Below are positions 1 through 64,000 of a stretch of 64,000 bases of DNA, one piece after another. The notes below the pieces were generated by a model. That model did not search any database. It was not told where the DNA came from and saw only the letters and a list, made by a program, of their open reading frames with translations. Source of the stretch: Chitinophaga oryzae (GTDB lineage: Bacteria > Bacteroidota > Bacteroidia > Chitinophagales > Chitinophagaceae); NCBI RefSeq assembly GCF_012516375.2, contig NZ_CP051204.2, forward strand, positions 7,502,001 to 7,566,000. Reading direction: 5' to 3'. Within the stretch, counting starts at the first letter, position 1, and each line of letters opens with the position of its first letter. Made by a program: the position numbers and the translations under genes.

Positions 1-1372
1 CGATACGGCTGTCTCTCAGGGTATAGCTGCGGCCGAGGCTGAACTGGTAGTTCTGTCCGGGAGCTGCGCGATAGGTGCGGGTCCCTATCCTGTCCAGGCC
101 GCCGATCCTTTTGTTCTGGGCTGCGATCATTTCAGGGGTTACTTTTTCAATACCCGCCGGCGGGATATGATTATAGGGATTTTTAGGATCGTAATTTCCG
201 GGCGTGAGCGTGAGGATCTCTTTGGGAAAATGATTCCGGCCACCGTCATCAAACCCAAGGTAATCATTCTTTCCCCGTTGGTAACCCATAAACTCTTTGC
301 CGGTACTGCCGCTGATGTATTTACTCCCCACGCTGACAGTAGTGAAATTATTGTCAGCGATGGCCATCGTATTGATCTGTACCATTCCTCCGCCAAAACC
401 AAATCCCATATCAGAAGTAGCCGTTTTTGATACCACAACGTTATCCACCAGGTTACTGGGCACGATGTCAAATTCGAAGTCGCGTACCTGTACATCTGTG
501 CTGGGCAGGGCGGCGCCGTCCATCATGGCCATGTTATATCGTTCAGCAATACCGCGTACCACCACCCGCCTGTTGTCGGTGGTGCTGACACCGGAAATAC
601 GTTTCAATGTCTCCCCGATGTTTTTATCGGGTAAGGCAGCCATCTGCTCATGGCTGATGCCGTTGATGATACCGGCTTCGTTTTTCTGACGGCTGTATAA
701 GGCGGCTGTAGTTTCCTTTCTGACAGAGGATTTTACCACTACCGTCGCCAGGTTGCCTCTCTGCCGCTTCAGCGTAGCGTTCAAGGTAAACGTTTCGTTT
801 TCATGGATGGCCACGCCACTTACCTCCTTGGCGCCATATCCCATGGACCTGATCATCACGGTGTAGCGGCCCTGAGGCAGGGGCAGTGAAAAATTACCGG
901 CATCGTCTGTAATTGCGCCTGCTTCGCCGATGCGGATGGTAGCGCCAATCACAGGGTCACCGTTTTCCTCGTCTATGACTTTGCCGGTAAGGCGTCCTTT
1001 CTCTTTTTTAACGGGAGCGTCTTTCTCTTTTTCAAACAATACAATTCCTCCGGCTACTTCTTTATACCCGACATTCGCCTGTTGCAATAAATACTGCAGG
1101 ATTTCAGACAGGTCCGCCTGCTTAAACTCTTTCGGGGAAACGTTCCATTGCGATAGTTGTAATTTTCCTGCGTCGTATGCTATATTCACCGGGCTGGCCT
1201 CTTTCACCTGCCGCATGGCAACATCCAATGCCACATTTGTAAACCGGATAGATAATTTTACTTTTCCGGGCGCCTGTGCCTTTAGCCCGGATACCGCCAG
1301 CAGCAGCCAACACATCGTCAGCACAAGCCTTCGTTTGGTCAGGGCCAATGTCCCTGTTCCTTTTTTTTCCAT
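1..1372 (-). CDS. TonB-dependent outer-membrane receptor with STN signalling domain (5' part, cut by window edge)
   Basis: The reading frame is open from an ATG at 1372 to the window edge (457 codons seen); the C-terminal beta-barrel lies outside. Residues 1-34 are a signal peptide ending KAQA. Residues about 36-110 resemble the STN domain (LSIRFTNVALDVAMRQV), which passes the signal to a FecR protein. Residues about 125-205 are a carboxypeptidase-regulatory-like beta domain (GKVIDEENGDPVIGATI). A plug domain follows, with RISGVSTTDNRRVVVRGIAERY and the conserved DFEFDIVPS stretch. It is the last visible gene of a sigma/FecR/receptor unit on this strand, 100 bp after fecR. The substrate is unknown. 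No SusD gene is visible, but one could lie beyond the edge. Confidence 0.88.
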   Translation of the reverse strand, partial: MEKKGTGTLALTKRRLVLTMCWLLLAVSGLKAQAPGKVKLSIRFTNVALDVAMRQVKEASPVNIAYDAGKLQLSQWNVSPKEFKQADLSEILQYLLQQANVGYKEVAGGIVLFEKEKDAPVKKEKGRLTGKVIDEENGDPVIGATIRIGEAGAITDDAGNFSLPLPQGRYTVMIRSMGYGAKEVSGVAIHENETFTLNATLKRQRGNLATVVVKSSVRKETTAALYSRQKNEAGIINGISHEQMAALPDKNIGETLKRISGVSTTDNRRVVVRGIAERYNMAMMDGAALPSTDVQVRDFEFDIVPSNLVDNVVVSKTATSDMGFGFGGGMVQINTMAIADNNFTTVSVGSKYISGSTGKEFMGYQRGKNDYLGFDDGGRNHFPKEILTLTPGNYDPKNPYNHIPPAGIEKVTPEMIAAQNKRIGGLDRIGTRTYRAAPGQNYQFSLGRSYTLRDSRI

Positions 1373-1471
1373 ACCTTTATGATTGATTTTTTTAGATGGT
1401 AATGTTGCTTTCGTCAAAAAATGGCATTACCGGAATGTTTGGCAAATCCCGTTACCAGCGGGATTTTGCTT

Positions 1472-2419
1472 TTAATATAAGGTGATTGTTTTTCCCTGTA
1501 TTTTGTAGCGTATACCGTGTACTTCCGCAAGGGTGGCGATAATGTCGCTGACGGAAGTCTTTCGGATAAAGAATTTAGCATCGTAATGCTGATTGCGGAT
1601 GTTTACATCGGAGGTCACCAACGTTACGCCATATATTCCCTGTAGCTCATTGGCCAGTTCGGAGAAGGTGGCAGCTTCCAGCAGCAGAATACCGTCGCGC
1701 CAGCCCAGTGCCTGTTTCCAATGGAGGCTGTCAACACGGAAATGGCCATCGTTGATATTCCATTGCAGTCTTTTCCCTTTAGACAGTTCCGTTAGTACCT
1801 GCACACTGTCGCTCACCTGTACCCGTCCCTGTTGTACCCATACCTGTATGGCAGGGCGGTTACGATATGCCTGCACATTGAAGGCGGTGCCCAGCACCTT
1901 TGTTTCAAGTTTGCCTGCTTTTACGATGAATGGCCGGGTCTCGTCATTTTTCACTTCAAAGAATGCCTCTCCTTCTATCAGGTCCAGGCGCCTGTTTTGT
2001 TTTCCATATTGGGAACTGTATTGAATAGTGGTACCGGATTTCAGCCATACCTGGGTACTATCGGGCAACAGGAACTGTCTGATTTCGCCGGAAGGGGCTG
2101 TTATTGTAAAACAGGTAACGGGTTGCTTATCGTGATTCACCAGGAAAAACCAGGAAGCGCCGATCAACAACGACGCCATACATGCGGCAGCCACTATCCG
2201 GCCACGCATGGGCACTACCTTCTTTTGGCTTATCTGCTCCAGGATCTGTAAATGAATACTTCCCTTGATGGCGCTTCTTTTCCCTTCCTGCTGCCAAAGC
2301 CCGATCGGCTTTATATCGTCCACCGAATGATACCAGTCGTCAACAAGCTTGTCCTGCTCCTTGTTTGTCTTCCCCGCTAAATAATGCCGAAGTAGTTTTA
2401 ACCGGTTGTGTAGTTTCAT
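1472..2419 (-). CDS. FecR-family anti-sigma factor
   Basis: The 315-residue protein has the usual FecR layout. A cytoplasmic N-terminal helical part binds sigma, and one membrane segment lies at about residues 73-93 (VAAACMASLLIGASWFFLV). The periplasmic FecR domain at about 105-205 carries LLPDSTQVWLKSGTTIQY and GEAFFEVKNDETRPFIV. The C-terminal DUF4974-type domain (about 245-315) contacts the receptor's STN domain. It sits between its sigma factor (92 bp upstream) and the receptor gene, the normal cell-surface signalling order in Bacteroidota. It probably holds the sigma factor inactive until the receptor is occupied. Confidence 0.93.
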   Translation of the reverse strand: MKLHNRLKLLRHYLAGKTNKEQDKLVDDWYHSVDDIKPIGLWQQEGKRSAIKGSIHLQILEQISQKKVVPMRGRIVAAACMASLLIGASWFFLVNHDKQPVTCFTITAPSGEIRQFLLPDSTQVWLKSGTTIQYSSQYGKQNRRLDLIEGEAFFEVKNDETRPFIVKAGKLETKVLGTAFNVQAYRNRPAIQVWVQQGRVQVSDSVQVLTELSKGKRLQWNINDGHFRVDSLHWKQALGWRDGILLLEAATFSELANELQGIYGVTLVTSDVNIRNQHYDAKFFIRKTSVSDIIATLAEVHGIRYKIQGKTITLY

Positions 2420-2511
2420 ATAACAGTCCTCCTGTTATGTACATACCGGTTAGGGCCTGTAGTACTATCCTTTTAATGTTACCAAATTGTAAACTCCCGG
2501 AACGGGCATGG

Positions 2512-3090
2512 TTACAGGATAAAGGGCAGGTAAACCGACTGGCCCTGCAGCCGTAAACGAAGCCGTTTGAGGGCGTTGTGGACCTGGTTTTTGACCGTCT
2601 GTTCCGAAATAGACAGTCGCAGCGCTATCTCCCTGACGGATAGCTCTTTTTCATAGCTGAGTATAAAGACTTCCCGCATCTTATCCGGCATGGAAGCGAT
2701 TTCCCACCGGACTTTTTCTCTCAATGCGTCAAATTCGTAATGATCCTGTTTTCTTTGTTCTGCTTCGTCGGGCAGGCTGTAAACGGACAATGGTAAATCC
2801 GTGGTGCCCTGTTTGGCTTCCCGGTAAATATGGCGTATAACACTGTATTTTAAAGCAGTAAACAAATAGGGGCTTAACTTATCTTCAACGGTTATCTGTT
2901 GCCGGTTCTCCCAGGCGTGAATAAAGATGTTCTGTACAAAATCCTTGGCCGTCGCCTCGTCGGCCAGCCTGCGGTAGGCCATGGAAAACATTTCATCCCA
3001 ATACCGTTCAAACAAACATGAAAACGACGCTGTATCTCCCCGTTTTACCTGTTGCCATAAGGCGGCATCATTTAATGTACTTCTATCCAT
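2512..3090 (-). CDS. ECF RNA polymerase sigma factor, FecI-like
   Basis: The 192-residue protein has the two ECF domains. Region 2 lies at about residues 25-70 (LFERYWDEMFSMAYRRLADEATAKDFVQNIF in part), and region 4 at about 130-180 contains a helix-turn-helix (LSVREIALRLSISEQTVKNQ). It should direct transcription of the adjacent receptor genes when released by the FecR protein encoded downstream. The start is an ATG at 3090. A Bacteroidota-type -7 box lies 21 bp upstream. Confidence 0.94.
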   Translation of the reverse strand: MDRSTLNDAALWQQVKRGDTASFSCLFERYWDEMFSMAYRRLADEATAKDFVQNIFIHAWENRQQITVEDKLSPYLFTALKYSVIRHIYREAKQGTTDLPLSVYSLPDEAEQRKQDHYEFDALREKVRWEIASMPDKMREVFILSYEKELSVREIALRLSISEQTVKNQVHNALKRLRLRLQGQSVYLPFIL

Positions 3091-3110
3091 GATAAGTTAC
3101 CTTGCGGACG

Positions 3111-3118
3111 CAAAGATA
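3111..3118 (-). promoter_or_regulatory. -7 promoter element upstream of the ECF sigma gene
   Basis: On the minus strand the bases read TATCTTTG, an exact match to the Bacteroidota primary-sigma -7 consensus TAnnTTTG. It lies 21 bp before the sigma factor ATG. No clear TTTG -33 box is seen at the normal distance, so the call rests on the -7 box alone. Confidence 0.45.
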
Positions 3119-3210
3119 TAGTGGCCGCTGCAGGCATTGCACACAGGAGATTATTTTATTATTAATTTGTCCGGCCTGTACAAAATTGCTGGCAATGTAC
3201 ACCCGTACCA

Positions 3211-3254
3211 AACAAAAAAGGTTATCCGGCAGCTGTCTGATAACCTTTTTTGTT
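3211..3254. terminator. Bidirectional terminator-like hairpin
   Basis: A perfect 16-bp inverted repeat (AACAAAAAAGGTTATC at 3211-3226 and GATAACCTTTTTTGTT at 3239-3254) encloses a 12-base loop. It has an A-run on the left and a T-run on the right, so it could terminate transcription both ways. It lies between two divergent genes, which is not where a terminator is expected. It may act as an attenuator in the leader of the zinc-ribbon gene or end a small transcript. Confidence 0.7.
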
Positions 3255-3279
3255 TTATCCTTGTAAAAACTTTAAGCCG

Positions 3280-3522
3280 GTGAGTTTGATCATTTGTCCT
3301 CATTGTCAGGACCAGGCATTCACCTGGTCATATGACGAAGAAAATACGCCGCCTACCAGCTGGCACTGTTCCGCTTGCGGCTACAGGGCCCGTGAAGATG
3401 AATCGTTGGAACGGATATGCACCACTTGCGGAATAAAAAGTGAAATAAGGCTGGAAGATGATGACAAGGTCTACTGGTATTGCCACCATTGTCAAAAGAT
3501 CAGGCTTCTCCCGGAAAAATGA
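3280..3522 (+). CDS. Small double zinc-ribbon protein
   Basis: About 80 residues with four CxxC pairs (CPHC, CSAC, CTTC, CHHC), enough ligands for two structural zinc sites. I place the start at GTG 3280, giving MSLIICPHC. The upstream in-frame TTG at 3250 lies inside the terminator hairpin. No enzymatic motif is present. Proteins of this layout are common in Bacteroidota, but I know no function. It is likely cytoplasmic and monocistronic. Confidence 0.7.
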   Translation: MSLIICPHCQDQAFTWSYDEENTPPTSWHCSACGYRAREDESLERICTTCGIKSEIRLEDDDKVYWYCHHCQKIRLLPEK

Positions 3523-3563
3523 GCTCTTCGGTAAACGATCTGTAAACCTTAACAGGACTAACT

Positions 3564-4457
3564 TTGAAAGCGATCATCACTTTATTGAAAACACTGTTAC
3601 TGAGCCACTTCCCCTCCGGCTCCGCCATCAACTATTACGACGGCCACCTTTATATCATTGGCGACGATGCCAATCAACTGCTGGTACTGGACAGTAATTA
3701 TCATGAAGTCAATACAGTAACCCTGTTTCATTATGAAGAGAAGCGCATCCCCAAAGCTAAAAAGCCCGACCTGGAAACCGCGGTGATACTGAATACGGGC
3801 CAACAAAAAAGGTTGCTGGCACTGGGCTCTGCCGCAACAAAGGAACGGGAAACAGGCGTTTTGTTACCGCTTCCTCCGCGTGACAGCAAACCGGTTTACA
3901 TTTCCTATGCCCCGTTTATAAAACGTTTACAGCAGATTCCGGAGATAAATATCGAAGGCGCCACCGTAGCAGGCGAGCATTTTATACTTGCCAACCGCGG
4001 CAATGACGGTCATCCGGTCAATCAACTGGTGATCACCACGCCTGATTTCTGGGAGCGGCAGGAAGAAGTTCCTGTCAGTGTTTCAAAGCTGATCATCCCT
4101 TTTCCCACGCACGGATTCGCCGGTGTTTCCGAATTATGTTATGTGGAGCAGGAAGATGCGCTGCTCGTTCTTCTTTCCAGTGAAGCCACCAGCAATGCCT
4201 ATGACGATGGGGCAATCGGCGACAGTTACCTCGGCTGGGTGAAGCATATCAGCCGGCAACTAAATGGTGCAGACATACAGTTAGATGGTATTGTTAATCT
4301 CTCAGATATAGATCCTGCCTTCAAAGGGGAAAAGATGGAAGGTGTTTGTTTATCGGCTATTAAGGGCAATGAATGGTATCTTCACCTGGTGGCCGATAAT
4401 GACCAGGGAGCCAGCAGGTTGTTTTATGTGAAGATGGTGATGGAAGGGCTTCATTAA
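3564..4457 (+). CDS. Unrecognised 297-residue protein, possible beta-propeller
   Basis: The frame opens at a TTG (3564) and runs 297 residues. It is rich in beta-strand-like repeats (HLYIIGDDANQLLVLD; INIEGATVAGEHFILANRGN; AGVSELCYVEQEDALLVLLS; EGVCLSAIKGNEWYLHLVADN), like the blades of a small propeller or an esterase-like beta-propeller. There is no convincing signal peptide or catalytic motif. It may belong to the Bacteroidota DUF6929 group, but I cannot confirm this. It follows the zinc-ribbon gene by 41 bp on the same strand and may be co-transcribed. Confidence 0.6.
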   Translation: MKAIITLLKTLLLSHFPSGSAINYYDGHLYIIGDDANQLLVLDSNYHEVNTVTLFHYEEKRIPKAKKPDLETAVILNTGQQKRLLALGSAATKERETGVLLPLPPRDSKPVYISYAPFIKRLQQIPEINIEGATVAGEHFILANRGNDGHPVNQLVITTPDFWERQEEVPVSVSKLIIPFPTHGFAGVSELCYVEQEDALLVLLSSEATSNAYDDGAIGDSYLGWVKHISRQLNGADIQLDGIVNLSDIDPAFKGEKMEGVCLSAIKGNEWYLHLVADNDQGASRLFYVKMVMEGLH

Positions 4458-4505
4458 ATGTATTTGCAGCCGGGAAGAGAAGTAAATTATTGTTAACACT
4501 TCAGG

Positions 4506-5372
4506 CTATGATGGCACCTCTCTTTTTAAAAAATGAAGTATCGCTGCCACAATAGCTTCCGGCGCGTCTTCCTGTACCAGGTGCGATGCGTTGGGTACAA
4601 TATGCAGCGAAGCTCCTGGTATACGTTCTGCCAGTAAGCGTCCACGCGCTGATGGAATCCATTGGTCTTCCTCACCCCAGAGAATGTTAACCGGGCACCT
4701 TACCTCCTTAAAACGATTTTCAATATCATCCGTAAAGCGGTCGCTCATCTGGGCTATCTGGCGGTAAAAAGCAGCCTGCCCGGTGTCTCCCAGCCATGGT
4801 TCCATATACAGCATCATTTCTTCCTCAGACAGGGACCGGTGTACAGCACCGGCAATGTAGGCACGCAGTATGGCCTGATGAATATAAGCAGGGAGACCGG
4901 CAAATACTTTTTCGTGGGGCCTTGCCTGTTGCACAAAAGGCGAACCTGACGGACCGATAGCCACCGGATCTATCAGGGTAAGCGAACGGTATTCCCGTTC
5001 ATTGAGTATATGAGCGCGCAAAGCGGTCGTTCCTCCGAAATCATGCGCCACAACGTCCGGCCGGTCGATACTCCAATGGTCCATCAATTCCGTAAAAAGC
5101 TCGTTCTGGACGCCCAGCGATACATCGCCTTCTTTCATGTCCGACTTACCGTAGCCTAACAAATCGAAATAGAACACCTCCCTTTCTGTAGCAATATAGG
5201 GTGCAATTCTGCGCCAGACCACAGAAGAGAAAGGTGTTCCATGAATGAAAACAAGGGGACTGCCTTTCCCGGTTTTCCCATAACGAACCTGCTGGCCGCG
5301 AAAGTCATAGATACCGGACAGGTCCCAGGCAGTACTTTGTTTTCCTGCGTTATTTTCTGCTCTTGTAAGCAT
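4506..5372 (-). CDS. Alpha/beta hydrolase with Asp nucleophile (haloalkane dehalogenase/epoxide hydrolase type)
   Basis: A 288-residue alpha/beta-hydrolase. The oxyanion motif is HGTPFSS, and the nucleophile elbow is AHDFGGT, with Asp where lipases and esterases have Ser. The acid loop is WGEEDQW and the catalytic His lies in NASHLVQ. An Asp nucleophile is typical of haloalkane or haloacetate dehalogenases and epoxide hydrolases, so hydrolysis through an alkyl-enzyme ester is likely. The substrate cannot be read. I use the ATG at 5372; an in-frame GTG at 5414 would add 14 residues with no domain content. The protein is cytoplasmic. Confidence 0.85.
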   Translation of the reverse strand: MLTRAENNAGKQSTAWDLSGIYDFRGQQVRYGKTGKGSPLVFIHGTPFSSVVWRRIAPYIATEREVFYFDLLGYGKSDMKEGDVSLGVQNELFTELMDHWSIDRPDVVAHDFGGTTALRAHILNEREYRSLTLIDPVAIGPSGSPFVQQARPHEKVFAGLPAYIHQAILRAYIAGAVHRSLSEEEMMLYMEPWLGDTGQAAFYRQIAQMSDRFTDDIENRFKEVRCPVNILWGEEDQWIPSARGRLLAERIPGASLHIVPNASHLVQEDAPEAIVAAILHFLKREVPS

Positions 5373-5568
5373 AACATCAATTTTTCGCTTAACATGCCCC
5401 AATATCCAGGCCACTCCTACTCCTTACGGATATGCCCGGTCCCGCTTCCCGCCCCAGGGACATAGCGTCGCCGGAGCATAACAGCGTTACCGTCACTGAT
5501 GGCTCAGTTTAGTATCACCTGTAATTAGTGGCAATGAAAGGACAACCTGCGCAATGGCAACTACACCT

Positions 5569-6369
5569 TTAGCGGGTCCCGCCTTTAAGGAAACCAGGAA
5601 TGATGGCCATGAGTAGTGCTGTTTTTGTTGTCAGTGCAGTATGCATGGTACCGGGTAATATCGCCAGTTGAGAAACCGGCATTGATAATTCCCCCAGACT
5701 ACCGCCGCCCAGCAGCCTGAATAATTCCACCGCATGTTCCGGTTGAACGATATCAGCATCGCCGGCAATGATCAATGCAGGCGCCTGTATTTTCCGGATG
5801 TCATCAGCAGACCATGCCTGTGCTCTTTTGTTGAAGATGGTTACTTTCTCCAGATGTCGTGGCCAGTCTTCCGGCCGCGGGGCGGTGCGGAGATATTCCG
5901 CTTCATAGGGCGTGCCTTTCATGCCTTCGGCGGTGAGCAGGGATTCCAGTCCGGCGAGCGCCGGATGGCGGCCGCTGCTGTTGAATGTGCCGGAAGCCAG
6001 GATGAGTTTACCTACCAGCCCAGGCTGACGCATGGCTATCTGCAATGCCACGCCGGCGCCTGTGCTGTAACCGAAAAAATCCGCCTCCGTGATGTGCAGT
6101 ACCCGTAGCAGTGCCATCACATCGTCCGCAAGTTGTTCGTAAGAAAGGGGACGTTCCGGGATATCGGCAGTGTGTCCGTACCCCTGGAATTCAACAGCTA
6201 TTACTTGCCTGTCTGCCGCCAGCAGCGGGGTTAAGCTGCCAAAGGCGGTGCTTACGCCGGAAACGGCGCCGGGCAATAACAGCAACGGTCTGCCCTGACC
6301 ATGTACCTCGTAGTACATTTTCAATCCGTTGACATCGGCGTAACGTCCCTGATTTTCTACAGTCATCAT
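5569..6369 (-). CDS. Alpha/beta hydrolase (Ser nucleophile)
   Basis: A 266-residue alpha/beta-hydrolase. The oxyanion region is LLLLPGAVSG, the nucleophile elbow is FGYSTGAG (Ser), the acid loop is IAGDADIVQP, and the likely catalytic His is in PGTMHTAL. It resembles general esterase/lipase-like hydrolases; the substrate is unknown. It starts with two adjacent ATG codons (6369, 6366). The next gene upstream on the same strand is a Crp/Fnr regulator. Confidence 0.85.
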   Translation of the reverse strand: MMTVENQGRYADVNGLKMYYEVHGQGRPLLLLPGAVSGVSTAFGSLTPLLAADRQVIAVEFQGYGHTADIPERPLSYEQLADDVMALLRVLHITEADFFGYSTGAGVALQIAMRQPGLVGKLILASGTFNSSGRHPALAGLESLLTAEGMKGTPYEAEYLRTAPRPEDWPRHLEKVTIFNKRAQAWSADDIRKIQAPALIIAGDADIVQPEHAVELFRLLGGGSLGELSMPVSQLAILPGTMHTALTTKTALLMAIIPGFLKGGTR

Positions 6370-6435
6370 CGTGTTTTATTTAATGACGGTAAAAGTCGGA
6401 AGCCGCAGGTAAACCATTCTTGGTGTATACCAACA

Positions 6436-7002
6436 TCAGAATTTAACCTGGTTAAATAGTTTGCTGAAGTTCGTCGGGTCTATGCCCAGGTAGGAGGCGA
6501 TGTACTTATGCGGCACCAGGTGCAGCAGTTCCGGGTTTTTACTGCAAAATGACCGGTACCGTTCTTCGATGGTCATAGCGCGCAGGTTAATATGCATGTT
6601 CACCATATCCGCTAACATACGCTCTATCATTCGCCGGAAGAGCCGTTCCACGGACTGTGACTGGTCCAGTAACTGCTGCAGCTGCGTGTAGGGAAGACAG
6701 GCCAGTTCACTGTCTGTCAGGCAGGTTAAAAAGTATTTGGAAGGCGTCTGGAAAGAGAAAGATTCCGCGATAGCACACAACGCAGGGGAATAACTAAAGT
6801 CGATGACATAAGTTTTGTTGTCGGCTTCGAAGCTGGCCATCTGGACGCCGCTTTTAACAAAGTAAAGGTCCCGCTGGACCTGCCCCGGCACTACGATGGC
6901 CGTTCCTTTTTTAAAGGATCGGTATTGGAGGTGGTCTGTCAGCAGGTGATAGTCTGCCGGACTGATATCGTGAAATTGTCTGAAGTATTCGTAGTGTTCC
7001 AT
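6436..7002 (-). CDS. Crp/Fnr-family cyclic-nucleotide-binding regulator
   Basis: A 188-residue regulator. The cNMP-binding fold at about residues 10-120 contains FKKGTAIVVPGQVQRDLYFV and the jelly-roll glycines. The C-terminal region (about 140-188) is a winged-helix-like DNA-binding part ending KYIASYLGIDPTNFSKLFNQ. The usual phosphate-binding signature is not obvious, so cAMP binding is uncertain. I take ATG 7002. The open frame extends to 7161, but that part is antisense to the oxidoreductase remnant. Regulators of this type often lie beside an NAD(P)/FAD oxidoreductase in Chitinophaga-like genomes, which fits the remnant next door. Confidence 0.85.
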   Translation of the reverse strand: MEHYEYFRQFHDISPADYHLLTDHLQYRSFKKGTAIVVPGQVQRDLYFVKSGVQMASFEADNKTYVIDFSYSPALCAIAESFSFQTPSKYFLTCLTDSELACLPYTQLQQLLDQSQSVERLFRRMIERMLADMVNMHINLRAMTIEERYRSFCSKNPELLHLVPHKYIASYLGIDPTNFSKLFNQVKF

Positions 7003-7042
7003 AAAATCCAGGCTGGTAGTCAAATATAGGCATAACTGTGAT

Positions 7043-7207
7043 TTGTCCGGCGGCAGCTGCGCAGGCCTCTCTGCGGCGATGGCGCTGGGCCGTTCACTGC
7101 GGGATGTGCTGATCATTGATGGTGGCCGGCGCTGCAACGCTAAAGCCACCCACGCACACAATTTCCTTACGCAGGACTATCAATCGCCTAATCCTGCCGT
7201 TGCCAGA
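7043..7207 (+). pseudogene. Remnant of a thioredoxin-reductase-like NAD(P)/FAD oxidoreductase
   Basis: About 55 codons encode a clear N-terminal FAD-binding segment: GGSCAGLSAAMALGRSL, then VLIIDGG, then a Cys and NFLTQD, as in thioredoxin-reductase-like flavoproteins of about 300 residues. There is no start codon or proper first beta strand upstream (the expected VIIGG is degraded). After NFLTQD the similarity stops. The frame then continues into an unrelated hydrophobic tail (GLYLAALLLSLC) and ends at about 7288. This is a deleted gene, probably the former divergent partner of the Crp regulator. Confidence 0.7.
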
Positions 7208-7332
7208 TTGCGGAGCCTGAAAACTCACACCGTTTATGGGATAGGACTGTACCTGGCGGCACTGTTGCTGAGCCTGTGTATAAAATAGCGGGGTATTTTT
7301 TGTAACTTCGTTGCAAATTTTAATTTTTAACC

Positions 7333-7959
7333 ATGCAGCAGGAAAACGCGAAACCAGAATTCTGGGAAGCCGCCTTCACGGAAAAGCAGGAAATGTGGGG
7401 TTTTGAGCCTTCCCATTCCGCCTTGTTAACCAGCGACTTTTTCGTTGAAAAGGGTGTAAAAAAGGTGCTTATCCCCGGTATCGGGTACGGCCGGAACGCG
7501 CAGATATTCAAAGACAAAGGCATGAGCGTAACAGGCATCGAGATATCCCAAACGGCGATTGAGATGGCGCGGAAACATTACGGCGACGGCATGATGATCC
7601 ATCACGGCTCAGTAACCGCCATGCCTTTCGACGACGTTGAGTATGACGGCATCTTCTGTTACGCCCTCATTCACCTGCTGGATGGAGAAGAAAGAAAGAA
7701 ACTGATCAGCGACTGCTATCAGCAGTTATCAGCAAACGGCTACATGGTTTTTACCATGATTTCGAAAGCAGCGCATACCTACGGCCAGGGCACGCTTATC
7801 AGCAAAGACCGTTATGAAATGTTCGGCGGCGTTAACATGTACTTCTATGACCGGGAATCGATCCATGCGGAGTTTGATCAGGCAGGATTGCTGGAGATCA
7901 TGGAAGTGAACGAAAATTTTCCATTCTACCTTGTTAAATGCGGCAAAGCAGCAAAGTGA
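7333..7959 (+). CDS. Class I SAM-dependent methyltransferase (TPMT-like)
   Basis: A 208-residue methyltransferase beginning EFWEAAFTEKQEMWG, like the thiopurine S-methyltransferase/TehB-type group. Motif I is VLIPGIGYGRNAQIF, the acidic residue after beta-2 is in VTGIEIS, and the motif-IV region is YDGIFCYALIHLL. It probably methylates a small thiol, selenium or tellurium compound, but this is inferred only from family. Its stop codon directly abuts the stop of the convergent hydrolase gene. Confidence 0.85.
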   Translation: MQQENAKPEFWEAAFTEKQEMWGFEPSHSALLTSDFFVEKGVKKVLIPGIGYGRNAQIFKDKGMSVTGIEISQTAIEMARKHYGDGMMIHHGSVTAMPFDDVEYDGIFCYALIHLLDGEERKKLISDCYQQLSANGYMVFTMISKAAHTYGQGTLISKDRYEMFGGVNMYFYDRESIHAEFDQAGLLEIMEVNENFPFYLVKCGKAAK

Positions 7960-8502
7960 TCAGCGGAGCTGGTTAATATCTTCAGACAGTGTCTTTGCTG
8001 CGGCCACCATTTCATGGCCTCCCTGCTTGAACGTTCTGACAACTGCCCGGGGCAGGCTGGCGGCGTAACGCCGATGATGCGCAAAATCCACCACTTCATC
8101 ATCTTCCGCATGATAGATAAAAACGGGATCTATAGCGGGCAGACGCCTGTCAAAATCATCCTTCAGCATAAATTCCGGCGACTGCCATTCCGCCTCTCCC
8201 CAAAAGGGAGCGGAAACCAGGAAAAGCGCTTTTATCTTTTGCTGCACCTTTTCTTCTGACAACAACTTTAACAGCACAGAACCACCCAGAGAATGCCCGA
8301 TCAGTACCAGGGGAGCATCGCTTGCTTCCAGCTCCTGCAGGACCGCGGTTTTCCACATCTGATAGTTGGGCGCCTCTTCCTGCGGCATCGGCGGATAATG
8401 AAAGCTAATACCCGCCTGCAGCTGTTGTTGCAGCGATTGCACCAGCGGCTGGTCCCATTCATAAGCGCCTTCTCCGGCGCCCTGGATAAATATTACCTGC
8501 AT
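7960..8502 (-). CDS. Small alpha/beta hydrolase (RBBP9/YdeN-like)
   Basis: A 180-residue minimal alpha/beta-hydrolase without a lid domain. It has a GAGEGAYEW N-terminal loop, the nucleophile elbow IGHSLGGS, the acid in HAEDDEVVDF, and the His in KQGGHEMV. Size and motifs fit the RBBP9/YdeN serine hydrolases; the substrate is unknown. It ends tail-to-tail with the methyltransferase with no spacer. Upstream, 11 bp separate it from the DUF1569 gene on the same strand, so it is probably the last gene of that operon. Confidence 0.85.
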   Translation of the reverse strand: MQVIFIQGAGEGAYEWDQPLVQSLQQQLQAGISFHYPPMPQEEAPNYQMWKTAVLQELEASDAPLVLIGHSLGGSVLLKLLSEEKVQQKIKALFLVSAPFWGEAEWQSPEFMLKDDFDRRLPAIDPVFIYHAEDDEVVDFAHHRRYAASLPRAVVRTFKQGGHEMVAAAKTLSEDINQLR

Positions 8503-8513
8503 GTCTGTAAAAA

Positions 8514-8963
8514 TTAAACGCCAAACTGTCTTAAATGATGGTCTGCGTGTTTATAGGCAAAAACGCCGATCTGCTCCTTTGTCATTTTACCAAAGAAATC
8601 GTGGATAAAAGCAGGATTTGAATAGTGTTCGCATTCTTTGATCAAACCGATCCATATCTGTTTCTGTTGTTCCACGTCACCGCCTTTTTGTTTTACCACC
8701 TGTTTTCCTGCGGGCATATTTTTCTGCATGGGCCGGTCGTCTTTGGTATTGCTTTTCAGCGCCATTTTCCCGAATATCTTTCCCAGGAATTCCTGTTTGT
8801 AGGCCGTCTGCTGCTTTCCCATGATCCATTCAAACCACTGGCTGCAGTGTTTGGTCATCTGCCAGACGTCCATTTTACCCCATTGCCGGCTGCTGTGCTC
8901 GCCGAGCGCGCTGATTCTGTTTATTAGTTCCGTCCTTACGGGACCATCAAATATTGTTTTCAT
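8514..8963 (-). CDS. DUF1569 (DinB-like four-helix) protein
   Basis: A protein of about 149 residues, largely helical, starting MKTIFDGP. It has regularly spaced histidines (TKHCSQWFEW; HYSNPAFIHDFFG; YKHADHHLRQFGV), the metal-binding pattern of DinB/DUF1569 proteins. I take ATG 8963. The start overlaps the end of the upstream VOC gene by 17 bp, indicating translational coupling. Its role is unknown; family members are thought to be thiol-dependent or metal-dependent enzymes of stress response. Confidence 0.82.
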   Translation of the reverse strand: MKTIFDGPVRTELINRISALGEHSSRQWGKMDVWQMTKHCSQWFEWIMGKQQTAYKQEFLGKIFGKMALKSNTKDDRPMQKNMPAGKQVVKQKGGDVEQQKQIWIGLIKECEHYSNPAFIHDFFGKMTKEQIGVFAYKHADHHLRQFGV

Positions 8964-9381
8964 GGCTAAAGTTATCAATGGTTTGCAATGAAAAATAGTT
9001 GCCGGAATCGTCTTTAAACAGGGCTTCGGTACCGTAAAACTCTTTGGTGGGCGGCTTCATAAATTCTACGCCTTTCGCTTTCAGTTCTTCGTACGTGGCA
9101 AAAATGTCTTTGCAGGTAAGCACGCCACAGCCGAATACGCCCTGCTTGATCAGGGTGATCAGCATATCTGCTGTTTCCTGGGGAAACATCTTACTTACTT
9201 TTACCGGGAAGAGCACCAGTTGCAGGTCGGGCTGTTCAGGCGGGGACACGGTCAGCCAACGGGTGTCCGGTCCCATCGGGATATCGTCTACCAGCTTAAA
9301 TCCGAGTTTGTTTACATAAAAGTCATAGGCACTGTCCTGGTCCAGTACATGAATGTTGGTGATGGTCATTTTCGTAATCAT
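8947..9381 (-). CDS. VOC-family protein (glyoxalase/bleomycin-resistance fold)
   Basis: About 144 residues with the paired beta-alpha-beta-beta-beta modules of the vicinal oxygen chelate fold: ITNIHVLDQDSAYDFYVNKLGFK in the first half, and FATYEELKAKGVEF...GTEALFKDDSGNYFSL in the second. It is likely a metal-dependent detoxification enzyme or binding protein; the substrate is unknown. ATG 9381 is chosen, although ATG 9369 also works and TTG 9417 is less likely. It lies between an AraC regulator (upstream) and the DUF1569 gene (overlapping). Confidence 0.85.
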   Translation of the reverse strand: MITKMTITNIHVLDQDSAYDFYVNKLGFKLVDDIPMGPDTRWLTVSPPEQPDLQLVLFPVKVSKMFPQETADMLITLIKQGVFGCGVLTCKDIFATYEELKAKGVEFMKPPTKEFYGTEALFKDDSGNYFSLQTIDNFSHENNI

Positions 9382-9446
9382 AGTCTTTGTTTTTGTTGTT
9401 GAAACAAAGATCTGCAACTACGCTGTCATTCACCTCTTCAAAATTG

Positions 9447-9911
9447 CTATTTTTCCAGCCAGCCATGCTGGTAGGCATAACAGGAAGGGACAAACGCCAA
9501 AGGTTTCTCGCTGATTTGTTTTTTCATCTCTTTATGGCGTGCAGCATAGGAAGAAGGAGATTCCCCTACGATTTTCTTAAAAAGGCCGCTGAAGGTGGTG
9601 AGGCTTTGAAAGCCTACGGAGAAGCAGGCTTCTGCCACCGTTTTATCTTCTTTCAACAGCTGCCGGGCTTTTTCGATCCTGACGGATTTCAGGTATTGAT
9701 GGGGTGTTTTACCATAGGCCGACCTAAAAAGCCGGATGAAGTGGAACCGCGAGAAATAGGCTTCATCGGCGATGTTCTCCAGGTCTATTTCATCCGCGTA
9801 ATGATTGTCGATAAACAGTTTAGCCTGAACAATACGGATATACAGGTACACCCGCGGGTACTCCGGGACGACTATTGTTTTGTCTTCTATTTTTTTACCG
9901 GTATTGCTCAT
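9447..9911 (-). CDS. AraC-family transcriptional regulator (short, HTH only)
   Basis: About 154 residues. Nearly the whole protein is the AraC double helix-turn-helix (IDLENIADEAYFSRFHFIRLF in part; VAEACFSVGFQSLTTFSGLFKK) with a short tail. It lacks an effector-binding domain. It is the first gene of a minus-strand group regulator - VOC - DUF1569 - hydrolase, which it probably controls. The start is placed at ATG 9911. Confidence 0.87.
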   Translation of the reverse strand: MSNTGKKIEDKTIVVPEYPRVYLYIRIVQAKLFIDNHYADEIDLENIADEAYFSRFHFIRLFRSAYGKTPHQYLKSVRIEKARQLLKEDKTVAEACFSVGFQSLTTFSGLFKKIVGESPSSYAARHKEMKKQISEKPLAFVPSCYAYQHGWLEK

Positions 9912-9956
9912 AACGTTCACAGCTATCCGAATATACAACAATACTGCGACATAGCC

Positions 9957-10766
9957 TCAACTTACCAGCTTTGAAGGTGCTACCCCGTACATCTTCTTAA
10001 ATGCAAAGGAAAAATGGGACAGGTCTTCAAATCCGGTCTCCAGGTATACGTCGGACGGCGCTTTCCCCTTCTCCCTAATCAGGAAATGCGCTTCCTGCAG
10101 GCGCCGCTGCATCAGCCAGCGGCTGGGCGACGTGTGGAAAATATGCTCAAAGTCCCGCTTAAAGGTCGCAAGGCTGCGCCCGGTAAGATAAGCGAACCGC
10201 TTGAGCTGCACATTAAAATGAAAGTTCCTGTTCATGAATTCTTCCAGGTCTATCTTGCCCGGCTCCCGGAAATCGAACAGCACGTCCTTCAGTTCCGGCT
10301 GGGCCTGCAGCAGGACCATAATCGCCTCCCGTTGTTTCAGCCGCTGCAGGTCTTCGCTGATCAACAGATTTCCCTGCACATAAGGCAACAATGAGTCCAG
10401 GAAACTTTTGCACAGCGGTCCTGTCTTCAGTTTCAATACGGTCTCTCCTGCCTTACCGCCGGTTTCCGCCTGATAGCCGTACTCCAGGCTAAAACTCTTC
10501 AGTACTTCCTGGTCGAGATAGACGGATAATGTTTTAAAGACGCCATCTTCCAGCGGCTCCTTTAGAAATTTCACCAGTTGGTTGCGCCGGATCAGCCGGA
10601 GGTCTCCTTCGTTAAAAACATAGGTTTTATCTGCGTTGTTAAGCGTCAGCCGGCCGGCAACCTGGTAACTGAATACGTGCTCCGGCACAAACTGCTCCCC
10701 GTCCCTTGTCCGGGAATAGTAGCAGGAGTAGGCGATGCGGGATGGATTTGTGTTCAAATCGGTCAT
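9957..10766 (-). CDS. AraC-family transcriptional regulator
   Basis: A 269-residue regulator. The N-terminal cupin-like effector domain (about residues 25-150) includes FSYQVAGRLTLNNADKTYVF. The C-terminal double HTH (about 175-269) includes FAYLTGRSLATFKRDFEHIF and ETGFEDLSHFSFAFKKMYGV. ATG 10766 is the natural start. It lies 52 bp downstream of a short-chain dehydrogenase gene on the same strand, a frequent pairing in Bacteroidota. Confidence 0.88.
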   Translation of the reverse strand: MTDLNTNPSRIAYSCYYSRTRDGEQFVPEHVFSYQVAGRLTLNNADKTYVFNEGDLRLIRRNQLVKFLKEPLEDGVFKTLSVYLDQEVLKSFSLEYGYQAETGGKAGETVLKLKTGPLCKSFLDSLLPYVQGNLLISEDLQRLKQREAIMVLLQAQPELKDVLFDFREPGKIDLEEFMNRNFHFNVQLKRFAYLTGRSLATFKRDFEHIFHTSPSRWLMQRRLQEAHFLIREKGKAPSDVYLETGFEDLSHFSFAFKKMYGVAPSKLVS

Positions 10767-10818
10767 AACTAAAATTACAAAAAGCAGACGGCATGTGGAT
10801 ACCGTCTGCGCCGTCTGT

Positions 10819-11712
10819 TTAATCTGCTTTGCGTTGAACGCCCTGAGTGGCCCACTGGCCCAACGGTGAATCGATAAATGACGCGGCCTCCTCATGATCG
10901 GTAGAGAGACTCACCGGCAGCCATTCTTCCATTTCAGCCTGCCGTAACTTATCGGCGTTTTTCAGCAGCCCGATGGCTTCGCTGCCCAGTACCAGGTGTA
11001 CAGGCGGAGTGGGATGCTGCGCCAGCGCCACCATCGCTTTGGCCGCTTTAACAGGGTCACCTACTGCGACAAACTTCCCTTCCCTGAAGTAATCGACCCG
11101 CTGGTTCACCATATCATAGCCGGCTATTTCAGGGGCGTAGGTCATGGAAGCGCCTGCCCAGTCGGTACGGAAACCGCCCGGTTCCACGCTGGTGACGTAA
11201 ATACCCAGCGGTCCGGCTTCTTTGGCCAATGCTTCTGTAAAGCCGCTCAGCCCGAATTTGGCCGCCTGGTACATGGTCAGGCCCGCATTGCCTACCCTGC
11301 CGCCGATAGAGCTGACCTGTAATATCCGGCCGCCGCCCTGCTGACGCATATAAGGCAACACCGCCCGGGTGATTACAATGGGGGCATACAGGTTGGTCTC
11401 CAGCTGGCTGCGTACCTGCTCTTCGGTATACGCCTCCGCTGCACCGATGATGCCAAAACCGGCATTGTTCACCAGCACATCAATGCGGCCAAAATGCTGC
11501 ACCGCTTCCGCTACCACGGCAGGTACTTTTTTATAGTCTGTCACATCCAGCGCAAGGGGGAATATCTGATCGCCGTATTGTTGTTGTAAATCGTCCAGCT
11601 GACTAATGTTACGGGCGGTAGCGGCTACTTTATCGCCGTGTTGTAATACTGCCTCAGTGAGGCTCCGGCCCAGCCCACGGGAGCTGCCGGTTATAAACCA
11701 TACTTTTTGCAT
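10819..11712 (-). CDS. Short-chain dehydrogenase/reductase (SDR)
   Basis: A 297-residue classical SDR. The NAD(P)-binding motif is TGSSRGLG near residue 10, then NNAGFG, the catalytic Ser in VSSIGG, and the YxxxK pair in YQAAKFG. ARN after beta-2 suggests NADP preference. The C-terminal extension is typical of the long-tail bacterial oxidoreductases. The substrate is unknown. ATG 11712 gives MQKVWFITGSSRG. It is probably co-transcribed with the AraC gene downstream. Confidence 0.9.
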   Translation of the reverse strand: MQKVWFITGSSRGLGRSLTEAVLQHGDKVAATARNISQLDDLQQQYGDQIFPLALDVTDYKKVPAVVAEAVQHFGRIDVLVNNAGFGIIGAAEAYTEEQVRSQLETNLYAPIVITRAVLPYMRQQGGGRILQVSSIGGRVGNAGLTMYQAAKFGLSGFTEALAKEAGPLGIYVTSVEPGGFRTDWAGASMTYAPEIAGYDMVNQRVDYFREGKFVAVGDPVKAAKAMVALAQHPTPPVHLVLGSEAIGLLKNADKLRQAEMEEWLPVSLSTDHEEAASFIDSPLGQWATQGVQRKAD

Positions 11713-11853
11713 TTTTTTTCTTTTTGATGATACACCAAAGGTACACCGGTGTGAGGCCGGTAGCTTTGTTGTACGGCTCAAAGATGGTTTGTTGAAAAGC
11801 TCACGGCAACTTGGTCATAAGTGGGTCAAATGAATGCGTTATGGCCAGATTGA

Positions 11854-12540
11854 TTATTTAACCAGATAATACGAATCCACCGCTTCCTGGCCGGTGTAAT
11901 TAGGGCCGGCTGTATCATCCGCTCCCTGGTAAGATACATTAAAACGGACATCCCGCGTGCCTTTGCAGCTAATGATTTTTCTTCTGCCATTATCGGTGAT
12001 GTCATTCTCCGCGAATATTTTTCTCAGGTATTGATGCCGGCCGTCGCCTGCGATCCGGATACTTTTCAGGTCGAGGTTGGCCATGAAAAGTCCGTTGCTA
12101 CTGACAGCCTTCAGGGCTGCCGCCAGTACCTTGAGCTTATCTCCCACATAATGTAAACCGTGTATGCAGGTAACAAGGTCGTATTGTTCATCACTGCTCC
12201 AGTCGTCCAGCGGGCGGGTTTCAAACGTCACACAGTCAATGTCCGGTGGCAGCGGCTGGAACTGGTCCACCAGGTCAATGCCTTTCAGCCGCACATTGGC
12301 CTGTTGGCCGTTAGCAGCGACTCCCCGGGCGTATTGCAGCAGTGCATTGCCTTCACCGCAGCAGAGGTCCAGCCAGGCGGCTTGTCCGTTTTGCTGCAGA
12401 CAATTATTCTGCCAGTCCTCCGGTTTGAAGCCCAGTTCTTTTTCATAGCTGTTGATGCCGCTGGCCTGCGGTTTCCGGTTCATACGGTTGTTGGCCACTA
12501 CCGGCGACCAGATCAATGCGGATGATGACAGTAATTTCAT
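11854..12540 (-). CDS. Class I SAM-dependent methyltransferase
   Basis: A 228-residue protein with motif I WLDLCCGEGNALLQYA, the acidic residue in LKGIDLVD, motif IV YDLVTCIHGLHYV, and the post-IV segment LKAVSSNGLFMANL. The target is not readable from the sequence. The gene is transcribed away from groES, and the 278-bp spacer between them holds the palindromic operator candidate, so both genes could respond to it. Confidence 0.83.
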   Translation of the reverse strand: MKLLSSSALIWSPVVANNRMNRKPQASGINSYEKELGFKPEDWQNNCLQQNGQAAWLDLCCGEGNALLQYARGVAANGQQANVRLKGIDLVDQFQPLPPDIDCVTFETRPLDDWSSDEQYDLVTCIHGLHYVGDKLKVLAAALKAVSSNGLFMANLDLKSIRIAGDGRHQYLRKIFAENDITDNGRRKIISCKGTRDVRFNVSYQGADDTAGPNYTGQEAVDSYYLVK

Positions 12541-12641
12541 GTACCTGTAATGTATAAAAAATCCCGCTATAAAATTTTAAAAATCATACGCTTAAATTTT
12601 AATGAACAGATTGATAAAACACTTGGCCACAGGCTATCCGC

Positions 12642-12691
12642 ATGACAAATTTTCAAATTTCAACTTGTCATTTTTTCAAGAAAAATGACAA
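12642..12691. promoter_or_regulatory. Palindromic operator candidate upstream of groES-groEL
   Basis: Three copies of a 7-bp half-site occur: ATGACAA at 12642-12648, TTGTCAT at 12665-12671 and ATGACAA at 12685-12691. The last two form a perfect 11-bp inverted repeat (TTGTCATTTTT / AAAAATGACAA) around a 5-base loop. It lies about 130-180 bp before groES and about 100-150 bp before the divergent methyltransferase gene. It is not the CIRCE/HrcA element. A stress-responsive repressor or activator site is likely; the protein is unknown. Confidence 0.55.
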
Positions 12692-12818
12692 AATGTAATC
12701 AACTTTTCCGCTGGCATACAGATTGAAAACGCCTTTTTATAAAGCAAGCACCGTCAAGATTGCGACACCCTAATCAAGTGACTTTGTATTTAACCTTAAA
12801 TTCAAAATCATCAACACT

Positions 12819-13100
12819 ATGGCAAACAATTTAACGGCCACTCCACTTCATGACAGGGTCATCATCCGGCCCGCACAGACAGAAGAAAAAACCAGCGGTG
12901 GTATCATCATTCCCGATACCGCCAAAGAAAAACCACAACGCGGCGTCATTGTTGCTGCCGGTCCCGGAAAAAAAGATGAGCCCGTAACCGTTAAAGCGGG
13001 CGACACCGTCCTTTACGGCAAGTACGCCGGTACGGAAGTACGCATTGGGAATGAAGACCTTCTCATTATGCGCGAGTCCGATATCCTCGCCATTATTTAA
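12819..13100 (+). CDS. groES: Co-chaperonin GroES
   Basis: A 93-residue Hsp10. It has the family opening [20 protein letters not shown] with the mobile loop ([14 protein letters not shown]), which docks onto GroEL, and the ending [26 protein letters not shown]. It caps the GroEL ring during ATP-dependent protein folding. It is followed 47 bp later by groEL, the standard operon. Confidence 0.98.
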
Positions 13101-13147
13101 TGCACTTTTTTATCTGTACGCTTTCATTTTTTTAAAAGAACAATCCT

Positions 13148-14776
13148 ATGGCAAAGCAACTTTTCTTTGACCTCGAAGCAAGAAACAAAATGAAGAAAGG
13201 CGTTGACACCCTGGCCAACGCCGTGAAGGTTACACTGGGCCCCAAAGGCCGTAACGTAGTACTGGAAAAGAAATTCGGCGCCTCCCACATCACGAAGGAC
13301 GGCGTTAGTGTAGCCAAAGAAATAGAGCTGGAAGACCCGATTGAAAACATGGGCGCCCAGATGATTAAAGAAGTCGCCTCCAAAACAGCCGACATTGCAG
13401 GTGACGGCACCACCACCGCTACTGTACTGGCACAGGCTATTATTGGCGAAGGCCTTAAAAATGTAGCCGCCGGCGCTAACCCTATGGACCTGAAACGCGG
13501 CATCGACAAAGCGGTGGAAGCCATTGTGGCCAACCTGCAGACACAGGCGCAGCCAGTAGGCCATACCGAAGAAAAGATCCGCCAGGTAGCCGCACTTTCC
13601 GCCAACAACGACGATACGATCGGCAAACTGATCGCCGAAGCCTTCGGTAAAGTTGGCAAAGAAGGCGTTATCACGGTAGAAGAAGCCAAAGGCACCGACA
13701 CTACCGTAGAAGTAGTGGAAGGGATGCAGTTCGACCGGGGCTATCTCTCTCCCTATTTCGTGACTAACCCGGAAAAAATGCAGGCCGAGCTGGACAACCC
13801 CTACATTCTCATCTGCGATAAAAAAATCAGCGTGATGAAAGACATTCTCCATATCCTGGAGAAAACAGCCCAGAGCGGAAGACCGCTGCTCATCATCGCG
13901 GAAGACCTGGATGGTGAAGCACTCGCCACACTGGTAGTCAACAGGCTCCGTGGCACGCTCAAAATAGCCGCCGTAAAAGCACCCGGATTTGGCGACAGAA
14001 GGAAAGACCTGCTCGCGGACATTGCTATCCTCACCAAAGGCACCGTTATCAGCGAAGAACAGGGCTATAAGCTCGAAAACGCCGATCTCAGCCACCTCGG
14101 TACCGCTTCTTCTGTGATCATCACCAAAGACAATACCACCATCGTGGGCGGCCATGGCAACAAAGAAGATATCGATGGCCGCATTGCCCAGATAAGGGCA
14201 CAGCTCAGCACCACGACTTCCACCTACGATAAGGAGAAACTACAGGAAAGACTGGCTAAGCTCAGCGGTGGCGTGGCCGTACTGTATGTAGGCGCTGCTA
14301 CCGAAGTGGAAATGAAAGAGAAAAAAGACCGGGTGGACGACGCCCTGCACGCCACCCGCGCAGCCATAGAAGAAGGCATCGTACCCGGCGGCGGGGTGGC
14401 CTATGTACGTGCGGTGGCGGCCCTGCCGGACTTAAAAGGACTGAACGCCGATGAAAACACAGGCATCGCCCTGGTGAAAAGAGCAGTGGAAGAACCCCTG
14501 CGCCAGATTGTGTCCAACTGCGGCATAGAGGGCAGCGTTGTGGTACAGAAAATCAGAGAAGGCCAGGGCGACTACGGCTTCAATGCCCGGACCGAACAAT
14601 ATGAACCGTTACTACAGGCAGGCGTTATCGACCCCGCTAAAGTAACCCGCATTGCACTTGAAAATGCAGCTTCTATCGCCGGCATGTTACTCACCACCGA
14701 ATGTGTGGTGGCCGACAAACCGAAGAAAGAAGCTCCTGCCACCGCCCCTGCAGGCATGGGAGGCATGGACTATTAA
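13148..14776 (+). CDS. groEL: Chaperonin GroEL (Hsp60)
   Basis: A 542-residue full-length chaperonin. It has the nucleotide-binding motifs [10 protein letters not shown] and [13 protein letters not shown], the signature [15 protein letters not shown], and the Gly/Met-type C-terminal tail GMGGMDY. It forms the 14-mer folding chamber with GroES. Nothing essential is missing. Only one groESL unit is visible in the window, so whether it is the sole copy cannot be judged. A hairpin terminator follows the stop codon. Confidence 0.98.
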
Positions 14777-14785
14777 TTCACAAAA

Positions 14786-14828
14786 GGTAACGGGGGGAGT
14801 CGTCCCTCCGTTACCGCCTATACGTTTT
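14786..14828 (+). terminator. Terminator after groEL
   Basis: An inverted repeat (GGTAACGG at 14786-14793 paired with CCGTTACC at 14808-14815, with further pairing inside) is followed by a short T-rich stretch at 14823-14827. It lies 10 bp after the groEL stop and just before the stop of the convergent methyltransferase, so it may serve both. Confidence 0.6.
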
Positions 14829-15435
14829 TCTTCCGCCCCACAAACCGGATAACCGATCCTCTCCCTGCATGAAAACTGCCTTCATTCAACAATACCTCTT
14901 CTTCGGCCAGCAGCAGGACATCATAATTGCCGAAATCTGTAATGATCTCTTCCTGTGAATACAGGTCATCCAATGCGTCTGGCCCGCCCACGCGGGGATC
15001 AGCTTTTTTAAAACCCTGATGCTTTTTACTGAATGCCTCAAAAATAATGACACCGCCCGGTTTGAGGCAAGCATCCAGTTGCCGGTGAAACTGTGCTTTT
15101 TTATTACCTGCAAAGTGGGCATATATCAGGCCCATCGCATCGAAGGAGGCTTCCTCAAAACGGAGGTCTTCAAGGTTGCCGACGATGTAATTCAATGTTA
15201 CTTCCCGCTCTGCTGCCAATTGCTCAGCTTTTACCTTTGCGGTATCGCTCTGGTCAAAGGAAGTGACCTGCCATCCTTGTTGCGCGGCGAACACGCCGTT
15301 GCGGCCTTCGCCGTCGGCAGGCATCAGTATGGCGCCCGGCGTGAACTTAGGCAACCATTCCCGGAAAAATTCATTGGGCTCTTTCCCATAGGCGAATCCC
15401 TCCTGCCGGTATCTTTCATCCCATTTCTGTTTCAT
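14818..15435 (-). CDS. Class I SAM-dependent methyltransferase (TehB-like)
   Basis: A 205-residue protein starting MKQKWDERYRQEGFAYGKEP, the opening of TehB-like/thiol methyltransferases. The SAM motif is ILMPADGEGRNGVFAA, the acidic strand is VTSFDQS, and motif IV is FDAMGLIYAHF. It may methylate toxic oxyanions or thiols by analogy; the substrate is not determined. ATG 15435 is preferred to a GTG at 15462. It converges on groEL. Confidence 0.86.
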   Translation of the reverse strand: MKQKWDERYRQEGFAYGKEPNEFFREWLPKFTPGAILMPADGEGRNGVFAAQQGWQVTSFDQSDTAKVKAEQLAAEREVTLNYIVGNLEDLRFEEASFDAMGLIYAHFAGNKKAQFHRQLDACLKPGGVIIFEAFSKKHQGFKKADPRVGGPDALDDLYSQEEIITDFGNYDVLLLAEEEVLLNEGSFHAGRGSVIRFVGRKKNV

Positions 15436-15531
15436 ATGGATCGTTTGCTGTAAAGTTACCAAGGGCTTTCAGCAGAAGAACAGGACAAAAATGGAATTCA
15501 ACAGGATGGCGGTTAAATTAATACTGGCACA

Positions 15532-16350
15532 TCAGCCGTTATTACTCCTGAACGCCTCCGGCGTGTACCCTGTCTGTTTTTTAAAGAAACGGATAAAGTA
15601 AGACACATCTTCATAGCCCAGCTGCTCCGCTATCCGGCTCACCTGCGCGGTGGTGGCCAGCAGGAGTCTTTTGGCTTCCAGTATGATGTGTTCATTGATC
15701 AGTGCTGACACGGTTTTCCCCAGCGCCGCCCGGGTAACGGCATTCAGCTGATACAGCGAAAGATGTAACATGGCCGCGTACTGCGATGCTCTTTTCTGCG
15801 TGTGGATATGTGTTTCCAGGAGCGACAGCAGCGCCTCCAGGCGCTCCTGCGTATAGGTGTTGGCGTTATCTGTCGCCGGCTGTTGCTGCAGCCGGAGCAA
15901 TGTTATCAGAAAAATGTGTAGCGAGGACTGGATGACCTCCCGGTATTGCGCCTGCTGTTGCTGATATTCCCGGAAGATGTCTTTCAACACCCGAAGGACG
16001 TTGCCTTCCCGGTCTACATAGGCATTGCAGGCACCTACCCTGCGCAGCAGCTGCGTATGGTGACAAAAGCCGGTGGTAAACTGCATCATAAAGCCGGTGC
16101 TTCCGGCATTGAGCCGGAGCTGGTGTACCTGGCCGGGCCGCAGAAAATAAACGGCATGATTGCCAATGACGTAGGGTACAAAATCTACTTCATGTTTTCC
16201 AGCGCCTTTCTCCAGGGCGAGCACATAAAAGAAATCATGCCGGTGCAGCGCCTGCACCATTCCTTTACCAGCCGTCATCTCCGCGATATCCTGTATACCA
16301 AAGTCCCCGGGATGGCCACGCCGGATATTTCTAACCGGAATATTTTTCAT
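15532..16350 (-). CDS. AraC-family regulator with cupin domain
   Basis: A 272-residue regulator. The N-terminal cupin domain (about residues 25-100) contains HRHDFFYVLALEKG and YFLRPGQVHQL. The C-terminal double HTH (about 170-272) contains HLSLYQLNAVTRAALGK and QVSRIAEQLGYEDVSYFIRFFKK. It is divergent from the siderophore-type receptor gene across 127 bp and probably regulates it. Confidence 0.9.
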   Translation of the reverse strand: MKNIPVRNIRRGHPGDFGIQDIAEMTAGKGMVQALHRHDFFYVLALEKGAGKHEVDFVPYVIGNHAVYFLRPGQVHQLRLNAGSTGFMMQFTTGFCHHTQLLRRVGACNAYVDREGNVLRVLKDIFREYQQQQAQYREVIQSSLHIFLITLLRLQQQPATDNANTYTQERLEALLSLLETHIHTQKRASQYAAMLHLSLYQLNAVTRAALGKTVSALINEHIILEAKRLLLATTAQVSRIAEQLGYEDVSYFIRFFKKQTGYTPEAFRSNNG

Positions 16351-16448
16351 ATTGAACTTTCAAATTAATGATTTCCTGCATCCGATTTTTTTTCCCTTCC
16401 TGGTAAAAGAAATTCCCGATTCGATTAACCACCGTCAATTATACAAGA

Positions 16449-16456
16449 TAATTTTG
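16449..16456 (+). promoter_or_regulatory. -7 promoter element of the siderophore-receptor gene
   Basis: TAATTTTG matches TAnnTTTG exactly and lies 22 bp before the receptor ATG. The -33 region has no clean TTTG, which would suit an activator-dependent promoter controlled by the divergent AraC gene. That inference is weak. Confidence 0.45.
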
Positions 16457-16477
16457 CAAAAATTTCGACATCCAACC

Positions 16478-18814
16478 ATGATCACTTCATTCAAAGCCAC
16501 TGTCACAGGCTTTTTTCTCAGCCTGGTTACCATGGCTGCAGTAGCGCAAACCACCATAAGCGGTACTGTACAATCTTCCGAAGGACCGCTCAGACATGCC
16601 ACCATCAGGGTCAACGGCACAAAAACAGCCACTTTCACCGATAAAGACGGGAAATATTCGCTCTCCATCAACCGGCCGGACACGTTTTCGCTGACGGTCA
16701 GCCTGATGGGCTATACCCCGCAAACCCGGTCCTTCGCCGCCGGCGAGGCTACGGCCGACTGGATGCTGGAACAATCCACCCGCGCCCTCGGCGAAGTGAT
16801 CGTATCCGCCAGCCGCAAACCGGAATCACTGGACAACGTCCCTTCTTCCGTGACCGTCCTCACCCGCAAAACGCTGGAAGACAACCTTGCTGTCACCTCC
16901 GACATCACCCAGATACTTGCCAATGAAGTTCCCGGCCTCGCGCCGTCGGCACAAACCAACAGCAATGTGGGGCAGTCCCTCCGCGGCCGGTCGGTGCTCA
17001 TCATGATTGACGGCATCCCGCAATCCACCCCGCTGCGTAACGGCGAGGTAGACCTGCGGTCTATCGATCCGGCAGTGCTGGAACGCATCGACGTGATCAA
17101 AGGCGCCACCGCCATCTATGGCAACGGCGCTTCCGGCGGTTTGATCAACTACATCACACTCACGCCTAAAGACAATACGCCTGTTGCCGGCAGGACCTCC
17201 ATCAATCTCACCGGCTCCCTGGCCAGCCTGAAAGGTAGCACCGGCGGACGTATCGGACAATTATTGCATGGGAAGCTCGGAAAATTTGATTACGCTGTGA
17301 GCGGTGTATACGAACGCACCGGCGAATGGAAAGATGCCAAAGGAAAACTGGTAGGCACCAACTACAGCCTTGGCGAAACCGACAGCTACAACGCTTTTGT
17401 GAAACTGGGTTACGCCCCCAACCGCCGCCAGCGCATCCAGCTGATGTACAACTACTACAACAGCCAGCAAAACTCCAACTACACGCTCGTGAATGGCAAC
17501 TATCTCACAGAACAGCCTGCCACCGGCGTATTGGGCAAACAAACCGGTAAACCGACGGGCATCAACGGTAACCACAACCTGCAGCTGTCCTGGCATGCCG
17601 ACAGCCTGATAGGTGGTACCAGCCTGCAAACAGACGCCTACTACGAATCCCGGGACGATGTGTTCTACGTATCCCTCGGACGTTTTGAAGGCGGCGATGG
17701 TCAATCCCATACGCTGTCAAAGAAAAAAGGCTTCCGCTTTATGTTCAACTCCCCCATCACCCGCCAGGGCAGCCTCTCTTACGGTGCGGACTTTGTCAAC
17801 GACATCACCTCCCAGCCCCTGGTAGACGGCCGTATCTGGGTGCCGGAAATGAATATGTTCAACGTAGCACCTTTTGCGGAAACCCAGTGGATACTGCTGG
17901 ACAACCTGATCCTGAAAGGCGGCGTGCGGATGGAAAGAGTGAAAATCAGCGTGGAGGATTATACCACCCTGCGCATCACCAACGCCAGCGGTCAAACTAT
18001 CACGCCCAGCTTTGCAGTAAAAGGCGGCGACCTCACTTACACCTCCACCCTGTTCAACGTGGGTGTCCGTTACAACCGGTTCCCGGCCTTCCAGCCTTAC
18101 GCCAGCTTCTCCCAGGGCTTCTCCGTGGCTGACGTAGGCCTCGCCCTGCGCGACGCCAAAGTGGACAACATCAGCAAAATCAATACAGAAGCAGTACTGG
18201 TGAATAACTATGAACTGGGCTTCGTCAGCAAAGCACAAAAATTCCGTTTTGAACTGACCGGCTTTATCAGCACCTCCAAACTGGGCGCCGAAATGGTATA
18301 CGACGCCGCTACCGATCTGTTTAACGTGAGCCGTACACCCGAACGTATCTATGGCTTTGAAGCCACCGCGCACTACCAGCCCATATCCAAAATAGACCTG
18401 AACCTGGCTTTCAGCTATGTGGAAGGCAAAGCCGATACCGGCCGCACCGGCCACTATAACATGTACCTCAACGGCCGCCGCATTGCCGCCCCGAAAGTAG
18501 GCAGCAGCATCGCTTACCGGCCGCTGAGCGGACTGGAATTACAGGTACACTACAACGGCATCCTGAAACGCGACCGCTTCGATAAGCTGCCCAGCGGATT
18601 GTATAAAGGCAACGAAGGCATCGTGAAGCCCTACCACCTGGTTAATTTCAACGCCAGCTACCGCGTAACCCGCAGCACCATGCTCACCTTAGGCATTGAA
18701 AACGTGTTCAACGCAGATTATTTCCCTGCCAGGTCCCAATGGTTCATGATCCCCGGATTCTATTCCAAAGGAAGAGGCACCGCGTTTAATATAGGCGTTA
18801 CCGTTAATTACTAA
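16478..18814 (+). CDS. TonB-dependent siderophore-type outer-membrane receptor
   Basis: A 778-residue receptor. The signal peptide is about residues 1-23 (ends AAVAQ), and a carboxypeptidase-regulatory-like domain lies at about 25-100 (ISGTVQSSEGPLRHATIRVNG). The TonB box region and plug (about 105-240) contain EVIVSASRKPESLDNVPSSV, LRGRSVLIMIDG and IERIDVIKGA-type sequence. A 22-strand barrel ends in NIGVTVNY with a terminal aromatic. It imports a ferric-siderophore-like ligand using TonB energy; the ligand is unknown. ATG 16478 is chosen because the upstream extension is not signal-peptide-like. A divergent AraC gene is its likely regulator. Confidence 0.92.
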   Translation: MITSFKATVTGFFLSLVTMAAVAQTTISGTVQSSEGPLRHATIRVNGTKTATFTDKDGKYSLSINRPDTFSLTVSLMGYTPQTRSFAAGEATADWMLEQSTRALGEVIVSASRKPESLDNVPSSVTVLTRKTLEDNLAVTSDITQILANEVPGLAPSAQTNSNVGQSLRGRSVLIMIDGIPQSTPLRNGEVDLRSIDPAVLERIDVIKGATAIYGNGASGGLINYITLTPKDNTPVAGRTSINLTGSLASLKGSTGGRIGQLLHGKLGKFDYAVSGVYERTGEWKDAKGKLVGTNYSLGETDSYNAFVKLGYAPNRRQRIQLMYNYYNSQQNSNYTLVNGNYLTEQPATGVLGKQTGKPTGINGNHNLQLSWHADSLIGGTSLQTDAYYESRDDVFYVSLGRFEGGDGQSHTLSKKKGFRFMFNSPITRQGSLSYGADFVNDITSQPLVDGRIWVPEMNMFNVAPFAETQWILLDNLILKGGVRMERVKISVEDYTTLRITNASGQTITPSFAVKGGDLTYTSTLFNVGVRYNRFPAFQPYASFSQGFSVADVGLALRDAKVDNISKINTEAVLVNNYELGFVSKAQKFRFELTGFISTSKLGAEMVYDAATDLFNVSRTPERIYGFEATAHYQPISKIDLNLAFSYVEGKADTGRTGHYNMYLNGRRIAAPKVGSSIAYRPLSGLELQVHYNGILKRDRFDKLPSGLYKGNEGIVKPYHLVNFNASYRVTRSTMLTLGIENVFNADYFPARSQWFMIPGFYSKGRGTAFNIGVTVNY

Positions 18815-18829
18815 TCCATACGGCACTAT

Positions 18830-18879
18830 AAACAAACAAAAGGCCCTGAAGCAGTTGCTCCAGGGCCTTTTGTTTGTTT
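18830..18879. terminator. Bidirectional terminator between convergent genes
   Basis: A perfect 19-bp stem (AAACAAACAAAAGGCCCTG at 18830-18848, complement at 18861-18879) has a 12-base loop, with A-rich and T-rich flanks. It separates the receptor (plus strand) from the glycosidase operon (minus strand) and suits both. Confidence 0.92.
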
Positions 18880-18908
18880 ATAATGCTCTCGGTTACAGTC
18901 GTCCCGCT

Positions 18909-20336
18909 TTACTTTATCGTTGCCTGTATGCTTTTACCGGCAGGCGCCTTTACCTCAACGAAAGATATTATCCGTCCGTTGTTATCTGCCTGGTAACGGG
19001 CGGCCATGGCCACATTTTGTACCAGGATACGGTCATGCTTCCCTGCGAAAGCCGCCCGCCAGCACAACGGCTGTTTGCCCGAATGCTGAAAAACGGTCTG
19101 TTTTCCGGTGTGCGTAACCGTGACGATGGTATTCATCACCTGCAGTCCGCGCACAGCAGCCGTATCGCCGGACTGTCCCCGGTAAAGGGTAGTAATGCGC
19201 CCCTGCGCAGCATCCGGTTCTATTCCCATCAATCCGCGGACGATCCCTTCCACCACGCCAAAAGACACTTCCGGATACTCCCGCCGCGTAGTAGCGGGGT
19301 CGGACAGCTGCAGCACATACCGGCGCGCCTGTTGCCAGTACCCTTGCTGGTAGCAGATCACCGGCAGGTAGGAGGTTGTTTCAACATTCCACCGGCCTGC
19401 CATAAGATACTCCATTGTCTGCCTGCTCCTGGCAGTGTCTTTCAATGCATCGAACCACAGCAGGAACATCTCCCCCTCCCCTGTTCCAAACCGGCCCTCG
19501 CTGTTGTACCACGTATAATAACGTTGATCGCCGCTGTTCCACCAGTGGGCATCTATTTTTTCACGGTATTGACGGGCCATGCTTTCATAACGCGCTGCTT
19601 TGGCAACTTCGCCGTTTAGTTGCGCTATCGCCGATAACGATGACAGTCCACGGTAGATAGCCGCTATCAGGTCCACTCCCATTTTCAGGTCCGGTACATT
19701 TTCCACGTAGGAAGCCAGCCCGCGGCAGCGATGGAAATAGTCCTGTTTATTGAAAGGCGACGGTGCATTCGGATGCAACGGCCGTGAAAAAAGCGAATCA
19801 GGCTGCAACACCCACCGGCGGATATATTCATTCGCTGTTTTCTCAAAAAAATGCGTGAACACCGGATGCTGTATGTACGATTTGTCGCCGGTCCACCGGT
19901 ACAGCTTCCAGCAGGCAAACAGCATATCGAAATTGGCGTTCAGGTTGTACCAGAATTCGCGGTCGTTGCGATAGTCTTCCGGCGCCGGAAGTCCCCATTT
20001 GTTGATCTCCCAGTACGAGCACCAGTCTCTTTTCTCCGCGATATGCGAGGCAAAAGCGCGCAGCATATTACGGTTCTCTTTGTCCAGTCCGCAGATGGCG
20101 GCGCCGATGGTTTGGTGCGCCACATCGCGCATACAGAAAGCGTTGCGGGCAGGCAGCGCGGCCTCATACCACGGGCCCACAGCATCACCGGGATTACCGC
20201 GGTAATGCTGTACCATACCGGCAGCCCAGCGGTAAGCCTGCTGTACGGCCGTATCGGTAGTCGTAAAAACAGCACCCTGCGAAAGGGCTGTGATGCTGCT
20301 GCCGAGCAGGCAGCCTATGATCAGGAGTCGTTTCAT
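18909..20336 (-). CDS. Exported (alpha/alpha)6-type glycosidase-like protein
   Basis: A 475-residue protein with a signal peptide (residues 1-19, ends TALSQ). Helix-rich repeats with conserved aromatic and acidic clusters (AALPARNAFCMRDVAHQTIGA; REFWYNLNANFDMLFACWKLYRWTGD; WWNSGDQRYYTWYNSEG; WFDALKDTARSRQTMEYLMAGRWNVET) suggest a six-hairpin glycosidase barrel. I cannot assign a CAZy family. It is the last gene of the GH27 locus, 5 bp after the alpha-galactosidase gene, so it probably acts on the same glycan. Confidence 0.75.
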   Translation of the reverse strand: MKRLLIIGCLLGSSITALSQGAVFTTTDTAVQQAYRWAAGMVQHYRGNPGDAVGPWYEAALPARNAFCMRDVAHQTIGAAICGLDKENRNMLRAFASHIAEKRDWCSYWEINKWGLPAPEDYRNDREFWYNLNANFDMLFACWKLYRWTGDKSYIQHPVFTHFFEKTANEYIRRWVLQPDSLFSRPLHPNAPSPFNKQDYFHRCRGLASYVENVPDLKMGVDLIAAIYRGLSSLSAIAQLNGEVAKAARYESMARQYREKIDAHWWNSGDQRYYTWYNSEGRFGTGEGEMFLLWFDALKDTARSRQTMEYLMAGRWNVETTSYLPVICYQQGYWQQARRYVLQLSDPATTRREYPEVSFGVVEGIVRGLMGIEPDAAQGRITTLYRGQSGDTAAVRGLQVMNTIVTVTHTGKQTVFQHSGKQPLCWRAAFAGKHDRILVQNVAMAARYQADNNGRIISFVEVKAPAGKSIQATIK

Positions 20337-20341
20337 GTGTA

Positions 20342-21544
20342 CTATTGCTTTAACCGGAACATCACGATATCATGTGGCTTAATCACCGCGTTGAACGGCT
20401 TCCGGGTAGTGCCTTCATTTTTGCCTGTCCATACGTTGTACAGGGTATAATGAATGTCCTGTTTCAACGTATGATGGAAAACGTTGTCCGCTATGGCAGT
20501 CTCCTTCCAGTTGAAATGTACTGCAGCATTGTGGCTGCTGCGGTTCAGGAAACAAACGGCCCAGTCGCCGCGCTGCAGGGGTTTGCACCATATCTGCAGA
20601 CTGTCTTTCTCTGAAAATTTAAAGCCTTGTATCCCCAAAGGGTCCTGATCGATGGCGATCACGTCTTTGTTGGTGAGTATGGCTTTAGTCGCGGGCGTCA
20701 TCTTCCGGATATCGTTGCCGGCCATCAGCGGAGCTGCCATCATGGCCCAGAGCGAGAAATGGGTCCTGTCTTCCGTGTAGGTCATCCCGTTACCTACTTC
20801 CAGCATGTCCGGGTCATTCCAGTGATCGGGGCCGGAGTAACGGCGCAGGCTATCCTGTATATCGGCGATGCGCATCACGCTGAGGGCATCCCAGGTGCCA
20901 TGGCTGTGTACGGAGTCGAACACCTGCCAGATGTCTTCGGTGGTGCGCCACATTTGGCCTACCGGGGCGCCCCACTCCCATGGCTTGTTCACGCCCCATT
21001 CACACAGGCTGAAGATCATAGGCCGGCCTGCTTTGCGCAGTGCGTTGCTCATGGTAGTATAGGCTTCTTTAGCGTTGATACCGTGGGTATTGCACCAGTC
21101 GTATTTGAGGTAGTCGATGTCCCAGGCGGCATAGTTGCGCGCATCCTGGTATTCGTAGCCGCGGGTGCCGGGGTATTTAGCGCAGGTGAGCGTGCCGGCG
21201 CAGTTGTACATTCCGAATTTCAGGCCTTTGCCGTGTACGTAGTCCACCACCGCTTTGAGGCCATGGGGGAACTTCTGCGGGTCAGGCACCAGGTTACCGG
21301 CGCTGTCGCGCTCCATGGCCATCCAGCCGTCGTCGAGCACGAGGTAAGTGTAGCCGGCGGCTTTCATGCCGGAAGACACCATGATATCTGCCGTTTCCAT
21401 GATCAGCTTTTCATTGATGCCTGTCTGGAAAGTATTCCAGCTGTTCCAGCCCATGGGCGGCGTAGGCGCCAGGCCTTCGAATTTCTGTGCAGCGGTAGTA
21501 TGTGCCAGCGCTAACGCCAGCATACCGGATATCAGTTTTTTCAT
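20342..21544 (-). CDS. GH27 family alpha-galactosidase, exported
   Basis: A 400-residue GH27 enzyme. The signal peptide is residues 1-20, and the TIM barrel begins TPPMGWNSWNTF (29-40) with LVLDDGWM (68-75). The nucleophile Asp149 lies in YLKYDWCN, and the WNDPDMLEVGNG signature is near 242-253. A C-terminal beta domain ends DIVMFRLKQ. It should release terminal alpha-linked galactose from oligo- or polysaccharides, or glycoconjugates. Position -3 to the GP of SGPDHWNDPDM is Arg, where plant and animal enzymes have the acid/base Asp, so the acid/base residue needs structural confirmation. ATG 21544 gives the signal peptide; the longer frame to 21706 is not used. Confidence 0.93.
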   Translation of the reverse strand: MKKLISGMLALALAHTTAAQKFEGLAPTPPMGWNSWNTFQTGINEKLIMETADIMVSSGMKAAGYTYLVLDDGWMAMERDSAGNLVPDPQKFPHGLKAVVDYVHGKGLKFGMYNCAGTLTCAKYPGTRGYEYQDARNYAAWDIDYLKYDWCNTHGINAKEAYTTMSNALRKAGRPMIFSLCEWGVNKPWEWGAPVGQMWRTTEDIWQVFDSVHSHGTWDALSVMRIADIQDSLRRYSGPDHWNDPDMLEVGNGMTYTEDRTHFSLWAMMAAPLMAGNDIRKMTPATKAILTNKDVIAIDQDPLGIQGFKFSEKDSLQIWCKPLQRGDWAVCFLNRSSHNAAVHFNWKETAIADNVFHHTLKQDIHYTLYNVWTGKNEGTTRKPFNAVIKPHDIVMFRLKQ

Positions 21545-21567
21545 TTTTTTTGTGAGATGATGAACAA

Positions 21568-22611
21568 TTAATCCTGACAAGTGGCGGCGGCTTTCTCCCG
21601 GAGGGAGCAGCCCAGCATCGCTTCGGGGCCTATGCCGAGGTAAAGCGGTGTTCCGCCGGTGTTGACTACGGTGCCCGCCATAAAGTCGCGGTACCAGTCC
21701 ATCCACGGGAAAACGTAGTTATACATTTCCGCGGCATGGACGGTGAGGCCGTCACCGGCTTTACGCGGCAGCTGCAGGCCTTTGTCCTGGTAGAAGTTTT
21801 CGCCTACGGTATGCAGCCATTCATGCAGCCATACGCCGGGATCATTCGTTTTGTAGTAGCTGATCCTGTCGGCCAGGCTGGCAGCCGCATCGAACTTGAT
21901 GGTGACGTATCCTGTTTTGATACTTTCCCTGAGCGGGTTGGTCCATGCGAGGCCGAAGTAGTTGCTTTTAAAGCTACAGGTCCCTTCGCTCTCCCGCCAG
22001 AAAACGAATACGCAGTCGTAAGCGCCGGGTTGTATCTCCGGCATCAACGCTGCGATGGCAGACGGTTCTACCGTGAAGTTACCGCCCGGTGAACGGGTAA
22101 GCGTTACCGGCAGGGTGATATCTTTCCGCACCGTCTCCCAATGGATCGTATTGTAGGCATATTTCTCAAAATGCTGCCGGAGGCTCCATTGAAAAAAATC
22201 GTAACCCATGTTCAGGTCGGCCTGGGAGAAATGCGTACTGCATTCACCGGAAGAGGTAATGCCTTTTGTCTCGTACAGTCCTATCCAAAGAGCTTTCCAT
22301 ACTTTGGGAGCAGGTTTGTCTGCTGCGGTGAAGTTCATGGTAGTGGCGGCGGTGACATTGCTTTCTTTTCGCAGGTACTGCCAGGAGTTACGCAGGGTCA
22401 CGCCTACTACATGTTTACCGCTGGTGACGGCGATACTGCCCGGCGCCTGCACGCCGGTATAGGCGCCGTCGAGATAGATGTAACCCGTTTCCGGCGCGGT
22501 GACGGTGAGTTGTATTTTGTCATGCTGACTGCTACCACCGGCGGGGGCGGTGCTTTTCCTGCACGCCCCCATTATTACCAGCAGTAGTGCCAGGATGCAT
22601 CGGTGTTTCAT
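21568..22611 (-). CDS. Lipoprotein with PEGA domain and HEWLH metallopeptidase-like motif
   Basis: A 347-residue predicted lipoprotein (lipobox IMGAC, Cys17). A PEGA beta domain at about residues 35-80 contains GYIYLDGAYTGVQAPGS and is usually a surface or cell-wall binding module. The C-terminal half carries HEWLH at 263-267, the HExxH zinc signature, in the context WLHEWLHTVGENF. No known peptidase family is recognised with confidence. An in-frame ATG at 22638 overlaps the susD stop (ATGA) and would add 9 residues; either start is possible. It lies within the SusCD/GH27 operon, so it may act on a glycoprotein or peptide part of the substrate, or simply bind it. Confidence 0.7.
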   Translation of the reverse strand: MKHRCILALLLVIMGACRKSTAPAGGSSQHDKIQLTVTAPETGYIYLDGAYTGVQAPGSIAVTSGKHVVGVTLRNSWQYLRKESNVTAATTMNFTAADKPAPKVWKALWIGLYETKGITSSGECSTHFSQADLNMGYDFFQWSLRQHFEKYAYNTIHWETVRKDITLPVTLTRSPGGNFTVEPSAIAALMPEIQPGAYDCVFVFWRESEGTCSFKSNYFGLAWTNPLRESIKTGYVTIKFDAAASLADRISYYKTNDPGVWLHEWLHTVGENFYQDKGLQLPRKAGDGLTVHAAEMYNYVFPWMDWYRDFMAGTVVNTGGTPLYLGIGPEAMLGCSLREKAAATCQD

Positions 22612-22634
22612 GCGGCTGATCACTTTAATGGTTA

Positions 22635-24317
22635 TCATTTATATCCTGGATTCTGAGGCAGGTTGGTCCTTCTTATTTCGTCGCGGGGAATAGGCAGCAG
22701 ATAATGCTCCGGCTTAAACACACGGTCCTGTACTTTGATGACAGTATAGGTTTTGGTGCCGTCGGCGTTCTTCACGATCTTCATACCGTTCAGCGGTTTG
22801 TTTTCCGTTTCACCGGCGATTTTCCATCGGCGCACATCGTAGTACCGATGACCTTCGAGGCACAGCTCTACCTGTCTTTCATTCTGTATCTTCTTCAGCA
22901 GGGCTGCACCGGCAAGCGTACCGGGGAGATCGGTGGTGATACCGGCTCGGTGACGCAGCAGGTCCAGGTACTGGCGGGCCACGTCCTCATGTCCAAGGTG
23001 AAATTCGGCTTCTGCATAGTTCAGGTATATCTCTGAGAGCCGCGCTATTACCCAGAATTTGTTGGTTTGTGTTTCCACCCTGTAGTTGTAGGTGGTATCC
23101 TGGTATTTACGGAAGCTGTAGCGGGTATAGCTGGAGTTCCAGGTGTCCCACCCGGTTTCGGTATCCAGGCCGCCTTCGTAGGTCTCTACCTCATTGCTAT
23201 GACCGGCATCGTAGCGGTCTTTGAAATATTCCGGTCTGCCATAAGGAAGGCCATCGCAAAGGATATCCTGGTAGAAGCGGGGATCGCGGTTGGCATAGGG
23301 GTGCTGCGGATCATACCCGGAAGCCGGATCGCTGATGTCTTTTCCGTTGGCCATACCAAAAGCGTCTACCAGGCCCTGGCTGGGCGCAAAAGAAGTCCAG
23401 CCGCGGAAACCATTGGGAGCCAGGAACATTTCGACGCCCTGGAAAGAAGACCACTGGTATTGTTTATTGGTACCGCGGGTCATGATCAGCTCCGTATTGT
23501 AGGTGGTAAACAGGATGGGGTATGCGCCGGTAAACAGCTGGTAGTTGGGCATATCGATCACTGCTTTGGCGGCGTCGGATGCCTTCTGCCATCTGGCGTT
23601 ATCATTGCCGGTGTTCCATTGCGGGCTGGCAGCGTATAGCAGTACCCGTGACTTCAGCGCCAGGGCTGCGCCTTTGGTCGCCCTTCCCAGTTCGGCCGCG
23701 TTGTTACCATAACTACCGGGAAGTACGGCGGCGGCGGCATCACATTCTTTCACGATGAACGACACACATTCATCGAAAGTGCTGCGCGACATAACGAAAT
23801 TACTGTTAAGGTCAAAGGGTTTGGTCACCAGCGGCACGCCGCCATAATCGCTGATAAGTTTAAAGTAGGCATAGGCACGCAGATACGTGACTTCAGCCTT
23901 CAACCGGCCGCGTACGGCATCATCGCCGGGCACGCCGTCTATCCTGGACAGAAAGAGATTACAATCCTGGATGCGTTTGTACGTTTCTTCCCAGATGTCA
24001 AAATTGCTCAGGTTGTCCGGGGTAAGGGAACCAGAATTCATGACAACGGCATTGTAGTCATCGAACCTGTTGAAGGCTTCATCACAGGCGGAGGAGAGCG
24101 CCCAGGAGCGGTTACTCAGGGTGTTCCAGTAATGACCGGCGCCGGGCAGAATGTTATACTGGAACTCGGCAAAGGCCCGGGCGAGGCGCAGGTCTTTCCA
24201 GACAGATTCGTCTGAGAAGGAATCCAATGGCACTTTATCCAGCACATCTTTCTGACAGGCTGTAAAAAACAAAGCAGCAAATAATGCAGTACCTATTCTC
24301 CGGTATATTCTTTTCAC
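22635..24317 (-). CDS. SusD/RagB-family glycan-binding lipoprotein
   Basis: A 560-residue lipoprotein starting at GTG with lipobox FFTAC. It has the TPR-like N-terminal helices (AEVTYLRAYAYFKLISDYGGVPLV) and the standard ending (ERQVELCLEGHRYYDVRRWK...YLLPIPRDEIRRTNLPQNPGYK). It forms the lid of the SusC transporter and binds the glycan at the cell surface. It lies 31 bp downstream of susC. Confidence 0.95.
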   Translation of the reverse strand: MKRIYRRIGTALFAALFFTACQKDVLDKVPLDSFSDESVWKDLRLARAFAEFQYNILPGAGHYWNTLSNRSWALSSACDEAFNRFDDYNAVVMNSGSLTPDNLSNFDIWEETYKRIQDCNLFLSRIDGVPGDDAVRGRLKAEVTYLRAYAYFKLISDYGGVPLVTKPFDLNSNFVMSRSTFDECVSFIVKECDAAAAVLPGSYGNNAAELGRATKGAALALKSRVLLYAASPQWNTGNDNARWQKASDAAKAVIDMPNYQLFTGAYPILFTTYNTELIMTRGTNKQYQWSSFQGVEMFLAPNGFRGWTSFAPSQGLVDAFGMANGKDISDPASGYDPQHPYANRDPRFYQDILCDGLPYGRPEYFKDRYDAGHSNEVETYEGGLDTETGWDTWNSSYTRYSFRKYQDTTYNYRVETQTNKFWVIARLSEIYLNYAEAEFHLGHEDVARQYLDLLRHRAGITTDLPGTLAGAALLKKIQNERQVELCLEGHRYYDVRRWKIAGETENKPLNGMKIVKNADGTKTYTVIKVQDRVFKPEHYLLPIPRDEIRRTNLPQNPGYK

Positions 24318-24347
24318 AGTAGATAGATTTAAATGTCATAAAAGTGG

Positions 24348-27300
24348 TTACAGGCCAATGGTGATACCAGCGCGGTAAATCCTGGTTTGCGGATAGTTGA
24401 TACCCGTAATATCATTGGTTTCCGGATCGCGGTAGAATTTCTTCATCTTGTCGATGGAGAAAAGATTGAAGCCGCTTACAAACACCCGGATATTCTCTAT
24501 GCCGATGCTGCGGTAGAGATTTTTCGGAATGTTATAGGAGACCTGCGCGGATTTCAGGCGGAGGAAAGAAGCGTCTACCAGCCAGAAGTCGGCGTAGACG
24601 TTATTCCTGGGATCTTTGGAGTTGAAGGCGCGGGGATATTCGGCGTTGGGATTATCCGGCGTCCAACGGCCATCGTATAACCATTGTGGCGGGGCTACTA
24701 CAGCGCTCTGTCCCTGCGGGATGATCAGCTGTTTGGCTTCCGTTTGCCCGGCCCATACCAGGTCTACCGCGAGCCCTTTGTATTCGGCGCCCATCGTGAT
24801 ACCGAATACAATTTTCGGTGTGGCTGATTCGGGTATGCGTACCTGGTCGTCGTAGGTGACGGCGCCGTCGCCGTTTTTATCCACCAACCACAGGTCTCCC
24901 GCTTTGGCGCCCGCCATATGGGGTGATTTATCCACTTCTTCCTGCGTATGATAGATACCATTGGTTTCAAATACTACCCATGAATCGATCGGCAGGCCGG
25001 TAGATTTTTGATAATCGGGGATATTGGGAGCCTCGTCGCGGAACAGCACTTTACTTTTCGCGTAGGTAAAGTTGGCGCCCACGTTATATTTCACGGCACG
25101 TGCCTGACCGTTGTAGCTGACAATGAAGTCGAAGCCCCTGTTCAGTGTTCTGCCGATATTTTCGTCCGGCAGGATAAGGCCGGTATATAACGGTACTGAT
25201 GCGTTCCTGGGCGCCAGGATATCTTTCCGCACGTTGCGGAAATAATCGACGGTCAGGTTTAACCGGTTGTTCAACAATGTAGCGTCCAGTCCAAAGTTGC
25301 GCGTATCCTGTTTTTCCCAGGTAATATTGGCGTTGGGAGCGGAAGCCAGGTACAAAGCAGTGGCCTCGGCATAAGAAGACCCGAAATAGGTATTGTATTG
25401 CCTGGGGCTATAGAAATAATCGAGGCTCATATTGCTCACCAGCGAATAACGGGCGAGGTAGAGGTATTTGGCTACGGCGTCGCTTCCCATGATACCCCAT
25501 GAAGCACGCAGTTTCAGATTATCCACAAACTTCACACGGTCTTTGAAGAAACTTTCTTCAGAGATGCGCCACCCGAGCGATACAGACGGGAACAGGCCCC
25601 AGCGCCTGTCTTTCGGGAAGTTAAAAGAACCATTGTAGCGACCTACTATTTCAGCGAGATATTTATCCGCATAGGCGTAGGATACGCGGCCCAGGTAACT
25701 TTCACGGCCGTCCTGGCTGGCGCTGCCGTTAGCGTTCTGGTCAACGGTGCCTCCGGAAAAGAGCTGGTCCAGCTGGTCGCTCAGCAGGTTCTTACGGAAA
25801 GCGATGGTTTGCCGGTAGGTGGAAGCGGTTTGTTCATATCCGGCAAAAGCATTGATACTGTGTTTGCCGAATGTTCTGTCGAAAGCGATTTTATAAAAAT
25901 AGGTGTTTTCGTTATAGGAGCGTTCATCCTGGGACAGGCTCAGGATGGCGGTGCTGGCTTTCTGGTTATTATAAGTATTGGTAGCGGCGCTGTAGGTGTA
26001 GGCGTCCCAGGGGCGGGAGAAATTTTTCCCGCTGCGCTGGCGGTAATCGAAAGCAGCGTAACCGCTGATGGACAGCCCTTTTACGATGGCAGGCAGTTGC
26101 CAGTCGAAACCGATTTTTGGCTGTACGAAGAGATCGGTCACATTATCATATCCTGCCGCTGACGATGTCATGGTATAGGGATTCCTGCCGTTAGCGATAC
26201 CTGCAGAAGGCAGTCCGTTTGTCCAGTGTACAGGGATAAAAGGATACATGCTCACCGTTTCATGCAGGATGCTTCCTGCGCTGAGGGCGGGATATTTGCG
26301 GTCTTCTTTTCTGGCAGCGATATCCAGCGTCAGTTTCAGGTTTTTGGAAATAGCCGCATCGATATTGGAACGCAGGTTATAGTTTTTGAAGTTCTCATCA
26401 CTGTTGGCCCAGTTGCTTTGCTGGGAGAGGTATTGGCCGGAGAGGAAAAATTTCACGGCTTCGCTGCCGCCTCTTACGGAGATGCTGTGGTTGGTCTGGG
26501 GGGCGTTTTTGCGGAACACCGTACGCAGCCAGTCGGTGCTGGTATAGTTGGGGTCGTTGCCTGCTTTATACTTATCGATATCCACCTGTTTGTAGGGAAG
26601 GGATGTGCCCTGATAGCCGCTCAGTTCATTGTAGTAAGTCATGTATTGCCAAGCGTTCACGCGGTGGTCCATACGGGTGAGCTGCTGGATATCATAGGTA
26701 CCTTCGTAGGTGATGGTGGGCTTACCTGCTTTACCTCTTTTAGTGGTGATGAGGATAACCCCGTTGGCGGAGCGTACGCCGTAGATGGCCGCGGACGCAT
26801 CTTTGAGGACAGTAACGCTTTCGATATCATTGGGATTAATACGGTCCATGTTCCTGTCGGGGATACCATCGATGATGATGAGGGGGGCGGTACCTCCGCT
26901 GAAGGAGTTAAAGCCTCTTACGCTGATAGCGGAGTAATCGTCGCCGGGGCGGCCGGAGCGGTTATTGGCGATAACGCCGGGGATGTGGCCTGCGAGCCCG
27001 TTGGACACATTGGCCGTCGGTACCCGGGCTATTTCTTCTCCCTTGATGGTGGCCACGGAGCCGGTGAGCGTCGCTTTTTTCTGCGTGCCGTAGCCTACCA
27101 CGACCACCTCCTGTTGCTGTGCTACGGAGCGTTTCAGCTTCACATCAAGATGAGCCCGTTTGCCGATCAGCACTTCCTGTTTCTCCATTCCGAGAAAAGT
27201 GAAGACGAGGATACCGGGCGAGTTGTCGGGCACATTGATCTGGAACTCGCCGTTGCTGCCGGTTACTGCGCCGGCGGAGGTGCCTTTCAGCTGGATGGTG

Positions 27301-27785
27301 ACACCGATGAGCGGTTCGCCTGCTTCGTCCGTCACACGGCCGCGGATGATGGCGGCCGGCGCGGCCGCACGGTCATTCTCTGCCGGTGTCGCAGGGGCCG
27401 GTTTACGGAGGATGATCGTTTTATCGATGATTTCATAGGTGACAGGCTGATGCCGGAAAACCTGTTTCAGTACTTCCTCCACCTGCGCATTGTTTACCTC
27501 CACGTTCACCTTGCCGGCTTGTTGCAGCAGGTTGTTGTTGTAAACAAAATTGTAGCCGCCCTGCCGGCTGATTGCTTTGAACACTGTCCTGAGCGGAACA
27601 TTTTTCAGTGAGAGCGTGATTGTCTGGGCGCTGGTAGCCGCATGCAGCTGCAGCATCAGCGCCAGCATAAGAATAAATGTCAACTTCATGATCAACCCGA
27701 TTTTGGCCATGAGTGCCGTTTGCCGCCTTGGTTTACGGGCATGGCAGTCTTTCAGTAATGTGGAATTACAAAGAACATTTTGCAT
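24348..27785 (-). CDS. SusC/RagA-family TonB-dependent transporter with STN domain
   Basis: A protein of about 1145 residues. After a hydrophobic signal (LTFILMLALMLQLHAATSAQ) come an STN domain (LSLKNVPLRTVFKAISRQGGYNFVYNNNLL), a carboxypeptidase-regulatory-like domain (IRGRVTDEAGEPLIGVTIQL), the EVVVVGYGTQ TonB-box region, the plug (ISVRGFNSFSGGTAPLIIIDG in part) and a barrel ending YRAGITIGL. It takes up glycan oligomers with its SusD partner, and the STN domain signals to the FecR protein encoded upstream. ATG 27785 is used. Confidence 0.95.
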   Translation of the reverse strand: MQNVLCNSTLLKDCHARKPRRQTALMAKIGLIMKLTFILMLALMLQLHAATSAQTITLSLKNVPLRTVFKAISRQGGYNFVYNNNLLQQAGKVNVEVNNAQVEEVLKQVFRHQPVTYEIIDKTIILRKPAPATPAENDRAAAPAAIIRGRVTDEAGEPLIGVTIQLKGTSAGAVTGSNGEFQINVPDNSPGILVFTFLGMEKQEVLIGKRAHLDVKLKRSVAQQQEVVVVGYGTQKKATLTGSVATIKGEEIARVPTANVSNGLAGHIPGVIANNRSGRPGDDYSAISVRGFNSFSGGTAPLIIIDGIPDRNMDRINPNDIESVTVLKDASAAIYGVRSANGVILITTKRGKAGKPTITYEGTYDIQQLTRMDHRVNAWQYMTYYNELSGYQGTSLPYKQVDIDKYKAGNDPNYTSTDWLRTVFRKNAPQTNHSISVRGGSEAVKFFLSGQYLSQQSNWANSDENFKNYNLRSNIDAAISKNLKLTLDIAARKEDRKYPALSAGSILHETVSMYPFIPVHWTNGLPSAGIANGRNPYTMTSSAAGYDNVTDLFVQPKIGFDWQLPAIVKGLSISGYAAFDYRQRSGKNFSRPWDAYTYSAATNTYNNQKASTAILSLSQDERSYNENTYFYKIAFDRTFGKHSINAFAGYEQTASTYRQTIAFRKNLLSDQLDQLFSGGTVDQNANGSASQDGRESYLGRVSYAYADKYLAEIVGRYNGSFNFPKDRRWGLFPSVSLGWRISEESFFKDRVKFVDNLKLRASWGIMGSDAVAKYLYLARYSLVSNMSLDYFYSPRQYNTYFGSSYAEATALYLASAPNANITWEKQDTRNFGLDATLLNNRLNLTVDYFRNVRKDILAPRNASVPLYTGLILPDENIGRTLNRGFDFIVSYNGQARAVKYNVGANFTYAKSKVLFRDEAPNIPDYQKSTGLPIDSWVVFETNGIYHTQEEVDKSPHMAGAKAGDLWLVDKNGDGAVTYDDQVRIPESATPKIVFGITMGAEYKGLAVDLVWAGQTEAKQLIIPQGQSAVVAPPQWLYDGRWTPDNPNAEYPRAFNSKDPRNNVYADFWLVDASFLRLKSAQVSYNIPKNLYRSIGIENIRVFVSGFNLFSIDKMKKFYRDPETNDITGINYPQTRIYRAGITIGL

Positions 27786-27861
27786 ACTTTTGTTAAAGTT
27801 TGGATGTAAACAATTAGCAGTCCCGAAAACGATTGTATAAGTGTCCTGATCCAACAATCCG

Positions 27862-27894
27862 CCGGGTGGTGCCGCGAACACCGCCCGGTTTTTT
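27862..27894 (+). terminator. Hairpin with T-run reading antisense to the operon
   Basis: The stem CCGGGTGGTG (27862-27871) pairs with CACCGCCCGG (27879-27888) with one weak pair, and is followed by six T on the plus strand. It lies between the fecR stop and the susC start, which are both on the minus strand. It may stop antisense transcripts, or on the sense strand be a simple hairpin that separates regulator from transporter expression. Confidence 0.5.
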
Positions 27895-27930
27895 ATTGTA
27901 TCTGATAACTGCGCGAATGGTTGTTTTTCT

Positions 27931-29100
27931 TTATTTTTTTACGATGATTGTTTTTTCATTGACTTCAAAATGAACACCTCCGCTTAATTCCAGGAAGCGT
28001 AATAGTTTGGACAGGGGCACATCCCTGGATATTTCTATACTGTAGGTATCGGTAATCTGGTCTTCAAAGACCACCTGTACATTGTACCATCTGCTGATCT
28101 GCCGCATGATGTCTTCCAACGGGATATCGTTGCAGGAGAACCGACCGTTTTTCCAGGCCATGAGCGCTTCCGTGTCCACGTTATCCAGCACCCGGATGCC
28201 TTCTTTCACCTGCGCCTGCTCACCGGGCTTTAACGTCACGGCATGTCCCTGGTGGGCTACCCGTACGCTGCCTTCCAGCAGGGTGGTATTTACCGACGCT
28301 TCATCCGTATAGGCGTTTACGTTAAAGCGGGTACCCAGTACGGTCACTGCTGTGCCGCGGGCTGTTACAACAAAGGGGGCTGCCGCCTGCGGGGCCACTT
28401 CGAAATATACTTCCCCTGTAACCTCCACGTTTCTTTCGCCGGCGGGGAAAGCGGTCGGGAAATGCAGTGATGAGGCGGCGTTGAGCCATACTTTGGTGCC
28501 ATCGGGCAGGGTGATGCGGAACTGGCCGCCGCGGGGCGTGGCAACGGTATTGTACACTACTTTTCCGTTGGCGCCGGAGCCGTTATAGTCCAGCTGCCCG
28601 TTGCCCGTCTGGGAGATGGTAACGTCGCCCTGCTGTGCCAGCGTGCCTCTGGCGGCGCTGTCGAGCGTGATACGGCGGCCGTCGGCCAGTATCAGCACGG
28701 CTTTGTTGACGCCGGGCAGTACATCCTGGCGGGCCAGCGCCGGCGTGTGGCTGGTCCGCCGGTGGCCGGCAGTAAAATATGCCGCTGCACCTGCCAGCAC
28801 GATCACCATCGCTGCTACGGCCGCCTTCCACAGGCCGGAGCGGTGTTTCACCGGTTGCAGCGCGGCAGGTGCTGCCTGCTCCGCCGCCTTTTGCAGGATA
28901 TTCCGGAAAATGGCATCTTTCTGTGCGGCATCAGTGGGCACGGCGTAAGCGCCGCCGGCCAGTGCCTGCTGCACTGCCTGTAAAAGCGTATCCTGTTGTG
29001 CATCCTGCTGCAGGTGAGCGATCAGTTCCTTCAGTTCTTCCGGCGGAAGGGAATTATCCAGATAACGCTGCAGCAGTGTTTTCAAATGAGCCTGTTCCAT
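27931..29100 (-). CDS. FecR-family anti-sigma factor
   Basis: About 389 residues. The N-terminal sigma-binding helices (LLQRYLDNSLPPEELKELI) precede a membrane segment at about 95-115 (AAVAAMVIVLAGAAAYF). The FecR domain at about 180-290 contains TLPDGTKVWLNAASSLHFP and GEVYFEVAPQAAAPFVV. A DUF4974-type C-terminal domain ends VNEKTIIVKK. ATG 29100 is preferred to ATG 29178, whose extra 26 residues are not conserved-looking. It pairs with the sigma factor just upstream and the STN-containing SusC downstream. Confidence 0.93.
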   Translation of the reverse strand: MEQAHLKTLLQRYLDNSLPPEELKELIAHLQQDAQQDTLLQAVQQALAGGAYAVPTDAAQKDAIFRNILQKAAEQAAPAALQPVKHRSGLWKAAVAAMVIVLAGAAAYFTAGHRRTSHTPALARQDVLPGVNKAVLILADGRRITLDSAARGTLAQQGDVTISQTGNGQLDYNGSGANGKVVYNTVATPRGGQFRITLPDGTKVWLNAASSLHFPTAFPAGERNVEVTGEVYFEVAPQAAAPFVVTARGTAVTVLGTRFNVNAYTDEASVNTTLLEGSVRVAHQGHAVTLKPGEQAQVKEGIRVLDNVDTEALMAWKNGRFSCNDIPLEDIMRQISRWYNVQVVFEDQITDTYSIEISRDVPLSKLLRFLELSGGVHFEVNEKTIIVKK

Positions 29101-29174
29101 GGGCAATGGTGGTTGCTGTGCCTGTAAAGACACCGGTAAAAGGTGGTGGTATGAGTCGGAAGTAAATTTTTTTT

Positions 29175-29816
29175 TCAACGGGCGGTCAGCGCCATAAAAT
29201 AAAAGAGCAGCAGCGTTTCGATGGTGGCATGTTGCCGGAGATAATTGCGGATAAGATGTAATGCTTTATTCATATGACTTTTCACGGTATGCCGGGAGAT
29301 GTCCAGCGCATCTGCGATCTCTTCCTGGCTAAGTCCCTGTTGCCGGCTCATGCAGTACACCGACCGCTGTTGCGGCGACAGCTGGTCCACTGCTTTGGCC
29401 ACCAGGGTTTCCAGTTCCCGGCACAACAGGCGTTTGTCGGGCGTATCGGCTGCCGCCACGTGCCCCGCGGCATAGTCCAGCAGATGGTCTGTAAAAGACG
29501 CGAGCTGTATTTTTTTGCGGAAAGTATTGAAGATATGGTTGCGCGCCACCATAAACAGGTAGCCTTCAAAATTGACGACGGCTGCCAGCTTATCCCGTTT
29601 CAGCCACAGCTTTACGAAAACGTCCTGCGCCATCTCGTCCGCCATGCTGGCTGATTTGGTCAGGGCCAAAGCAACGCCGTACACGGTATCCCAATACCGG
29701 TCGAAGAGTGTCCGGAAAGCCGTTTCATCACCGAGGGCCACTTTTTTAAAAAGGGCCGTATCATCATATAGTTGGACGGTTGGCAATGTTAAAACAGATA
29801 AGACCCGGCTGGTCAT
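29175..29816 (-). CDS. ECF RNA polymerase sigma factor, FecI-like
   Basis: About 213 residues. Sigma region 2 lies at about 35-95 (LFDRYWDTVYGVALALTKSASMADEMAQDVFVKLW in part), and region 4 at about 145-195 has the HTH LSQEEIADALDISRHTVKSH. It is the first gene of the GH27 polysaccharide locus and probably switches on susC-susD and the enzymes when the FecR protein releases it. ATG 29816 is used. Confidence 0.93.
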   Translation of the reverse strand: MTSRVLSVLTLPTVQLYDDTALFKKVALGDETAFRTLFDRYWDTVYGVALALTKSASMADEMAQDVFVKLWLKRDKLAAVVNFEGYLFMVARNHIFNTFRKKIQLASFTDHLLDYAAGHVAAADTPDKRLLCRELETLVAKAVDQLSPQQRSVYCMSRQQGLSQEEIADALDISRHTVKSHMNKALHLIRNYLRQHATIETLLLFYFMALTAR

Positions 29817-30019
29817 CCTCAAAAAACCACCCGGTGTGCGATCAATTATTTTGGTTGCAATTTTCTTCCAAGGTATTAAATTTAGGGCGAATTCAAAGTC
29901 CGCCCTTCTTGGAAATTATCCGCTTCTTCTCATATATTACCTTCCGGAACTCCCTCAAAAAGTGACTTTTTGCAGCTTTTTTCCTGAAAAGTATCAACGC
30001 TATCAACGCCGGGGCAGGC

Positions 30020-30027
30020 TAACTTTG
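30020..30027 (+). promoter_or_regulatory. -7 promoter element close to a methyltransferase start
   Basis: TAACTTTG matches TAnnTTTG. It ends 8 bp before the ATG at 30036, so the mRNA would have almost no leader. No clear -33 box is seen. Confidence 0.4.
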
Positions 30028-30035
30028 CATCCGGT

Positions 30036-30635
30036 ATGAACGAAATAACCGCAAGCCCGACGTGGTATGTAAATGATGCAGCTTTTGACTGGCTGTACCC
30101 GCAACGTATTCAGCAATTATCAAGACGGCACTGGACACCAGTAGAAGTGGCCCGCAAAGCGGCCCGCTTCCTGTCTGCCGGTATGGGCGACCGTATCCTC
30201 GATGTAGGCAGCGGCGTCGGCAAATTCTGCCTGATCGGCGCACATCATTACCCCGAGAGCACCTTCTATGGCGTCGAACAACGCAGGGAACTGCATAACT
30301 TCGCCCGCTCCGCACAACGGCTGACCGGTGTCGAAAACGCGCAGTTTATCCACGGGAACGTTACCCAGATAGACTTTGACGATTTCGATCACTTTTATTT
30401 CTACAACGCTTTTTTCGAGAACCTGGCAGAAGACGGGCATATTGACCAGGACACGGAGTATTCCGCCAGCCTGTATCATTACTATTGCCGGCAGATGTTC
30501 CAGGGGCTGGCACACAAACCAGCCGGCACAAGGGTAGTCACCTTCCACAGCCTGGAAGATGAAATACCTCCCACCTATCAACTGGTAGATGCCAGCGTGG
30601 ATTTCCTGCTGAAGATGTGGGTAAAACGATCATAA
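30036..30635 (+). CDS. Class I SAM-dependent methyltransferase
   Basis: A 199-residue protein with motif I ILDVGSGVGKFCLIGA, the acidic strand FYGVEQRRE and motif IV FDHFYFYNAFFENL. The substrate is unknown. It starts a three-gene plus-strand group with a 73-residue protein and a DUF1275 membrane protein. A TAnnTTTG box (TAACTTTG, 30020-30027) ends 8 bp before its ATG, implying a very short leader. Confidence 0.84.
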   Translation: MNEITASPTWYVNDAAFDWLYPQRIQQLSRRHWTPVEVARKAARFLSAGMGDRILDVGSGVGKFCLIGAHHYPESTFYGVEQRRELHNFARSAQRLTGVENAQFIHGNVTQIDFDDFDHFYFYNAFFENLAEDGHIDQDTEYSASLYHYYCRQMFQGLAHKPAGTRVVTFHSLEDEIPPTYQLVDASVDFLLKMWVKRS

Positions 30636-30646
30636 AATATATTATC

Positions 30647-30868
30647 ATGGTAATAGACAGACGTATATCAGAAATTATTGAAGCATTAAAACAGGCCACA
30701 GATAAACAACAGGTAACACAGATCGTTTCCGGCATCTCCCACGATGACATGGCGGCTCAACTGCAGTCATGGCTGGAAACCCAATCCCCGCTGGAATGGG
30801 ACAGCACCCAATGGAGCAGCTTCCGCTATGCGCTGATCTGCCTGCGGGGATGTCCTGAACTGCAATAA
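30647..30868 (+). CDS. Small hypothetical protein (73 residues)
   Basis: The ATG at 30647, 11 bp after the methyltransferase stop, opens a 73-residue frame (MVIDRRISEIIEALKQA...LRGCPELQ). It is helical and acidic, with several Trp near the centre. It has no signal peptide or recognised domain. The tight spacing to both neighbours (DUF1275 starts 13 bp after its stop) supports a real gene in an operon. Confidence 0.6.
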   Translation: MVIDRRISEIIEALKQATDKQQVTQIVSGISHDDMAAQLQSWLETQSPLEWDSTQWSSFRYALICLRGCPELQ

Positions 30869-30881
30869 AAGCGCTTGACCT

Positions 30882-31616
30882 ATGCTGCGCCACACCGGAA
30901 AAAAAAGAAGTTACAAGCATAACCTACGACTGGCGGTACTGTTGTGTTTTACCGCAGGGATGGTAAACGCGGCGGGGCTTTTTGCCTTCGCCGTTCTTAC
31001 CACCAATGTCACCGGTCACGCCGCATTGCTGGCCCAAAAACTGGCCAGCGGCGATTTCAGGGCCGCCCGCATGGTAGCATTGTGGCTGTTGCTCTTCCTG
31101 GCAGGCGCTTTTTTCTCCAGCATCTTCTCCGGTAAAACCGGGCCTTTCAGGCGATGGGGTTATGTGATACCCATCCTCTGCGAAATGATCATCCTTATAC
31201 TGGTGGGCACATTCGGGCATACCTATGACCAGAGTATTTTACAGACGGAATACTTTGCGGGGAGTCTCCTGTTTGCCATGGGTATGCAGAATGCGCTGGT
31301 ATCCACCATCTCCGGGTACGTGGTACGCACCACCCATCTGACCGGCATGTTCACCGACCTGGGCATCGATCTTCATAGCGTACTCTTCCATCCGCATCAG
31401 CACAACACCGATGTCAGGAAAAAAATTGTTCTCCGGCTGGTGATCATCTTCTTTTTTCTGGGAGGAGGTATTGCAGGCGGGTATGCTTTTCTGCGGCTGT
31501 CTTATTACACTTTTTATTTGCCCGCAGGCGTGCTGGTCATCGCTTTGTTTTACGACCTTTTCCGGGTGCGGCTGCGGAAAATGGTGCGGCGCATGCAGAC
31601 GCCGGCGACCACGTAG
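30882..31616 (+). CDS. YoaK/DUF1275 family membrane protein
   Basis: A 244-residue integral membrane protein with about six hydrophobic segments and the family opening LCFTAGMVNAAGLFAF...TTNVTGHAALLAQ. The central MGMQNALVSTISGYVVRTTHLTG is the DUF1275 hallmark. Function is unknown; transport is assumed. It is the third gene of a short plus-strand operon. Confidence 0.88.
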   Translation: MLRHTGKKRSYKHNLRLAVLLCFTAGMVNAAGLFAFAVLTTNVTGHAALLAQKLASGDFRAARMVALWLLLFLAGAFFSSIFSGKTGPFRRWGYVIPILCEMIILILVGTFGHTYDQSILQTEYFAGSLLFAMGMQNALVSTISGYVVRTTHLTGMFTDLGIDLHSVLFHPHQHNTDVRKKIVLRLVIIFFFLGGGIAGGYAFLRLSYYTFYLPAGVLVIALFYDLFRVRLRKMVRRMQTPATT

Positions 31617-31617
31617 C

Positions 31618-32301
31618 TTAGGGGTAGCTGGCAATCGCCATCAGCTTATCCACATCGCGGATAATGATTTTGCGGCCCTGTGTTTCCACCAGCCCTTCTT
31701 CCCTGAAAGCCGCCAGCACCCTGATCACATTTTCACGGGCCGTTCCCACCAGATTGGCCAGGTCTTCCCTGTTCAGGCTGATGACGTCGTCCCTGAACTT
31801 CTCACGGACAATCAACAGCTGCATCGCCAGCCGTTCCCTGACCGTCTTCCGGGCGAACATGGTCAGGTTATTCACCAATACCGCAAACTCATGACTGAGC
31901 GTGGTCAGCAGCCGGTTGGTCAATAACGGCGACTGGTCCAGCGCGGCAAGAAAGTCTTCTTTGGGTATAAAAGCGATAGTGCTCTTTTCGAGGGTCGCGG
32001 CGGTGTCGGGATAACGTTCTTCAGAGAGGACCGCGTGATAGCCCACCAGTTGCCCGGTATGGGCCAGGTTCACGATCTGTTCCTTCCCTTCCCTGTCCGC
32101 CTTATACTTCTTCACTTTGCCTTTGACAATATAAAATATCCCGGAAGGGAAAGCCCCTTCGCGGAAAAGGATTTCATGCTGTGCATACACCCGCTCGGTC
32201 TTATGGGCAGTAAGCCGGTCGTACACCTCCTGCGGGAGGTCCACCAGCACAGACTCATTACTGAAATCCCACTGATGTATCGGGAAAGCGCCTTTGCTCA
32301 T
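31618..32301 (-). CDS. Crp/Fnr-family regulator (left member of a divergent pair)
   Basis: A 227-residue regulator. The cNMP-binding domain at about residues 15-130 contains AQHEILFREGAFPSGIFYIVKGKVKKYK. The winged helix at about 150-227 contains NREDLANLVGTARENVIRVLAAFREEGLV. It is strongly similar to the divergent gene at 32350 (HQWDF / DKWNF, GIFYIVKGKVKKY / GIYYIQKGKVKKY, STIAFIPKEDF / STIAFIPKDDF), indicating an inverted duplication. ATG 32301 is used. A -7 box ends 6 bp upstream. Confidence 0.9.
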   Translation of the reverse strand: MSKGAFPIHQWDFSNESVLVDLPQEVYDRLTAHKTERVYAQHEILFREGAFPSGIFYIVKGKVKKYKADREGKEQIVNLAHTGQLVGYHAVLSEERYPDTAATLEKSTIAFIPKEDFLAALDQSPLLTNRLLTTLSHEFAVLVNNLTMFARKTVRERLAMQLLIVREKFRDDVISLNREDLANLVGTARENVIRVLAAFREEGLVETQGRKIIIRDVDKLMAIASYP

Positions 32302-32307
32302 TGCGAT

Positions 32308-32315
32308 CAAAACTA
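32308..32315 (-). promoter_or_regulatory. -7 promoter element of the left Crp/Fnr gene
   Basis: On the minus strand TAGTTTTG matches TAnnTTTG. It ends only 6 bp before the ATG at 32301, so the transcript would be leaderless or nearly so. Confidence 0.45.
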
Positions 32316-32334
32316 GCATTTTAAAATTAAAAAT

Positions 32335-32342
32335 TACCTTTG
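32335..32342 (+). promoter_or_regulatory. -7 promoter element of the right Crp/Fnr gene
   Basis: TACCTTTG matches TAnnTTTG and ends 7 bp before the ATG at 32350, mirroring the arrangement of the left gene. Both promoters share the AT-rich 19-bp core between the boxes. Confidence 0.45.
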
Positions 32343-32349
32343 TGGTGCT

Positions 32350-33072
32350 ATGAGTTTATCCGGCCTCTTTCCTATCGACAAATGGAACTTCCGGTCCCGG
32401 TCCGTGTTGAGCAACCTGCCGGCAGAGGAGTATGCTGCCCTCACTTCACTGATGACCACCCAGCGTTATAACAAAGGAGAAGTCATATTCCGGGAAGGCG
32501 CGCCCGCCTTCGGCATCTACTATATTCAAAAAGGAAAGGTAAAAAAATACAGGACCGATAAAGCAGGGAACGAACAGATCATCTATGTGGCCAACACCGG
32601 TGAACTGGTAGGCTACCACGCTATCCTTGCCGGGGGCAGGTACCCCGACAGTGCCGCCACGCTGGAAGAAAGCACTATCGCTTTTATCCCTAAAGACGAT
32701 TTCCTGCAGCTGCTGAGCCGCTCTGCCAGCCTCGCGCGGCGGTTGCTCAAAACGCTGAGCCACGAATTTACGGTACTGACCAACAGTATTTCCGCTTTCA
32801 CCCATCGTTCCGTACAGGAGCGGTTAGCTATCACCCTGATTGTTTTACGGGAAAAATTTAAAGACGAAACACCTGCGGGAGAAGACATTCTCATCCAGGT
32901 GCCCCGCACCGACCTGGCCAATATGGTAGGTACCGGCGTGGAAAATGTGACCCGCTTTTTATCCGCTTTCAAACAGGCCGGCGTACTGACTATTTCCGGT
33001 AAAAAAATCTGTATCACCGACGTAAAAAAGCTGGTGGACCTTTCCGGCTGCGGCGAGCCGTTACCATCATAA
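32350..33072 (+). CDS. Crp/Fnr-family regulator (right member of a divergent pair)
   Basis: A 240-residue regulator. The cNMP-binding domain contains YNKGEVIFREGAPAFGIYYIQKGKVKKY, and the winged helix contains VPRTDLANMVGTGVENVTRFLSAFKQAGVL. It is paralogous to the 31618-32301 product. Only 48 bp separate the two start codons, so each protein may control both genes. The stop is 2 bp from the stop of the convergent heparinase gene. Confidence 0.9.
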   Translation: MSLSGLFPIDKWNFRSRSVLSNLPAEEYAALTSLMTTQRYNKGEVIFREGAPAFGIYYIQKGKVKKYRTDKAGNEQIIYVANTGELVGYHAILAGGRYPDSAATLEESTIAFIPKDDFLQLLSRSASLARRLLKTLSHEFTVLTNSISAFTHRSVQERLAITLIVLREKFKDETPAGEDILIQVPRTDLANMVGTGVENVTRFLSAFKQAGVLTISGKKICITDVKKLVDLSGCGEPLPS

Positions 33073-33074
33073 AT

Positions 33075-35765
33075 TTATTTTCCTGGCGAAATCTTATATG
33101 TGCCTGCTTTTGCACGGAAAGACGATGCATTTTTCCCGGCAACGATATCGATGACGCTTACGGTGTTACCTCTCTCATCCTGCACATTCCAGCAGCCCGG
33201 CGCAAGACCGGTCAGCACAACTTCGTAAGCCTGATCGCCGGGAATAGTGAGCGGGAATGCTGTATCTATCAGCGCTGGACCGGAGGCCATCACAACTATA
33301 CGGTTGCCGATGGTAACCACATAACGCTGTGCCGCCTCATAGTAGCTGACCGGCAGCGGTGCGGCATTGTCGCGGGCCATCTGGAAAACCGTCAGAAAGC
33401 GGTCGTGCACGCGTGCTGCTTTGGGCGATACCATGATCCGGTACACCGCCGGAGAGTTTACCACATAAGGATGCCCGAAAGTACTGGTGGCGCTGTCTCC
33501 GCTCAGTATATCCGGCTGCCGGTTGTCCGGCGCCGGCAGTAACATATTTACATGCGTTTTGCCTGTGATGCCGTTTACCGTGTTGTGTAAGATGAAACCG
33601 GTGTTGGTCTGTTCCGGCTGCTGGCAGGTGGTGATCTGCCAGTATTTTTTGAAAGACGCCTGTGCCGTGGTCATATCATCCGTAAGGATGATCGCTGCGG
33701 GCACGTCATCACGACCGAGATCAAGGAAACAGAAGCCGCGGGTGTATTGCTGCATTTTGGCGGTGTAGGCGGCGGTGAGGTCTGCTTTAAAGTAGCTGTA
33801 GCCCGGCTGTGCCGCGGAAGGCGGCGCATAGCCCGCAGAGGCAACGGCGCCATAGTTAAACCAAGGGTCCGTAACCGTTTCCTGTGGCGTGACAGGGAAA
33901 CGCTGACTGAAGCGGGAGCCGCCATCGTTAGCTTCGGTCCGGAACAGCAGTGGTTCCGCCGGGTCAACGGCCAGCAGCATGCTGTGGGAAACGGAGCGTT
34001 TATTGAAATTAAAGTCATAGGGCGTGCCATAAGAGAGGTACAGTCCTATATGGCCCAGCTGCATACCGTGATAGTATATTTCCAGCGCGCCGGCATCGGC
34101 ATGTTGATGGTTGCCGAAGTGATAACCGCCGCCTTTGATCTGCGCGATCACATCGTTGCTGTTGGGCTGGTTGTTCCATCCCGTACGGGCAATCATACTG
34201 CCAATGACGTGGCCGTAGTCTTTCGTCAGCGGCAGAGAGGCGAGGCTGGTGTCCGGTTTAAGTGCCGGGTCGTTTAGCAGCAGGAACAATACGGGGTTAT
34301 CCGGCAGCCCTCCTTGCCTTTCGAATTCCGCTTTCAGCACCGGATCATCGGCGTAAGCGTAACTGAGCAGCATGGTCTGCGGTTGTTTCCAATAGCCGGC
34401 CCTGCGGTGGGCACGCACACTGAACATATCGCCATCATGCAGCATGGTACCGTCGGGCAGGCGCATATAGAGCCACCAGTAAGGCAGGTCTTTGATGTTA
34501 TCATCGAAAACGGGCCGGCCGGTCATCCGTTTGAACAGCCAGGCCGCATGCATTTCCCATCCGAAACGGTAAGCGCCGTAGTCTACGCCCTGATTATGCC
34601 GTGGCGATGCGTATTCAAATTTCCGCATGGGCGCCAGTTGCTCCAGGATGATGTAGGAGGCGTACCGGTAAGGCAGCGGGTCTTCATCATACACAGCGAT
34701 GCTCATGGCCAGCAGATCGCGGTTGACCTGCGCTTCGTTACCATGGCCATTAATAGCGCTGTTGTCAAAGGGAGGCCATCCTATTTCCATTTCGCGGGCC
34801 TGTCGCATCATGTGGTAGCGTAACGTTCGTCTGGCGGACGTGTCCATCAGCGGGTAACACCAGTCGTATACCAGCGCGCCGGTGTAGATGGCGCGGCCCA
34901 CTTCGCGGGTAATGTCTCCGTATTTCACATTTCCGAATTCCAGCATGACCAGGTAATGGGTGATCAGCTCCACCGCCTGTCTGCCGATGGCGGTGTCTCC
35001 GGTCATGAGGTAATAAAAGGCTTTATTTTCTGCCGCCTGTTCCAGTGCGGCGTTATAGAACACTTCTTTTTGCGGATCAAAGGCGAAGGCAAACGGTTGT
35101 AGCGCCGCCGCCTTCACTTTCTCCCATGCCGTTTTATTTTCTCCTGTGAGTAAGCGCGACTTTATCACCGGCAGCGATTCTTCGTTTAGCCATAAGCGTG
35201 GTCTTCCCGGAAGCGGCACGACGGCAGGCTTATATTGCTGCGCAGCAACCGGTACGGCAGGTGGCACATAAGGCCTGAAAGCGATGTATTGCAGGCGGAT
35301 ATTTTTGGGCAGCCATATTTTCACCTGTTGCCGGGTTGTGGAAAAGTCGAATTTACCGGCTGTCTGTAAAGAATGGTTCCAGCTGTCGAATACGATGCGC
35401 CGGGTGGGCCGTTGGCCGGGGAACTGTATTTTAATGCGGGATGTTTCCACTTTCCCGATTTTCACGAGGGAGTCGAGGTTTTGGGCGGTAGTGGCGCAGG
35501 TGATCATTTCGTAGGTGCCTGTCCGTGGCAGGCTGACCTGGAACACAAGATCGGCAGGGGTATGACTACTGTCTATGGCAGATGGCCGGTCAGGTTTCAG
35601 CGCTACCCATCTTATCTTGCCCGTGCCTTTCACCAGCTCCGCTGTATGCCGGTTGATTTTTGCTTTATCCACATTCCATTGCAGTTGTTGTGATGCGGCG
35701 ATGCTCCACCAAAGCAGTCCCGAAAGCATGAGAAGAAGACGCCTGCTGTTATTGACAATACACAT
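33075..35765 (-). CDS. Heparinase II/III-family polysaccharide lyase, exported
   Basis: An 896-residue exported protein (signal peptide about 1-25). A beta-sandwich, CBM-like domain lies at about 30-165. The helical toroid of the heparinase II/III fold follows (WEKVKAAALQPF; GHGNEAQVNRDLLAMS; HNQGVDYGAYRFGWE). The beta domain carries GGGYHFGNHQHADAGALEIYYHG, whose His matches the metal-site/catalytic region of heparinase II. It cleaves a uronic-acid-containing polysaccharide by beta-elimination; heparin-like substrate, alginate or another target cannot be told apart. It is divergent from a susC-susD pair. Confidence 0.88.
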   Translation of the reverse strand: MCIVNNSRRLLLMLSGLLWWSIAASQQLQWNVDKAKINRHTAELVKGTGKIRWVALKPDRPSAIDSSHTPADLVFQVSLPRTGTYEMITCATTAQNLDSLVKIGKVETSRIKIQFPGQRPTRRIVFDSWNHSLQTAGKFDFSTTRQQVKIWLPKNIRLQYIAFRPYVPPAVPVAAQQYKPAVVPLPGRPRLWLNEESLPVIKSRLLTGENKTAWEKVKAAALQPFAFAFDPQKEVFYNAALEQAAENKAFYYLMTGDTAIGRQAVELITHYLVMLEFGNVKYGDITREVGRAIYTGALVYDWCYPLMDTSARRTLRYHMMRQAREMEIGWPPFDNSAINGHGNEAQVNRDLLAMSIAVYDEDPLPYRYASYIILEQLAPMRKFEYASPRHNQGVDYGAYRFGWEMHAAWLFKRMTGRPVFDDNIKDLPYWWLYMRLPDGTMLHDGDMFSVRAHRRAGYWKQPQTMLLSYAYADDPVLKAEFERQGGLPDNPVLFLLLNDPALKPDTSLASLPLTKDYGHVIGSMIARTGWNNQPNSNDVIAQIKGGGYHFGNHQHADAGALEIYYHGMQLGHIGLYLSYGTPYDFNFNKRSVSHSMLLAVDPAEPLLFRTEANDGGSRFSQRFPVTPQETVTDPWFNYGAVASAGYAPPSAAQPGYSYFKADLTAAYTAKMQQYTRGFCFLDLGRDDVPAAIILTDDMTTAQASFKKYWQITTCQQPEQTNTGFILHNTVNGITGKTHVNMLLPAPDNRQPDILSGDSATSTFGHPYVVNSPAVYRIMVSPKAARVHDRFLTVFQMARDNAAPLPVSYYEAAQRYVVTIGNRIVVMASGPALIDTAFPLTIPGDQAYEVVLTGLAPGCWNVQDERGNTVSVIDIVAGKNASSFRAKAGTYKISPGK

Positions 35766-36266
35766 GTTGGTTGATAATTACATTCACAGATAACGAAGCC
35801 GTTACAATGATAGATACATTTTGTATACAAAACAATAAAAATTAAGTAAACAAATTTGTCTTATCAGGCAAAGACAATAAGCGTATTAAGTACCTTACAA
35901 AGAGATCATTTCACAATCTTGCCTATCAAAAAATAGTGACGTCATTTTTTTTGGAAATAATTTTTTGTTTACAAAATAAATGTATATTCGTATACAAATA
36001 GAGTAGAGATCCATCCGGCGGACCACTGGTTTTCCGGACCATAAAGCAAACATCAACCAATCAAACCGGCATCCTCCCGGCTGCCGATTGAATTACAGTA
36101 TCATACCAGCAATACCATTTTACAGGATCATCAGCCGAAGGCTGATACAGGATTTGTATGTGAGCAACTGAACAACGAGCGGCATGCTGGTAACCAGGAC
36201 CTAAGCAACCAACATCAACGCCAGCCACCACGGCCTGCGGGATTTTATAACCTGTAATTTAAAAAT
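35766..36266. promoter_or_regulatory. Divergent control region with GTATAC palindromes
   Basis: This 501-bp gap separates the lyase from susC. It holds the perfect palindrome TTTTGTATACAAAA (35819-35832), the related TTTTGTTTACAAAA (35963-35976) and TGTATA-TTCG-TATACA (35981-35996). TATATTCG (35983-35990), inside the third site, resembles the -7 box of susC with one mismatch. Such sites suit a dimeric GntR- or LacI-type regulator, none of which is encoded nearby. The remaining 270 bp up to susC show no open frame and look like a long leader. Confidence 0.6.
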
Positions 36267-39200
36267 ATGGTTTTCAACATCCGTACCAGGAGTAATACTG
36301 ACCAGTTCAGACCTGGTATCCTGAGATTGTCACTCACGGCAGCGCTCTCCTTGCTCCTGCTGCTCCTATGCCATTCCCGGACGCTCGCAGCGGCCGACAC
36401 GCTACGTGTAACCGGCACCGTTACCGACAGTACCGGCGCTCCTATGCCGGGGGTGCTGGTGAAAGTAAACGGCACCTCACAGGCTACCACCACCGACGCC
36501 TCCGGACACTTCCTGCTGAAACAGGTGCCGGCAGGCGCCACCATCCTGTTCAGCATGATGGGCTATCTGCCGCAGGAAGTAAAAGCCGGCAGCACCCCGC
36601 TGTATATCCGCCTGCGGCCAGGCGTCCGGCTGCTGGACGAAGTAGTGGTCACCGACGGCTACCGCGTCACCACCCGCGCCGCCAACACCAGCGCCATCGG
36701 CACCATCAGCGGCCAGGCACTGGAAAACAAACCTTTTTCCACCTTCATGCAAAGTATGCAGGGAAAAATAGCAGGCGTATCAGCGCCACTTACCAGCGGC
36801 CAGCCCGGCGCCAATGTCAGCATCCGTATCAGGGGCGTAGGGTCGCTCTCCCTCTCCTCCGATCCGCTGATCGTGGTAGATGGCATGATTGTCAATTCCG
36901 GCCAGCTCTCCGGCGCCGTGACCACCTCCAACGCCCTCGCCGGCATCAACCAGAACGACATCGAAAGCATCGACGTACTGAAAGATGCCGCCGCCACCGC
37001 GCTGTATGGCTCCCGCGGCAGCACCGGCGTGATCGTCATCACCACCAAAAGAGGTAAAACGGGAAAAACACAGGTCAGAGCCGACGCCGAAGGCGGCGTA
37101 GCCAGCCAGCTCCCACTCCCGCATGCCGGCCGTCCGCTCAACGCTGCGCAATACGCCGAACTGTTCCGCGAAGGCCTGCGCAACTCCGGTTATACAGATG
37201 CGCAGATCACCGACCTCGCTGATAAATATGGGCTCAACAGCGGAAAAAGCAACGACTGGTACGACCTCGTGACCCGCACCGGCCGTCAGCAACAGTACAA
37301 CGTTAGCCTCAACAGCGGCACCGAAAAAACAAAACTGTTCGCCTCCGCCGGTTATTTCGATCAACAGGCCACCACCATCGGCGCAGACTTCAAACGCATC
37401 TCCGGCCTCATTAACTTCGATCACCAGATCAACAAACGTTTTCTGCTGTCTGCCGGCGTCAACGTATCCAATGTAGACCAGAACACCCCCTATAGCACCC
37501 AGTACTCCGGCAACCCCACCTGGGCAGCACGCGCACTGCGTCCTTTCCAGCTCGCCTACAACGACAATGGCGCCGTAAACACCGCCACCGCCGGCAATAC
37601 TAATTTTCCGGGCATCTACAATCCTTTGTGGATCGCTGAAAACGATAGTAAACGACTGTCCGAAACGAGAATGCTCGGCAATGCCAAACTCAAATGGAAC
37701 ATCTGGGACAAACTTGTATACACCAGCTACTTCAGCATCGATTATAACACCATGGAGGAAACCATCTTCCTTAACCCGGTCATGGGCGACGGCGTTTCCG
37801 CCGGCGGCACCAGCAAAAACTACTATTCCCGCTACACCAACTGGCTTACCCGCAACCAGCTGGACTATCGTTATGATATTCCGGGCTATGATAATTTTTA
37901 CGTGACCGCCTCCGTCGGTTACGAGGCACAGAAATCCAAAAAATACCTGCTGGCAGCCGTCGGCAGCGGATTCCCTTCCTCCCATGAAGACCTCACCGCA
38001 CTGAGTAACGCTGCCACGCCAACAGGCGCCTATGGCCAGTTCAGCAACTACGCCTTTACATCGCTGTATTCCAGCGCGGGCATCAACTACCGCAACAAAT
38101 ACGCGCTCAACGGCTCCTACCGGAGAGACGGCTCTTCCCGGTTCCCGTCCAACAACCGCAACGCAGGCTTCTATTCCATCGGTGGCACCTGGAACGTGCA
38201 TGAAGAAAACTTCTTTCAGCAGCAACAGATACTGTCATCCCTGAAAATCCGTTCCTCCTACGGCACCACCGGCAATGCCAACCTCGGCAACTATGACTGG
38301 ATGCCGCAGGCCAGCTACAGTAGTTCGTATAGCTATGCAGGTTATAACGGAAGCCAGTATTCCATCGTCGGCAACACCGACCTGCGCTGGGAGACGTCCA
38401 AAAAATTCGATGCCGGCGCCGATATAGGTTTTAACAACGATCGTTTCATGCTGACCATCGATTACTACTACAACAACATCGATGGCCTTATCCGCGCGGT
38501 GAACACCTCCCTTACCACCGGCTTCGGCGCTGTCAGCCAGAACGTTGGCGCTATGGTCAACAAAGGATGGGAATTCACCATCAAAGGCGATGTGCTGAAA
38601 TACAAGCATTTCAACTGGTACGCCAATTTCAACCTCGCGCTGAATAAAAACGAGATCACCCGCTTACCCAAAGGCACACTGGAACGCAATGATATGTTCT
38701 ACCTGAAAGAGGGCTACAGTTTCAACAACTACTACCTGAAAGAATTCGCAGGAGTAGACCCGCAAACCGGCAGTCCCATGTACTATACAGACGGCGGGCA
38801 TTCAGCCACCACCACCGATATCTCAAAAGCCTCCTACGTGATACAGGACAAACAATCTGTACCCAAATATGCAGGCGGATTCAATAACACTTTTACCTAT
38901 AAAGGCATTAGTCTTAGTGTAGATTTCAATTACAACCTCGGCTATTGGGTATACGGCGCTTCCGACATCTATTTCACCTCCGGCGCCTACTACACTTACA
39001 ACAAATACCAGTTTATCTACGACAGGCGCTGGACAACACCCGGACAGCAAACCGATGTGCCCAAATTCAGTACCACCACCGATAATTCCGTAAGCACGTA
39101 CCGGTTGTACCGCGGTGATCATATCCGTTTGCAAAACATCAGCATCGGTTATGATTTCAGCCAGCTGCCGCTGGCGAAACGTGTAGGCGTCAACAAGCTG

Positions 39201-39347
39201 TATGTATATGGCAGGGGCACTAACCTGTGGACCAAAACGTTCGACGACCGTCTGCCTTTTGATCCGGAAGTCAGCTATTCCGGCTTCGATTACCAGAACA
39301 TGCAGAAATACAAAACATTCACTTTCGGGATTAACGTAGGATTTTAA
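36267..39347 (+). CDS. SusC/RagA-family TonB-dependent transporter
   Basis: A 1026-residue transporter without an STN domain. A signal segment (SLTAALSLLLLLLCHSRTLAAA) precedes the carboxypeptidase-regulatory-like domain (VTGTVTDSTGAPMPGVLVKVNG), LLDEVVVTDGYR, and the plug (VSIRIRGVGSLSLSSDPLIVVDGM in part; IDVLKDAAATALYGSRGSTG). The barrel ends TFTFGINVGF. With no STN domain, it should be regulated by something other than sigma/FecR. It partners the SusD protein encoded 10 bp downstream and probably imports oligouronides released by the divergent lyase. Confidence 0.95.
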   Translation: MVFNIRTRSNTDQFRPGILRLSLTAALSLLLLLLCHSRTLAAADTLRVTGTVTDSTGAPMPGVLVKVNGTSQATTTDASGHFLLKQVPAGATILFSMMGYLPQEVKAGSTPLYIRLRPGVRLLDEVVVTDGYRVTTRAANTSAIGTISGQALENKPFSTFMQSMQGKIAGVSAPLTSGQPGANVSIRIRGVGSLSLSSDPLIVVDGMIVNSGQLSGAVTTSNALAGINQNDIESIDVLKDAAATALYGSRGSTGVIVITTKRGKTGKTQVRADAEGGVASQLPLPHAGRPLNAAQYAELFREGLRNSGYTDAQITDLADKYGLNSGKSNDWYDLVTRTGRQQQYNVSLNSGTEKTKLFASAGYFDQQATTIGADFKRISGLINFDHQINKRFLLSAGVNVSNVDQNTPYSTQYSGNPTWAARALRPFQLAYNDNGAVNTATAGNTNFPGIYNPLWIAENDSKRLSETRMLGNAKLKWNIWDKLVYTSYFSIDYNTMEETIFLNPVMGDGVSAGGTSKNYYSRYTNWLTRNQLDYRYDIPGYDNFYVTASVGYEAQKSKKYLLAAVGSGFPSSHEDLTALSNAATPTGAYGQFSNYAFTSLYSSAGINYRNKYALNGSYRRDGSSRFPSNNRNAGFYSIGGTWNVHEENFFQQQQILSSLKIRSSYGTTGNANLGNYDWMPQASYSSSYSYAGYNGSQYSIVGNTDLRWETSKKFDAGADIGFNNDRFMLTIDYYYNNIDGLIRAVNTSLTTGFGAVSQNVGAMVNKGWEFTIKGDVLKYKHFNWYANFNLALNKNEITRLPKGTLERNDMFYLKEGYSFNNYYLKEFAGVDPQTGSPMYYTDGGHSATTTDISKASYVIQDKQSVPKYAGGFNNTFTYKGISLSVDFNYNLGYWVYGASDIYFTSGAYYTYNKYQFIYDRRWTTPGQQTDVPKFSTTTDNSVSTYRLYRGDHIRLQNISIGYDFSQLPLAKRVGVNKLYVYGRGTNLWTKTFDDRLPFDPEVSYSGFDYQNMQKYKTFTFGINVGF

Positions 39348-39357
39348 ACCACTGACC

Positions 39358-40803
39358 ATGAAGAAATACCATAAACATAAATGGTTGCTGCTACTGGTGG
39401 CCGCCACCACCCTGATAAGCGCCTGCGGCAAACAGTTCCTCGATGAACAGCCCCCTACTTCCGTTTCCATAGAGAAAGGTATTCTCACCGATACAGATAT
39501 GATGGAAGCGCTGGCCGGCCTGTACAGAAACCTCGACAACTATTTCCTTTTCGGCCGCAATGCGGTCGTATTCGGTGACCTGCTGGCGGATAACGTATAC
39601 CTCAGCAGCACCAATTCCAGCCGCCTCCTGACGCAATACAGTTATACATTTATCGTATCCAGCCCGGAAACCAGGTTGCTGTGGGCGCAGAGCTATTACA
39701 GCATCCTGCAGGCCAACAGGATCATTGGCGCCCGTATCAATATCAACAATAACGTCAACCAGTTAAGAGGCGAGGCTTATACCCTCCGGGCGTTGTGCTA
39801 CCTGAACCTTGTCAACTGGTTCGCTACGCCATACACCGTGAGGCCTTCCGCCGACGGGGTGCCGCTGGTCACTCTCTCCACCGATGTAGGCGGCGCCTTT
39901 ATCAAACCGGCACGCAACACGGTTGCCCAGGTGTATGATCAGATCATCAGCGATCTGGACAGCGCCTATCAGATCATGCCCGACGCCACTCCATCCATCC
40001 ATACCGCCAGCTCCAACTTCATCACCAAACAGGCCGTAAAAGCCTTACAGGCGCGTGCCTACCTGTACAAAGCCGATTATGCCAAAGCCCGCGACGCCGC
40101 CCTGCTGGTGGTGAAGAACGGCGGCTATACGCTGGCGGCCGACGCCGGCAGCTTTAACGCCTACTGGTCATCCTCCGCCGCACGCACCGACAAGCTGGAG
40201 ACCATTTTTGAACTGAACAACTCCGCCGCCGCCAACAACGGTCCGGAAGGAATGGATTACATGTACTCCCGCAACGGCCTGGGCGACCTGCTCGTCACCG
40301 ATGACACCTATGCCCTTTATACGGCCACGGACAAACGCCGTTCACTGATCATCGACAGCCTCCGTGGCGGCTATCAGGCGTATATTGTCAACAAATACCA
40401 GAATGCCGGTAAAACAGACAAGGACGAAGTTAAGCTGCTACGCTATGCAGAAGTACTGCTAACACTGGCTGAATCCTACGCCAGGCTGGGCGACGAAGCT
40501 AACGCCCTGCTTTATCTGAATAAAGTGGCACAAAACCGCGATGCCGCACTGGCGCCCTACACCTATAGCGGCCCTGCACTGACCGATGCCATCCTGCTGG
40601 AAAGACGCAAAGAGCTGGCCTTTGAAGGACTTCGTTTTTTTGACCTTACCCGTACCAACGCAGAAATACACCGTCAGAACATGGGCGTAAAAGGCTATAC
40701 CAGTTATCCTACCGTAAAAACCACCGACTTCAGAAGGCTGCAGCCCATCCCTGAAGTGGAAACAGGGGCTAACCCAAATATCGCCCAGAATCCGGGCTAC
40801 TAA
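39358..40803 (+). CDS. SusD/RagB-family glycan-binding lipoprotein
   Basis: A 481-residue lipoprotein (lipobox TLISAC). It has SusD helices (SYYSILQANRIIGA; LRGEAYTLRALCYLNLVNWFATPY in part) and the family ending RRKELAFEGLRFFDLTR...LQPIPEVETGANPNIAQNPGY. It binds substrate on top of the SusC barrel. A terminator follows. Confidence 0.95.
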   Translation: MKKYHKHKWLLLLVAATTLISACGKQFLDEQPPTSVSIEKGILTDTDMMEALAGLYRNLDNYFLFGRNAVVFGDLLADNVYLSSTNSSRLLTQYSYTFIVSSPETRLLWAQSYYSILQANRIIGARININNNVNQLRGEAYTLRALCYLNLVNWFATPYTVRPSADGVPLVTLSTDVGGAFIKPARNTVAQVYDQIISDLDSAYQIMPDATPSIHTASSNFITKQAVKALQARAYLYKADYAKARDAALLVVKNGGYTLAADAGSFNAYWSSSAARTDKLETIFELNNSAAANNGPEGMDYMYSRNGLGDLLVTDDTYALYTATDKRRSLIIDSLRGGYQAYIVNKYQNAGKTDKDEVKLLRYAEVLLTLAESYARLGDEANALLYLNKVAQNRDAALAPYTYSGPALTDAILLERRKELAFEGLRFFDLTRTNAEIHRQNMGVKGYTSYPTVKTTDFRRLQPIPEVETGANPNIAQNPGY

Positions 40804-40819
40804 GCACTGTGAACAATAG

Positions 40820-40853
40820 AGGCCTGCTGCTTTCCTGAAAAAGCAGCAGGCCT
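40820..40853 (+). terminator. Terminator after susD
   Basis: A perfect 14-bp stem (AGGCCTGCTGCTTT at 40820-40833, complement at 40839-40852) with a 5-base loop lies 17 bp after the susD stop. The T-run is short, but the stem is very stable. Confidence 0.75.
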
Positions 40854-40874
40854 TTGCTATTAATAAAAAAGCTT

Positions 40875-41516
40875 TTACAGCAAACGGGGTAATTCCTTCA
40901 TCGAATAAAACACCTCCGCACCCGCCGCTTCCAGATAACCCGCACTGTGTTCACTGGCATATCCCAATGCACGGAACCCGCCTGCTTTAGCGGCTTGTAT
41001 GCCGGCAAGGCTATCTTCCACCACAACGCAGTCGGCAGGCGGATAACCCATGGTAGCAGCAGCGTGCAGGAAAATACCAGGGTCCGGCTTCCAGCTGTTG
41101 ATCGTATAGGCGCTGAATATTTTCCCTTCAAAAAAAGGCAGCAGTCCCGTCAACCGCAGGTTCAGCTCTATCTTCTTCACCGGGCCGCTGGACGCCACAC
41201 AGAAAGGCAGCGTGAGCTGCTCCAGTACTTCCCGGATACCTTCTACCGGCTTTACTTCTTTTTCAAACAGCGCGTAAGAACGGGTACGGTACTGCTCAAT
41301 AAAATCATCCGCGAAGGGGCGGTCAGTCAGCGCCTGCAGCGCAGCTACAGACTCCGCCAGGTTTCGGCCGCTCATAAAACGGACAGCCTCCCCTTCATCC
41401 ATAGTGACGCCGTATTCCGCTGCCAGCCCCAGTAACACGCGGATACCAATAATTTCACTGTCTACCAGTACACCATCGCAATCAAATATGACGCATCTTA
41501 TCTTGTTAGTCTTCAT
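40875..41516 (-). CDS. HAD-family phosphatase (beta-phosphoglucomutase-like)
   Basis: A 213-residue HAD hydrolase. Motif I is VIFDCDGVLVDSE (nucleophile Asp and acid Asp), and a helical cap follows at about 20-85. Motif II is VASSG, motif III is the Lys in WKPDPGIF, and motif IV is VVVEDSLAGIQAA. Sequence layout matches the sugar-phosphate phosphatase / beta-phosphoglucomutase group. The physiological substrate is unknown; a sugar phosphate is plausible beside the lyase locus. Confidence 0.9.
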   Translation of the reverse strand: MKTNKIRCVIFDCDGVLVDSEIIGIRVLLGLAAEYGVTMDEGEAVRFMSGRNLAESVAALQALTDRPFADDFIEQYRTRSYALFEKEVKPVEGIREVLEQLTLPFCVASSGPVKKIELNLRLTGLLPFFEGKIFSAYTINSWKPDPGIFLHAAATMGYPPADCVVVEDSLAGIQAAKAGGFRALGYASEHSAGYLEAAGAEVFYSMKELPRLL

Positions 41517-41593
41517 ACAACTGTCGTTCGGACCATAAAGATAATTGTGGTACGGTTATTTCTTGCATTCATCCATCACCCAATACCAGTGTT

Positions 41594-41920
41594 ATGAAAA
41601 TCATGCTTATGCTAATGGCAGCCATCCTGATAAGCAGCTGTGCCACCACCTACAATAGCCGTTTCACTTCCGCTGAGGTAAAACCGGGAATAAGTACACA
41701 AACCGTCATTGCCCGCTTTGGAAAGCCTTTTAAAAAAAGCTTCGAGCAAATCGGGGATGTACTGTACGAAGATTTTTACTACAAGGAAACCATTTATAAG
41801 GACCACTGGTTTGAGATCAACAACATCCTGCATTTCCAGGATGGGAAGCTCGTTTCCCTCGAGCAGGGCGAAGAGAGAAAGTTGTATCAACCGGCCCCGG
41901 TAGTCAGGGCGCAAAAGTAG
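41594..41920 (+). CDS. Small predicted lipoprotein
   Basis: A 108-residue protein. The signal peptide ends in the lipobox ISSC (Cys16). The mature part has one compact domain (VKPGISTQTVIARFGKPFKKSF), like the short beta-lactamase-inhibitor-like/SmpA-type modules, where G-x-P after a helix is typical. The role is unknown, perhaps envelope upkeep. It converges with the MNIO gene 12 bp away. Confidence 0.7.
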   Translation: MKIMLMLMAAILISSCATTYNSRFTSAEVKPGISTQTVIARFGKPFKKSFEQIGDVLYEDFYYKETIYKDHWFEINNILHFQDGKLVSLEQGEERKLYQPAPVVRAQK

Positions 41921-41932
41921 TCTTCAGCCAAT

Positions 41933-43066
41933 TCAGGGGTTTGTTGTTTTCCGCTTCCATTTCTGTGCAATCTTCGCCGCCGTCTCAATCATAGCCGGGT
42001 CCCAGCTTTCTATCTGCCAGTCGGAATGCGCCAGGGAAGACGCTTGCAGCGCCTTCATGGTTGCGCCGAAAGAAGCCGCCGTTTCCAGGATCTGCGACAG
42101 CTCCAGCTGCTGCCGGTACAACGTTTCGTCTTCCTGCGCTTGTGCCGGTATCTGCAGGGCTTCCGGCAGGAAACTATTCAGCGGAACAGTGCTCTTGTTT
42201 TTGTTATTGAGGAGCTGGTCCATCCGGAGGAAATCGTTGCGAAAGGCTGACCGGCTTTCCTCGCTGGCCAGCCCGGAGCCCAGCTGCTCCAATACCACGT
42301 ATTTGAGAGAGGGACACAGGTCTATCGCTTTATCGAGATAGTTAAAGACCGTTGCGGGTACGGCATCATCGTGGGTATCGCGGCGGATGGTCTTGCCCGG
42401 CGTGGCTTCCGACTCGTCCCAGCTGCCGCCGGAGATATGTATTTCCCGGACGCGGTGCAGCGGATACAGGTCTTTCAGCGCTTCAAAAGAAAGATCGAAG
42501 TTATGGGCCTGACAGTAGAGGTTATGCAGGTCGAGGATGACAAAGCCGTTGACCGGTTCCAGTAGCTCGTTGAGGAAATCACCGTGTCTTTTCACTTCTT
42601 CCAGCGAATAGGAGAAAGCCAGGTTCTCCAGTCCTACCGGGCATCCGCAGGCATCCTGCATACGTTTCAGCCGATCGCGCCCGATACCGAGGGTTACCGG
42701 CGTATAGGGAATATTTAATGGTGCGCCGTGGTGAAAGTCCTTACCTGTCATAAAGCCAAAGTGCTCGGTCACATGATCGAAGCGGTAATGACGGCTGACG
42801 GTCTTCAGATGGTCCAGCCACTGTTGTTGTTCCGGTAACCATCTCCCGGAAAAAAGAGAGAAAAAGACACCATGACCGATCAATCTGTTTTCTTCGCTGA
42901 AGACGTTCAGCAGCTCTTCAAACCAGGCAGGCACGTTCTCTACGGCATACAGCGCATCGAAAGACCATTCGATGGCTTCAACCTTGGCCGCCTCCATCAA
43001 AGGAAGGCAGGCGGCCAGGATGTTGTTGTCTAGATTACAGGCGACTGTTGAAACTAATTTCGACAC
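41933..43066 (-). CDS. DUF692/MNIO peptide-modifying iron enzyme
   Basis: About 377 residues from GTG 43066 (alternatives TTG 43084 and GTG 43096 overlap the precursor gene). The DUF692 TIM-barrel metal ligands are all visible: His65 (LIGHGVFFS), Glu101/His102 (VTEHFGF), Glu147/Asn148 (GLENLAF), Asp179/His181/Asn182 (LDLHNLY), Glu208/His210 (EIHISGG), Asp230/His232/Asp233 (DTHDDAVP) and Glu260 (VVLEQLGSG). Such multinuclear non-heme iron oxidative enzymes modify Cys or C-terminal residues of ribosomal peptides. About 95 residues beyond the barrel (285-377) are mostly helical and may replace a separate partner protein. Two CPACGMG peptides are encoded directly upstream on the same strand. Confidence 0.9.
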   Translation of the reverse strand: MSKLVSTVACNLDNNILAACLPLMEAAKVEAIEWSFDALYAVENVPAWFEELLNVFSEENRLIGHGVFFSLFSGRWLPEQQQWLDHLKTVSRHYRFDHVTEHFGFMTGKDFHHGAPLNIPYTPVTLGIGRDRLKRMQDACGCPVGLENLAFSYSLEEVKRHGDFLNELLEPVNGFVILDLHNLYCQAHNFDLSFEALKDLYPLHRVREIHISGGSWDESEATPGKTIRRDTHDDAVPATVFNYLDKAIDLCPSLKYVVLEQLGSGLASEESRSAFRNDFLRMDQLLNNKNKSTVPLNSFLPEALQIPAQAQEDETLYRQQLELSQILETAASFGATMKALQASSLAHSDWQIESWDPAMIETAAKIAQKWKRKTTNP

Positions 43067-43080
43067 AATGCACGTTTTAA

Positions 43081-43251
43081 TCAACCCATACCGCACGCGG
43101 GGCAGCCGTCGGGGAATCTTTTCTTAAATTCTTCTTCCTGTTTTTTCTTTTCTTCCTGCGCTGTAGGAAGCTTTTCTTTTTTACACGATGTGGCAGTTTG
43201 CAGGGTGAGTCCCACCAGGATAGCTCCCAGTAATGATTTTGGCAATTTCAT
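43081..43251 (-). CDS. RiPP precursor peptide 1, ends CPACGMG
   Basis: A 56-residue frame, starting ATG 43251 and ending TGA at 43081, 14 bp before the chosen MNIO start. The N-terminus is signal-peptide-like: Lys-rich, then SLLGAILVGLTLQTA, then Cys23. A Lys/Glu linker follows, and the end is GCPACGMG. The core therefore has two Cys in CxxC spacing plus Gly-Met-Gly. It shares leader and core with precursor 2. The CPACGMG end is, as I recall, the hallmark of chryseobasin-type (ChrA) precursors; this is from memory. The gene is too short for most gene finders. Confidence 0.85.
   Translation of the reverse strand: MKLPKSLLGAILVGLTLQTATSCKKEKLPTAQEEKKKQEEEFKKRFPDGCPACGMG
43085..43110 (-). repeat. 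26-bp exact repeat encoding the precursor core (copy 1)
   Basis: These 26 bp, which encode the DGCPACGMG end of precursor 1, are identical to 43363-43388 in precursor 2. Identity at synonymous positions points to recent duplication or gene conversion of the core. Confidence 0.9.
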
Positions 43252-43358
43252 AAATTAAAGGTTTGTAATAATGAATAATACTACAGCGCTGTATATGTAT
43301 GAAACGAAGCCATGCGGTAAAAGTTACAGTGATCTTCTGCTAGATAACCTGCCAGGCC

Positions 43359-43556
43359 TCAGCCCATACCGCACGCGGGGCAGCCGTCACCTGCCAGCTG
43401 CGGCTTCGATGTATCTTGTTTTGCAGGAACCGAATCGCTTTTTACTTCTTTTTTCTCCTCTTTGGTGGCAGGAGCTTTGGGTGCATTACAGGAAGGGGCA
43501 GCTTGGAGGGTAATACCCGCCAGAATAGCTCCTAACAACGATTTCGACAGATGCAT
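43359..43556 (-). CDS. RiPP precursor peptide 2, ends CPACGMG
   Basis: A 65-residue frame from ATG 43556. The N-terminus (SKSLLGAILAGITLQAA, Cys23) matches precursor 1 at most positions. The charged linker is longer and different, and the end is GDGCPACGMG. The last 26 bp of similarity (43363-43388) are identical to 43085-43110 in precursor 1. It lies 107 bp upstream of precursor 1 on the same strand. The conserved ends and variable middle fit a leader/linker/core peptide and a tandem duplication. Confidence 0.85.
   Translation of the reverse strand: MHLSKSLLGAILAGITLQAAPSCNAPKAPATKEEKKEVKSDSVPAKQDTSKPQLAGDGCPACGMG
43363..43388 (-). repeat. 26-bp exact repeat encoding the precursor core (copy 2)
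   Basis: The second copy of the core-encoding 26-bp segment, inside precursor 2. The flanking bases diverge immediately on both sides. Confidence 0.9.
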
Positions 43557-43617
43557 AATTTGGGTTTTTAAATGAATGAAAATATTTAACCGTTAAACGA
43601 AATAACGGGGCAAAATG

Positions 43618-44592
43618 TTACCCTTTGAATTTACCCGGAGACACCCCGAATCTTTTGCGGAAAGCTGTACTGAAATTATTGGGGCTGGTATATCCCAGCA
43701 GGTAGGCCACCGTGCTGACCTGCTCCCCTTCCTGCAACATTTTCCGTGCTTTCTCCATCCGGAGGTGGTGGATGTAACCGAATACGGTATCCCCAAACTC
43801 ACTTTTAAAACCATTTTTCAGTTTGAAGATGTTTAACCCGGCCTGACGGCTCAGTTTCCGGAGAGAATGGTCCGTTTCCGGCTCTTTATCTATGAGCTCT
43901 TTAATGAAATAGAGCTTCTCTATATCCTGGGAACTTTGCAACAGGTAACCGCAGCCTTTGCCGGGGAACTTATCCCGGAACGCTTCCGTTTGTAACATAA
44001 ACAGCTCCAGCACCCTGGCTTCCATCAGCATTTTACCGAAATAGCCGGTACGCCTGGAAGTGATCATATCGGTCAGCACAGAGAGCATTTGCGGCGTTAC
44101 ATGCAGCATCCCGGTGTCTTCCAGCTTCATCTCATTGCGGGCCAGCTGTTTGAGCAGCGCGGTATGTACCGTACATTCCTCGTGGGAGATCGACTCAAAA
44201 TAATGCCGGTCAAACAGAATATCCACCTTCACCAACGGGTGTTCGCCGGTTTGGTATTCGAAGTGGGTAGACAGTTTTTCGGGCACAGGGAAAAGGCTGT
44301 GTTGCAGCGCCGCTACCTGTACCGGTTTCCGGAGTTCATCATTACGGGCCACAAACCGGCCACTCATGGAAAAATGCATCTCCACGCAGGACCTGCCGGC
44401 GCGCAGCTCCACGGCAGTACGCCTCGAAACCGACAGATGGCTGTAATTGATCTCAAATCCATCCAGAACGGTATGTTCAAAGGTGCCCTGCAGCCCGGAT
44501 TCCGGCGACAGCATATAAGCTGCCTGCCGGTAATTCTTTGCTTTGTCTTCCCTGACTAAAGTAGCATGTGGTAATAAAGCTTCGAGGTACAT
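43618..44592 (-). CDS. AraC-family regulator, PchR-like
   Basis: A 324-residue regulator. The N-terminal effector domain (about 1-215) has FEINYSHLSVSRRTAVELRAG-type strands and VEMHFSMSGRF, as in PchR-type regulators of iron/siderophore genes. The C-terminal double HTH (about 225-324) contains HSLRKLSRQAGLNIFKLKNGF and VAYLLGYTSPNNFSTAFRKRFGV. It is divergent from the MFS efflux gene (96 bp) and directly upstream of the RiPP precursors on the same strand, so it could control either or both. Confidence 0.88.
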   Translation of the reverse strand: MYLEALLPHATLVREDKAKNYRQAAYMLSPESGLQGTFEHTVLDGFEINYSHLSVSRRTAVELRAGRSCVEMHFSMSGRFVARNDELRKPVQVAALQHSLFPVPEKLSTHFEYQTGEHPLVKVDILFDRHYFESISHEECTVHTALLKQLARNEMKLEDTGMLHVTPQMLSVLTDMITSRRTGYFGKMLMEARVLELFMLQTEAFRDKFPGKGCGYLLQSSQDIEKLYFIKELIDKEPETDHSLRKLSRQAGLNIFKLKNGFKSEFGDTVFGYIHHLRMEKARKMLQEGEQVSTVAYLLGYTSPNNFSTAFRKRFGVSPGKFKG

Positions 44593-44688
44593 ACGGTAAA
44601 ATTAAACATTATCCCTTTAGCATACTTTTTTATCCTTTTATCAAACGCTTCCCGGCGGCTGCCTGCCGAGATTTGCCCTTAAAAAAAG

Positions 44689-46260
44689 ATGACACAGTCA
44701 GATACCATGACAGAATACGGGATGCGGCGGGTCATTATCACGCTCACCGCTATGCTGTGCGCCATTCTGGAACTGCTGGACACCACAATTGTCAATGTGG
44801 CCCTGAACGACCTGCAGGGAAATCTGGGCGCCACCCTCTCTGAAGTCAGCTGGGTAGTGACAGCCTACGGTATCGGCAATGTGATCCTGATCCCGATGAC
44901 CAGCTGGCTGTCCCGGCAATTTGGCCGCCGCAACTATTTTGCGGCTTCCATCTTCCTGTTTACGCTCTGTTCACTGCTGTGCGGCATGGCCGGCAGCATC
45001 CCTGAGCTGGCGTTGTTCCGCTTTCTGCAGGGCATCGGCGGCGGCGCCCTGCTGGCTACTTCGCAGACAATCATCACAGAGTCCTATCCCGTTGAAAAAA
45101 GAGGAACGGCCAACCTCATCTTTATGATGAGCGTCATTGTGGGTCCGGCTATGGGGCCGCTCATCGGCGGATACATCATCGACCACTACAGCTGGCCGCT
45201 GATTTTCTACATCAATGTCCCGCTGGGCATCCTCGCCATCCTGCTGACATTACAATATGTGCGGTCACCCAGCTATGACAATAAGCTGCCGGCCGCCGAT
45301 GTGGACTGGCCGGGCATTGTATTGCTGACCGTTATGGTAGGCTCCCTGCAGTATGTGCTGGAAAAGGGACAGGAGGAAGACTGGTTCAGCAACCGTACCA
45401 TCATCACCCTGTCTGTCACCGCCGGCATCGGCGCCATATTGTTCATCTGGCGAGAGCTGTCCTGCTCCCATCCCATCGTTTCCCTCAGGGTGCTTCGCAA
45501 CAGGAACCTGGCAGCCGGCACCGCTTTCTCGTTCATCTATGGCTTCGGGTCGTACGGGTCAACGTTTATCGTGCCGCTATTTACGCAGTCGCAGCTCAAC
45601 TGGCCCGCCACCGACGCAGGGCTGCTGGTATGCCTTACCTCCCTTACCAGCCTGCTGATCTTTCCGCTGACCAACAAGCTGTTAAAGTCCGGCGTCAAAC
45701 CACAATACATGATGAGCTGCGGCATGATCATCTTCTTTGCGAACTGCTATATGAGCGCCCACATCCTCACGCCGGAAACCGGCTTTCAGACATTCTTCTG
45801 GGTGCTGATATTCCGGTATTTCGGACTTAACATGATCCTGTTGTCCATCAGCGCCATCGCCTTTTCCACCTTACAGACACGGGAGATAGCAGAAGGCGCC
45901 GCCTTTACCGGCATGACGCGGCAACTGGGCGGGTCCTTCGGCATCGCCATCATCACCACTTTTATTGTCCGGAGAAACATGCTGCATCGCGGGCAATTGC
46001 TCTCGCACCTGAGCGCAGACGAGCCGGGCATGCTGGCACGGCTGCATCAGACTACGCAGGCCTTTAAAGCCCAGGGCTTCCAGGAAGATGTTGCCACCGG
46101 TCATGCACATAAACTGCTGGATATGGTCGTCCTCAAACAATCTACTTTATTGTCTTACATGGATGTCTACATCGTTATCGGTTTTCTCTTTCTCAGCTGT
46201 GTGCCTTTTATCCTGTTACTGAAAAACGGAAAAGCAGCCGCCGTTGCGGATGCTCACTGA
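44689..46260 (+). CDS. DHA2-family MFS multidrug transporter (EmrB-like)
   Basis: A 523-residue inner-membrane protein with 14 predicted helices. The DHA2 signature LDTTIVNVALNDL is near residues 27-39, and motif C-like glycines are in VGPAMGPLIGGYIIDHYSW. It is an antiporter driven by the proton gradient. The next two genes encode an outer-membrane channel and a membrane-fusion protein, so the three form an EmrAB-TolC-type tripartite pump. The substrate is unknown; drugs, or the peptide of the neighbouring RiPP locus, are both possible. Confidence 0.93.
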   Translation: MTQSDTMTEYGMRRVIITLTAMLCAILELLDTTIVNVALNDLQGNLGATLSEVSWVVTAYGIGNVILIPMTSWLSRQFGRRNYFAASIFLFTLCSLLCGMAGSIPELALFRFLQGIGGGALLATSQTIITESYPVEKRGTANLIFMMSVIVGPAMGPLIGGYIIDHYSWPLIFYINVPLGILAILLTLQYVRSPSYDNKLPAADVDWPGIVLLTVMVGSLQYVLEKGQEEDWFSNRTIITLSVTAGIGAILFIWRELSCSHPIVSLRVLRNRNLAAGTAFSFIYGFGSYGSTFIVPLFTQSQLNWPATDAGLLVCLTSLTSLLIFPLTNKLLKSGVKPQYMMSCGMIIFFANCYMSAHILTPETGFQTFFWVLIFRYFGLNMILLSISAIAFSTLQTREIAEGAAFTGMTRQLGGSFGIAIITTFIVRRNMLHRGQLLSHLSADEPGMLARLHQTTQAFKAQGFQEDVATGHAHKLLDMVVLKQSTLLSYMDVYIVIGFLFLSCVPFILLLKNGKAAAVADAH

Positions 46261-46292
46261 TCATTTCATTAAGCCAACATTATCATCCTATC

Positions 46293-47621
46293 ATGAATGC
46301 AATTAAAACAGGACGGGTGCTCTTATACCTGTCGCTTGTCCTCTGGTGGCCTCTTCGGCACAACGGGCAAACACCAGTGCTCCTTCTCGACAGCGCCATT
46401 AACAGGGGACTGGCCCACAGCCATACGCTACGGCTGGACAAGGCCGCTATCACCGCTTCCATACAGCGGTACCAGCAGGCAAAAGATGCCAGTCTCCCCA
46501 CCGGCAGCATCAGCGCTACTTTCAGTCATATGGAAGTGCCGGCAGACCATATTGAGCTGGGCAGCCTCGACTGGACGCTGGGCAAACGCGGCGAAACCTA
46601 CATGGCCCATGCAGGTATCAAACAAACTATCTACGAAGGCAACAAGCTCCGGTATGCCCGGAAATCCGCTTTGCTGCTTCTGCAATTGTCCAACCTGGAC
46701 CTGGAACAGCATACCACGGAAGTAGCCTATGCTATCGCGGAGCTATACCACGACCTGTATAGAATCCATCGTCACCTGCAGGTATCACAACAACAGGCGC
46801 AGGCTGTCGACAGCCTGGTGCGGCAAGCCACTGATCTGTACGAACAGGGTATTGTCACCCAAAATGATGTTTTGCGTTTCAGGCTGCAACGCTCGGAAAT
46901 ACAAATAGCCCGTACACAACTGGAAGCAGAACGCCGTACCATACAATACAGCCTCAATGTATTGCTGGGTTTCCCGGAAGACACGGTAGTAACACCTGCA
47001 CCGGTACAACCGCCGTTCCAGGCCGGCAATACACTGGACACCTTTCTGGCCCAGGCCTTCCGGCAGCGGCAGGAACTGAAACAGTCAACCGTACAGTACT
47101 CACTGGACCAGTACCATCTGCGCAGCCTCAAAGCAGAACAACTGCCCACTCTTTCCGGCAGTATCACCGCTGACTATATTCATGCAGGCGCTGCTTTTAT
47201 CCCGCCGGCAGGCTCCTATCTGACACCTATCTCGGCAGGCGTCACGGTAGCCTGGAACTTCTCTTCGCTATGGTCTGCGCGGCATCAGATTTCTCAGGCG
47301 AAGGTCCGGCAGGACCAGACGCTGATCCTGCGCGACCAGCTGAAAGAGCACATACGCCAGGAAGTAAATGCCTGCTACCAGCGCTACGAACAAGCCGTTC
47401 AGACGATACTCCTGCTGCAATCGGCAATTGAGCAGGCCGCAGAAAACAACCGTATACAATCGGACCGCTATCAGTACAACACCACTTCTGTCACCGATCT
47501 GATCGATGCCAACAGCCGCTTGTATCAGGCGATGGCCAACATAGAAATAGCACGTTCTGACGCCAGCCTCGCATGGTTCCGGTTATTAAAAGCCACCGGT
47601 AGTATTACAACATCCTACTAA
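46293..47621 (+). CDS. TolC-family outer-membrane efflux protein
   Basis: A 442-residue protein with a signal peptide (about 1-25) and two homologous halves of long amphipathic helices (LDKAAITASIQRYQQAKDASLPTGSIS; AVDSLVRQATDLYEQGIVTQNDVLRFRLQRSEIQIARTQLEAE in part). This is the TolC trimeric-channel layout. It lies 32 bp downstream of the MFS gene. Confidence 0.92.
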   Translation: MNAIKTGRVLLYLSLVLWWPLRHNGQTPVLLLDSAINRGLAHSHTLRLDKAAITASIQRYQQAKDASLPTGSISATFSHMEVPADHIELGSLDWTLGKRGETYMAHAGIKQTIYEGNKLRYARKSALLLLQLSNLDLEQHTTEVAYAIAELYHDLYRIHRHLQVSQQQAQAVDSLVRQATDLYEQGIVTQNDVLRFRLQRSEIQIARTQLEAERRTIQYSLNVLLGFPEDTVVTPAPVQPPFQAGNTLDTFLAQAFRQRQELKQSTVQYSLDQYHLRSLKAEQLPTLSGSITADYIHAGAAFIPPAGSYLTPISAGVTVAWNFSSLWSARHQISQAKVRQDQTLILRDQLKEHIRQEVNACYQRYEQAVQTILLLQSAIEQAAENNRIQSDRYQYNTTSVTDLIDANSRLYQAMANIEIARSDASLAWFRLLKATGSITTSY

Positions 47622-47633
47622 ATAATATATCAC

Positions 47634-48671
47634 ATGGAAGAAAACAGGAAAAAGAAAAAAATGCTACTGCCAGTTATCTTACTGGTAGCAGTTATCGCCG
47701 GTGTCATTATCGGGATAAACAGGTACCAGTATTACAGCACACACGAAGAAACAGATGACGCACAGATTGACGGAGACCTGAGTGTGGTGGTATCCCGTGC
47801 CGGCGGTTACATCGATTCTATTTATTTTGAAGACAACCAGCGGGTGATAAAAGATCAGTTGCTCATTAAACTGGAAGACAGGGAATACCACCTGAAACTG
47901 GAGCAGGCGCTGGCCGCGCATAAGCTCGCCAGTTCCCGCATCGATGTCGCCGCCACCCAGGTGGCCACATCAGAAGCTGCGTCCTCCGGTTATAAAGCGG
48001 AAACAGAAGCCGCCAAAGCGAAGCTGTGGCAGGCAGAACAGGACTTTGCCCGCTATTCCGCACTGGTCGCCAAAGGCGCCGTTCCGCGGCAGCAATACGA
48101 TCAGGCCAAAACCAACAGAGATGCGGCAGCCGCTGCTTATGCCGCCGCCAATGGCCAATACCATACCGCCCTTCAGCAGATCGGTAACCACCGCTCACAG
48201 CTGCAGGTCACCCATACCGCCGTCCACCGCGAAGCAGTAGACGTGGACTATGCACAGCTGATGCTGTCATATACGCACATCACCGCACCGGTGACCGGCC
48301 CTGTCACCAAGCGGAAAGCGCAGCCAGGGCAACTGATACAACCGGGGCAAACACTTTTTTCTGTCGTTGATGAAAAGAGCCTCTATGTAACGGCAAATTT
48401 TAAGGAAACACAGCTGACCCATATACGCCCGGGACAACCGGTAAAAATCCGGGTAGATGCCTACCCCGACCTGGAACTCAATGGTACCGTACATAATTTC
48501 GCGGCCACCACCGGCGCGAAAGTTGCACTGCTGCCGCCGGACAACGCCACCGGCAATTTCGTAAAAGTAGTGCAGCGTATTCCGGTGAAAATAAAAATAA
48601 ACGCCGTCGATACCACACTGCGTTTATTACGGCCAGGCATGAACGTAGAAGTAACCGTAACTACGCGTTAA
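47634..48671 (+). CDS. HlyD/EmrA-family membrane-fusion protein
   Basis: A 345-residue adaptor. The N-terminal transmembrane helix is at about 9-27 (MLLPVILLVAVIAGVIIGI). The lipoyl-like segment begins TDDAQIDGDLSVVVSRAGG, a coiled-coil hairpin lies at about 85-200, and the beta-barrel (SYTHITAPVTGPVTKRKAQPGQLIQPG in part) completes the EmrA pattern. It joins the MFS pump to the TolC channel. It lies 12 bp after tolC. Confidence 0.93.
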   Translation: MEENRKKKKMLLPVILLVAVIAGVIIGINRYQYYSTHEETDDAQIDGDLSVVVSRAGGYIDSIYFEDNQRVIKDQLLIKLEDREYHLKLEQALAAHKLASSRIDVAATQVATSEAASSGYKAETEAAKAKLWQAEQDFARYSALVAKGAVPRQQYDQAKTNRDAAAAAYAAANGQYHTALQQIGNHRSQLQVTHTAVHREAVDVDYAQLMLSYTHITAPVTGPVTKRKAQPGQLIQPGQTLFSVVDEKSLYVTANFKETQLTHIRPGQPVKIRVDAYPDLELNGTVHNFAATTGAKVALLPPDNATGNFVKVVQRIPVKIKINAVDTTLRLLRPGMNVEVTVTTR

Positions 48672-48707
48672 AAAAAACGGGCTGCCTCAGTAACATGAGA
48701 CAGCCCG
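48670..48707 (-). terminator. Terminator of the minus-strand gene at 48727
   Basis: The stem CGGGCTG...CAGCCCG (48678-48707, with inner CTCA/TGAG pairing) has eight A on its left, i.e. eight U at the end of a minus-strand transcript. The hairpin may also stop the efflux operon from the other side. Confidence 0.8.
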
Positions 48708-48726
48708 GCGGTTGCTGAAAAATTTC

Positions 48727-50022
48727 TTACAGGAAAGAACCCAGTATCAGCGCTCCGGACACTATTTTATTAGCCACTTCGTTCTTCAGCCTGGCATTAG
48801 GATCTACTTCAACAGCACCAATGCCCGGCACCACCTGCTCGAAGAATTTTCCCGAGAGCTGGCTTGGTTTACCATTGCTGATGGAGATGTATTGCCTTAC
48901 ATAAACCGTATGAAGCAAGCGCCTGTGCAACGACTTCTGTTCCTTCTCCGGCAGGTTATTCACATAATATCTCAAAAATGGAACATAGGGTGACGTTGTA
49001 TCCTTTTGCTCGGTTTTAGGTGAGATAAAAACGATGCCTTTTTTTCCGGCCAGTACGTAGCTGCTCACTTCTTTTTTCTCGGTAATTATCTGCAGCGTAA
49101 GGTATTGGTAAAAGGGAACATCATATTGTTTATGCTGATGCGTTACCATACCGCGCCTGGCTGGTTTTAAATACTTTGTCACCAGAGGACGGAGCGCCTC
49201 AGCATTCAGGTCTTCGCTTTCTACATCGATAATATTACCGGTAGCGTCCACCTCGACACGACAGGAATAAAATTCACGTTTTCCGGAGGGCAGCAACCGG
49301 GCGAGCTCCCTGCCTGCCATAACCGTATCAACATCCTCTTTGAGGACTATGCGCACCGGCCTATCCAGTTCGTCCATCCCGAAAGGTTTTCCTTTATCGA
49401 GCCTTTCTCTGAAGTAGTCCTCCTCCTGCTGCTTCCGTTGCGCTTCCGCTTCCTCCTGCTTTTTTTCTTCTGCTTTCTTTGCAGCGGCTTCGGCTTTCTC
49501 TGCGGCTGCTTCGGCTTTTGCAGCCGCTACAGCAGCGGCATTTCTGGCAGCCATTTCCGCAGGCGCGATGTCGTATTCCAGTACCTGTATGCTCGCCATA
49601 CAGACCGTAGGCATTACGTACATGCCTTCTTTAATCACCACATTTTCATCGATCCTGATAATACCATGTCCAATCCGGTTGCACAAAAAGTAAACCGGAA
49701 CAACGGACAACGTGGCAGGCGTGGTCGCTGCGGCGGTTTTCACCCCGGTACAATGAATGCTGTAGACATCAGTCGGCGCATAAGGCGTAGGACCGACAGA
49801 AAGCCCGGCAATCATCGGAACATCTTTAAGCAGTCCCGAACTGCACATATTACCTTTTTGGAAAGCCTCTGGTATCATCTTTACCAGGATACTTCGTTTT
49901 AGCGGAACAACCCACTTCTTTCCCTCAGGGACACGCGAGCCAGTGGTAAGGAGAACGACTTTCTGGGCGTAGACAAATGCTGTTGCCAACAAGGCAAGGA
50001 CAGCCAGGAATAGTTTCTTCAT
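48727..50022 (-). CDS. Exported hypothetical protein with Ala/Glu/Lys-rich helix
   Basis: A 431-residue protein with signal peptide (1-19, ends FVYAQ). The N-terminal region has beta-type segments with several Cys. A long single helix or coiled coil at about 155-210 is made of AKAEAAAEKAEAAAKKAEE-type repeats. The C-terminal region (VRIVLKEDVDTVMAGRELA; FYSCRVEVDATGNIIDVESEDLN) resembles a TonB/energy-transducer-like C-terminal fold. I recognise no family with confidence. It is likely periplasmic and monocistronic, and is followed by a strong terminator. Confidence 0.65.
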   Translation of the reverse strand: MKKLFLAVLALLATAFVYAQKVVLLTTGSRVPEGKKWVVPLKRSILVKMIPEAFQKGNMCSSGLLKDVPMIAGLSVGPTPYAPTDVYSIHCTGVKTAAATTPATLSVVPVYFLCNRIGHGIIRIDENVVIKEGMYVMPTVCMASIQVLEYDIAPAEMAARNAAAVAAAKAEAAAEKAEAAAKKAEEKKQEEAEAQRKQQEEDYFRERLDKGKPFGMDELDRPVRIVLKEDVDTVMAGRELARLLPSGKREFYSCRVEVDATGNIIDVESEDLNAEALRPLVTKYLKPARRGMVTHQHKQYDVPFYQYLTLQIITEKKEVSSYVLAGKKGIVFISPKTEQKDTTSPYVPFLRYYVNNLPEKEQKSLHRRLLHTVYVRQYISISNGKPSQLSGKFFEQVVPGIGAVEVDPNARLKNEVANKIVSGALILGSFL

Positions 50023-50226
50023 AGGTATGACAGGTATGGGTTATAATTTGCCCGTAAAGATAAAGGAAGGATATATAAATTAACAAATCTCCAAATTATC
50101 GTGTACTATTTAATGGCGTTTTGCAGTAACAGGTTGCCCCTCTCGCGTCCATAGTGATAAATTTATCATTATAGGCCGCCCCGGCTGAAATGGATATATT
50201 TGAAACACCAAATGTAACCGTGCCTT

Positions 50227-50598
50227 ATGTATGTCAAAAAGTTACCCGAACTGGACTATGGCGTAGCCACCACCATCAAAGCCCTCGGCGGCAAGTGGAA
50301 AGCGTGCATACTGGACTGTATCCATCTGGGCATACGCCGTCCCAGTGAGCTTTGCCGTAATATCCCCGGCGCCTCCCTCCGGGTGCTGAGCCAGCAGTTA
50401 AAAGAGCTGGAAGCCTGTCATATCGTTTACAAAAAGGTATATGCGGAAGTGCCGCTGCGGGTGGAATATTATCTTACCAGCTGGGGTGAGTCCCTGTGGC
50501 CTGTTATCGTAGCTATGAACGAATGGGGCAACGCCTACCTGCACCATTACTGCGACAGCCTGCCGCAACCAGGCGCTGCGCGCTGTGAAGAATCGTGA
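50227..50598 (+). CDS. HxlR-family winged-helix regulator
   Basis: A 123-residue protein with the HxlR pattern: GGKWKACILDCIHLGIRRPSEL, then the recognition helix and wing SLRVLSQQLKELEACHIVYKKVY, then VEYYLTSWGESLWPVI. Members sense redox or aldehyde stress. The target gene is unknown, and no divergent enzyme gene lies immediately upstream. Confidence 0.9.
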   Translation: MYVKKLPELDYGVATTIKALGGKWKACILDCIHLGIRRPSELCRNIPGASLRVLSQQLKELEACHIVYKKVYAEVPLRVEYYLTSWGESLWPVIVAMNEWGNAYLHHYCDSLPQPGAARCEES

Positions 50599-50741
50599 GT
50601 GTCAGCCGTGCTTTTCCGGGTTATTGAACAGCCACAATACATTGACAATCGTCCGTTGAGCTTTACCAGGTGCATAAAATCGATCCACTCATCGGTATCA
50701 ACGAAAAAGGGAATAGGGTTACCGTTTGCGGAAGGAGAAGG

Positions 50742-51266
50742 TCAAATAGAGACGCTGAGGCGATTTCTAACAAATTTTTTTTCCGCTTTTCTCAATTCCT
50801 TACTGGTACCGATAATATGCTCTTTTTGTTTTTCAACGAGCCGGTACCAATAGGTAGCAGGAATCGTATTATTCGAATGGAGTTCCAGGCGAATGACGAT
50901 ACTTTCATTAGGTGTTCTATGATTATTAATCAATTGGCTGAGCATAGTTTCGTGAATATCTATCTCGGCTGCAAATTCATTTCTTTTCTTATGAATCAGC
51001 TGGAGGTATTCTTTCAGAAAATATCCGAACGTCAGCTGCTCATCGTATTCCTTTTTATTGATGTATTCTTCCAGACGAAATTTCAATTGTAACAAATTAG
51101 CAATCAATCGTTCCCGCTCTGTCATCGCTGACTGTGTCTTTTTCCGGGCTGCGGCGAGCTGCCTTCTCGCTTCTACCTCCTGTTGCGGCGAAAGTTTTTC
51201 AGTCATTAATATATCATTCGCAAGCTCTTTCACTTTTCTCTTTGAAAACCCTTTCTTCACATACAT
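50742..51266 (-). CDS. HTH antitoxin-like protein (downstream gene of TA-like pair)
   Basis: A protein of about 174 residues starting MYVKKGFSKRKV. The N-terminal half is helical and basic. The C-terminal part has an Xre/HigA-type HTH: FAAEIDIHETMLSQLINNHRTPNESIVIRLE (in part), followed by YWYRLVEKQKEHI. Its start overlaps the upstream toxin-like gene by 10 bp. It probably neutralises that protein and autoregulates the pair. The region is AT-rich compared with its neighbours, suggesting transfer. Confidence 0.7.
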   Translation of the reverse strand: MYVKKGFSKRKVKELANDILMTEKLSPQQEVEARRQLAAARKKTQSAMTERERLIANLLQLKFRLEEYINKKEYDEQLTFGYFLKEYLQLIHKKRNEFAAEIDIHETMLSQLINNHRTPNESIVIRLELHSNNTIPATYWYRLVEKQKEHIIGTSKELRKAEKKFVRNRLSVSI

Positions 51267-51730
51267 AAAACATATTTTTTTACAATATTCAATAATCTCC
51301 ATCCGTCAAGAAACAACTGCCAACCCGCGTCCAGCATTCCATATTTTTCGATATAGTGATGTCTGATCTCTGTTTTAGGTACCAGGGAAACACAGGCCAT
51401 ATCTCCGTATTTAGTTAAACTCAATTGACAAGCATATCCTATCAAACATCCCACTATTCCTTCATATTTTTTTCCTTTTCCGATATTTTCTTTCGATGAA
51501 GTAATCAGCTTTATCTCTATCCTGGCTTCATCCGGAAAATGAACAAGTCCCATTACTCCCAAAATGCCACCTTTTTCCTTCAATTGTAATTGATATACCA
51601 CCGGATTCCCCTCCAGTGTTTGCCAATTAAAAAAGAATCTGTCTTCTGTCAGGTTTTTAAGGTCCTTTTTTAGCGTTCTGGCTATTATGACACTTTTTCT
51701 TTCGCCTGAAGCAAGTTCGATAATTTCCAT
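51257..51730 (-). CDS. GNAT-like toxin candidate (upstream gene of TA-like pair)
   Basis: A 157-residue protein with a GNAT-like order of beta strands: VYQLQLKEKGGILGVMGLVHF, RIEIKLITSS, KKYEGIVGCLIGYACQLSL (acetyl-CoA-loop region) and ACVSLVPKTEIRHHYIEKYGM. The last segment is typical of GNAT helix alpha-4 and the final strands. Paired upstream of an overlapping HTH gene, it fits a type II toxin-antitoxin module. Activity and target are inferred only from layout. Confidence 0.6.
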   Translation of the reverse strand: MEIIELASGERKSVIIARTLKKDLKNLTEDRFFFNWQTLEGNPVVYQLQLKEKGGILGVMGLVHFPDEARIEIKLITSSKENIGKGKKYEGIVGCLIGYACQLSLTKYGDMACVSLVPKTEIRHHYIEKYGMLDAGWQLFLDGWRLLNIVKKYVLCM

Positions 51731-51780
51731 TGCTGAAGGTACAAAAAACTTTACAAAAAACGTAAACTTTTCTTTGCTTT

Positions 51781-52620
51781 TTACCGCTTCACCACCCTAA
51801 AACCCAGGTTACTAAACGATGCCCCGCGTTTCACGCTGCCGATATCCACAGAGTTAAAAAAGCTGCAGGAGTTTTTGCTGCACCACCAGGAACCGCCGCG
51901 GGCGTGCACTGCCCTGCTGCCGGCCTTGTCCGTTGGCAGGCGGCCTTCGCAGTATTCAAAGACGTTCCCATATACGTCATACAATCCCCATGGATTGGGT
52001 TTAAAGCTGGCTACGGGAGAAGTATACATATATCCGTCGGTGCTATCGGCCTGAAGGTGGTCGCGCCCTTTCCATATATTGGCATAGGCAGAAAGCGGCG
52101 TCATTTCATTTCCCCAGAAATAGGTGGTGGCCGCACCGGCACGGGAGGCTATTTCCCATTCGTCGAGGGTAGGCAGTCTTACCCCCGCCCAGTCGCAGTA
52201 AGCAACGGCGTCGCGGTAACTAATGGCCGTTACCGGATGGTCCATTTTATCTTCTATGCCGCCCCGGGTAATACCATTGGGATAACGCCAGCAGGCGGTG
52301 CTGTCTTCCAGCCAGCGGAACTCGCGCAGACCGGGAGTGAATACCAGTGCATTTTTCCTTCGCTCTGCATCTGTCACATAGCCGGTGGCCTGTACAAATT
52401 TTTCGAATTCGGCGTTGGTCAGTTCGGTGGCGGCGATGTCAAAACCGTTGGTATGCACGGTCCGTTGCGGATTGTTGATATACCCCTCCCTGCCGAGTGA
52501 ATAGTCGCCGGCCGCCACATGCACAAAACGTTTCGACTGGGCATTAACAGCATTTACCCCGGCCAGCAGCAGCAGGACCGGGGTAAATCGTTGCAGGCAA
52601 TATGTTAAAAAGCCGCTCAT
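51781..52620 (-). CDS. Exported formylglycine-generating-enzyme-type (SUMF1) protein
   Basis: A 279-residue protein with signal peptide (about 1-28, ends NAVNAQ). The FGE fold is clear: YSLGREGYINNPQRTVH, ATELTNAEFEKFV, HPVTAISYRDAVAYCDWAGVRLPTLDEWE (in part), WGLYDVYGNVFEYCEG, and RGGSWWCSKNSC near the end. The last motif has both Cys247 and Cys252 in CxxxxC spacing, as in copper-dependent formylglycine-generating enzymes. Many bacterial SUMF1-like structural proteins lack these cysteines. It is the last gene of a unit whose three genes overlap by 4 bp each. No sulfatase is encoded in the window. Confidence 0.88.
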   Translation of the reverse strand: MSGFLTYCLQRFTPVLLLLAGVNAVNAQSKRFVHVAAGDYSLGREGYINNPQRTVHTNGFDIAATELTNAEFEKFVQATGYVTDAERRKNALVFTPGLREFRWLEDSTACWRYPNGITRGGIEDKMDHPVTAISYRDAVAYCDWAGVRLPTLDEWEIASRAGAATTYFWGNEMTPLSAYANIWKGRDHLQADSTDGYMYTSPVASFKPNPWGLYDVYGNVFEYCEGRLPTDKAGSRAVHARGGSWWCSKNSCSFFNSVDIGSVKRGASFSNLGFRVVKR

Positions 52621-53351
52621 TTACGGATGGTATTATAATAATCAGTGGCTCTTTTGATGATCAGGTCTTCATTGGCCTTGTTGTAGTCGATGTAAGACTG
52701 GTAGCTGGCATCCGGTCCATATAACTTACGGAAGGATTGCGACTCCATAAACGGCTTATATTCATTGTTCTTCATTAGTAACATCAGCAGCGTCAGCAGA
52801 TCACGGTCTTTCTGGTCCCTGTTATACAGTTCAATGATATAGGGAATCATCTCTCTTCCATTGATTTCCACGATGGCCATTTTATAGTTGGCGCCCATTC
52901 TCTTGCTACGGCCGCTGGACTCTTTGATCAGCGCCATCACGGAGTCGCGGTTGCTGATCAAAAACTTGACCTGCCGGTCGCTCCACACGCTTTCACTGAA
53001 ACCATCCGCCATCATGCCGAATATTTTTTTGTCTTCGTCCTGAATAGGTGGGCGTATATCACAGTTCTGGGCGTTGATTTCCAGGTGGATCATATGGTAG
53101 GTAAACTTCTCCCGGAAAGACAGGGACATATAATCCTTGTTACCCATAGGGGAGCTGTCGTCCTCTTTATAAGGGATCTTCTCGATCAGCGCTTTTACCC
53201 TGGCCAGACCATAGGGCGGTACCGTTAACTTGTTTCTGTAAGCTCCATAGGCCTTGCTGGTGTTACTGGGCTCTCTCCATTCCGGCCCTTGTTCCTGGGC
53301 GGACAGGTGTAAACATCCTAAAATGGCGGTTACAAACATCAGATATTTCAT
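52617..53351 (-). CDS. Exported hypothetical protein
   Basis: A 244-residue protein with signal peptide (1-18, ends HLSAQ). The rest is mainly helical, with charged segments (VKALIEKIPYKEDDSSPMGNKDYMSLSF in part; SVMALIKESSGRSKRMGANYK; LLTLLMLLMKNNEYKPFMES). No family is recognised. It overlaps the FGE-type gene by 4 bp downstream and the 54-residue peptide gene by 4 bp upstream (ATGA junctions), so the three are translationally coupled and probably work together. Confidence 0.65.
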   Translation of the reverse strand: MKYLMFVTAILGCLHLSAQEQGPEWREPSNTSKAYGAYRNKLTVPPYGLARVKALIEKIPYKEDDSSPMGNKDYMSLSFREKFTYHMIHLEINAQNCDIRPPIQDEDKKIFGMMADGFSESVWSDRQVKFLISNRDSVMALIKESSGRSKRMGANYKMAIVEINGREMIPYIIELYNRDQKDRDLLTLLMLLMKNNEYKPFMESQSFRKLYGPDASYQSYIDYNKANEDLIIKRATDYYNTIRK

Positions 53352-53512
53352 GTATTCGTGTTTAGACTGCTAAAATAATACATCTCCGTATTATTTAAAC
53401 CTTCGCGATGCACTTTCCGGTCCGGAGGTGCGTTCCCGAACCGCTGCGTGGCTGCTTTGGCGGCCGTAAAGGAACATATCAAAATAATGGCGAAGTAGCG
53501 CAACTGTTTCAT
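53348..53512 (-). CDS. Small secreted peptide (54 residues), first gene of the FGE unit
   Basis: ATG 53512 opens a 54-residue frame with a good Sec signal (MKQLRYFAIILICSFTAAKA) and a short mature part rich in Arg, Asn and Tyr (TQRFGNAPPDRKVHREGLNN). It ends in TGA overlapping the ATG of the next gene (ATGA). The overlap, the signal peptide and the matching overlap further down make it a real gene despite its size. The mature peptide has no Cys, so it cannot itself be a formylglycine substrate of the neighbouring enzyme. Confidence 0.7.
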   Translation of the reverse strand: MKQLRYFAIILICSFTAAKAATQRFGNAPPDRKVHREGLNNTEMYYFSSLNTNT

Positions 53513-53573
53513 CGTTAAAAAGGTTTAATGACCGTATTAGTTGCTGCAGATAAACTTTCATTACAGTTTTCTC

Positions 53574-53608
53574 AAAAAAAAATTTTCCGGCACTAAGAAT
53601 AGTGCCGG
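53574..53608 (-). terminator. Terminator of the chaperone-like gene
   Basis: A perfect 9-bp stem (CCGGCACTA at 53587-53595, TAGTGCCGG at 53600-53608) with a 4-base loop is followed on the minus strand by AAAA and then nine T. It lies 24 bp after the stop of the 53632 gene and separates the fibre locus from the FGE unit. Confidence 0.9.
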
Positions 53609-53631
53609 ATCAGATTCTAAGTGGATACAGT

Positions 53632-54546
53632 TCAGATATCTATCATTTCCTGTGCAGCTTCCATAGGTACGTCTGTTCCTGCGTCGATCACTCCTATGAG
53701 TGAGTATTTTCCTTTGGGTACATTGTCGGGTATTACAAATTCCACCACGCGTCGCTGTTCGGGAAACAGGGGGAATATTGGTGCATCGATCTTTGTTTTA
53801 TCGCCCGTGACGATGTTGGACAGCTCCAGGTAGCTGGTGCATTCCAGTTGCACCGTCCCGGTATTCTGACACACGATGTGGCATACCCGGGCGCTGGTAT
53901 CGGCGCGGTCGAAGGAGAGTATCTTAACGTCTTTATAAGTCAGGGACGGGGGCGTCTGGTAGAGATGTACCCCTACCCTGACTTTATTATTCACATTGGT
54001 CTTCAGCCCGCTGGCAGATTCCACCACCTGTTCTTCCGTGGTTTCGAGGAAGAGCATGGTCCACTTCATTTCACCGGTGGCGCCGGCTGAATCGGGTACC
54101 TGCATTTTGATCGGGATATCCACGGTCTGCCCGGTGTCTATCTCCACAAATGTTCTGTCCAGCTTCACCCACCGGGCGCAGGATCGATCTATAGATCCCG
54201 GCGCGGTGTAAACATGGGCGCCCAGCGAATCCCTCACCCAGTCGGAGAGGTACAGCGTAAACTGTTTTTTCTTGTTCAGCCGGTTGACGATATACACGTG
54301 GGCGGTGCCCGTTTGTCCGCTGTTCAGTTTAAAGTCAATCGTAGACGGTTTTATCGACAGCCCTCTTTTAACCGTATCGGCGGTGGCCCTGGCGCCTCCC
54401 AGCGCGGAGGGCATCCCGGCGGGCATTCGTATTTTACCGGTGTCAACAGCCGGCGGCGCGAACCTGTTTTTTTTACCGGTAGTATCCTGGGCCTTTAATA
54501 ATAATACGCTGAATAGCAGGAATAATAATAGCATCAAATGTTTCAT
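53632..54546 (-). CDS. PapD-like periplasmic chaperone candidate
   Basis: A 304-residue protein with signal peptide (1-19, ends LLLKAQ). Two immunoglobulin-like halves follow. The first (about 65-175) begins LSIKPSTIDFKLNSGQTGTAHVYIVNR and includes RWVKLDRTFVEIDTGQTVDIPIKMQVP, the pattern of pilus chaperone domain 1. The second (about 190-300) includes VCHIVCQNTGTVQLECTSYLEL and RVVEFVIPDNVPKGKYSLIGVID. It resembles CS1/alpha-type fimbrial chaperones or DUF916-like adhesion proteins; assignment to either is inferred. It is the last gene of the minus-strand locus that includes an usher-like protein and a secreted subunit. Confidence 0.65.
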   Translation of the reverse strand: MKHLMLLLFLLFSVLLLKAQDTTGKKNRFAPPAVDTGKIRMPAGMPSALGGARATADTVKRGLSIKPSTIDFKLNSGQTGTAHVYIVNRLNKKKQFTLYLSDWVRDSLGAHVYTAPGSIDRSCARWVKLDRTFVEIDTGQTVDIPIKMQVPDSAGATGEMKWTMLFLETTEEQVVESASGLKTNVNNKVRVGVHLYQTPPSLTYKDVKILSFDRADTSARVCHIVCQNTGTVQLECTSYLELSNIVTGDKTKIDAPIFPLFPEQRRVVEFVIPDNVPKGKYSLIGVIDAGTDVPMEAAQEMIDI

Positions 54547-54573
54547 AGCACGGTAGTATTTGATGATGTCAGG

Positions 54574-55311
54574 TTAGATACCTGGTTTTCCGTCTGAGCA
54601 ATAAATCAGGTGTTCCAGTTTTCTGATATCGGTGATAATAATTTTCCCATCCCTGATACTGATGATATTTTCATCACGCAGGTCGCTGAGTGTCCTGATC
54701 AGGGATTCTTTGGCCACGCCGGCCAGTGCGGCCAGATTACAGCGGCTGATGTTCATACTGAACTCACCCTGGTTGGACGGATTGTATTTTTTGCAGGTGA
54801 TCAGCAGCGCTTCTGCTACCTTCTTGCGGAGAGGGCTATAGGCCATCCGGAGCATCTGTTCCTGTTTTTCGGCGATGTTGCCGGCGAGAATGTCCAGGAA
54901 TTTGCGCAGAAAGCCGCTGTTGTATTCGAAATGGAGCTCCAGGTCGGTGCGGGAAATAATAACGAGTTCAGCATCTTCAATCACCTCGGCTGTTTCACGG
55001 TACCTGCCGCCATCCAGCAGGGCGTTGAACCCGATAAAATCGCCTTCGTGATACAGGCCGGTGATGAGTTCTTTTCCCTCTTCATTCCATTTACTGGTTT
55101 TCACTTTGCCTTTAAGGATATAAAAAATGGAGGCTGCGGTTTTCCCTTCTGCATAAATGATACGTTTCTTTTTAATGCTGATTACGTTGCCGTCGTCGAT
55201 CTGCGCTTTCAGCAGCTCGTCCACAGTAGTAACAGGGTTAAAAGCATGCATAACCGGGGTTAATGAATGTTTACAATCAGCTTCCTCTTCAATGAACATT
55301 ACCTTTTTCAT
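54574..55311 (-). CDS. Crp/Fnr-family regulator within the fibre locus
   Basis: A 245-residue regulator. The cNMP-binding domain (about 30-150) contains IIYAEGKTAASIFYILKGKVKTSKWNEEGKE, and the winged helix (about 185-235) contains MNISRCNLAALAGVAKESLIRTLSDLRDENII. It lies between the usher-like and chaperone-like genes on the same strand, so it is likely the dedicated regulator of the locus. It is only distantly similar to the pair at 31.6-33.1 kb. Confidence 0.9.
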   Translation of the reverse strand: MKKVMFIEEEADCKHSLTPVMHAFNPVTTVDELLKAQIDDGNVISIKKKRIIYAEGKTAASIFYILKGKVKTSKWNEEGKELITGLYHEGDFIGFNALLDGGRYRETAEVIEDAELVIISRTDLELHFEYNSGFLRKFLDILAGNIAEKQEQMLRMAYSPLRKKVAEALLITCKKYNPSNQGEFSMNISRCNLAALAGVAKESLIRTLSDLRDENIISIRDGKIIITDIRKLEHLIYCSDGKPGI

Positions 55312-55536
55312 CTTTCTGCAATTAATTAGGACATGACAATGACATACATACTAACTCGTTTTGGGGAAACGGTCAGGTAAAAGGATATGGCTAAATTTTC
55401 TTGAAAGAGATGGTGTTTTCTTTCGGGGTTATCATCAGGATAGAGCTATCAAGACCTGGGGGTATACCTAAATAGGGTGTATACTTAAACAAATTAATCT
55501 CAGCTTTTTCATAATCATGGTATTTGGGGTTTAACT

Positions 55537-58254
55537 TTATTTACGTGTTTTAAACATCCTCACAACCCTGCTCCTGTCAACAATCTCAAAATCCGCCGTG
55601 CCTTCCAGGCGAAGCCCTACGTCCACCGAACAGGACATCACCCTGGGTTTTATCTTGTCATTGAACGCCTCCGGGTTCAGCGATACTGCATACTTACCGG
55701 CGGGCACGTTCAGAAAATAACTGCCCATATCGTCCGTCAGGGTGCTATACAGCATGCCTGTACTGTCTGTTGCGATTACTTTTATATTGCTGCGAGGGAA
55801 ATTACTCCTGGCCAGAGAATCAGAGCTGATCACGATTCTCCCTGTTATCACCCGGCTTCGCTTAAAAGGGATGAAAACAGTCCGGTCTTTGTTCACTGGA
55901 ACGGTCTGGGACAAGCCGGAAGCGGGTACTACGCCTCGTACGTTATTAGCGCTACCGAAATCCAGTTTGTAATTGCCTGGGGTGACATTGCGATAGGAGA
56001 TAGCGCCTCTTTCATCTGAGATAAAGGGAATACTGTTGATATTGATCTGCAGATCAGGGATAAGCTGTTCTCCGGCTTCCTTGGTTCCGTTAGCATTAAC
56101 ATCGAAAAATGGTAAAAGGTTCAGGGTGAAATATTTTTTTCTGAAAAATAAAGGCACATTAAACTTTTTAGTCATTGATATGCTTACGTACTTTTCGCTC
56201 AGCCCATTGGGCGTAAGGCTGCCGCTCTCCAGGGGGACCATCGCAGATGCGCTGAAGTCCAGGCCATTCCGGGAATTATTGTACATCACATTGCCGCCCA
56301 CCTGGTGATATACCCTGCCATCATACAACGACCTGGAGAAATTATAATAGACATTTGTTCTTACCTTTTTCCACAATGTAAATGCCATATACGGGCCTGC
56401 CAGCATCGTTTGTATATACCGCAGAAAATTCTTCCCGGAGGTCTGGTCAAACACGGGTTGTTGCATGTAATTACCTTTCAGGCCAATGAAACGGTAAGCA
56501 AGCGACATGTTTGTATTGGTCAGGAAAACCGCTTTTTTGTCTGTTCCGTATGATCCGTTATATCCGCTAATGGAATTCAGGTAGAAACTGAATTTTTTGC
56601 CTGCTTGTTGTCTCACATACATCTCGCCGAAAATATAGTCAGGCATCGTGCTGCCCAGCGCTATACTTTGCCGCAACAGGCCGCCGCTGAGGGAGAAGGA
56701 GCCATTTCTGAAACCATGGCTGTACTTCAGGCCATACTTATCGATATTGAACTTAAACGCATCAGAGCTGTAGACCGTATCCCGGAGGGTGTTAACACCG
56801 GAACGGTTGTACTGGTAAAAAGCACCCAGTGCGTTGTTGCCGAATTTCCAGCTGAAATCGTGAAAGTGATACATCAGTCCTTTGTTCAGACCGGGGAAGT
56901 AGTCACTGTAATACTGTGCCAGGCTGGAGAAATCGATTCTTTTGGCGTGCCACGCAAAGTTGTAGCCCAGCGCCGCCCCCGGTTTGTCGGGAAAGCCCGG
57001 CACCTTCGCCGCGAAAAAATCCATACCGGCGCCGGCACTGACAGACAGCAGCAGCCTGGGGGTGTTGAACAACTGTAATTCGTTATTGAAGAGATAAGAC
57101 TGCCGCCGCTGCAGGCGGTCCACATCCCCGGCAATCCCTTGCAGCATGACCATCTTTCCGACCGGGTACCTGGCTGTCATCATAATATTGTCGTTGGTAA
57201 ATGATGTCAGTACATTACTGTGTTTGGTGGCGCTGATGGAGAATTCCATATTGGCCTTGGGCCGATAGGTAAATTTGCCGCCGTTGCCGTAGGAAAAGAA
57301 ATATTTGATATCGCTCATGTGTCCGATACAGAGGTCCCATTTTTTTGTCCGGTAATTGAACCCGAGCACGTTTTGTTCGAGATTGTTACCGAGACCATAT
57401 TGTTTGGTGCGATAAAAGAAGGAAAGCCTGTTGTCACCAATGGGGATCTCACCGTGCATACCACCATAGTAACTAACCTGCTTTCCCCATATCATGACGC
57501 CTGTCTCAAGCCAGAGCGGAAAGGTAATATAGGGGGACTCTTTTTCCCTTCTTTCATGCTGCACTCTCTCCAGGGTAGCGTAGTGCATATATCCCACGCC
57601 GGCCGTATCTTCTACATTGATCTGCAACTTCTCCGTTTTCAGCATGCTCAGCGCCTTGTCCTTCAAACGGCAGGAAAAAGAGTATACGGTGTCTTTACCG
57701 GGCTTTAACCAAAATTTTTCGGTACTGTTGATATCAAGATTTCGGTTCCTTATATTGGCCAGGTAAGCTCCGGGAACGGTACCGGTGTTCCTCACCCGGA
57801 GCGTGACCTTAAAGTCTTTCTCCTGGCCTCTCAACTGGATAACACTGGTGATAGGGGTAACAGAAAATTCACAGATGGGTTCCGCTTTCACGAAAAAACG
57901 GTAAGCCTTTGCGTCTATCTGCAGCTGTACCGGCCTCCAGGACGCCGGCGCATTCTGCTGTCGCATCAGCACTACAGGCACTACCTCCGATTGATCCGGC
58001 TCCAGCACTTTGGATAACGATTTTGCAGGAGACATCAACCGCCAGCCTTCCGGGACCGTCACCGACAACTGAAAGGACTGTGCCTGATGGTACTTATTGG
58101 TAATCCGGATATGATTATACAGGAAGCGGCTATCTTTACCGGCAGCCAACGAATCCTTCAGCGTTACAACAAAACCGGCAGTTCCCTGCCCGAAAACAAA
58201 CGGGCTGTAAGCATTACAACAGAGATGCCATAAAATGCACAACATGGTTTTCAT
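55537..58254 (-). CDS. Usher-like outer-membrane beta-barrel protein
   Basis: About 905 residues from ATG 58254, with a signal peptide ending FVFGQ. The N-terminal 200 residues are two Ig-like/periplasmic domains (FLYNHIRITNKYHQAQSFQLSV; VTLRVRNTGTVPGAYLANI). About 430 residues of alternating-polarity strands rich in Tyr, Phe and Gly follow, a large barrel. The C-terminus has two carboxypeptidase-regulatory-like beta-sandwiches (LPFFDVNANGTKEAGEQLIPDL; GRIVISSDSLARSNFPRSNIKV). This order of periplasmic domains, barrel and C-terminal sandwiches is that of fimbrial ushers, including the D-x-N-x-N-G-x-x-D/E-x-G-E loop seen in CS1-type ushers. Function as a subunit secretion platform is inferred from context. 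Confidence 0.65.
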   Translation of the reverse strand: MKTMLCILWHLCCNAYSPFVFGQGTAGFVVTLKDSLAAGKDSRFLYNHIRITNKYHQAQSFQLSVTVPEGWRLMSPAKSLSKVLEPDQSEVVPVVLMRQQNAPASWRPVQLQIDAKAYRFFVKAEPICEFSVTPITSVIQLRGQEKDFKVTLRVRNTGTVPGAYLANIRNRNLDINSTEKFWLKPGKDTVYSFSCRLKDKALSMLKTEKLQINVEDTAGVGYMHYATLERVQHERREKESPYITFPLWLETGVMIWGKQVSYYGGMHGEIPIGDNRLSFFYRTKQYGLGNNLEQNVLGFNYRTKKWDLCIGHMSDIKYFFSYGNGGKFTYRPKANMEFSISATKHSNVLTSFTNDNIMMTARYPVGKMVMLQGIAGDVDRLQRRQSYLFNNELQLFNTPRLLLSVSAGAGMDFFAAKVPGFPDKPGAALGYNFAWHAKRIDFSSLAQYYSDYFPGLNKGLMYHFHDFSWKFGNNALGAFYQYNRSGVNTLRDTVYSSDAFKFNIDKYGLKYSHGFRNGSFSLSGGLLRQSIALGSTMPDYIFGEMYVRQQAGKKFSFYLNSISGYNGSYGTDKKAVFLTNTNMSLAYRFIGLKGNYMQQPVFDQTSGKNFLRYIQTMLAGPYMAFTLWKKVRTNVYYNFSRSLYDGRVYHQVGGNVMYNNSRNGLDFSASAMVPLESGSLTPNGLSEKYVSISMTKKFNVPLFFRKKYFTLNLLPFFDVNANGTKEAGEQLIPDLQININSIPFISDERGAISYRNVTPGNYKLDFGSANNVRGVVPASGLSQTVPVNKDRTVFIPFKRSRVITGRIVISSDSLARSNFPRSNIKVIATDSTGMLYSTLTDDMGSYFLNVPAGKYAVSLNPEAFNDKIKPRVMSCSVDVGLRLEGTADFEIVDRSRVVRMFKTRK

Positions 58255-58304
58255 CTGACTGACAGGGTAAAAAGGGGTACATCCAACATAATATCTTTCG
58301 GGGC

Positions 58305-58350
58305 ACATCCAACTTACTGAGGTAACATCCGATTATCTGAGGTAACATCC
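58305..58350 (-). repeat. Tandem 20-bp repeats upstream of the usher-like gene
   Basis: Two adjacent 20-bp units (58311-58330 and 58331-58350) share CTGAGGTAACATCC. ACATCC also occurs at 58279-58284 and 58305-58310. Spacing of 20 bp is about two helical turns, so one protein could bind the same DNA face repeatedly. On the coding strand the core reads GGATGTTACCTCAG. It lies 50-100 bp before the usher ATG and contains no open frame. Confidence 0.7.
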
Positions 58351-58394
58351 AACATAAAAAACATCTAACAAATATCCGGCGGCGAGCCTGGGAG

Positions 58395-58428
58395 CAAGTA
58401 AGCCTTCTCCGTTGAAAAGGCTTACTTG
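58395..58428 (-). terminator. Strong hairpin between subunit and usher genes
   Basis: A perfect 12-bp stem (CAAGTAAGCCTT at 58395-58406, AAGGCTTACTTG at 58417-58428) with a 10-base loop lies 19 bp after the subunit stop codon. It lacks a long U-run (TTGCTCCC follows), so it is a weak terminator or an RNA-stabilising structure. Either would give more subunit than usher mRNA. Confidence 0.6.
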
Positions 58429-58446
58429 AGTGTCCTGTCTCAGGTA

Positions 58447-59040
58447 TTATAACTGTGTTGCAGTCAGAATTACACCAATACCATAGCTACCTGCAGCAAA
58501 GTCCCATCCCGGATCAGCTTTGAACTTCAGGGAGAAAGGCTTGTTGCAGCCATGTGTACCAGAGTTGATCAGCGGAGCAGCAGCTACTGTCAGCGGATTC
58601 CAGGTCATCGGAGTGGCATTGGTACCACCGGTGCCATTGCTGTGAAGATTGTATTTCAGTACAGTGCTGGGCATGATAGTGTTGCCAACGCCGCTACCTA
58701 CATACAGGAAATTGGGAGAAGAAGATTTGATGGTAACATTAAAATCCCTGTTGGAGCTAACAGTGAAATTGCTGGTTTTGTGACCATAGAAATCTTCAAG
58801 TTCTTCACCGCAGTTATAATCTTCCTTGCAGTCGAATTTTGCACACATCACATCAATGGGAGGGCAAATTTCAATGATATTCTTCAGTTCAAGACAAACG
58901 AGCACTGTTGCACAATCAGAGAGACCAGGGCCCGGATTGGGGTATGAGTTGTTGTTGGGAGAAACAGGAGCAGATCCTGATTGCGCGTAACCTGCTAAAG
59001 CAGCGATTGCAAAAGCTGCAGACAATAATAGCTTTTTCAT
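58447..59040 (-). CDS. Secreted fibre subunit candidate
   Basis: A 197-residue protein with signal peptide (1-19, ends LAGYAQ). The mature N-terminus is Pro/Asn-rich and then Cys-rich (six Cys within about 45 residues, including DCATVLVC and CPPIDVMC). The rest is a beta domain with NFTVSSNRDFNVTIKSSS, VLKYNLHSNG, FSLKFKADPGWDFAAG and the ending YGIGVILTATQL. The end resembles pilin and spore-coat-U-like subunits, where the last strand makes or accepts donor-strand contacts. It is the first gene of the minus-strand locus. Relation to known pilins is inferred. Confidence 0.62.
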   Translation of the reverse strand: MKKLLLSAAFAIAALAGYAQSGSAPVSPNNNSYPNPGPGLSDCATVLVCLELKNIIEICPPIDVMCAKFDCKEDYNCGEELEDFYGHKTSNFTVSSNRDFNVTIKSSSPNFLYVGSGVGNTIMPSTVLKYNLHSNGTGGTNATPMTWNPLTVAAAPLINSGTHGCNKPFSLKFKADPGWDFAAGSYGIGVILTATQL

Positions 59041-59544
59041 TTTTTTTGGGTTTAAAAGTTTTGAGAAAACAGCAACCTGAATGATGAAATGCGCATTCTT
59101 TTATCAAGGTTTGTGACACAATATTAGAGCTATTTAAATTTCGTAGTGATGACCACCATCATCATTTCAAAATTCTTTTAACATCTTGTCATATCATCCG
59201 GTCACATGCACCAAAGATCAGCCACCAGTAAACAATACAGCCATTTAAAAAAACATCCCGTTAACCGATGATTAACGGGTAAATACTAACGCAACCGATT
59301 GTTTGAATATCTTCCCTCCACTCCTCCTTTATCTTTTTTATCGCTTTCAGATACCTGCCACAGCGCAGCCCGGTCCATAGTTCCGTTGCCCTATGCTCCA
59401 CCCGATAAACACGATAAAAACAGCCGCTATTTTACACTGTCCATATGCCGGCAGCTGCATCTGCCGCATGAATAAATCCCGGCTTCATCAGCATAGATAT
59501 TGTTAAAGCATTATCTTCGGTCGTAATTTTTTACCATCGTAAGT
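59041..59544. other. 504-bp intergenic region, divergent subunit and 634-residue genes
   Basis: No credible open frame is seen. It holds the minus-strand terminator at 59247-59279 and an AT-rich stretch before the subunit gene (TAATATTG on the minus strand at about 59123-59130 is one base off the -7 consensus). The plus-strand side next to 59545 is AT-rich but shows no clean promoter. Confidence 0.5.
59247..59279 (-). terminator. Minus-strand terminator without an obvious gene
   Basis: A perfect 8-bp stem (CCCGTTAA at 59257-59264, TTAACGGG at 59272-59279) with a 7-base loop is followed on the minus strand by ATG and then seven T. No minus-strand gene ends here; the nearest downstream minus-strand start is the subunit gene at 59040. 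It could be an attenuator in a long subunit leader or the end of a small RNA. Confidence 0.6.
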
Positions 59545-61449
59545 ATGAGATACCTGCTGTTTGTATTGTTATTTGTTAGCCAGATTACCACCAGCGCCCA
59601 ACAGCTGCCACCTTCCACCGTCGCCGATATGGCCCGTAAACTGGGGCAACTGGAGATTTTAACACCTGCCGGGCAGGAAGAGCTGGTCCGCTTCGCTGAA
59701 GGCCAGCCCCTCCAGCTGTACCAGGGACTCGATAAAACGCAGGTACCGACGCAGGCCGTCTTTGTGGCGGGAGCCGACTTTCTGGACATCCTTCCGGGTC
59801 AAACCCGGATACCACCGGCCATGCTGGATTCCCTGGCCGCCATCCGGCAGTACCCGTGGTCCGGGCATGACAAGGAGTTTGCCGAAGCCCGGTTCCTTTC
59901 CGCGCAGTTCCCCGGCCGTCACGATCTTTTCGACTTTCTGGTCTATTCGGCCGACTACTTCCGGTCTAATTACGACAGCAGCGACACCGTCACCACCCGC
60001 CTGCGAAACTGGTTCGGCCCTGCAATGGCGCCCTACCTGGAAGACAGCACCGTCGAACTGGCGGTCAACGATCAGACAGATACGCCGGCAGCCCAACAGG
60101 AAAGGGTAGCGATCTATGCTCCTTACCTGCGTTGGGCCGATCTTTTCCGCCAGGCAGGTTTCCTCCCGGAAACCGATTCGGTGATCAATGTTTATTATCA
60201 CAACGGGAAAAATATCTACGGGTCTGTCAGCCACACAAATGCCCTGCGGGACCTGGGAAAATACATCACCTATCTGGATAAGTACCCTTATCTGAAACAA
60301 CAGCAGCTGCTGCTCCTCGATACACTGCAACAAGCAGGGCTGATCGACGACGCAGGGAAACAGCAGGTCATCGCCCGCTATAAGCCTTACACCCTGCTGT
60401 CTTCCGATGACATACTCTCTGCCTGCAAAACCGCCGTGCCGCTCTATACCGCTACCGACATCCAGCCGTACGACCTGATACCGCAGCATACCTACGGCCA
60501 GATACCGGTAGCAGCCATCCGGGCATTGTACCAGCGGGTGACCGATAAGGTGTCCCGGCAGCTGTTTCCTTTAACGGCAACGGATATACGGGTACAAAAA
60601 GCAGCGCCTGGCGCCAACGGGTTATATCCTTACCAGGAAGAGCTTTCCCTCGGCCGGTCGGCCAAAATACTGTCCGCCACCCTGCAGCTCAACGGCCGCC
60701 TGTACCGGGAAACGATCGACGAAAAAGAATTTGAATCATGGATACGGCCGGAGAATTTGCAGTTCCTCAATCACTACCTGGAAGATCAGCATGACCTGCG
60801 GCGCTTTTATTATATTACGCCCAACCGCTTTACCGGCTACGAGCCATTGCAGCCCGACACCGTCTACCTCGCCTTGCTCAACCAGCGACAGGCGGAACTG
60901 CTGCAGTCGCCCTACCTGTTTGACCGCATAGAAGGCTGCTACAACGGCAGCCCCGGCGATTACGATTACGCCGTATACCCCCATCAGTATTTTGACACCA
61001 CCAGCCGGTTAAATAAAGTGCAGATCGACGCTTTTGTGGCGCTTTGCCAAAAACACAGCCTGTTTCCTCAACAGGATACCGCCCTGTTACAGGCTTCCAT
61101 ACGGGAACAAAACCCCGTCGCTTATGAAGACGCGCTGACCTTCTCCCCTGCCTGCTTCAACAGTGCAGCAGACCTGCAGAGCCTTGTATCACGTACGGAG
61201 ACGGCGTTAAGAGAACTGCATACACGCCAGTTCCGTTTAACGGTGACCAATCCTCCTGAAAAGGCGGATGCGCTCTCTGTTGTCAACGGAGCGCTGGGCA
61301 AACAGGGGTCGCCCTTCCGCCTATACCAGCTGGCATACAGGGAAGATTTGTATAGATATCAACGTTATATTTTGCTAAAACCTGCCGCAGCTGCGGCGTT
61401 GAAAAAACTGTCGCCCGGCATTTTCGCCGGAGCGGATAGTGGCCGTTAA
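59545..61449 (+). CDS. Exported hypothetical protein (634 residues)
   Basis: A signal peptide (1-18, ends TTSAQ) precedes a long, soluble-looking protein with many short helices rich in Gln, Leu and Tyr (TVADMARKLGQLEIL; LDKYPYLKQQQLLLLDTLQQAGLI; FVALCQKHSLFPQQDTALLQASI). No domain, repeat or catalytic motif is recognised. Its last 4 bp overlap the end of the convergent SUFU gene. It is probably periplasmic. Confidence 0.65.
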   Translation: MRYLLFVLLFVSQITTSAQQLPPSTVADMARKLGQLEILTPAGQEELVRFAEGQPLQLYQGLDKTQVPTQAVFVAGADFLDILPGQTRIPPAMLDSLAAIRQYPWSGHDKEFAEARFLSAQFPGRHDLFDFLVYSADYFRSNYDSSDTVTTRLRNWFGPAMAPYLEDSTVELAVNDQTDTPAAQQERVAIYAPYLRWADLFRQAGFLPETDSVINVYYHNGKNIYGSVSHTNALRDLGKYITYLDKYPYLKQQQLLLLDTLQQAGLIDDAGKQQVIARYKPYTLLSSDDILSACKTAVPLYTATDIQPYDLIPQHTYGQIPVAAIRALYQRVTDKVSRQLFPLTATDIRVQKAAPGANGLYPYQEELSLGRSAKILSATLQLNGRLYRETIDEKEFESWIRPENLQFLNHYLEDQHDLRRFYYITPNRFTGYEPLQPDTVYLALLNQRQAELLQSPYLFDRIEGCYNGSPGDYDYAVYPHQYFDTTSRLNKVQIDAFVALCQKHSLFPQQDTALLQASIREQNPVAYEDALTFSPACFNSAADLQSLVSRTETALRELHTRQFRLTVTNPPEKADALSVVNGALGKQGSPFRLYQLAYREDLYRYQRYILLKPAAAAALKKLSPGIFAGADSGR

Positions 61450-62561
61450 CCGGCCACTACTTCCTCCCGGGGTTGAATAATGTGATTGATACCGTTGTTG
61501 ATCATTTTTTCCAGCAGCACATAGCCGCCGTTGGGTTGTTCATGCGCAAACAGCCGCTCCGCTTTGGTGATCGGCGACGCCCAGTACAAATTAACAGGGT
61601 CATTGTAAATGAGGGGCATCTCAAAAGAAGGGCCGTTGTACAGCGCGGCAGACAGCACCAGGCTTTCATAAGGCGCCGGCAGTTCATTAAAGCTGATGGT
61701 ATGCCCCTCTCCCAGCCAGGTGACCTGCCTCCAGGGCCTGTCGGCCAGTCCGGAGACCATACCGGCAAGGTTCATCATCGTCTTTTCGTCGAAATCTTTT
61801 TTATTGATGGCAATACCCAGTTCCATACGACGGAAACCAGCCGCCTTGTCATTATACAGCATTTCCACCCATGGCATGGGCCGGATACTCACGCCCAGCG
61901 TCATGAAATACACCACGTCATCTTTCTCAAAACGGGCCATGCCAATGGGTGGCCACTTACCGCCGTCGATGGCGTAATATTTTTCTGTCGGCCCCAGCTG
62001 CGCTTCATAGGTATCGAGATATTGCTGTTGCAGGATACTCCATGTCTGGCTGGTTTCATCGGACCAGTCGTCCCAGAAGGCCATGGCGCCCATTACTTTT
62101 TTATGCAGCTGGTTGGTGGCGGGCGTCCCGAGCGGGAACATCAGGCTGTCGTCTCCACCACCGGTGCAGTCTGCCGCATACCCTACGGCACGCTCCTGCG
62201 TGTACAGCGTCCAGCCGGGGATAACGGCCATCAGCTCATCATCGTAGAGCACAGCGGCGCCGTCGCCTTCTTCCATCCATACGATGCGGATCCGTTCGGG
62301 ATCTAATGGTGCTTTACCTTCCGGGTGGTTACAATAACGGGCCTCCAGCATAGGGGCCAGGCCTTCTTCCATCGCCTGCACATCCTTGTCTGCCGGCGCC
62401 GGCTTCAGGTTGCGCAGCCAGCAGGGGCGCGGGGAATATTTGTTTGCCAGCAACTCTGAAGGATACAGGTAAAAATAGGCTACTCTGTCGTCCTGTTCCA
62501 CCACCGCATACATGGTATTGCGGCTGTTCGTTTCTTCTATCAGCATAACCGGATCTGCCAT
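61446..62561 (-). CDS. Suppressor-of-fused (SUFU) domain protein
   Basis: A 371-residue cytoplasmic protein. The C-terminal half (about 195-365) has SUFU-type features: FEKDDVVYFMTLGVSIRPMP, RRMELGIAINKK, WLGEGHTISFNEL, LPLIYNDPVNLYWASPITKAE-like sequence and GGYVLLEKMINNGIN. The N-terminal half (about 1-190) is an unrecognised alpha/beta domain. Bacterial SUFU proteins are often immunity proteins of polymorphic toxins, but no toxin gene is adjacent, so the role is open. Confidence 0.75.
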   Translation of the reverse strand: MADPVMLIEETNSRNTMYAVVEQDDRVAYFYLYPSELLANKYSPRPCWLRNLKPAPADKDVQAMEEGLAPMLEARYCNHPEGKAPLDPERIRIVWMEEGDGAAVLYDDELMAVIPGWTLYTQERAVGYAADCTGGGDDSLMFPLGTPATNQLHKKVMGAMAFWDDWSDETSQTWSILQQQYLDTYEAQLGPTEKYYAIDGGKWPPIGMARFEKDDVVYFMTLGVSIRPMPWVEMLYNDKAAGFRRMELGIAINKKDFDEKTMMNLAGMVSGLADRPWRQVTWLGEGHTISFNELPAPYESLVLSAALYNGPSFEMPLIYNDPVNLYWASPITKAERLFAHEQPNGGYVLLEKMINNGINHIIQPREEVVAG

Positions 62562-62670
62562 AACATCAACTTTTATAGTAATACAGAATTCCCCAAAAAT
62601 AATGTATTCATCGTTGTCATTAGTATTCCAGCAGGAAATCGATTATTTTGTTGAACATAAACCATCGAAT

Positions 62671-63438
62671 ATGAAATTTTCCACGTTCCTGCTGACAGCC
62701 CTCCTGCTGGGCTGCATACAGCTGATGGCCAAAGAAAGGCAACTCTATCAGATTAAAATCTATCACCTGAAAACAGCCGCCCAGGAAGCGCGGGTAGATA
62801 GTTTTCTGCAAACCGCTTACCTTCCGGCGATGCATCGTGCCGGTATCAGCACGGTGGGTGTCTTTAAGCCGGTAACGACAGACACCGCCGATATACGTAT
62901 TTATGTACTGGTGCCCCTCCGGAATATCGACCAGTTATTACAACTCGATAAGAAGCTGGCTGCAGACAAAGCTTTCCGCGAATCAGGCCGGCCTTACCTG
63001 GACGCTGCCTGGAACGATGTTCCCTACAGCCGGCTGGAATCCATACTGCTACAGGCATTCCCCGACGCGCCGGTAATGACGATGCCGGCATTGTCATCTC
63101 CCAAAACCGAACGGGTATACGAATTGCGCAGCTATGAAAGTCCTACCGAACAATATCATGTCAGCAAAGTGAAGATGTTTAACGAAGGCGGAGAAATCAA
63201 TATTTTCCGGCAGCTGGGCTTCAACGCGGTATTCTATGGCTCCGTGCTCTCCGGCAGCCGTATGCCCAACCTGATGTATATGACCACGTTCAACAATAAG
63301 GCCGATCGCGACGCACACTGGAAATCCTTTTCCGCAGACCCCGGCTGGAAGAAACTGTCAGCCATGCCGGAGTACGCACACAACGTGTCAAAATCTGAAA
63401 TCATCTTTTTGCATCCAACAGATTATTCCGACATATAA
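62671..63438 (+). CDS. Exported NIPSNAP-family protein
   Basis: About 255 residues. The signal peptide (1-20, ends QLMAK) is followed by two NIPSNAP ferredoxin-like domains: RQLYQIKIYHLKTAAQEARVDSFL (about 22-125) and RVYELRSYESPTEQYHVSKVKMFNEGGEINIF (about 148-250, in part), the latter with FNAVFYGSVLSGSRMPNLMYMTTF. ATG 62671 is used; the upstream extension to 62512 overlaps the divergent SUFU gene. Function is unknown, perhaps small-molecule binding. Confidence 0.87.
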   Translation: MKFSTFLLTALLLGCIQLMAKERQLYQIKIYHLKTAAQEARVDSFLQTAYLPAMHRAGISTVGVFKPVTTDTADIRIYVLVPLRNIDQLLQLDKKLAADKAFRESGRPYLDAAWNDVPYSRLESILLQAFPDAPVMTMPALSSPKTERVYELRSYESPTEQYHVSKVKMFNEGGEINIFRQLGFNAVFYGSVLSGSRMPNLMYMTTFNNKADRDAHWKSFSADPGWKKLSAMPEYAHNVSKSEIIFLHPTDYSDI

Positions 63439-63635
63439 AGCAATTTAGCGGTTGCCTGGTCCACGCTAAAAAAAATAAAAAAGTTTTTTCAGCGTACTTG
63501 CCACTCCACAGGCGCCAGCAGGACACCCTGTTCAAATGCTTTACCAGCAAGCCATACCGCAGACCATCATTTCATTTTTTCAGGAGGAGGCACACATTTC
63601 CTGACCGTTAACGACAAAAAAATTTTGTGTTAAAT

Positions 63636-63665
63636 TTTGTAGTTTGATTTTATTGCCTACATTTG
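63636..63665 (+). promoter_or_regulatory. Promoter of the initiator tRNA gene
   Basis: A -33 box TTTG (63636-63639) and an exact -7 box TACATTTG (63658-63665) are separated by 18 bp. This is the Bacteroidota primary-sigma arrangement. The tRNA begins 10 bp after the -7 box. Confidence 0.75.
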
Positions 63666-63674
63666 CAACCTCAT

Positions 63675-63746
<72 letters not shown>

Positions 63747-63752
63747 CAAAAG

Positions 63753-63780
63753 AAATCCCGGGTAACACCCGGGATTTTTA
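63753..63780 (+). terminator. Terminator after the initiator tRNA
   Basis: A perfect 11-bp stem (AAATCCCGGGT at 63753-63763, ACCCGGGATTT at 63767-63777) with a 3-base loop runs into a T-run, 6 bp after the tRNA. The tRNA is therefore a single-gene unit. Confidence 0.93.
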
Positions 63781-63919
63781 TTTGGTGACCCAACCGTCTT
63801 TCTCCTCAACATACCTCCCGGTATCAGAAATAAATAGTATTATTATATTGTAAAATATATCAACGGAGATATCCTTATCACCACAAACATTCATCCTTTT
63901 TATTAACAACAATTAATCC

Positions 63920-64000
63920 ATGAAACAAAAACCATCAATGGCATTTATCGCCACATCCTGGGTAGGACTGCTCGCCGGGGTTGTGGGATACCTTATCGGA
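63920..64000 (+). CDS. YiaA/YiaB-like small membrane protein (5' part, cut by window edge)
   Basis: The ATG at 63920 opens a frame of 27 residues to the window end: MKQKPSMAFIATSWVGLLAG, then VVGYLIG. The PSxAFIxxSW start followed by a hydrophobic helix ending GYLIG matches the YiaA/YiaB two-helix inner-membrane family. The rest is outside the window. Confidence 0.7.
   Translation, partial: MKQKPSMAFIATSWVGLLAGVVGYLIG

Follow-up and report, generated by a model that had tools for sequence, protein, structure and literature searches.

A gene for an MNIO (DUF692) enzyme and two short genes whose products end in the same eight residues lie together on one strand of the genome of the soil bacterium Chitinophaga oryzae, and the questions raised by this locus are what kind of peptide it makes and in which programme of the cell the peptide is used. 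The window, that is, the whole analysed stretch of 64,000 nucleotides, covers positions 7502001-7566000 of a single-contig genome of 8.36 Mb. An earlier note on this DNA had described a DUF692 enzyme preceded on the same strand by two precursor genes with GCPACGMG tails; all these features are present, and only the start of the enzyme gene has been moved, after comparison with relatives, to the GTG at 43066. The minus-strand genes are transcribed in the order precursor 1, precursor 2, MNIO. In our reading, to which a probability of roughly 75% is given, the locus is a minimal DAG-RiPP cassette of two lipopeptides and one MNIO, made on demand in an envelope (lipoprotein) response under an ECF sigma factor. 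The kind of RiPP is already known, and its regulation is the new part here. The features, in positions of the window, are as follows.

41933..43066, minus strand: ChrH/DybH-type MNIO of 377 aa, with a GTG start at 43066 in an ORF open to 43096; matches PF05114 and NF050165
41942..42262, minus strand: MNIO residues from about 269 to 375, a helical C-terminal domain predicted by the AF2 model
43081..43251, minus strand: precursor 2 (type II), 56 aa, with lipobox TATS-C23 and tail GCPACGMG; matches NF050125 and has orthologues in relatives
43084..43107, minus strand: GCPACGMG of precursor 2, modification site predicted from the sequence and from the -4 Da site described for DybA (PMC12636315)
43183..43185, minus strand: codon of the lipobox Cys23 in precursor 2, where a lipid is predicted to be attached; corresponding Cys in 42 precursors
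43300..43328, minus strand: putative ECF-type promoter, TGTAACTTTT-N12-CGTTTCA, serving precursor 2 and probably also the MNIO, from upstream motif comparison
43359..43556, minus strand: precursor 1 (type I), 65 aa, with lipobox AAPS-C23 and tail GCPACGMG; matches NF050125
43362..43385, minus strand: GCPACGMG of precursor 1, modification site predicted from the sequence
43488..43490, minus strand: codon of the lipobox Cys23 in precursor 1, where a lipid is predicted to be attached; corresponding Cys in 42 precursors
43593..43622, minus strand: putative ECF-type promoter of precursor 1, GGTAACATTT-N13-CGTTTAA, from upstream motif comparison

The best reading of the MNIO start is GTG 43066, 14 nt past the stop of precursor 2 and with no need for the genes to overlap, because the stretch around S(T/A)xACNLD is common to the relatives, several of which have a stop codon just before it. 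RNA families were not detected at gathering thresholds in 41000-45000.

The ORF at 41933-43096 (minus strand) matches Pfam PF05114 with 102.7 bits (cut-off 25) and the NCBIfam ChrH model NF050165 with 390.3 bits, below the cut-off of 600, and its scores with BufB and HvfB are 85.2 bits (cut-off 310) and 71.1 bits (cut-off 360), respectively. In the search against chryseobasin and bufferin families proposed in the earlier note, ChrH was the nearest enzyme family and NF050125 was passed by the precursors; the cut-offs of ChrH, BufB and HvfB were all missed. The nearest relatives among named records are Chitinophaga enzymes, the best one with 91% identity from C. eiseniae; identity is 42% to two enzymes scoring above the ChrH cut-off and 59-83% to enzymes of its own family. 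The key His/Glu/Asp/Asn positions are invariant in 17/17 aligned MNIOs, and the invariant columns include H65, H102, E147, H181, H210, H232 and E260, which are putative metal ligands. An AF2 model built on the 17-sequence alignment (mean pLDDT 88.3) consists of a TIM barrel followed by C-terminal helices at 269-287, 314-329, 333-341 and 357-375, and Foldseek gave the TglH and MbnB structures as top matches. On this model the C-terminal helical domain is the predicted fused counterpart of a subunit that is separate in cyanobacterial relatives; a domain of this kind is described for ChrH (PMC12636315).

Both precursors pass the NCBIfam model NF050125, "chryseobasin-related MNIO class RiPP peptide" (precursor 2, 85.7 bits; precursor 1, 64.0; cut-off 40). 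They have a hydrophobic leader followed by [TP]SC23, as judged by pattern, and end in CPxCGxG; a Cys corresponding to that of the lipobox occurs in 42/42 Chitinophaga precursors. The DNA of the two tails is identical but for the last Gly codon, and the 27-nt tail-coding stretches differ by one base. Because CPxCGxG followed by a stop codon has only two matches in the whole 8.36 Mb genome, both of them the precursors of the window, the tails at this locus are not a chance pattern, and unlinked substrates elsewhere in the genome were rejected on the same count.

Judged by its sequence, the locus is assigned to the DAG-RiPP cassettes of the DybAH/ChsAH type, an already described kind, having an MNIO domain, a fused helical bundle without a partner, a CPxCGxG tail and a lipobox signal. 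DAG-RiPPs were described in a 2025 preprint (PMC12636315) with DybAH of Dyadobacter crusticola and ChsAH of Chitinophaga sancti as examples. According to that source, DybH is independent of a partner, works on the CPACGMG tail alone and gives a -4 Da product with a macrocycle/hydantoin and a free thiol; DybA is lipidated at the lipobox Cys, being triacylated in E. coli; and ChsAH gives a -4 Da product which is unmethylated. The present locus resembles both in its lipobox precursors ending in CPACGMG, its partner-free MNIO with a fused helical domain and its minimal cluster, and it shares the genus with ChsAH, ChsA and ChsH being compared by their published description only. It differs from them in having two divergent precursors, with a separate putative promoter before each. 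The class proposed by the earlier note, an MNIO RiPP locus making a modified Cys peptide, was right, the product itself being predicted: two small membrane-anchored peptides whose tails would be cyclised by an iron enzyme. The traits singled out there as distinctive turned out to be ordinary. The leader with Cys23 is the lipobox of DybA-type precursors, the missing partner gene is typical of the DybAH group, in which the helper domain is fused C-terminally (PMC12636315), and of the 80 best named loci 11 have tandem precursors, two or three in number.

The function of DAG-RiPPs is stated to be unknown by their discoverers, and the clusters of Bacteroidota consist minimally of precursor and enzyme (PMC12636315), so neighbouring genes give little functional clue. 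ORFs of at least 90 aa were clustered over 39 Chitinophaga loci, the clusters not being annotated singly. The MNIO family was recovered in 37/39 loci (it is broken in G064 and was lost to a shadow ORF in the greedy call in G037), and the most widespread other family reached 7/39 loci; only the cassette is conserved across the 39. As parts of the system, the AraC regulator (43618-44592; 3/39 loci), the outer-membrane efflux gene (46293-47621; 3/39), the adjoining HlyD-like ORF of 345 aa, recognised by eye (4/39), the MFS-family cluster (6/39) and the SusC/SusD-like cluster, also by eye (36267-40803; 6/39), were all rejected as local. There is no separate MNIO partner gene adjacent to the cassette.

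A ChrH-type MNIO match above 200 bits is found in 39 of 79 Chitinophaga genomes, one of them (G064) being the broken copy. All 39 loci have a precursor ending in C[P/I]xC[G/S]MG within 400 nt upstream, 42 precursors in total, and among the best 80 named loci of 257 named relatives 79 have a precursor ending in CxxC[G/S]xG. The result which the earlier note had named as refuting it, homologues without adjacent peptides of this type, was thus not observed, and the test went in favour of the note. No CGMG tail was found among the CPxCGxG-stop matches of Chitinophaga genomes without such an MNIO. Two precursors occur in 3/39 Chitinophaga loci (G000, G040 and G076), and two or three in the 11 named loci mentioned above. 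A single branch of the MNIO tree (support 96/87; present in 98% of 200 bootstrap trees) separates the loci with type I, which come from six species, from the rest. Three of the six members of this clade, on two separate branches, lack type II, so one gain and two losses are the simplest reading. Recombination between the near-identical tails would be a simple route to such losses.

Upstream of 41/42 Chitinophaga precursors, including both precursors of the window, GTAAC-N16/17-CGTT is found 61-134 nt before the start codon; the one precursor without it is type I of G040. In its strict form, GTAACNTTT, the element precedes 35/42 precursors and is met just once more in the 1.38 Mb which these loci comprise, both strands counted, and the GTAACATTT form of the precursor 1 promoter is common to the type I copies of G013, G019, G076 and G077. 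Promoters read by ECF sigma factors are laid out in this way, with AAC and CGT cores at such spacing, and the element is a putative promoter of this type. A CGT -10 box has also been assigned to an ECF sigma factor in Flavobacterium (PMC9723704). In the window genome alone the bare motifs hardly outnumber the reversed ones used as controls (15 vs 10 and 14 vs 10); 7 of the 14 bare-motif sites are intergenic besides the precursor site, most of them before exported or lipoprotein-like genes.

A regulon is visible only with a stricter motif over many genomes. TGTAACYTTTN12/13CGTTTNA occurs in 76/79 Chitinophaga genomes with 0-6 sites each, and its reversed form 0 or 1 time per genome and strand. 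Since 39/40 genomes without the MNIO have sites, the regulon is independent of the RiPP. A sample of 91 sites was taken from genomes G000-G040, composed of 31 sites in 30 loci and 60 stretches with the other, non-RiPP sites of G001-G040; further RiPP sites were left out deliberately and later genomes were excluded. By an automatic lipobox rule 74/91 sites precede a lipoprotein gene (69/86 without the five RiPP sites), counts which are inflated by kinship because related genomes are not independent; 11/91 precede another signal-peptide-like or unclear ORF, 8 of the 11 being lipoproteins by eye, and 6/91 precede neither. Pseudo-sites before other genes, labelled in the same way as a matched control, gave 82/515 lipoproteins, replacing an earlier background of 53/581 which was unfairly low because one start was taken per ORF. 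Clustered by sequence, the 82 box-linked lipoproteins (rule and eye) form 22 groups, 10 of which have one member only, and among ten regulon proteins four had Pfam matches above cut-off (LVIVD twice, FKBP_C and DUF4136) and six had no match. By sequence, the Chitinophaga box marks a small predicted regulon consisting mainly of lipoprotein genes, to which the peptide probably belongs.

The exact Chitinophaga motif was rejected as shared across genera, being found before 0/68 precursors of other genera, and a related motif came from an unsupervised two-block search. Over 57 other-genus loci, each represented by its distal precursor and chosen after exclusion of a near-duplicate and of a locus that has no precursor, this search gave gCAACCtTT-N13-xGTCtT with 95% occupancy and a log-likelihood of 240 (120 starts) against 76-89 in six dinucleotide-shuffled sets (40 starts each). 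Fifty of 59 non-Chitinophaga loci, largely the training set, scored above the 95% level of 300 random windows, and 9/59, including Taibaiella, Pedobacter and Fluviicola, did not. In six Dyadobacter genomes TTACAACC-N14-18-GTCWT gave 29 matches vs 22 for the reversed form, 28 of the 29 being parsed. At the RiPP spacing (30 nt) 12 of 17 parsed matches are intergenic, and 7 of these 12 by rule, or 10 by eye, precede lipoproteins, five of the ten genes being the RiPP precursors themselves; at other spacings 1 of 11 is intergenic.

An LVIVD-repeat lipoprotein stands behind 6/91 Chitinophaga sites and behind the box at three Dyadobacter loci, one flagged in-ORF, and the two proteins compared between the genera are 37% identical. 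A search of 21 records of other genera, 17 of them with the protein, gave 28 matches; with 11 of these set aside as fragments or split genes, there were 17 upstream regions to score, taken from 16 genomes, some of which are close relatives. The motif trained on RiPP loci only was used, with 457 gene-upstream controls as background, and 16/17 of these regions scored above the 95% level of the controls and 12/17 above their 99% level; 10/17, and none of the controls, scored at least 14. In Hymenobacter GCAAC...GCTC, and in Niastella and Longitalea GCAACG...GTCA, precede both the RiPP and the LVIVD genes; in Pontibacter and Rufibacter the two box variants match less closely. Such lineage-matched variants are the expected product of one sigma factor per genome controlling both genes. 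The predicted cross-genus promoter link rests on a related, not an identical, motif.

It must be asked whether the box is a promoter and whether both precursors are in use. The box might be a transcription-factor operator, or serve several sigma factors, rather than mark the promoters of one ECF sigma factor per genome; TGTAAC...GTTTNA is weakly palindromic in Chitinophaga, and no sigma gene is linked to the box. Among 125 sigma-domain matches in the window genome, 30 loci were searched for autoregulation and none has a strict box within 600 nt upstream, so that an autoregulated sigma gene was rejected for these 30, and no sigma-like gene was seen by eye as the first gene behind the 91 sites. 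However, the 16/17-nt spacing is fixed, the AAC and CGT/GTC cores follow the ECF layout, the motif of other lineages has no palindrome, the box sits well ahead of the Chitinophaga start codons, and the RiPP and LVIVD genes share lineage variants in several genera, which makes an operator or a plurality of sigma factors unlikely. It is also rather improbable that one precursor is a non-functional leftover of duplication: the loss of type II from half of the type I clade and the G040 type I copy without a strict promoter would fit such decay, but in the window and in G076 both copies have kept promoter, lipobox and an identical eight-residue tail, and type I is kept in 6/6 species of its clade.

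As for the product, the earlier note had suggested a copper- or iron-binding role, and a metallophore chelating at the cell surface with its modified cysteines would resemble the bufferins and oxazolins (BufABC, HvfABC; PMC12452194), MNIO RiPPs some of which have lipoprotein signals; copper is bound by such MNIO products and a copper role is described for bufferins, some bufferin loci have tandem precursors, and genes for sigma and anti-sigma (NrsF) factors lie in Buf1 loci (PMC12452194). The free thiol of the predicted product could also bind a soft metal. However, bufferins and oxazolins belong to another MNIO subfamily with a separate partner protein, different Cys motifs and different chemistry (PMC12452194), as the BufB and HvfB scores against that of ChrH reflect; no bufferin or EGKCG precursor was found, an HvfB-type locus is present separately in the same genome, no widespread neighbour family accompanies the 39 loci, and the DybA product is described as free of the absorbance of bufferin- or methanobactin-type groups (PMC12636315). 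The metal-binding role thus found no support and is very unlikely. A true chryseobasin pathway with an S-methylated (+10 Da) product and lipid-free export is highly improbable. Chryseobasin (ChrAHI, Chryseobacterium; PMC10214503) does have a ChrH-family MNIO and, as the earlier note correctly stated, a precursor tail of CPACGMG, and its precursor model matches those of the window weakly (18.3 and 19.6 bits; cut-off 50). However, chryseobasin has an SPI signal, S-methylation and ChrI/ChrE/ChrP genes (PMC10214503), whereas the present signal is of the lipoprotein type, no ChrI-, ChrE- or ChrP-type match was obtained in the eight proteins scanned (40875-47621), the enzyme falls below the ChrH cut-off and nearer to its own family, and the ChsAH product of the same genus is unmethylated (PMC12636315). 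A secreted antibacterial, whose macrocycle would bind lipid II after protease release or in vesicles, is suggested by the likeness to the lantibiotic B ring drawn by the discoverers (PMC12636315) and by the adjoining MFS and outer-membrane efflux genes, but no neighbour accompanies the cassette consistently, 3/39 loci being the count for both the AraC and the efflux gene, and control shared with many ordinary lipoproteins points to an envelope role, so this reading is improbable as well.

The lipopeptide of an ECF-controlled envelope response remains the preferred reading, and its chemistry should be predictable by homology. By analogy with the homologues, the MNIO would carry out in the cytoplasm a four-electron oxidation (-4 Da) of each CPACGMG tail, giving a macrocycle and hydantoin with one free thiol; the peptides would then be exported and enter the general lipoprotein pathway, in which Cys23 is lipidated and the leader removed, and the end product would be a peptide anchored by its lipid, probably in the outer membrane. 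The modified lipopeptide would most likely be one component, made on demand, of the ECF-sigma envelope response. EcfO of Bacteroides fragilis is reportedly in charge of an ECF-controlled envelope regulon. Das1/Dma1 and Das2/Dma2 (PMC13088901) are further ECF-controlled envelope regulons of Bacteroidota, and the one predicted here would resemble them in the control of an ECF sigma factor over envelope functions, of which vesiculation is an example. In the literature searched, nothing was recognised as the same promoter or as connecting RiPPs of the chryseobasin type with a sigma factor; the main text of PMC12636315 contains neither "promoter" nor "regulat...", and "sigma" solely as a supplier name.

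More tentatively, and with somewhat less than even odds, the DAG-RiPPs of Bacteroidota at large may not be stand-alone natural products but belong, as structural or sensory members, to a conserved stress regulon of lipoproteins under an ECF sigma factor, with the thiol-hydantoin macrocycle as an envelope-stress effector at the outer membrane. The duplicated second lipopeptide, mostly with N-x-P-K after the Cys and without the K-acidic, export-like residues of most precursors, suggests in this proposal a different sidedness of the two peptides, one facing the surface and the other the periplasm. The optimal surface-export signal of Capnocytophaga is C-X-K-(D/E)2 (PMC5080379); it is found in 14/41 precursors parsable by rule, in 13/69 other regulon lipoproteins and in 2/53 other lipoproteins of the loci, and in neither precursor of the window (type II CKKEK, type I CNAPK).

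While neighbouring genes have been of little help in understanding the function of DAG-RiPPs, the shared promoter is a first clue. It names candidates for co-regulation, namely, the LVIVD-type lipoprotein, an FKBP-type lipoprotein (Dyadobacter) and several unknown lipoprotein families, and it predicts that these lipopeptides would be induced under envelope stress.

The genome of Chitinophaga oryzae (G000) contains, besides the ChrH/DybH-type MNIO of the window, a second and a third MNIO locus, and these are located as follows:

G000:C1:2134746-2138528 (stretch L001), positions 1037-3055 of the stretch: second MNIO locus, oxazolin-like
G000:C1:8303915-8307757 (stretch L002), positions 1148-2988 of the stretch: third MNIO locus

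The second locus is, as predicted from its gene products, oxazolin-like: it encodes an HvfB-type MNIO, which passes the cut-off (375.2 bits vs. 360), an HvfC-like partner protein, which stays below its own cut-off (122.3 bits vs. 142), and a precursor of 128 aa that contains CAQGKCAEGKC and matches HvfA weakly (17.6 of 95 bits). The MNIO of the third locus reaches the cut-off of none of the NCBIfam equivalogs (for BufB it scores 157.6 bits against 310). The locus also encodes a 205-aa protein with no family match and a short ORF of 79 aa containing RGCQACLSG, in which a signal peptide is not evident. This locus may resemble the CxxC "adjamnio-7" class described in PMC12452194.

As to the lipoprotein-associated promoter box (GTAAC-N16/17-CGTT in Chitinophaga), a near-palindrome at 14787-14814 of the window, on both strands, fits its spacing in either direction; it may be a hairpin that resembles the box by chance. 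In another Chitinophaga genome (L118, G011:C2, about 214461-215044), two 116-aa lipoproteins in tandem, predicted to be box-controlled, have a Cys-rich segment, YC(L/A)ACSC. In Dyadobacter (L321 and L315), two of the lipoproteins encoded downstream of the box are an FKBP-type prolyl isomerase and a DUF4136 protein, a hint that the folding of envelope proteins is involved.

The CPACGMG core has natural variants among Chitinophaga precursors encoded upstream of their MNIO: CIACGMG in G014 and G050, where Ile replaces Pro inside the predicted macrocycle, and CPACSMG in G042, where Ser replaces Gly after it. In multi-precursor loci of Taibaiella and one Bacteroidota MAG (L270, L304 and L254), the distal-most precursors have the tails CPPCGRG, CITCGRG or CIACGRG, sequences that suggest diversified products.
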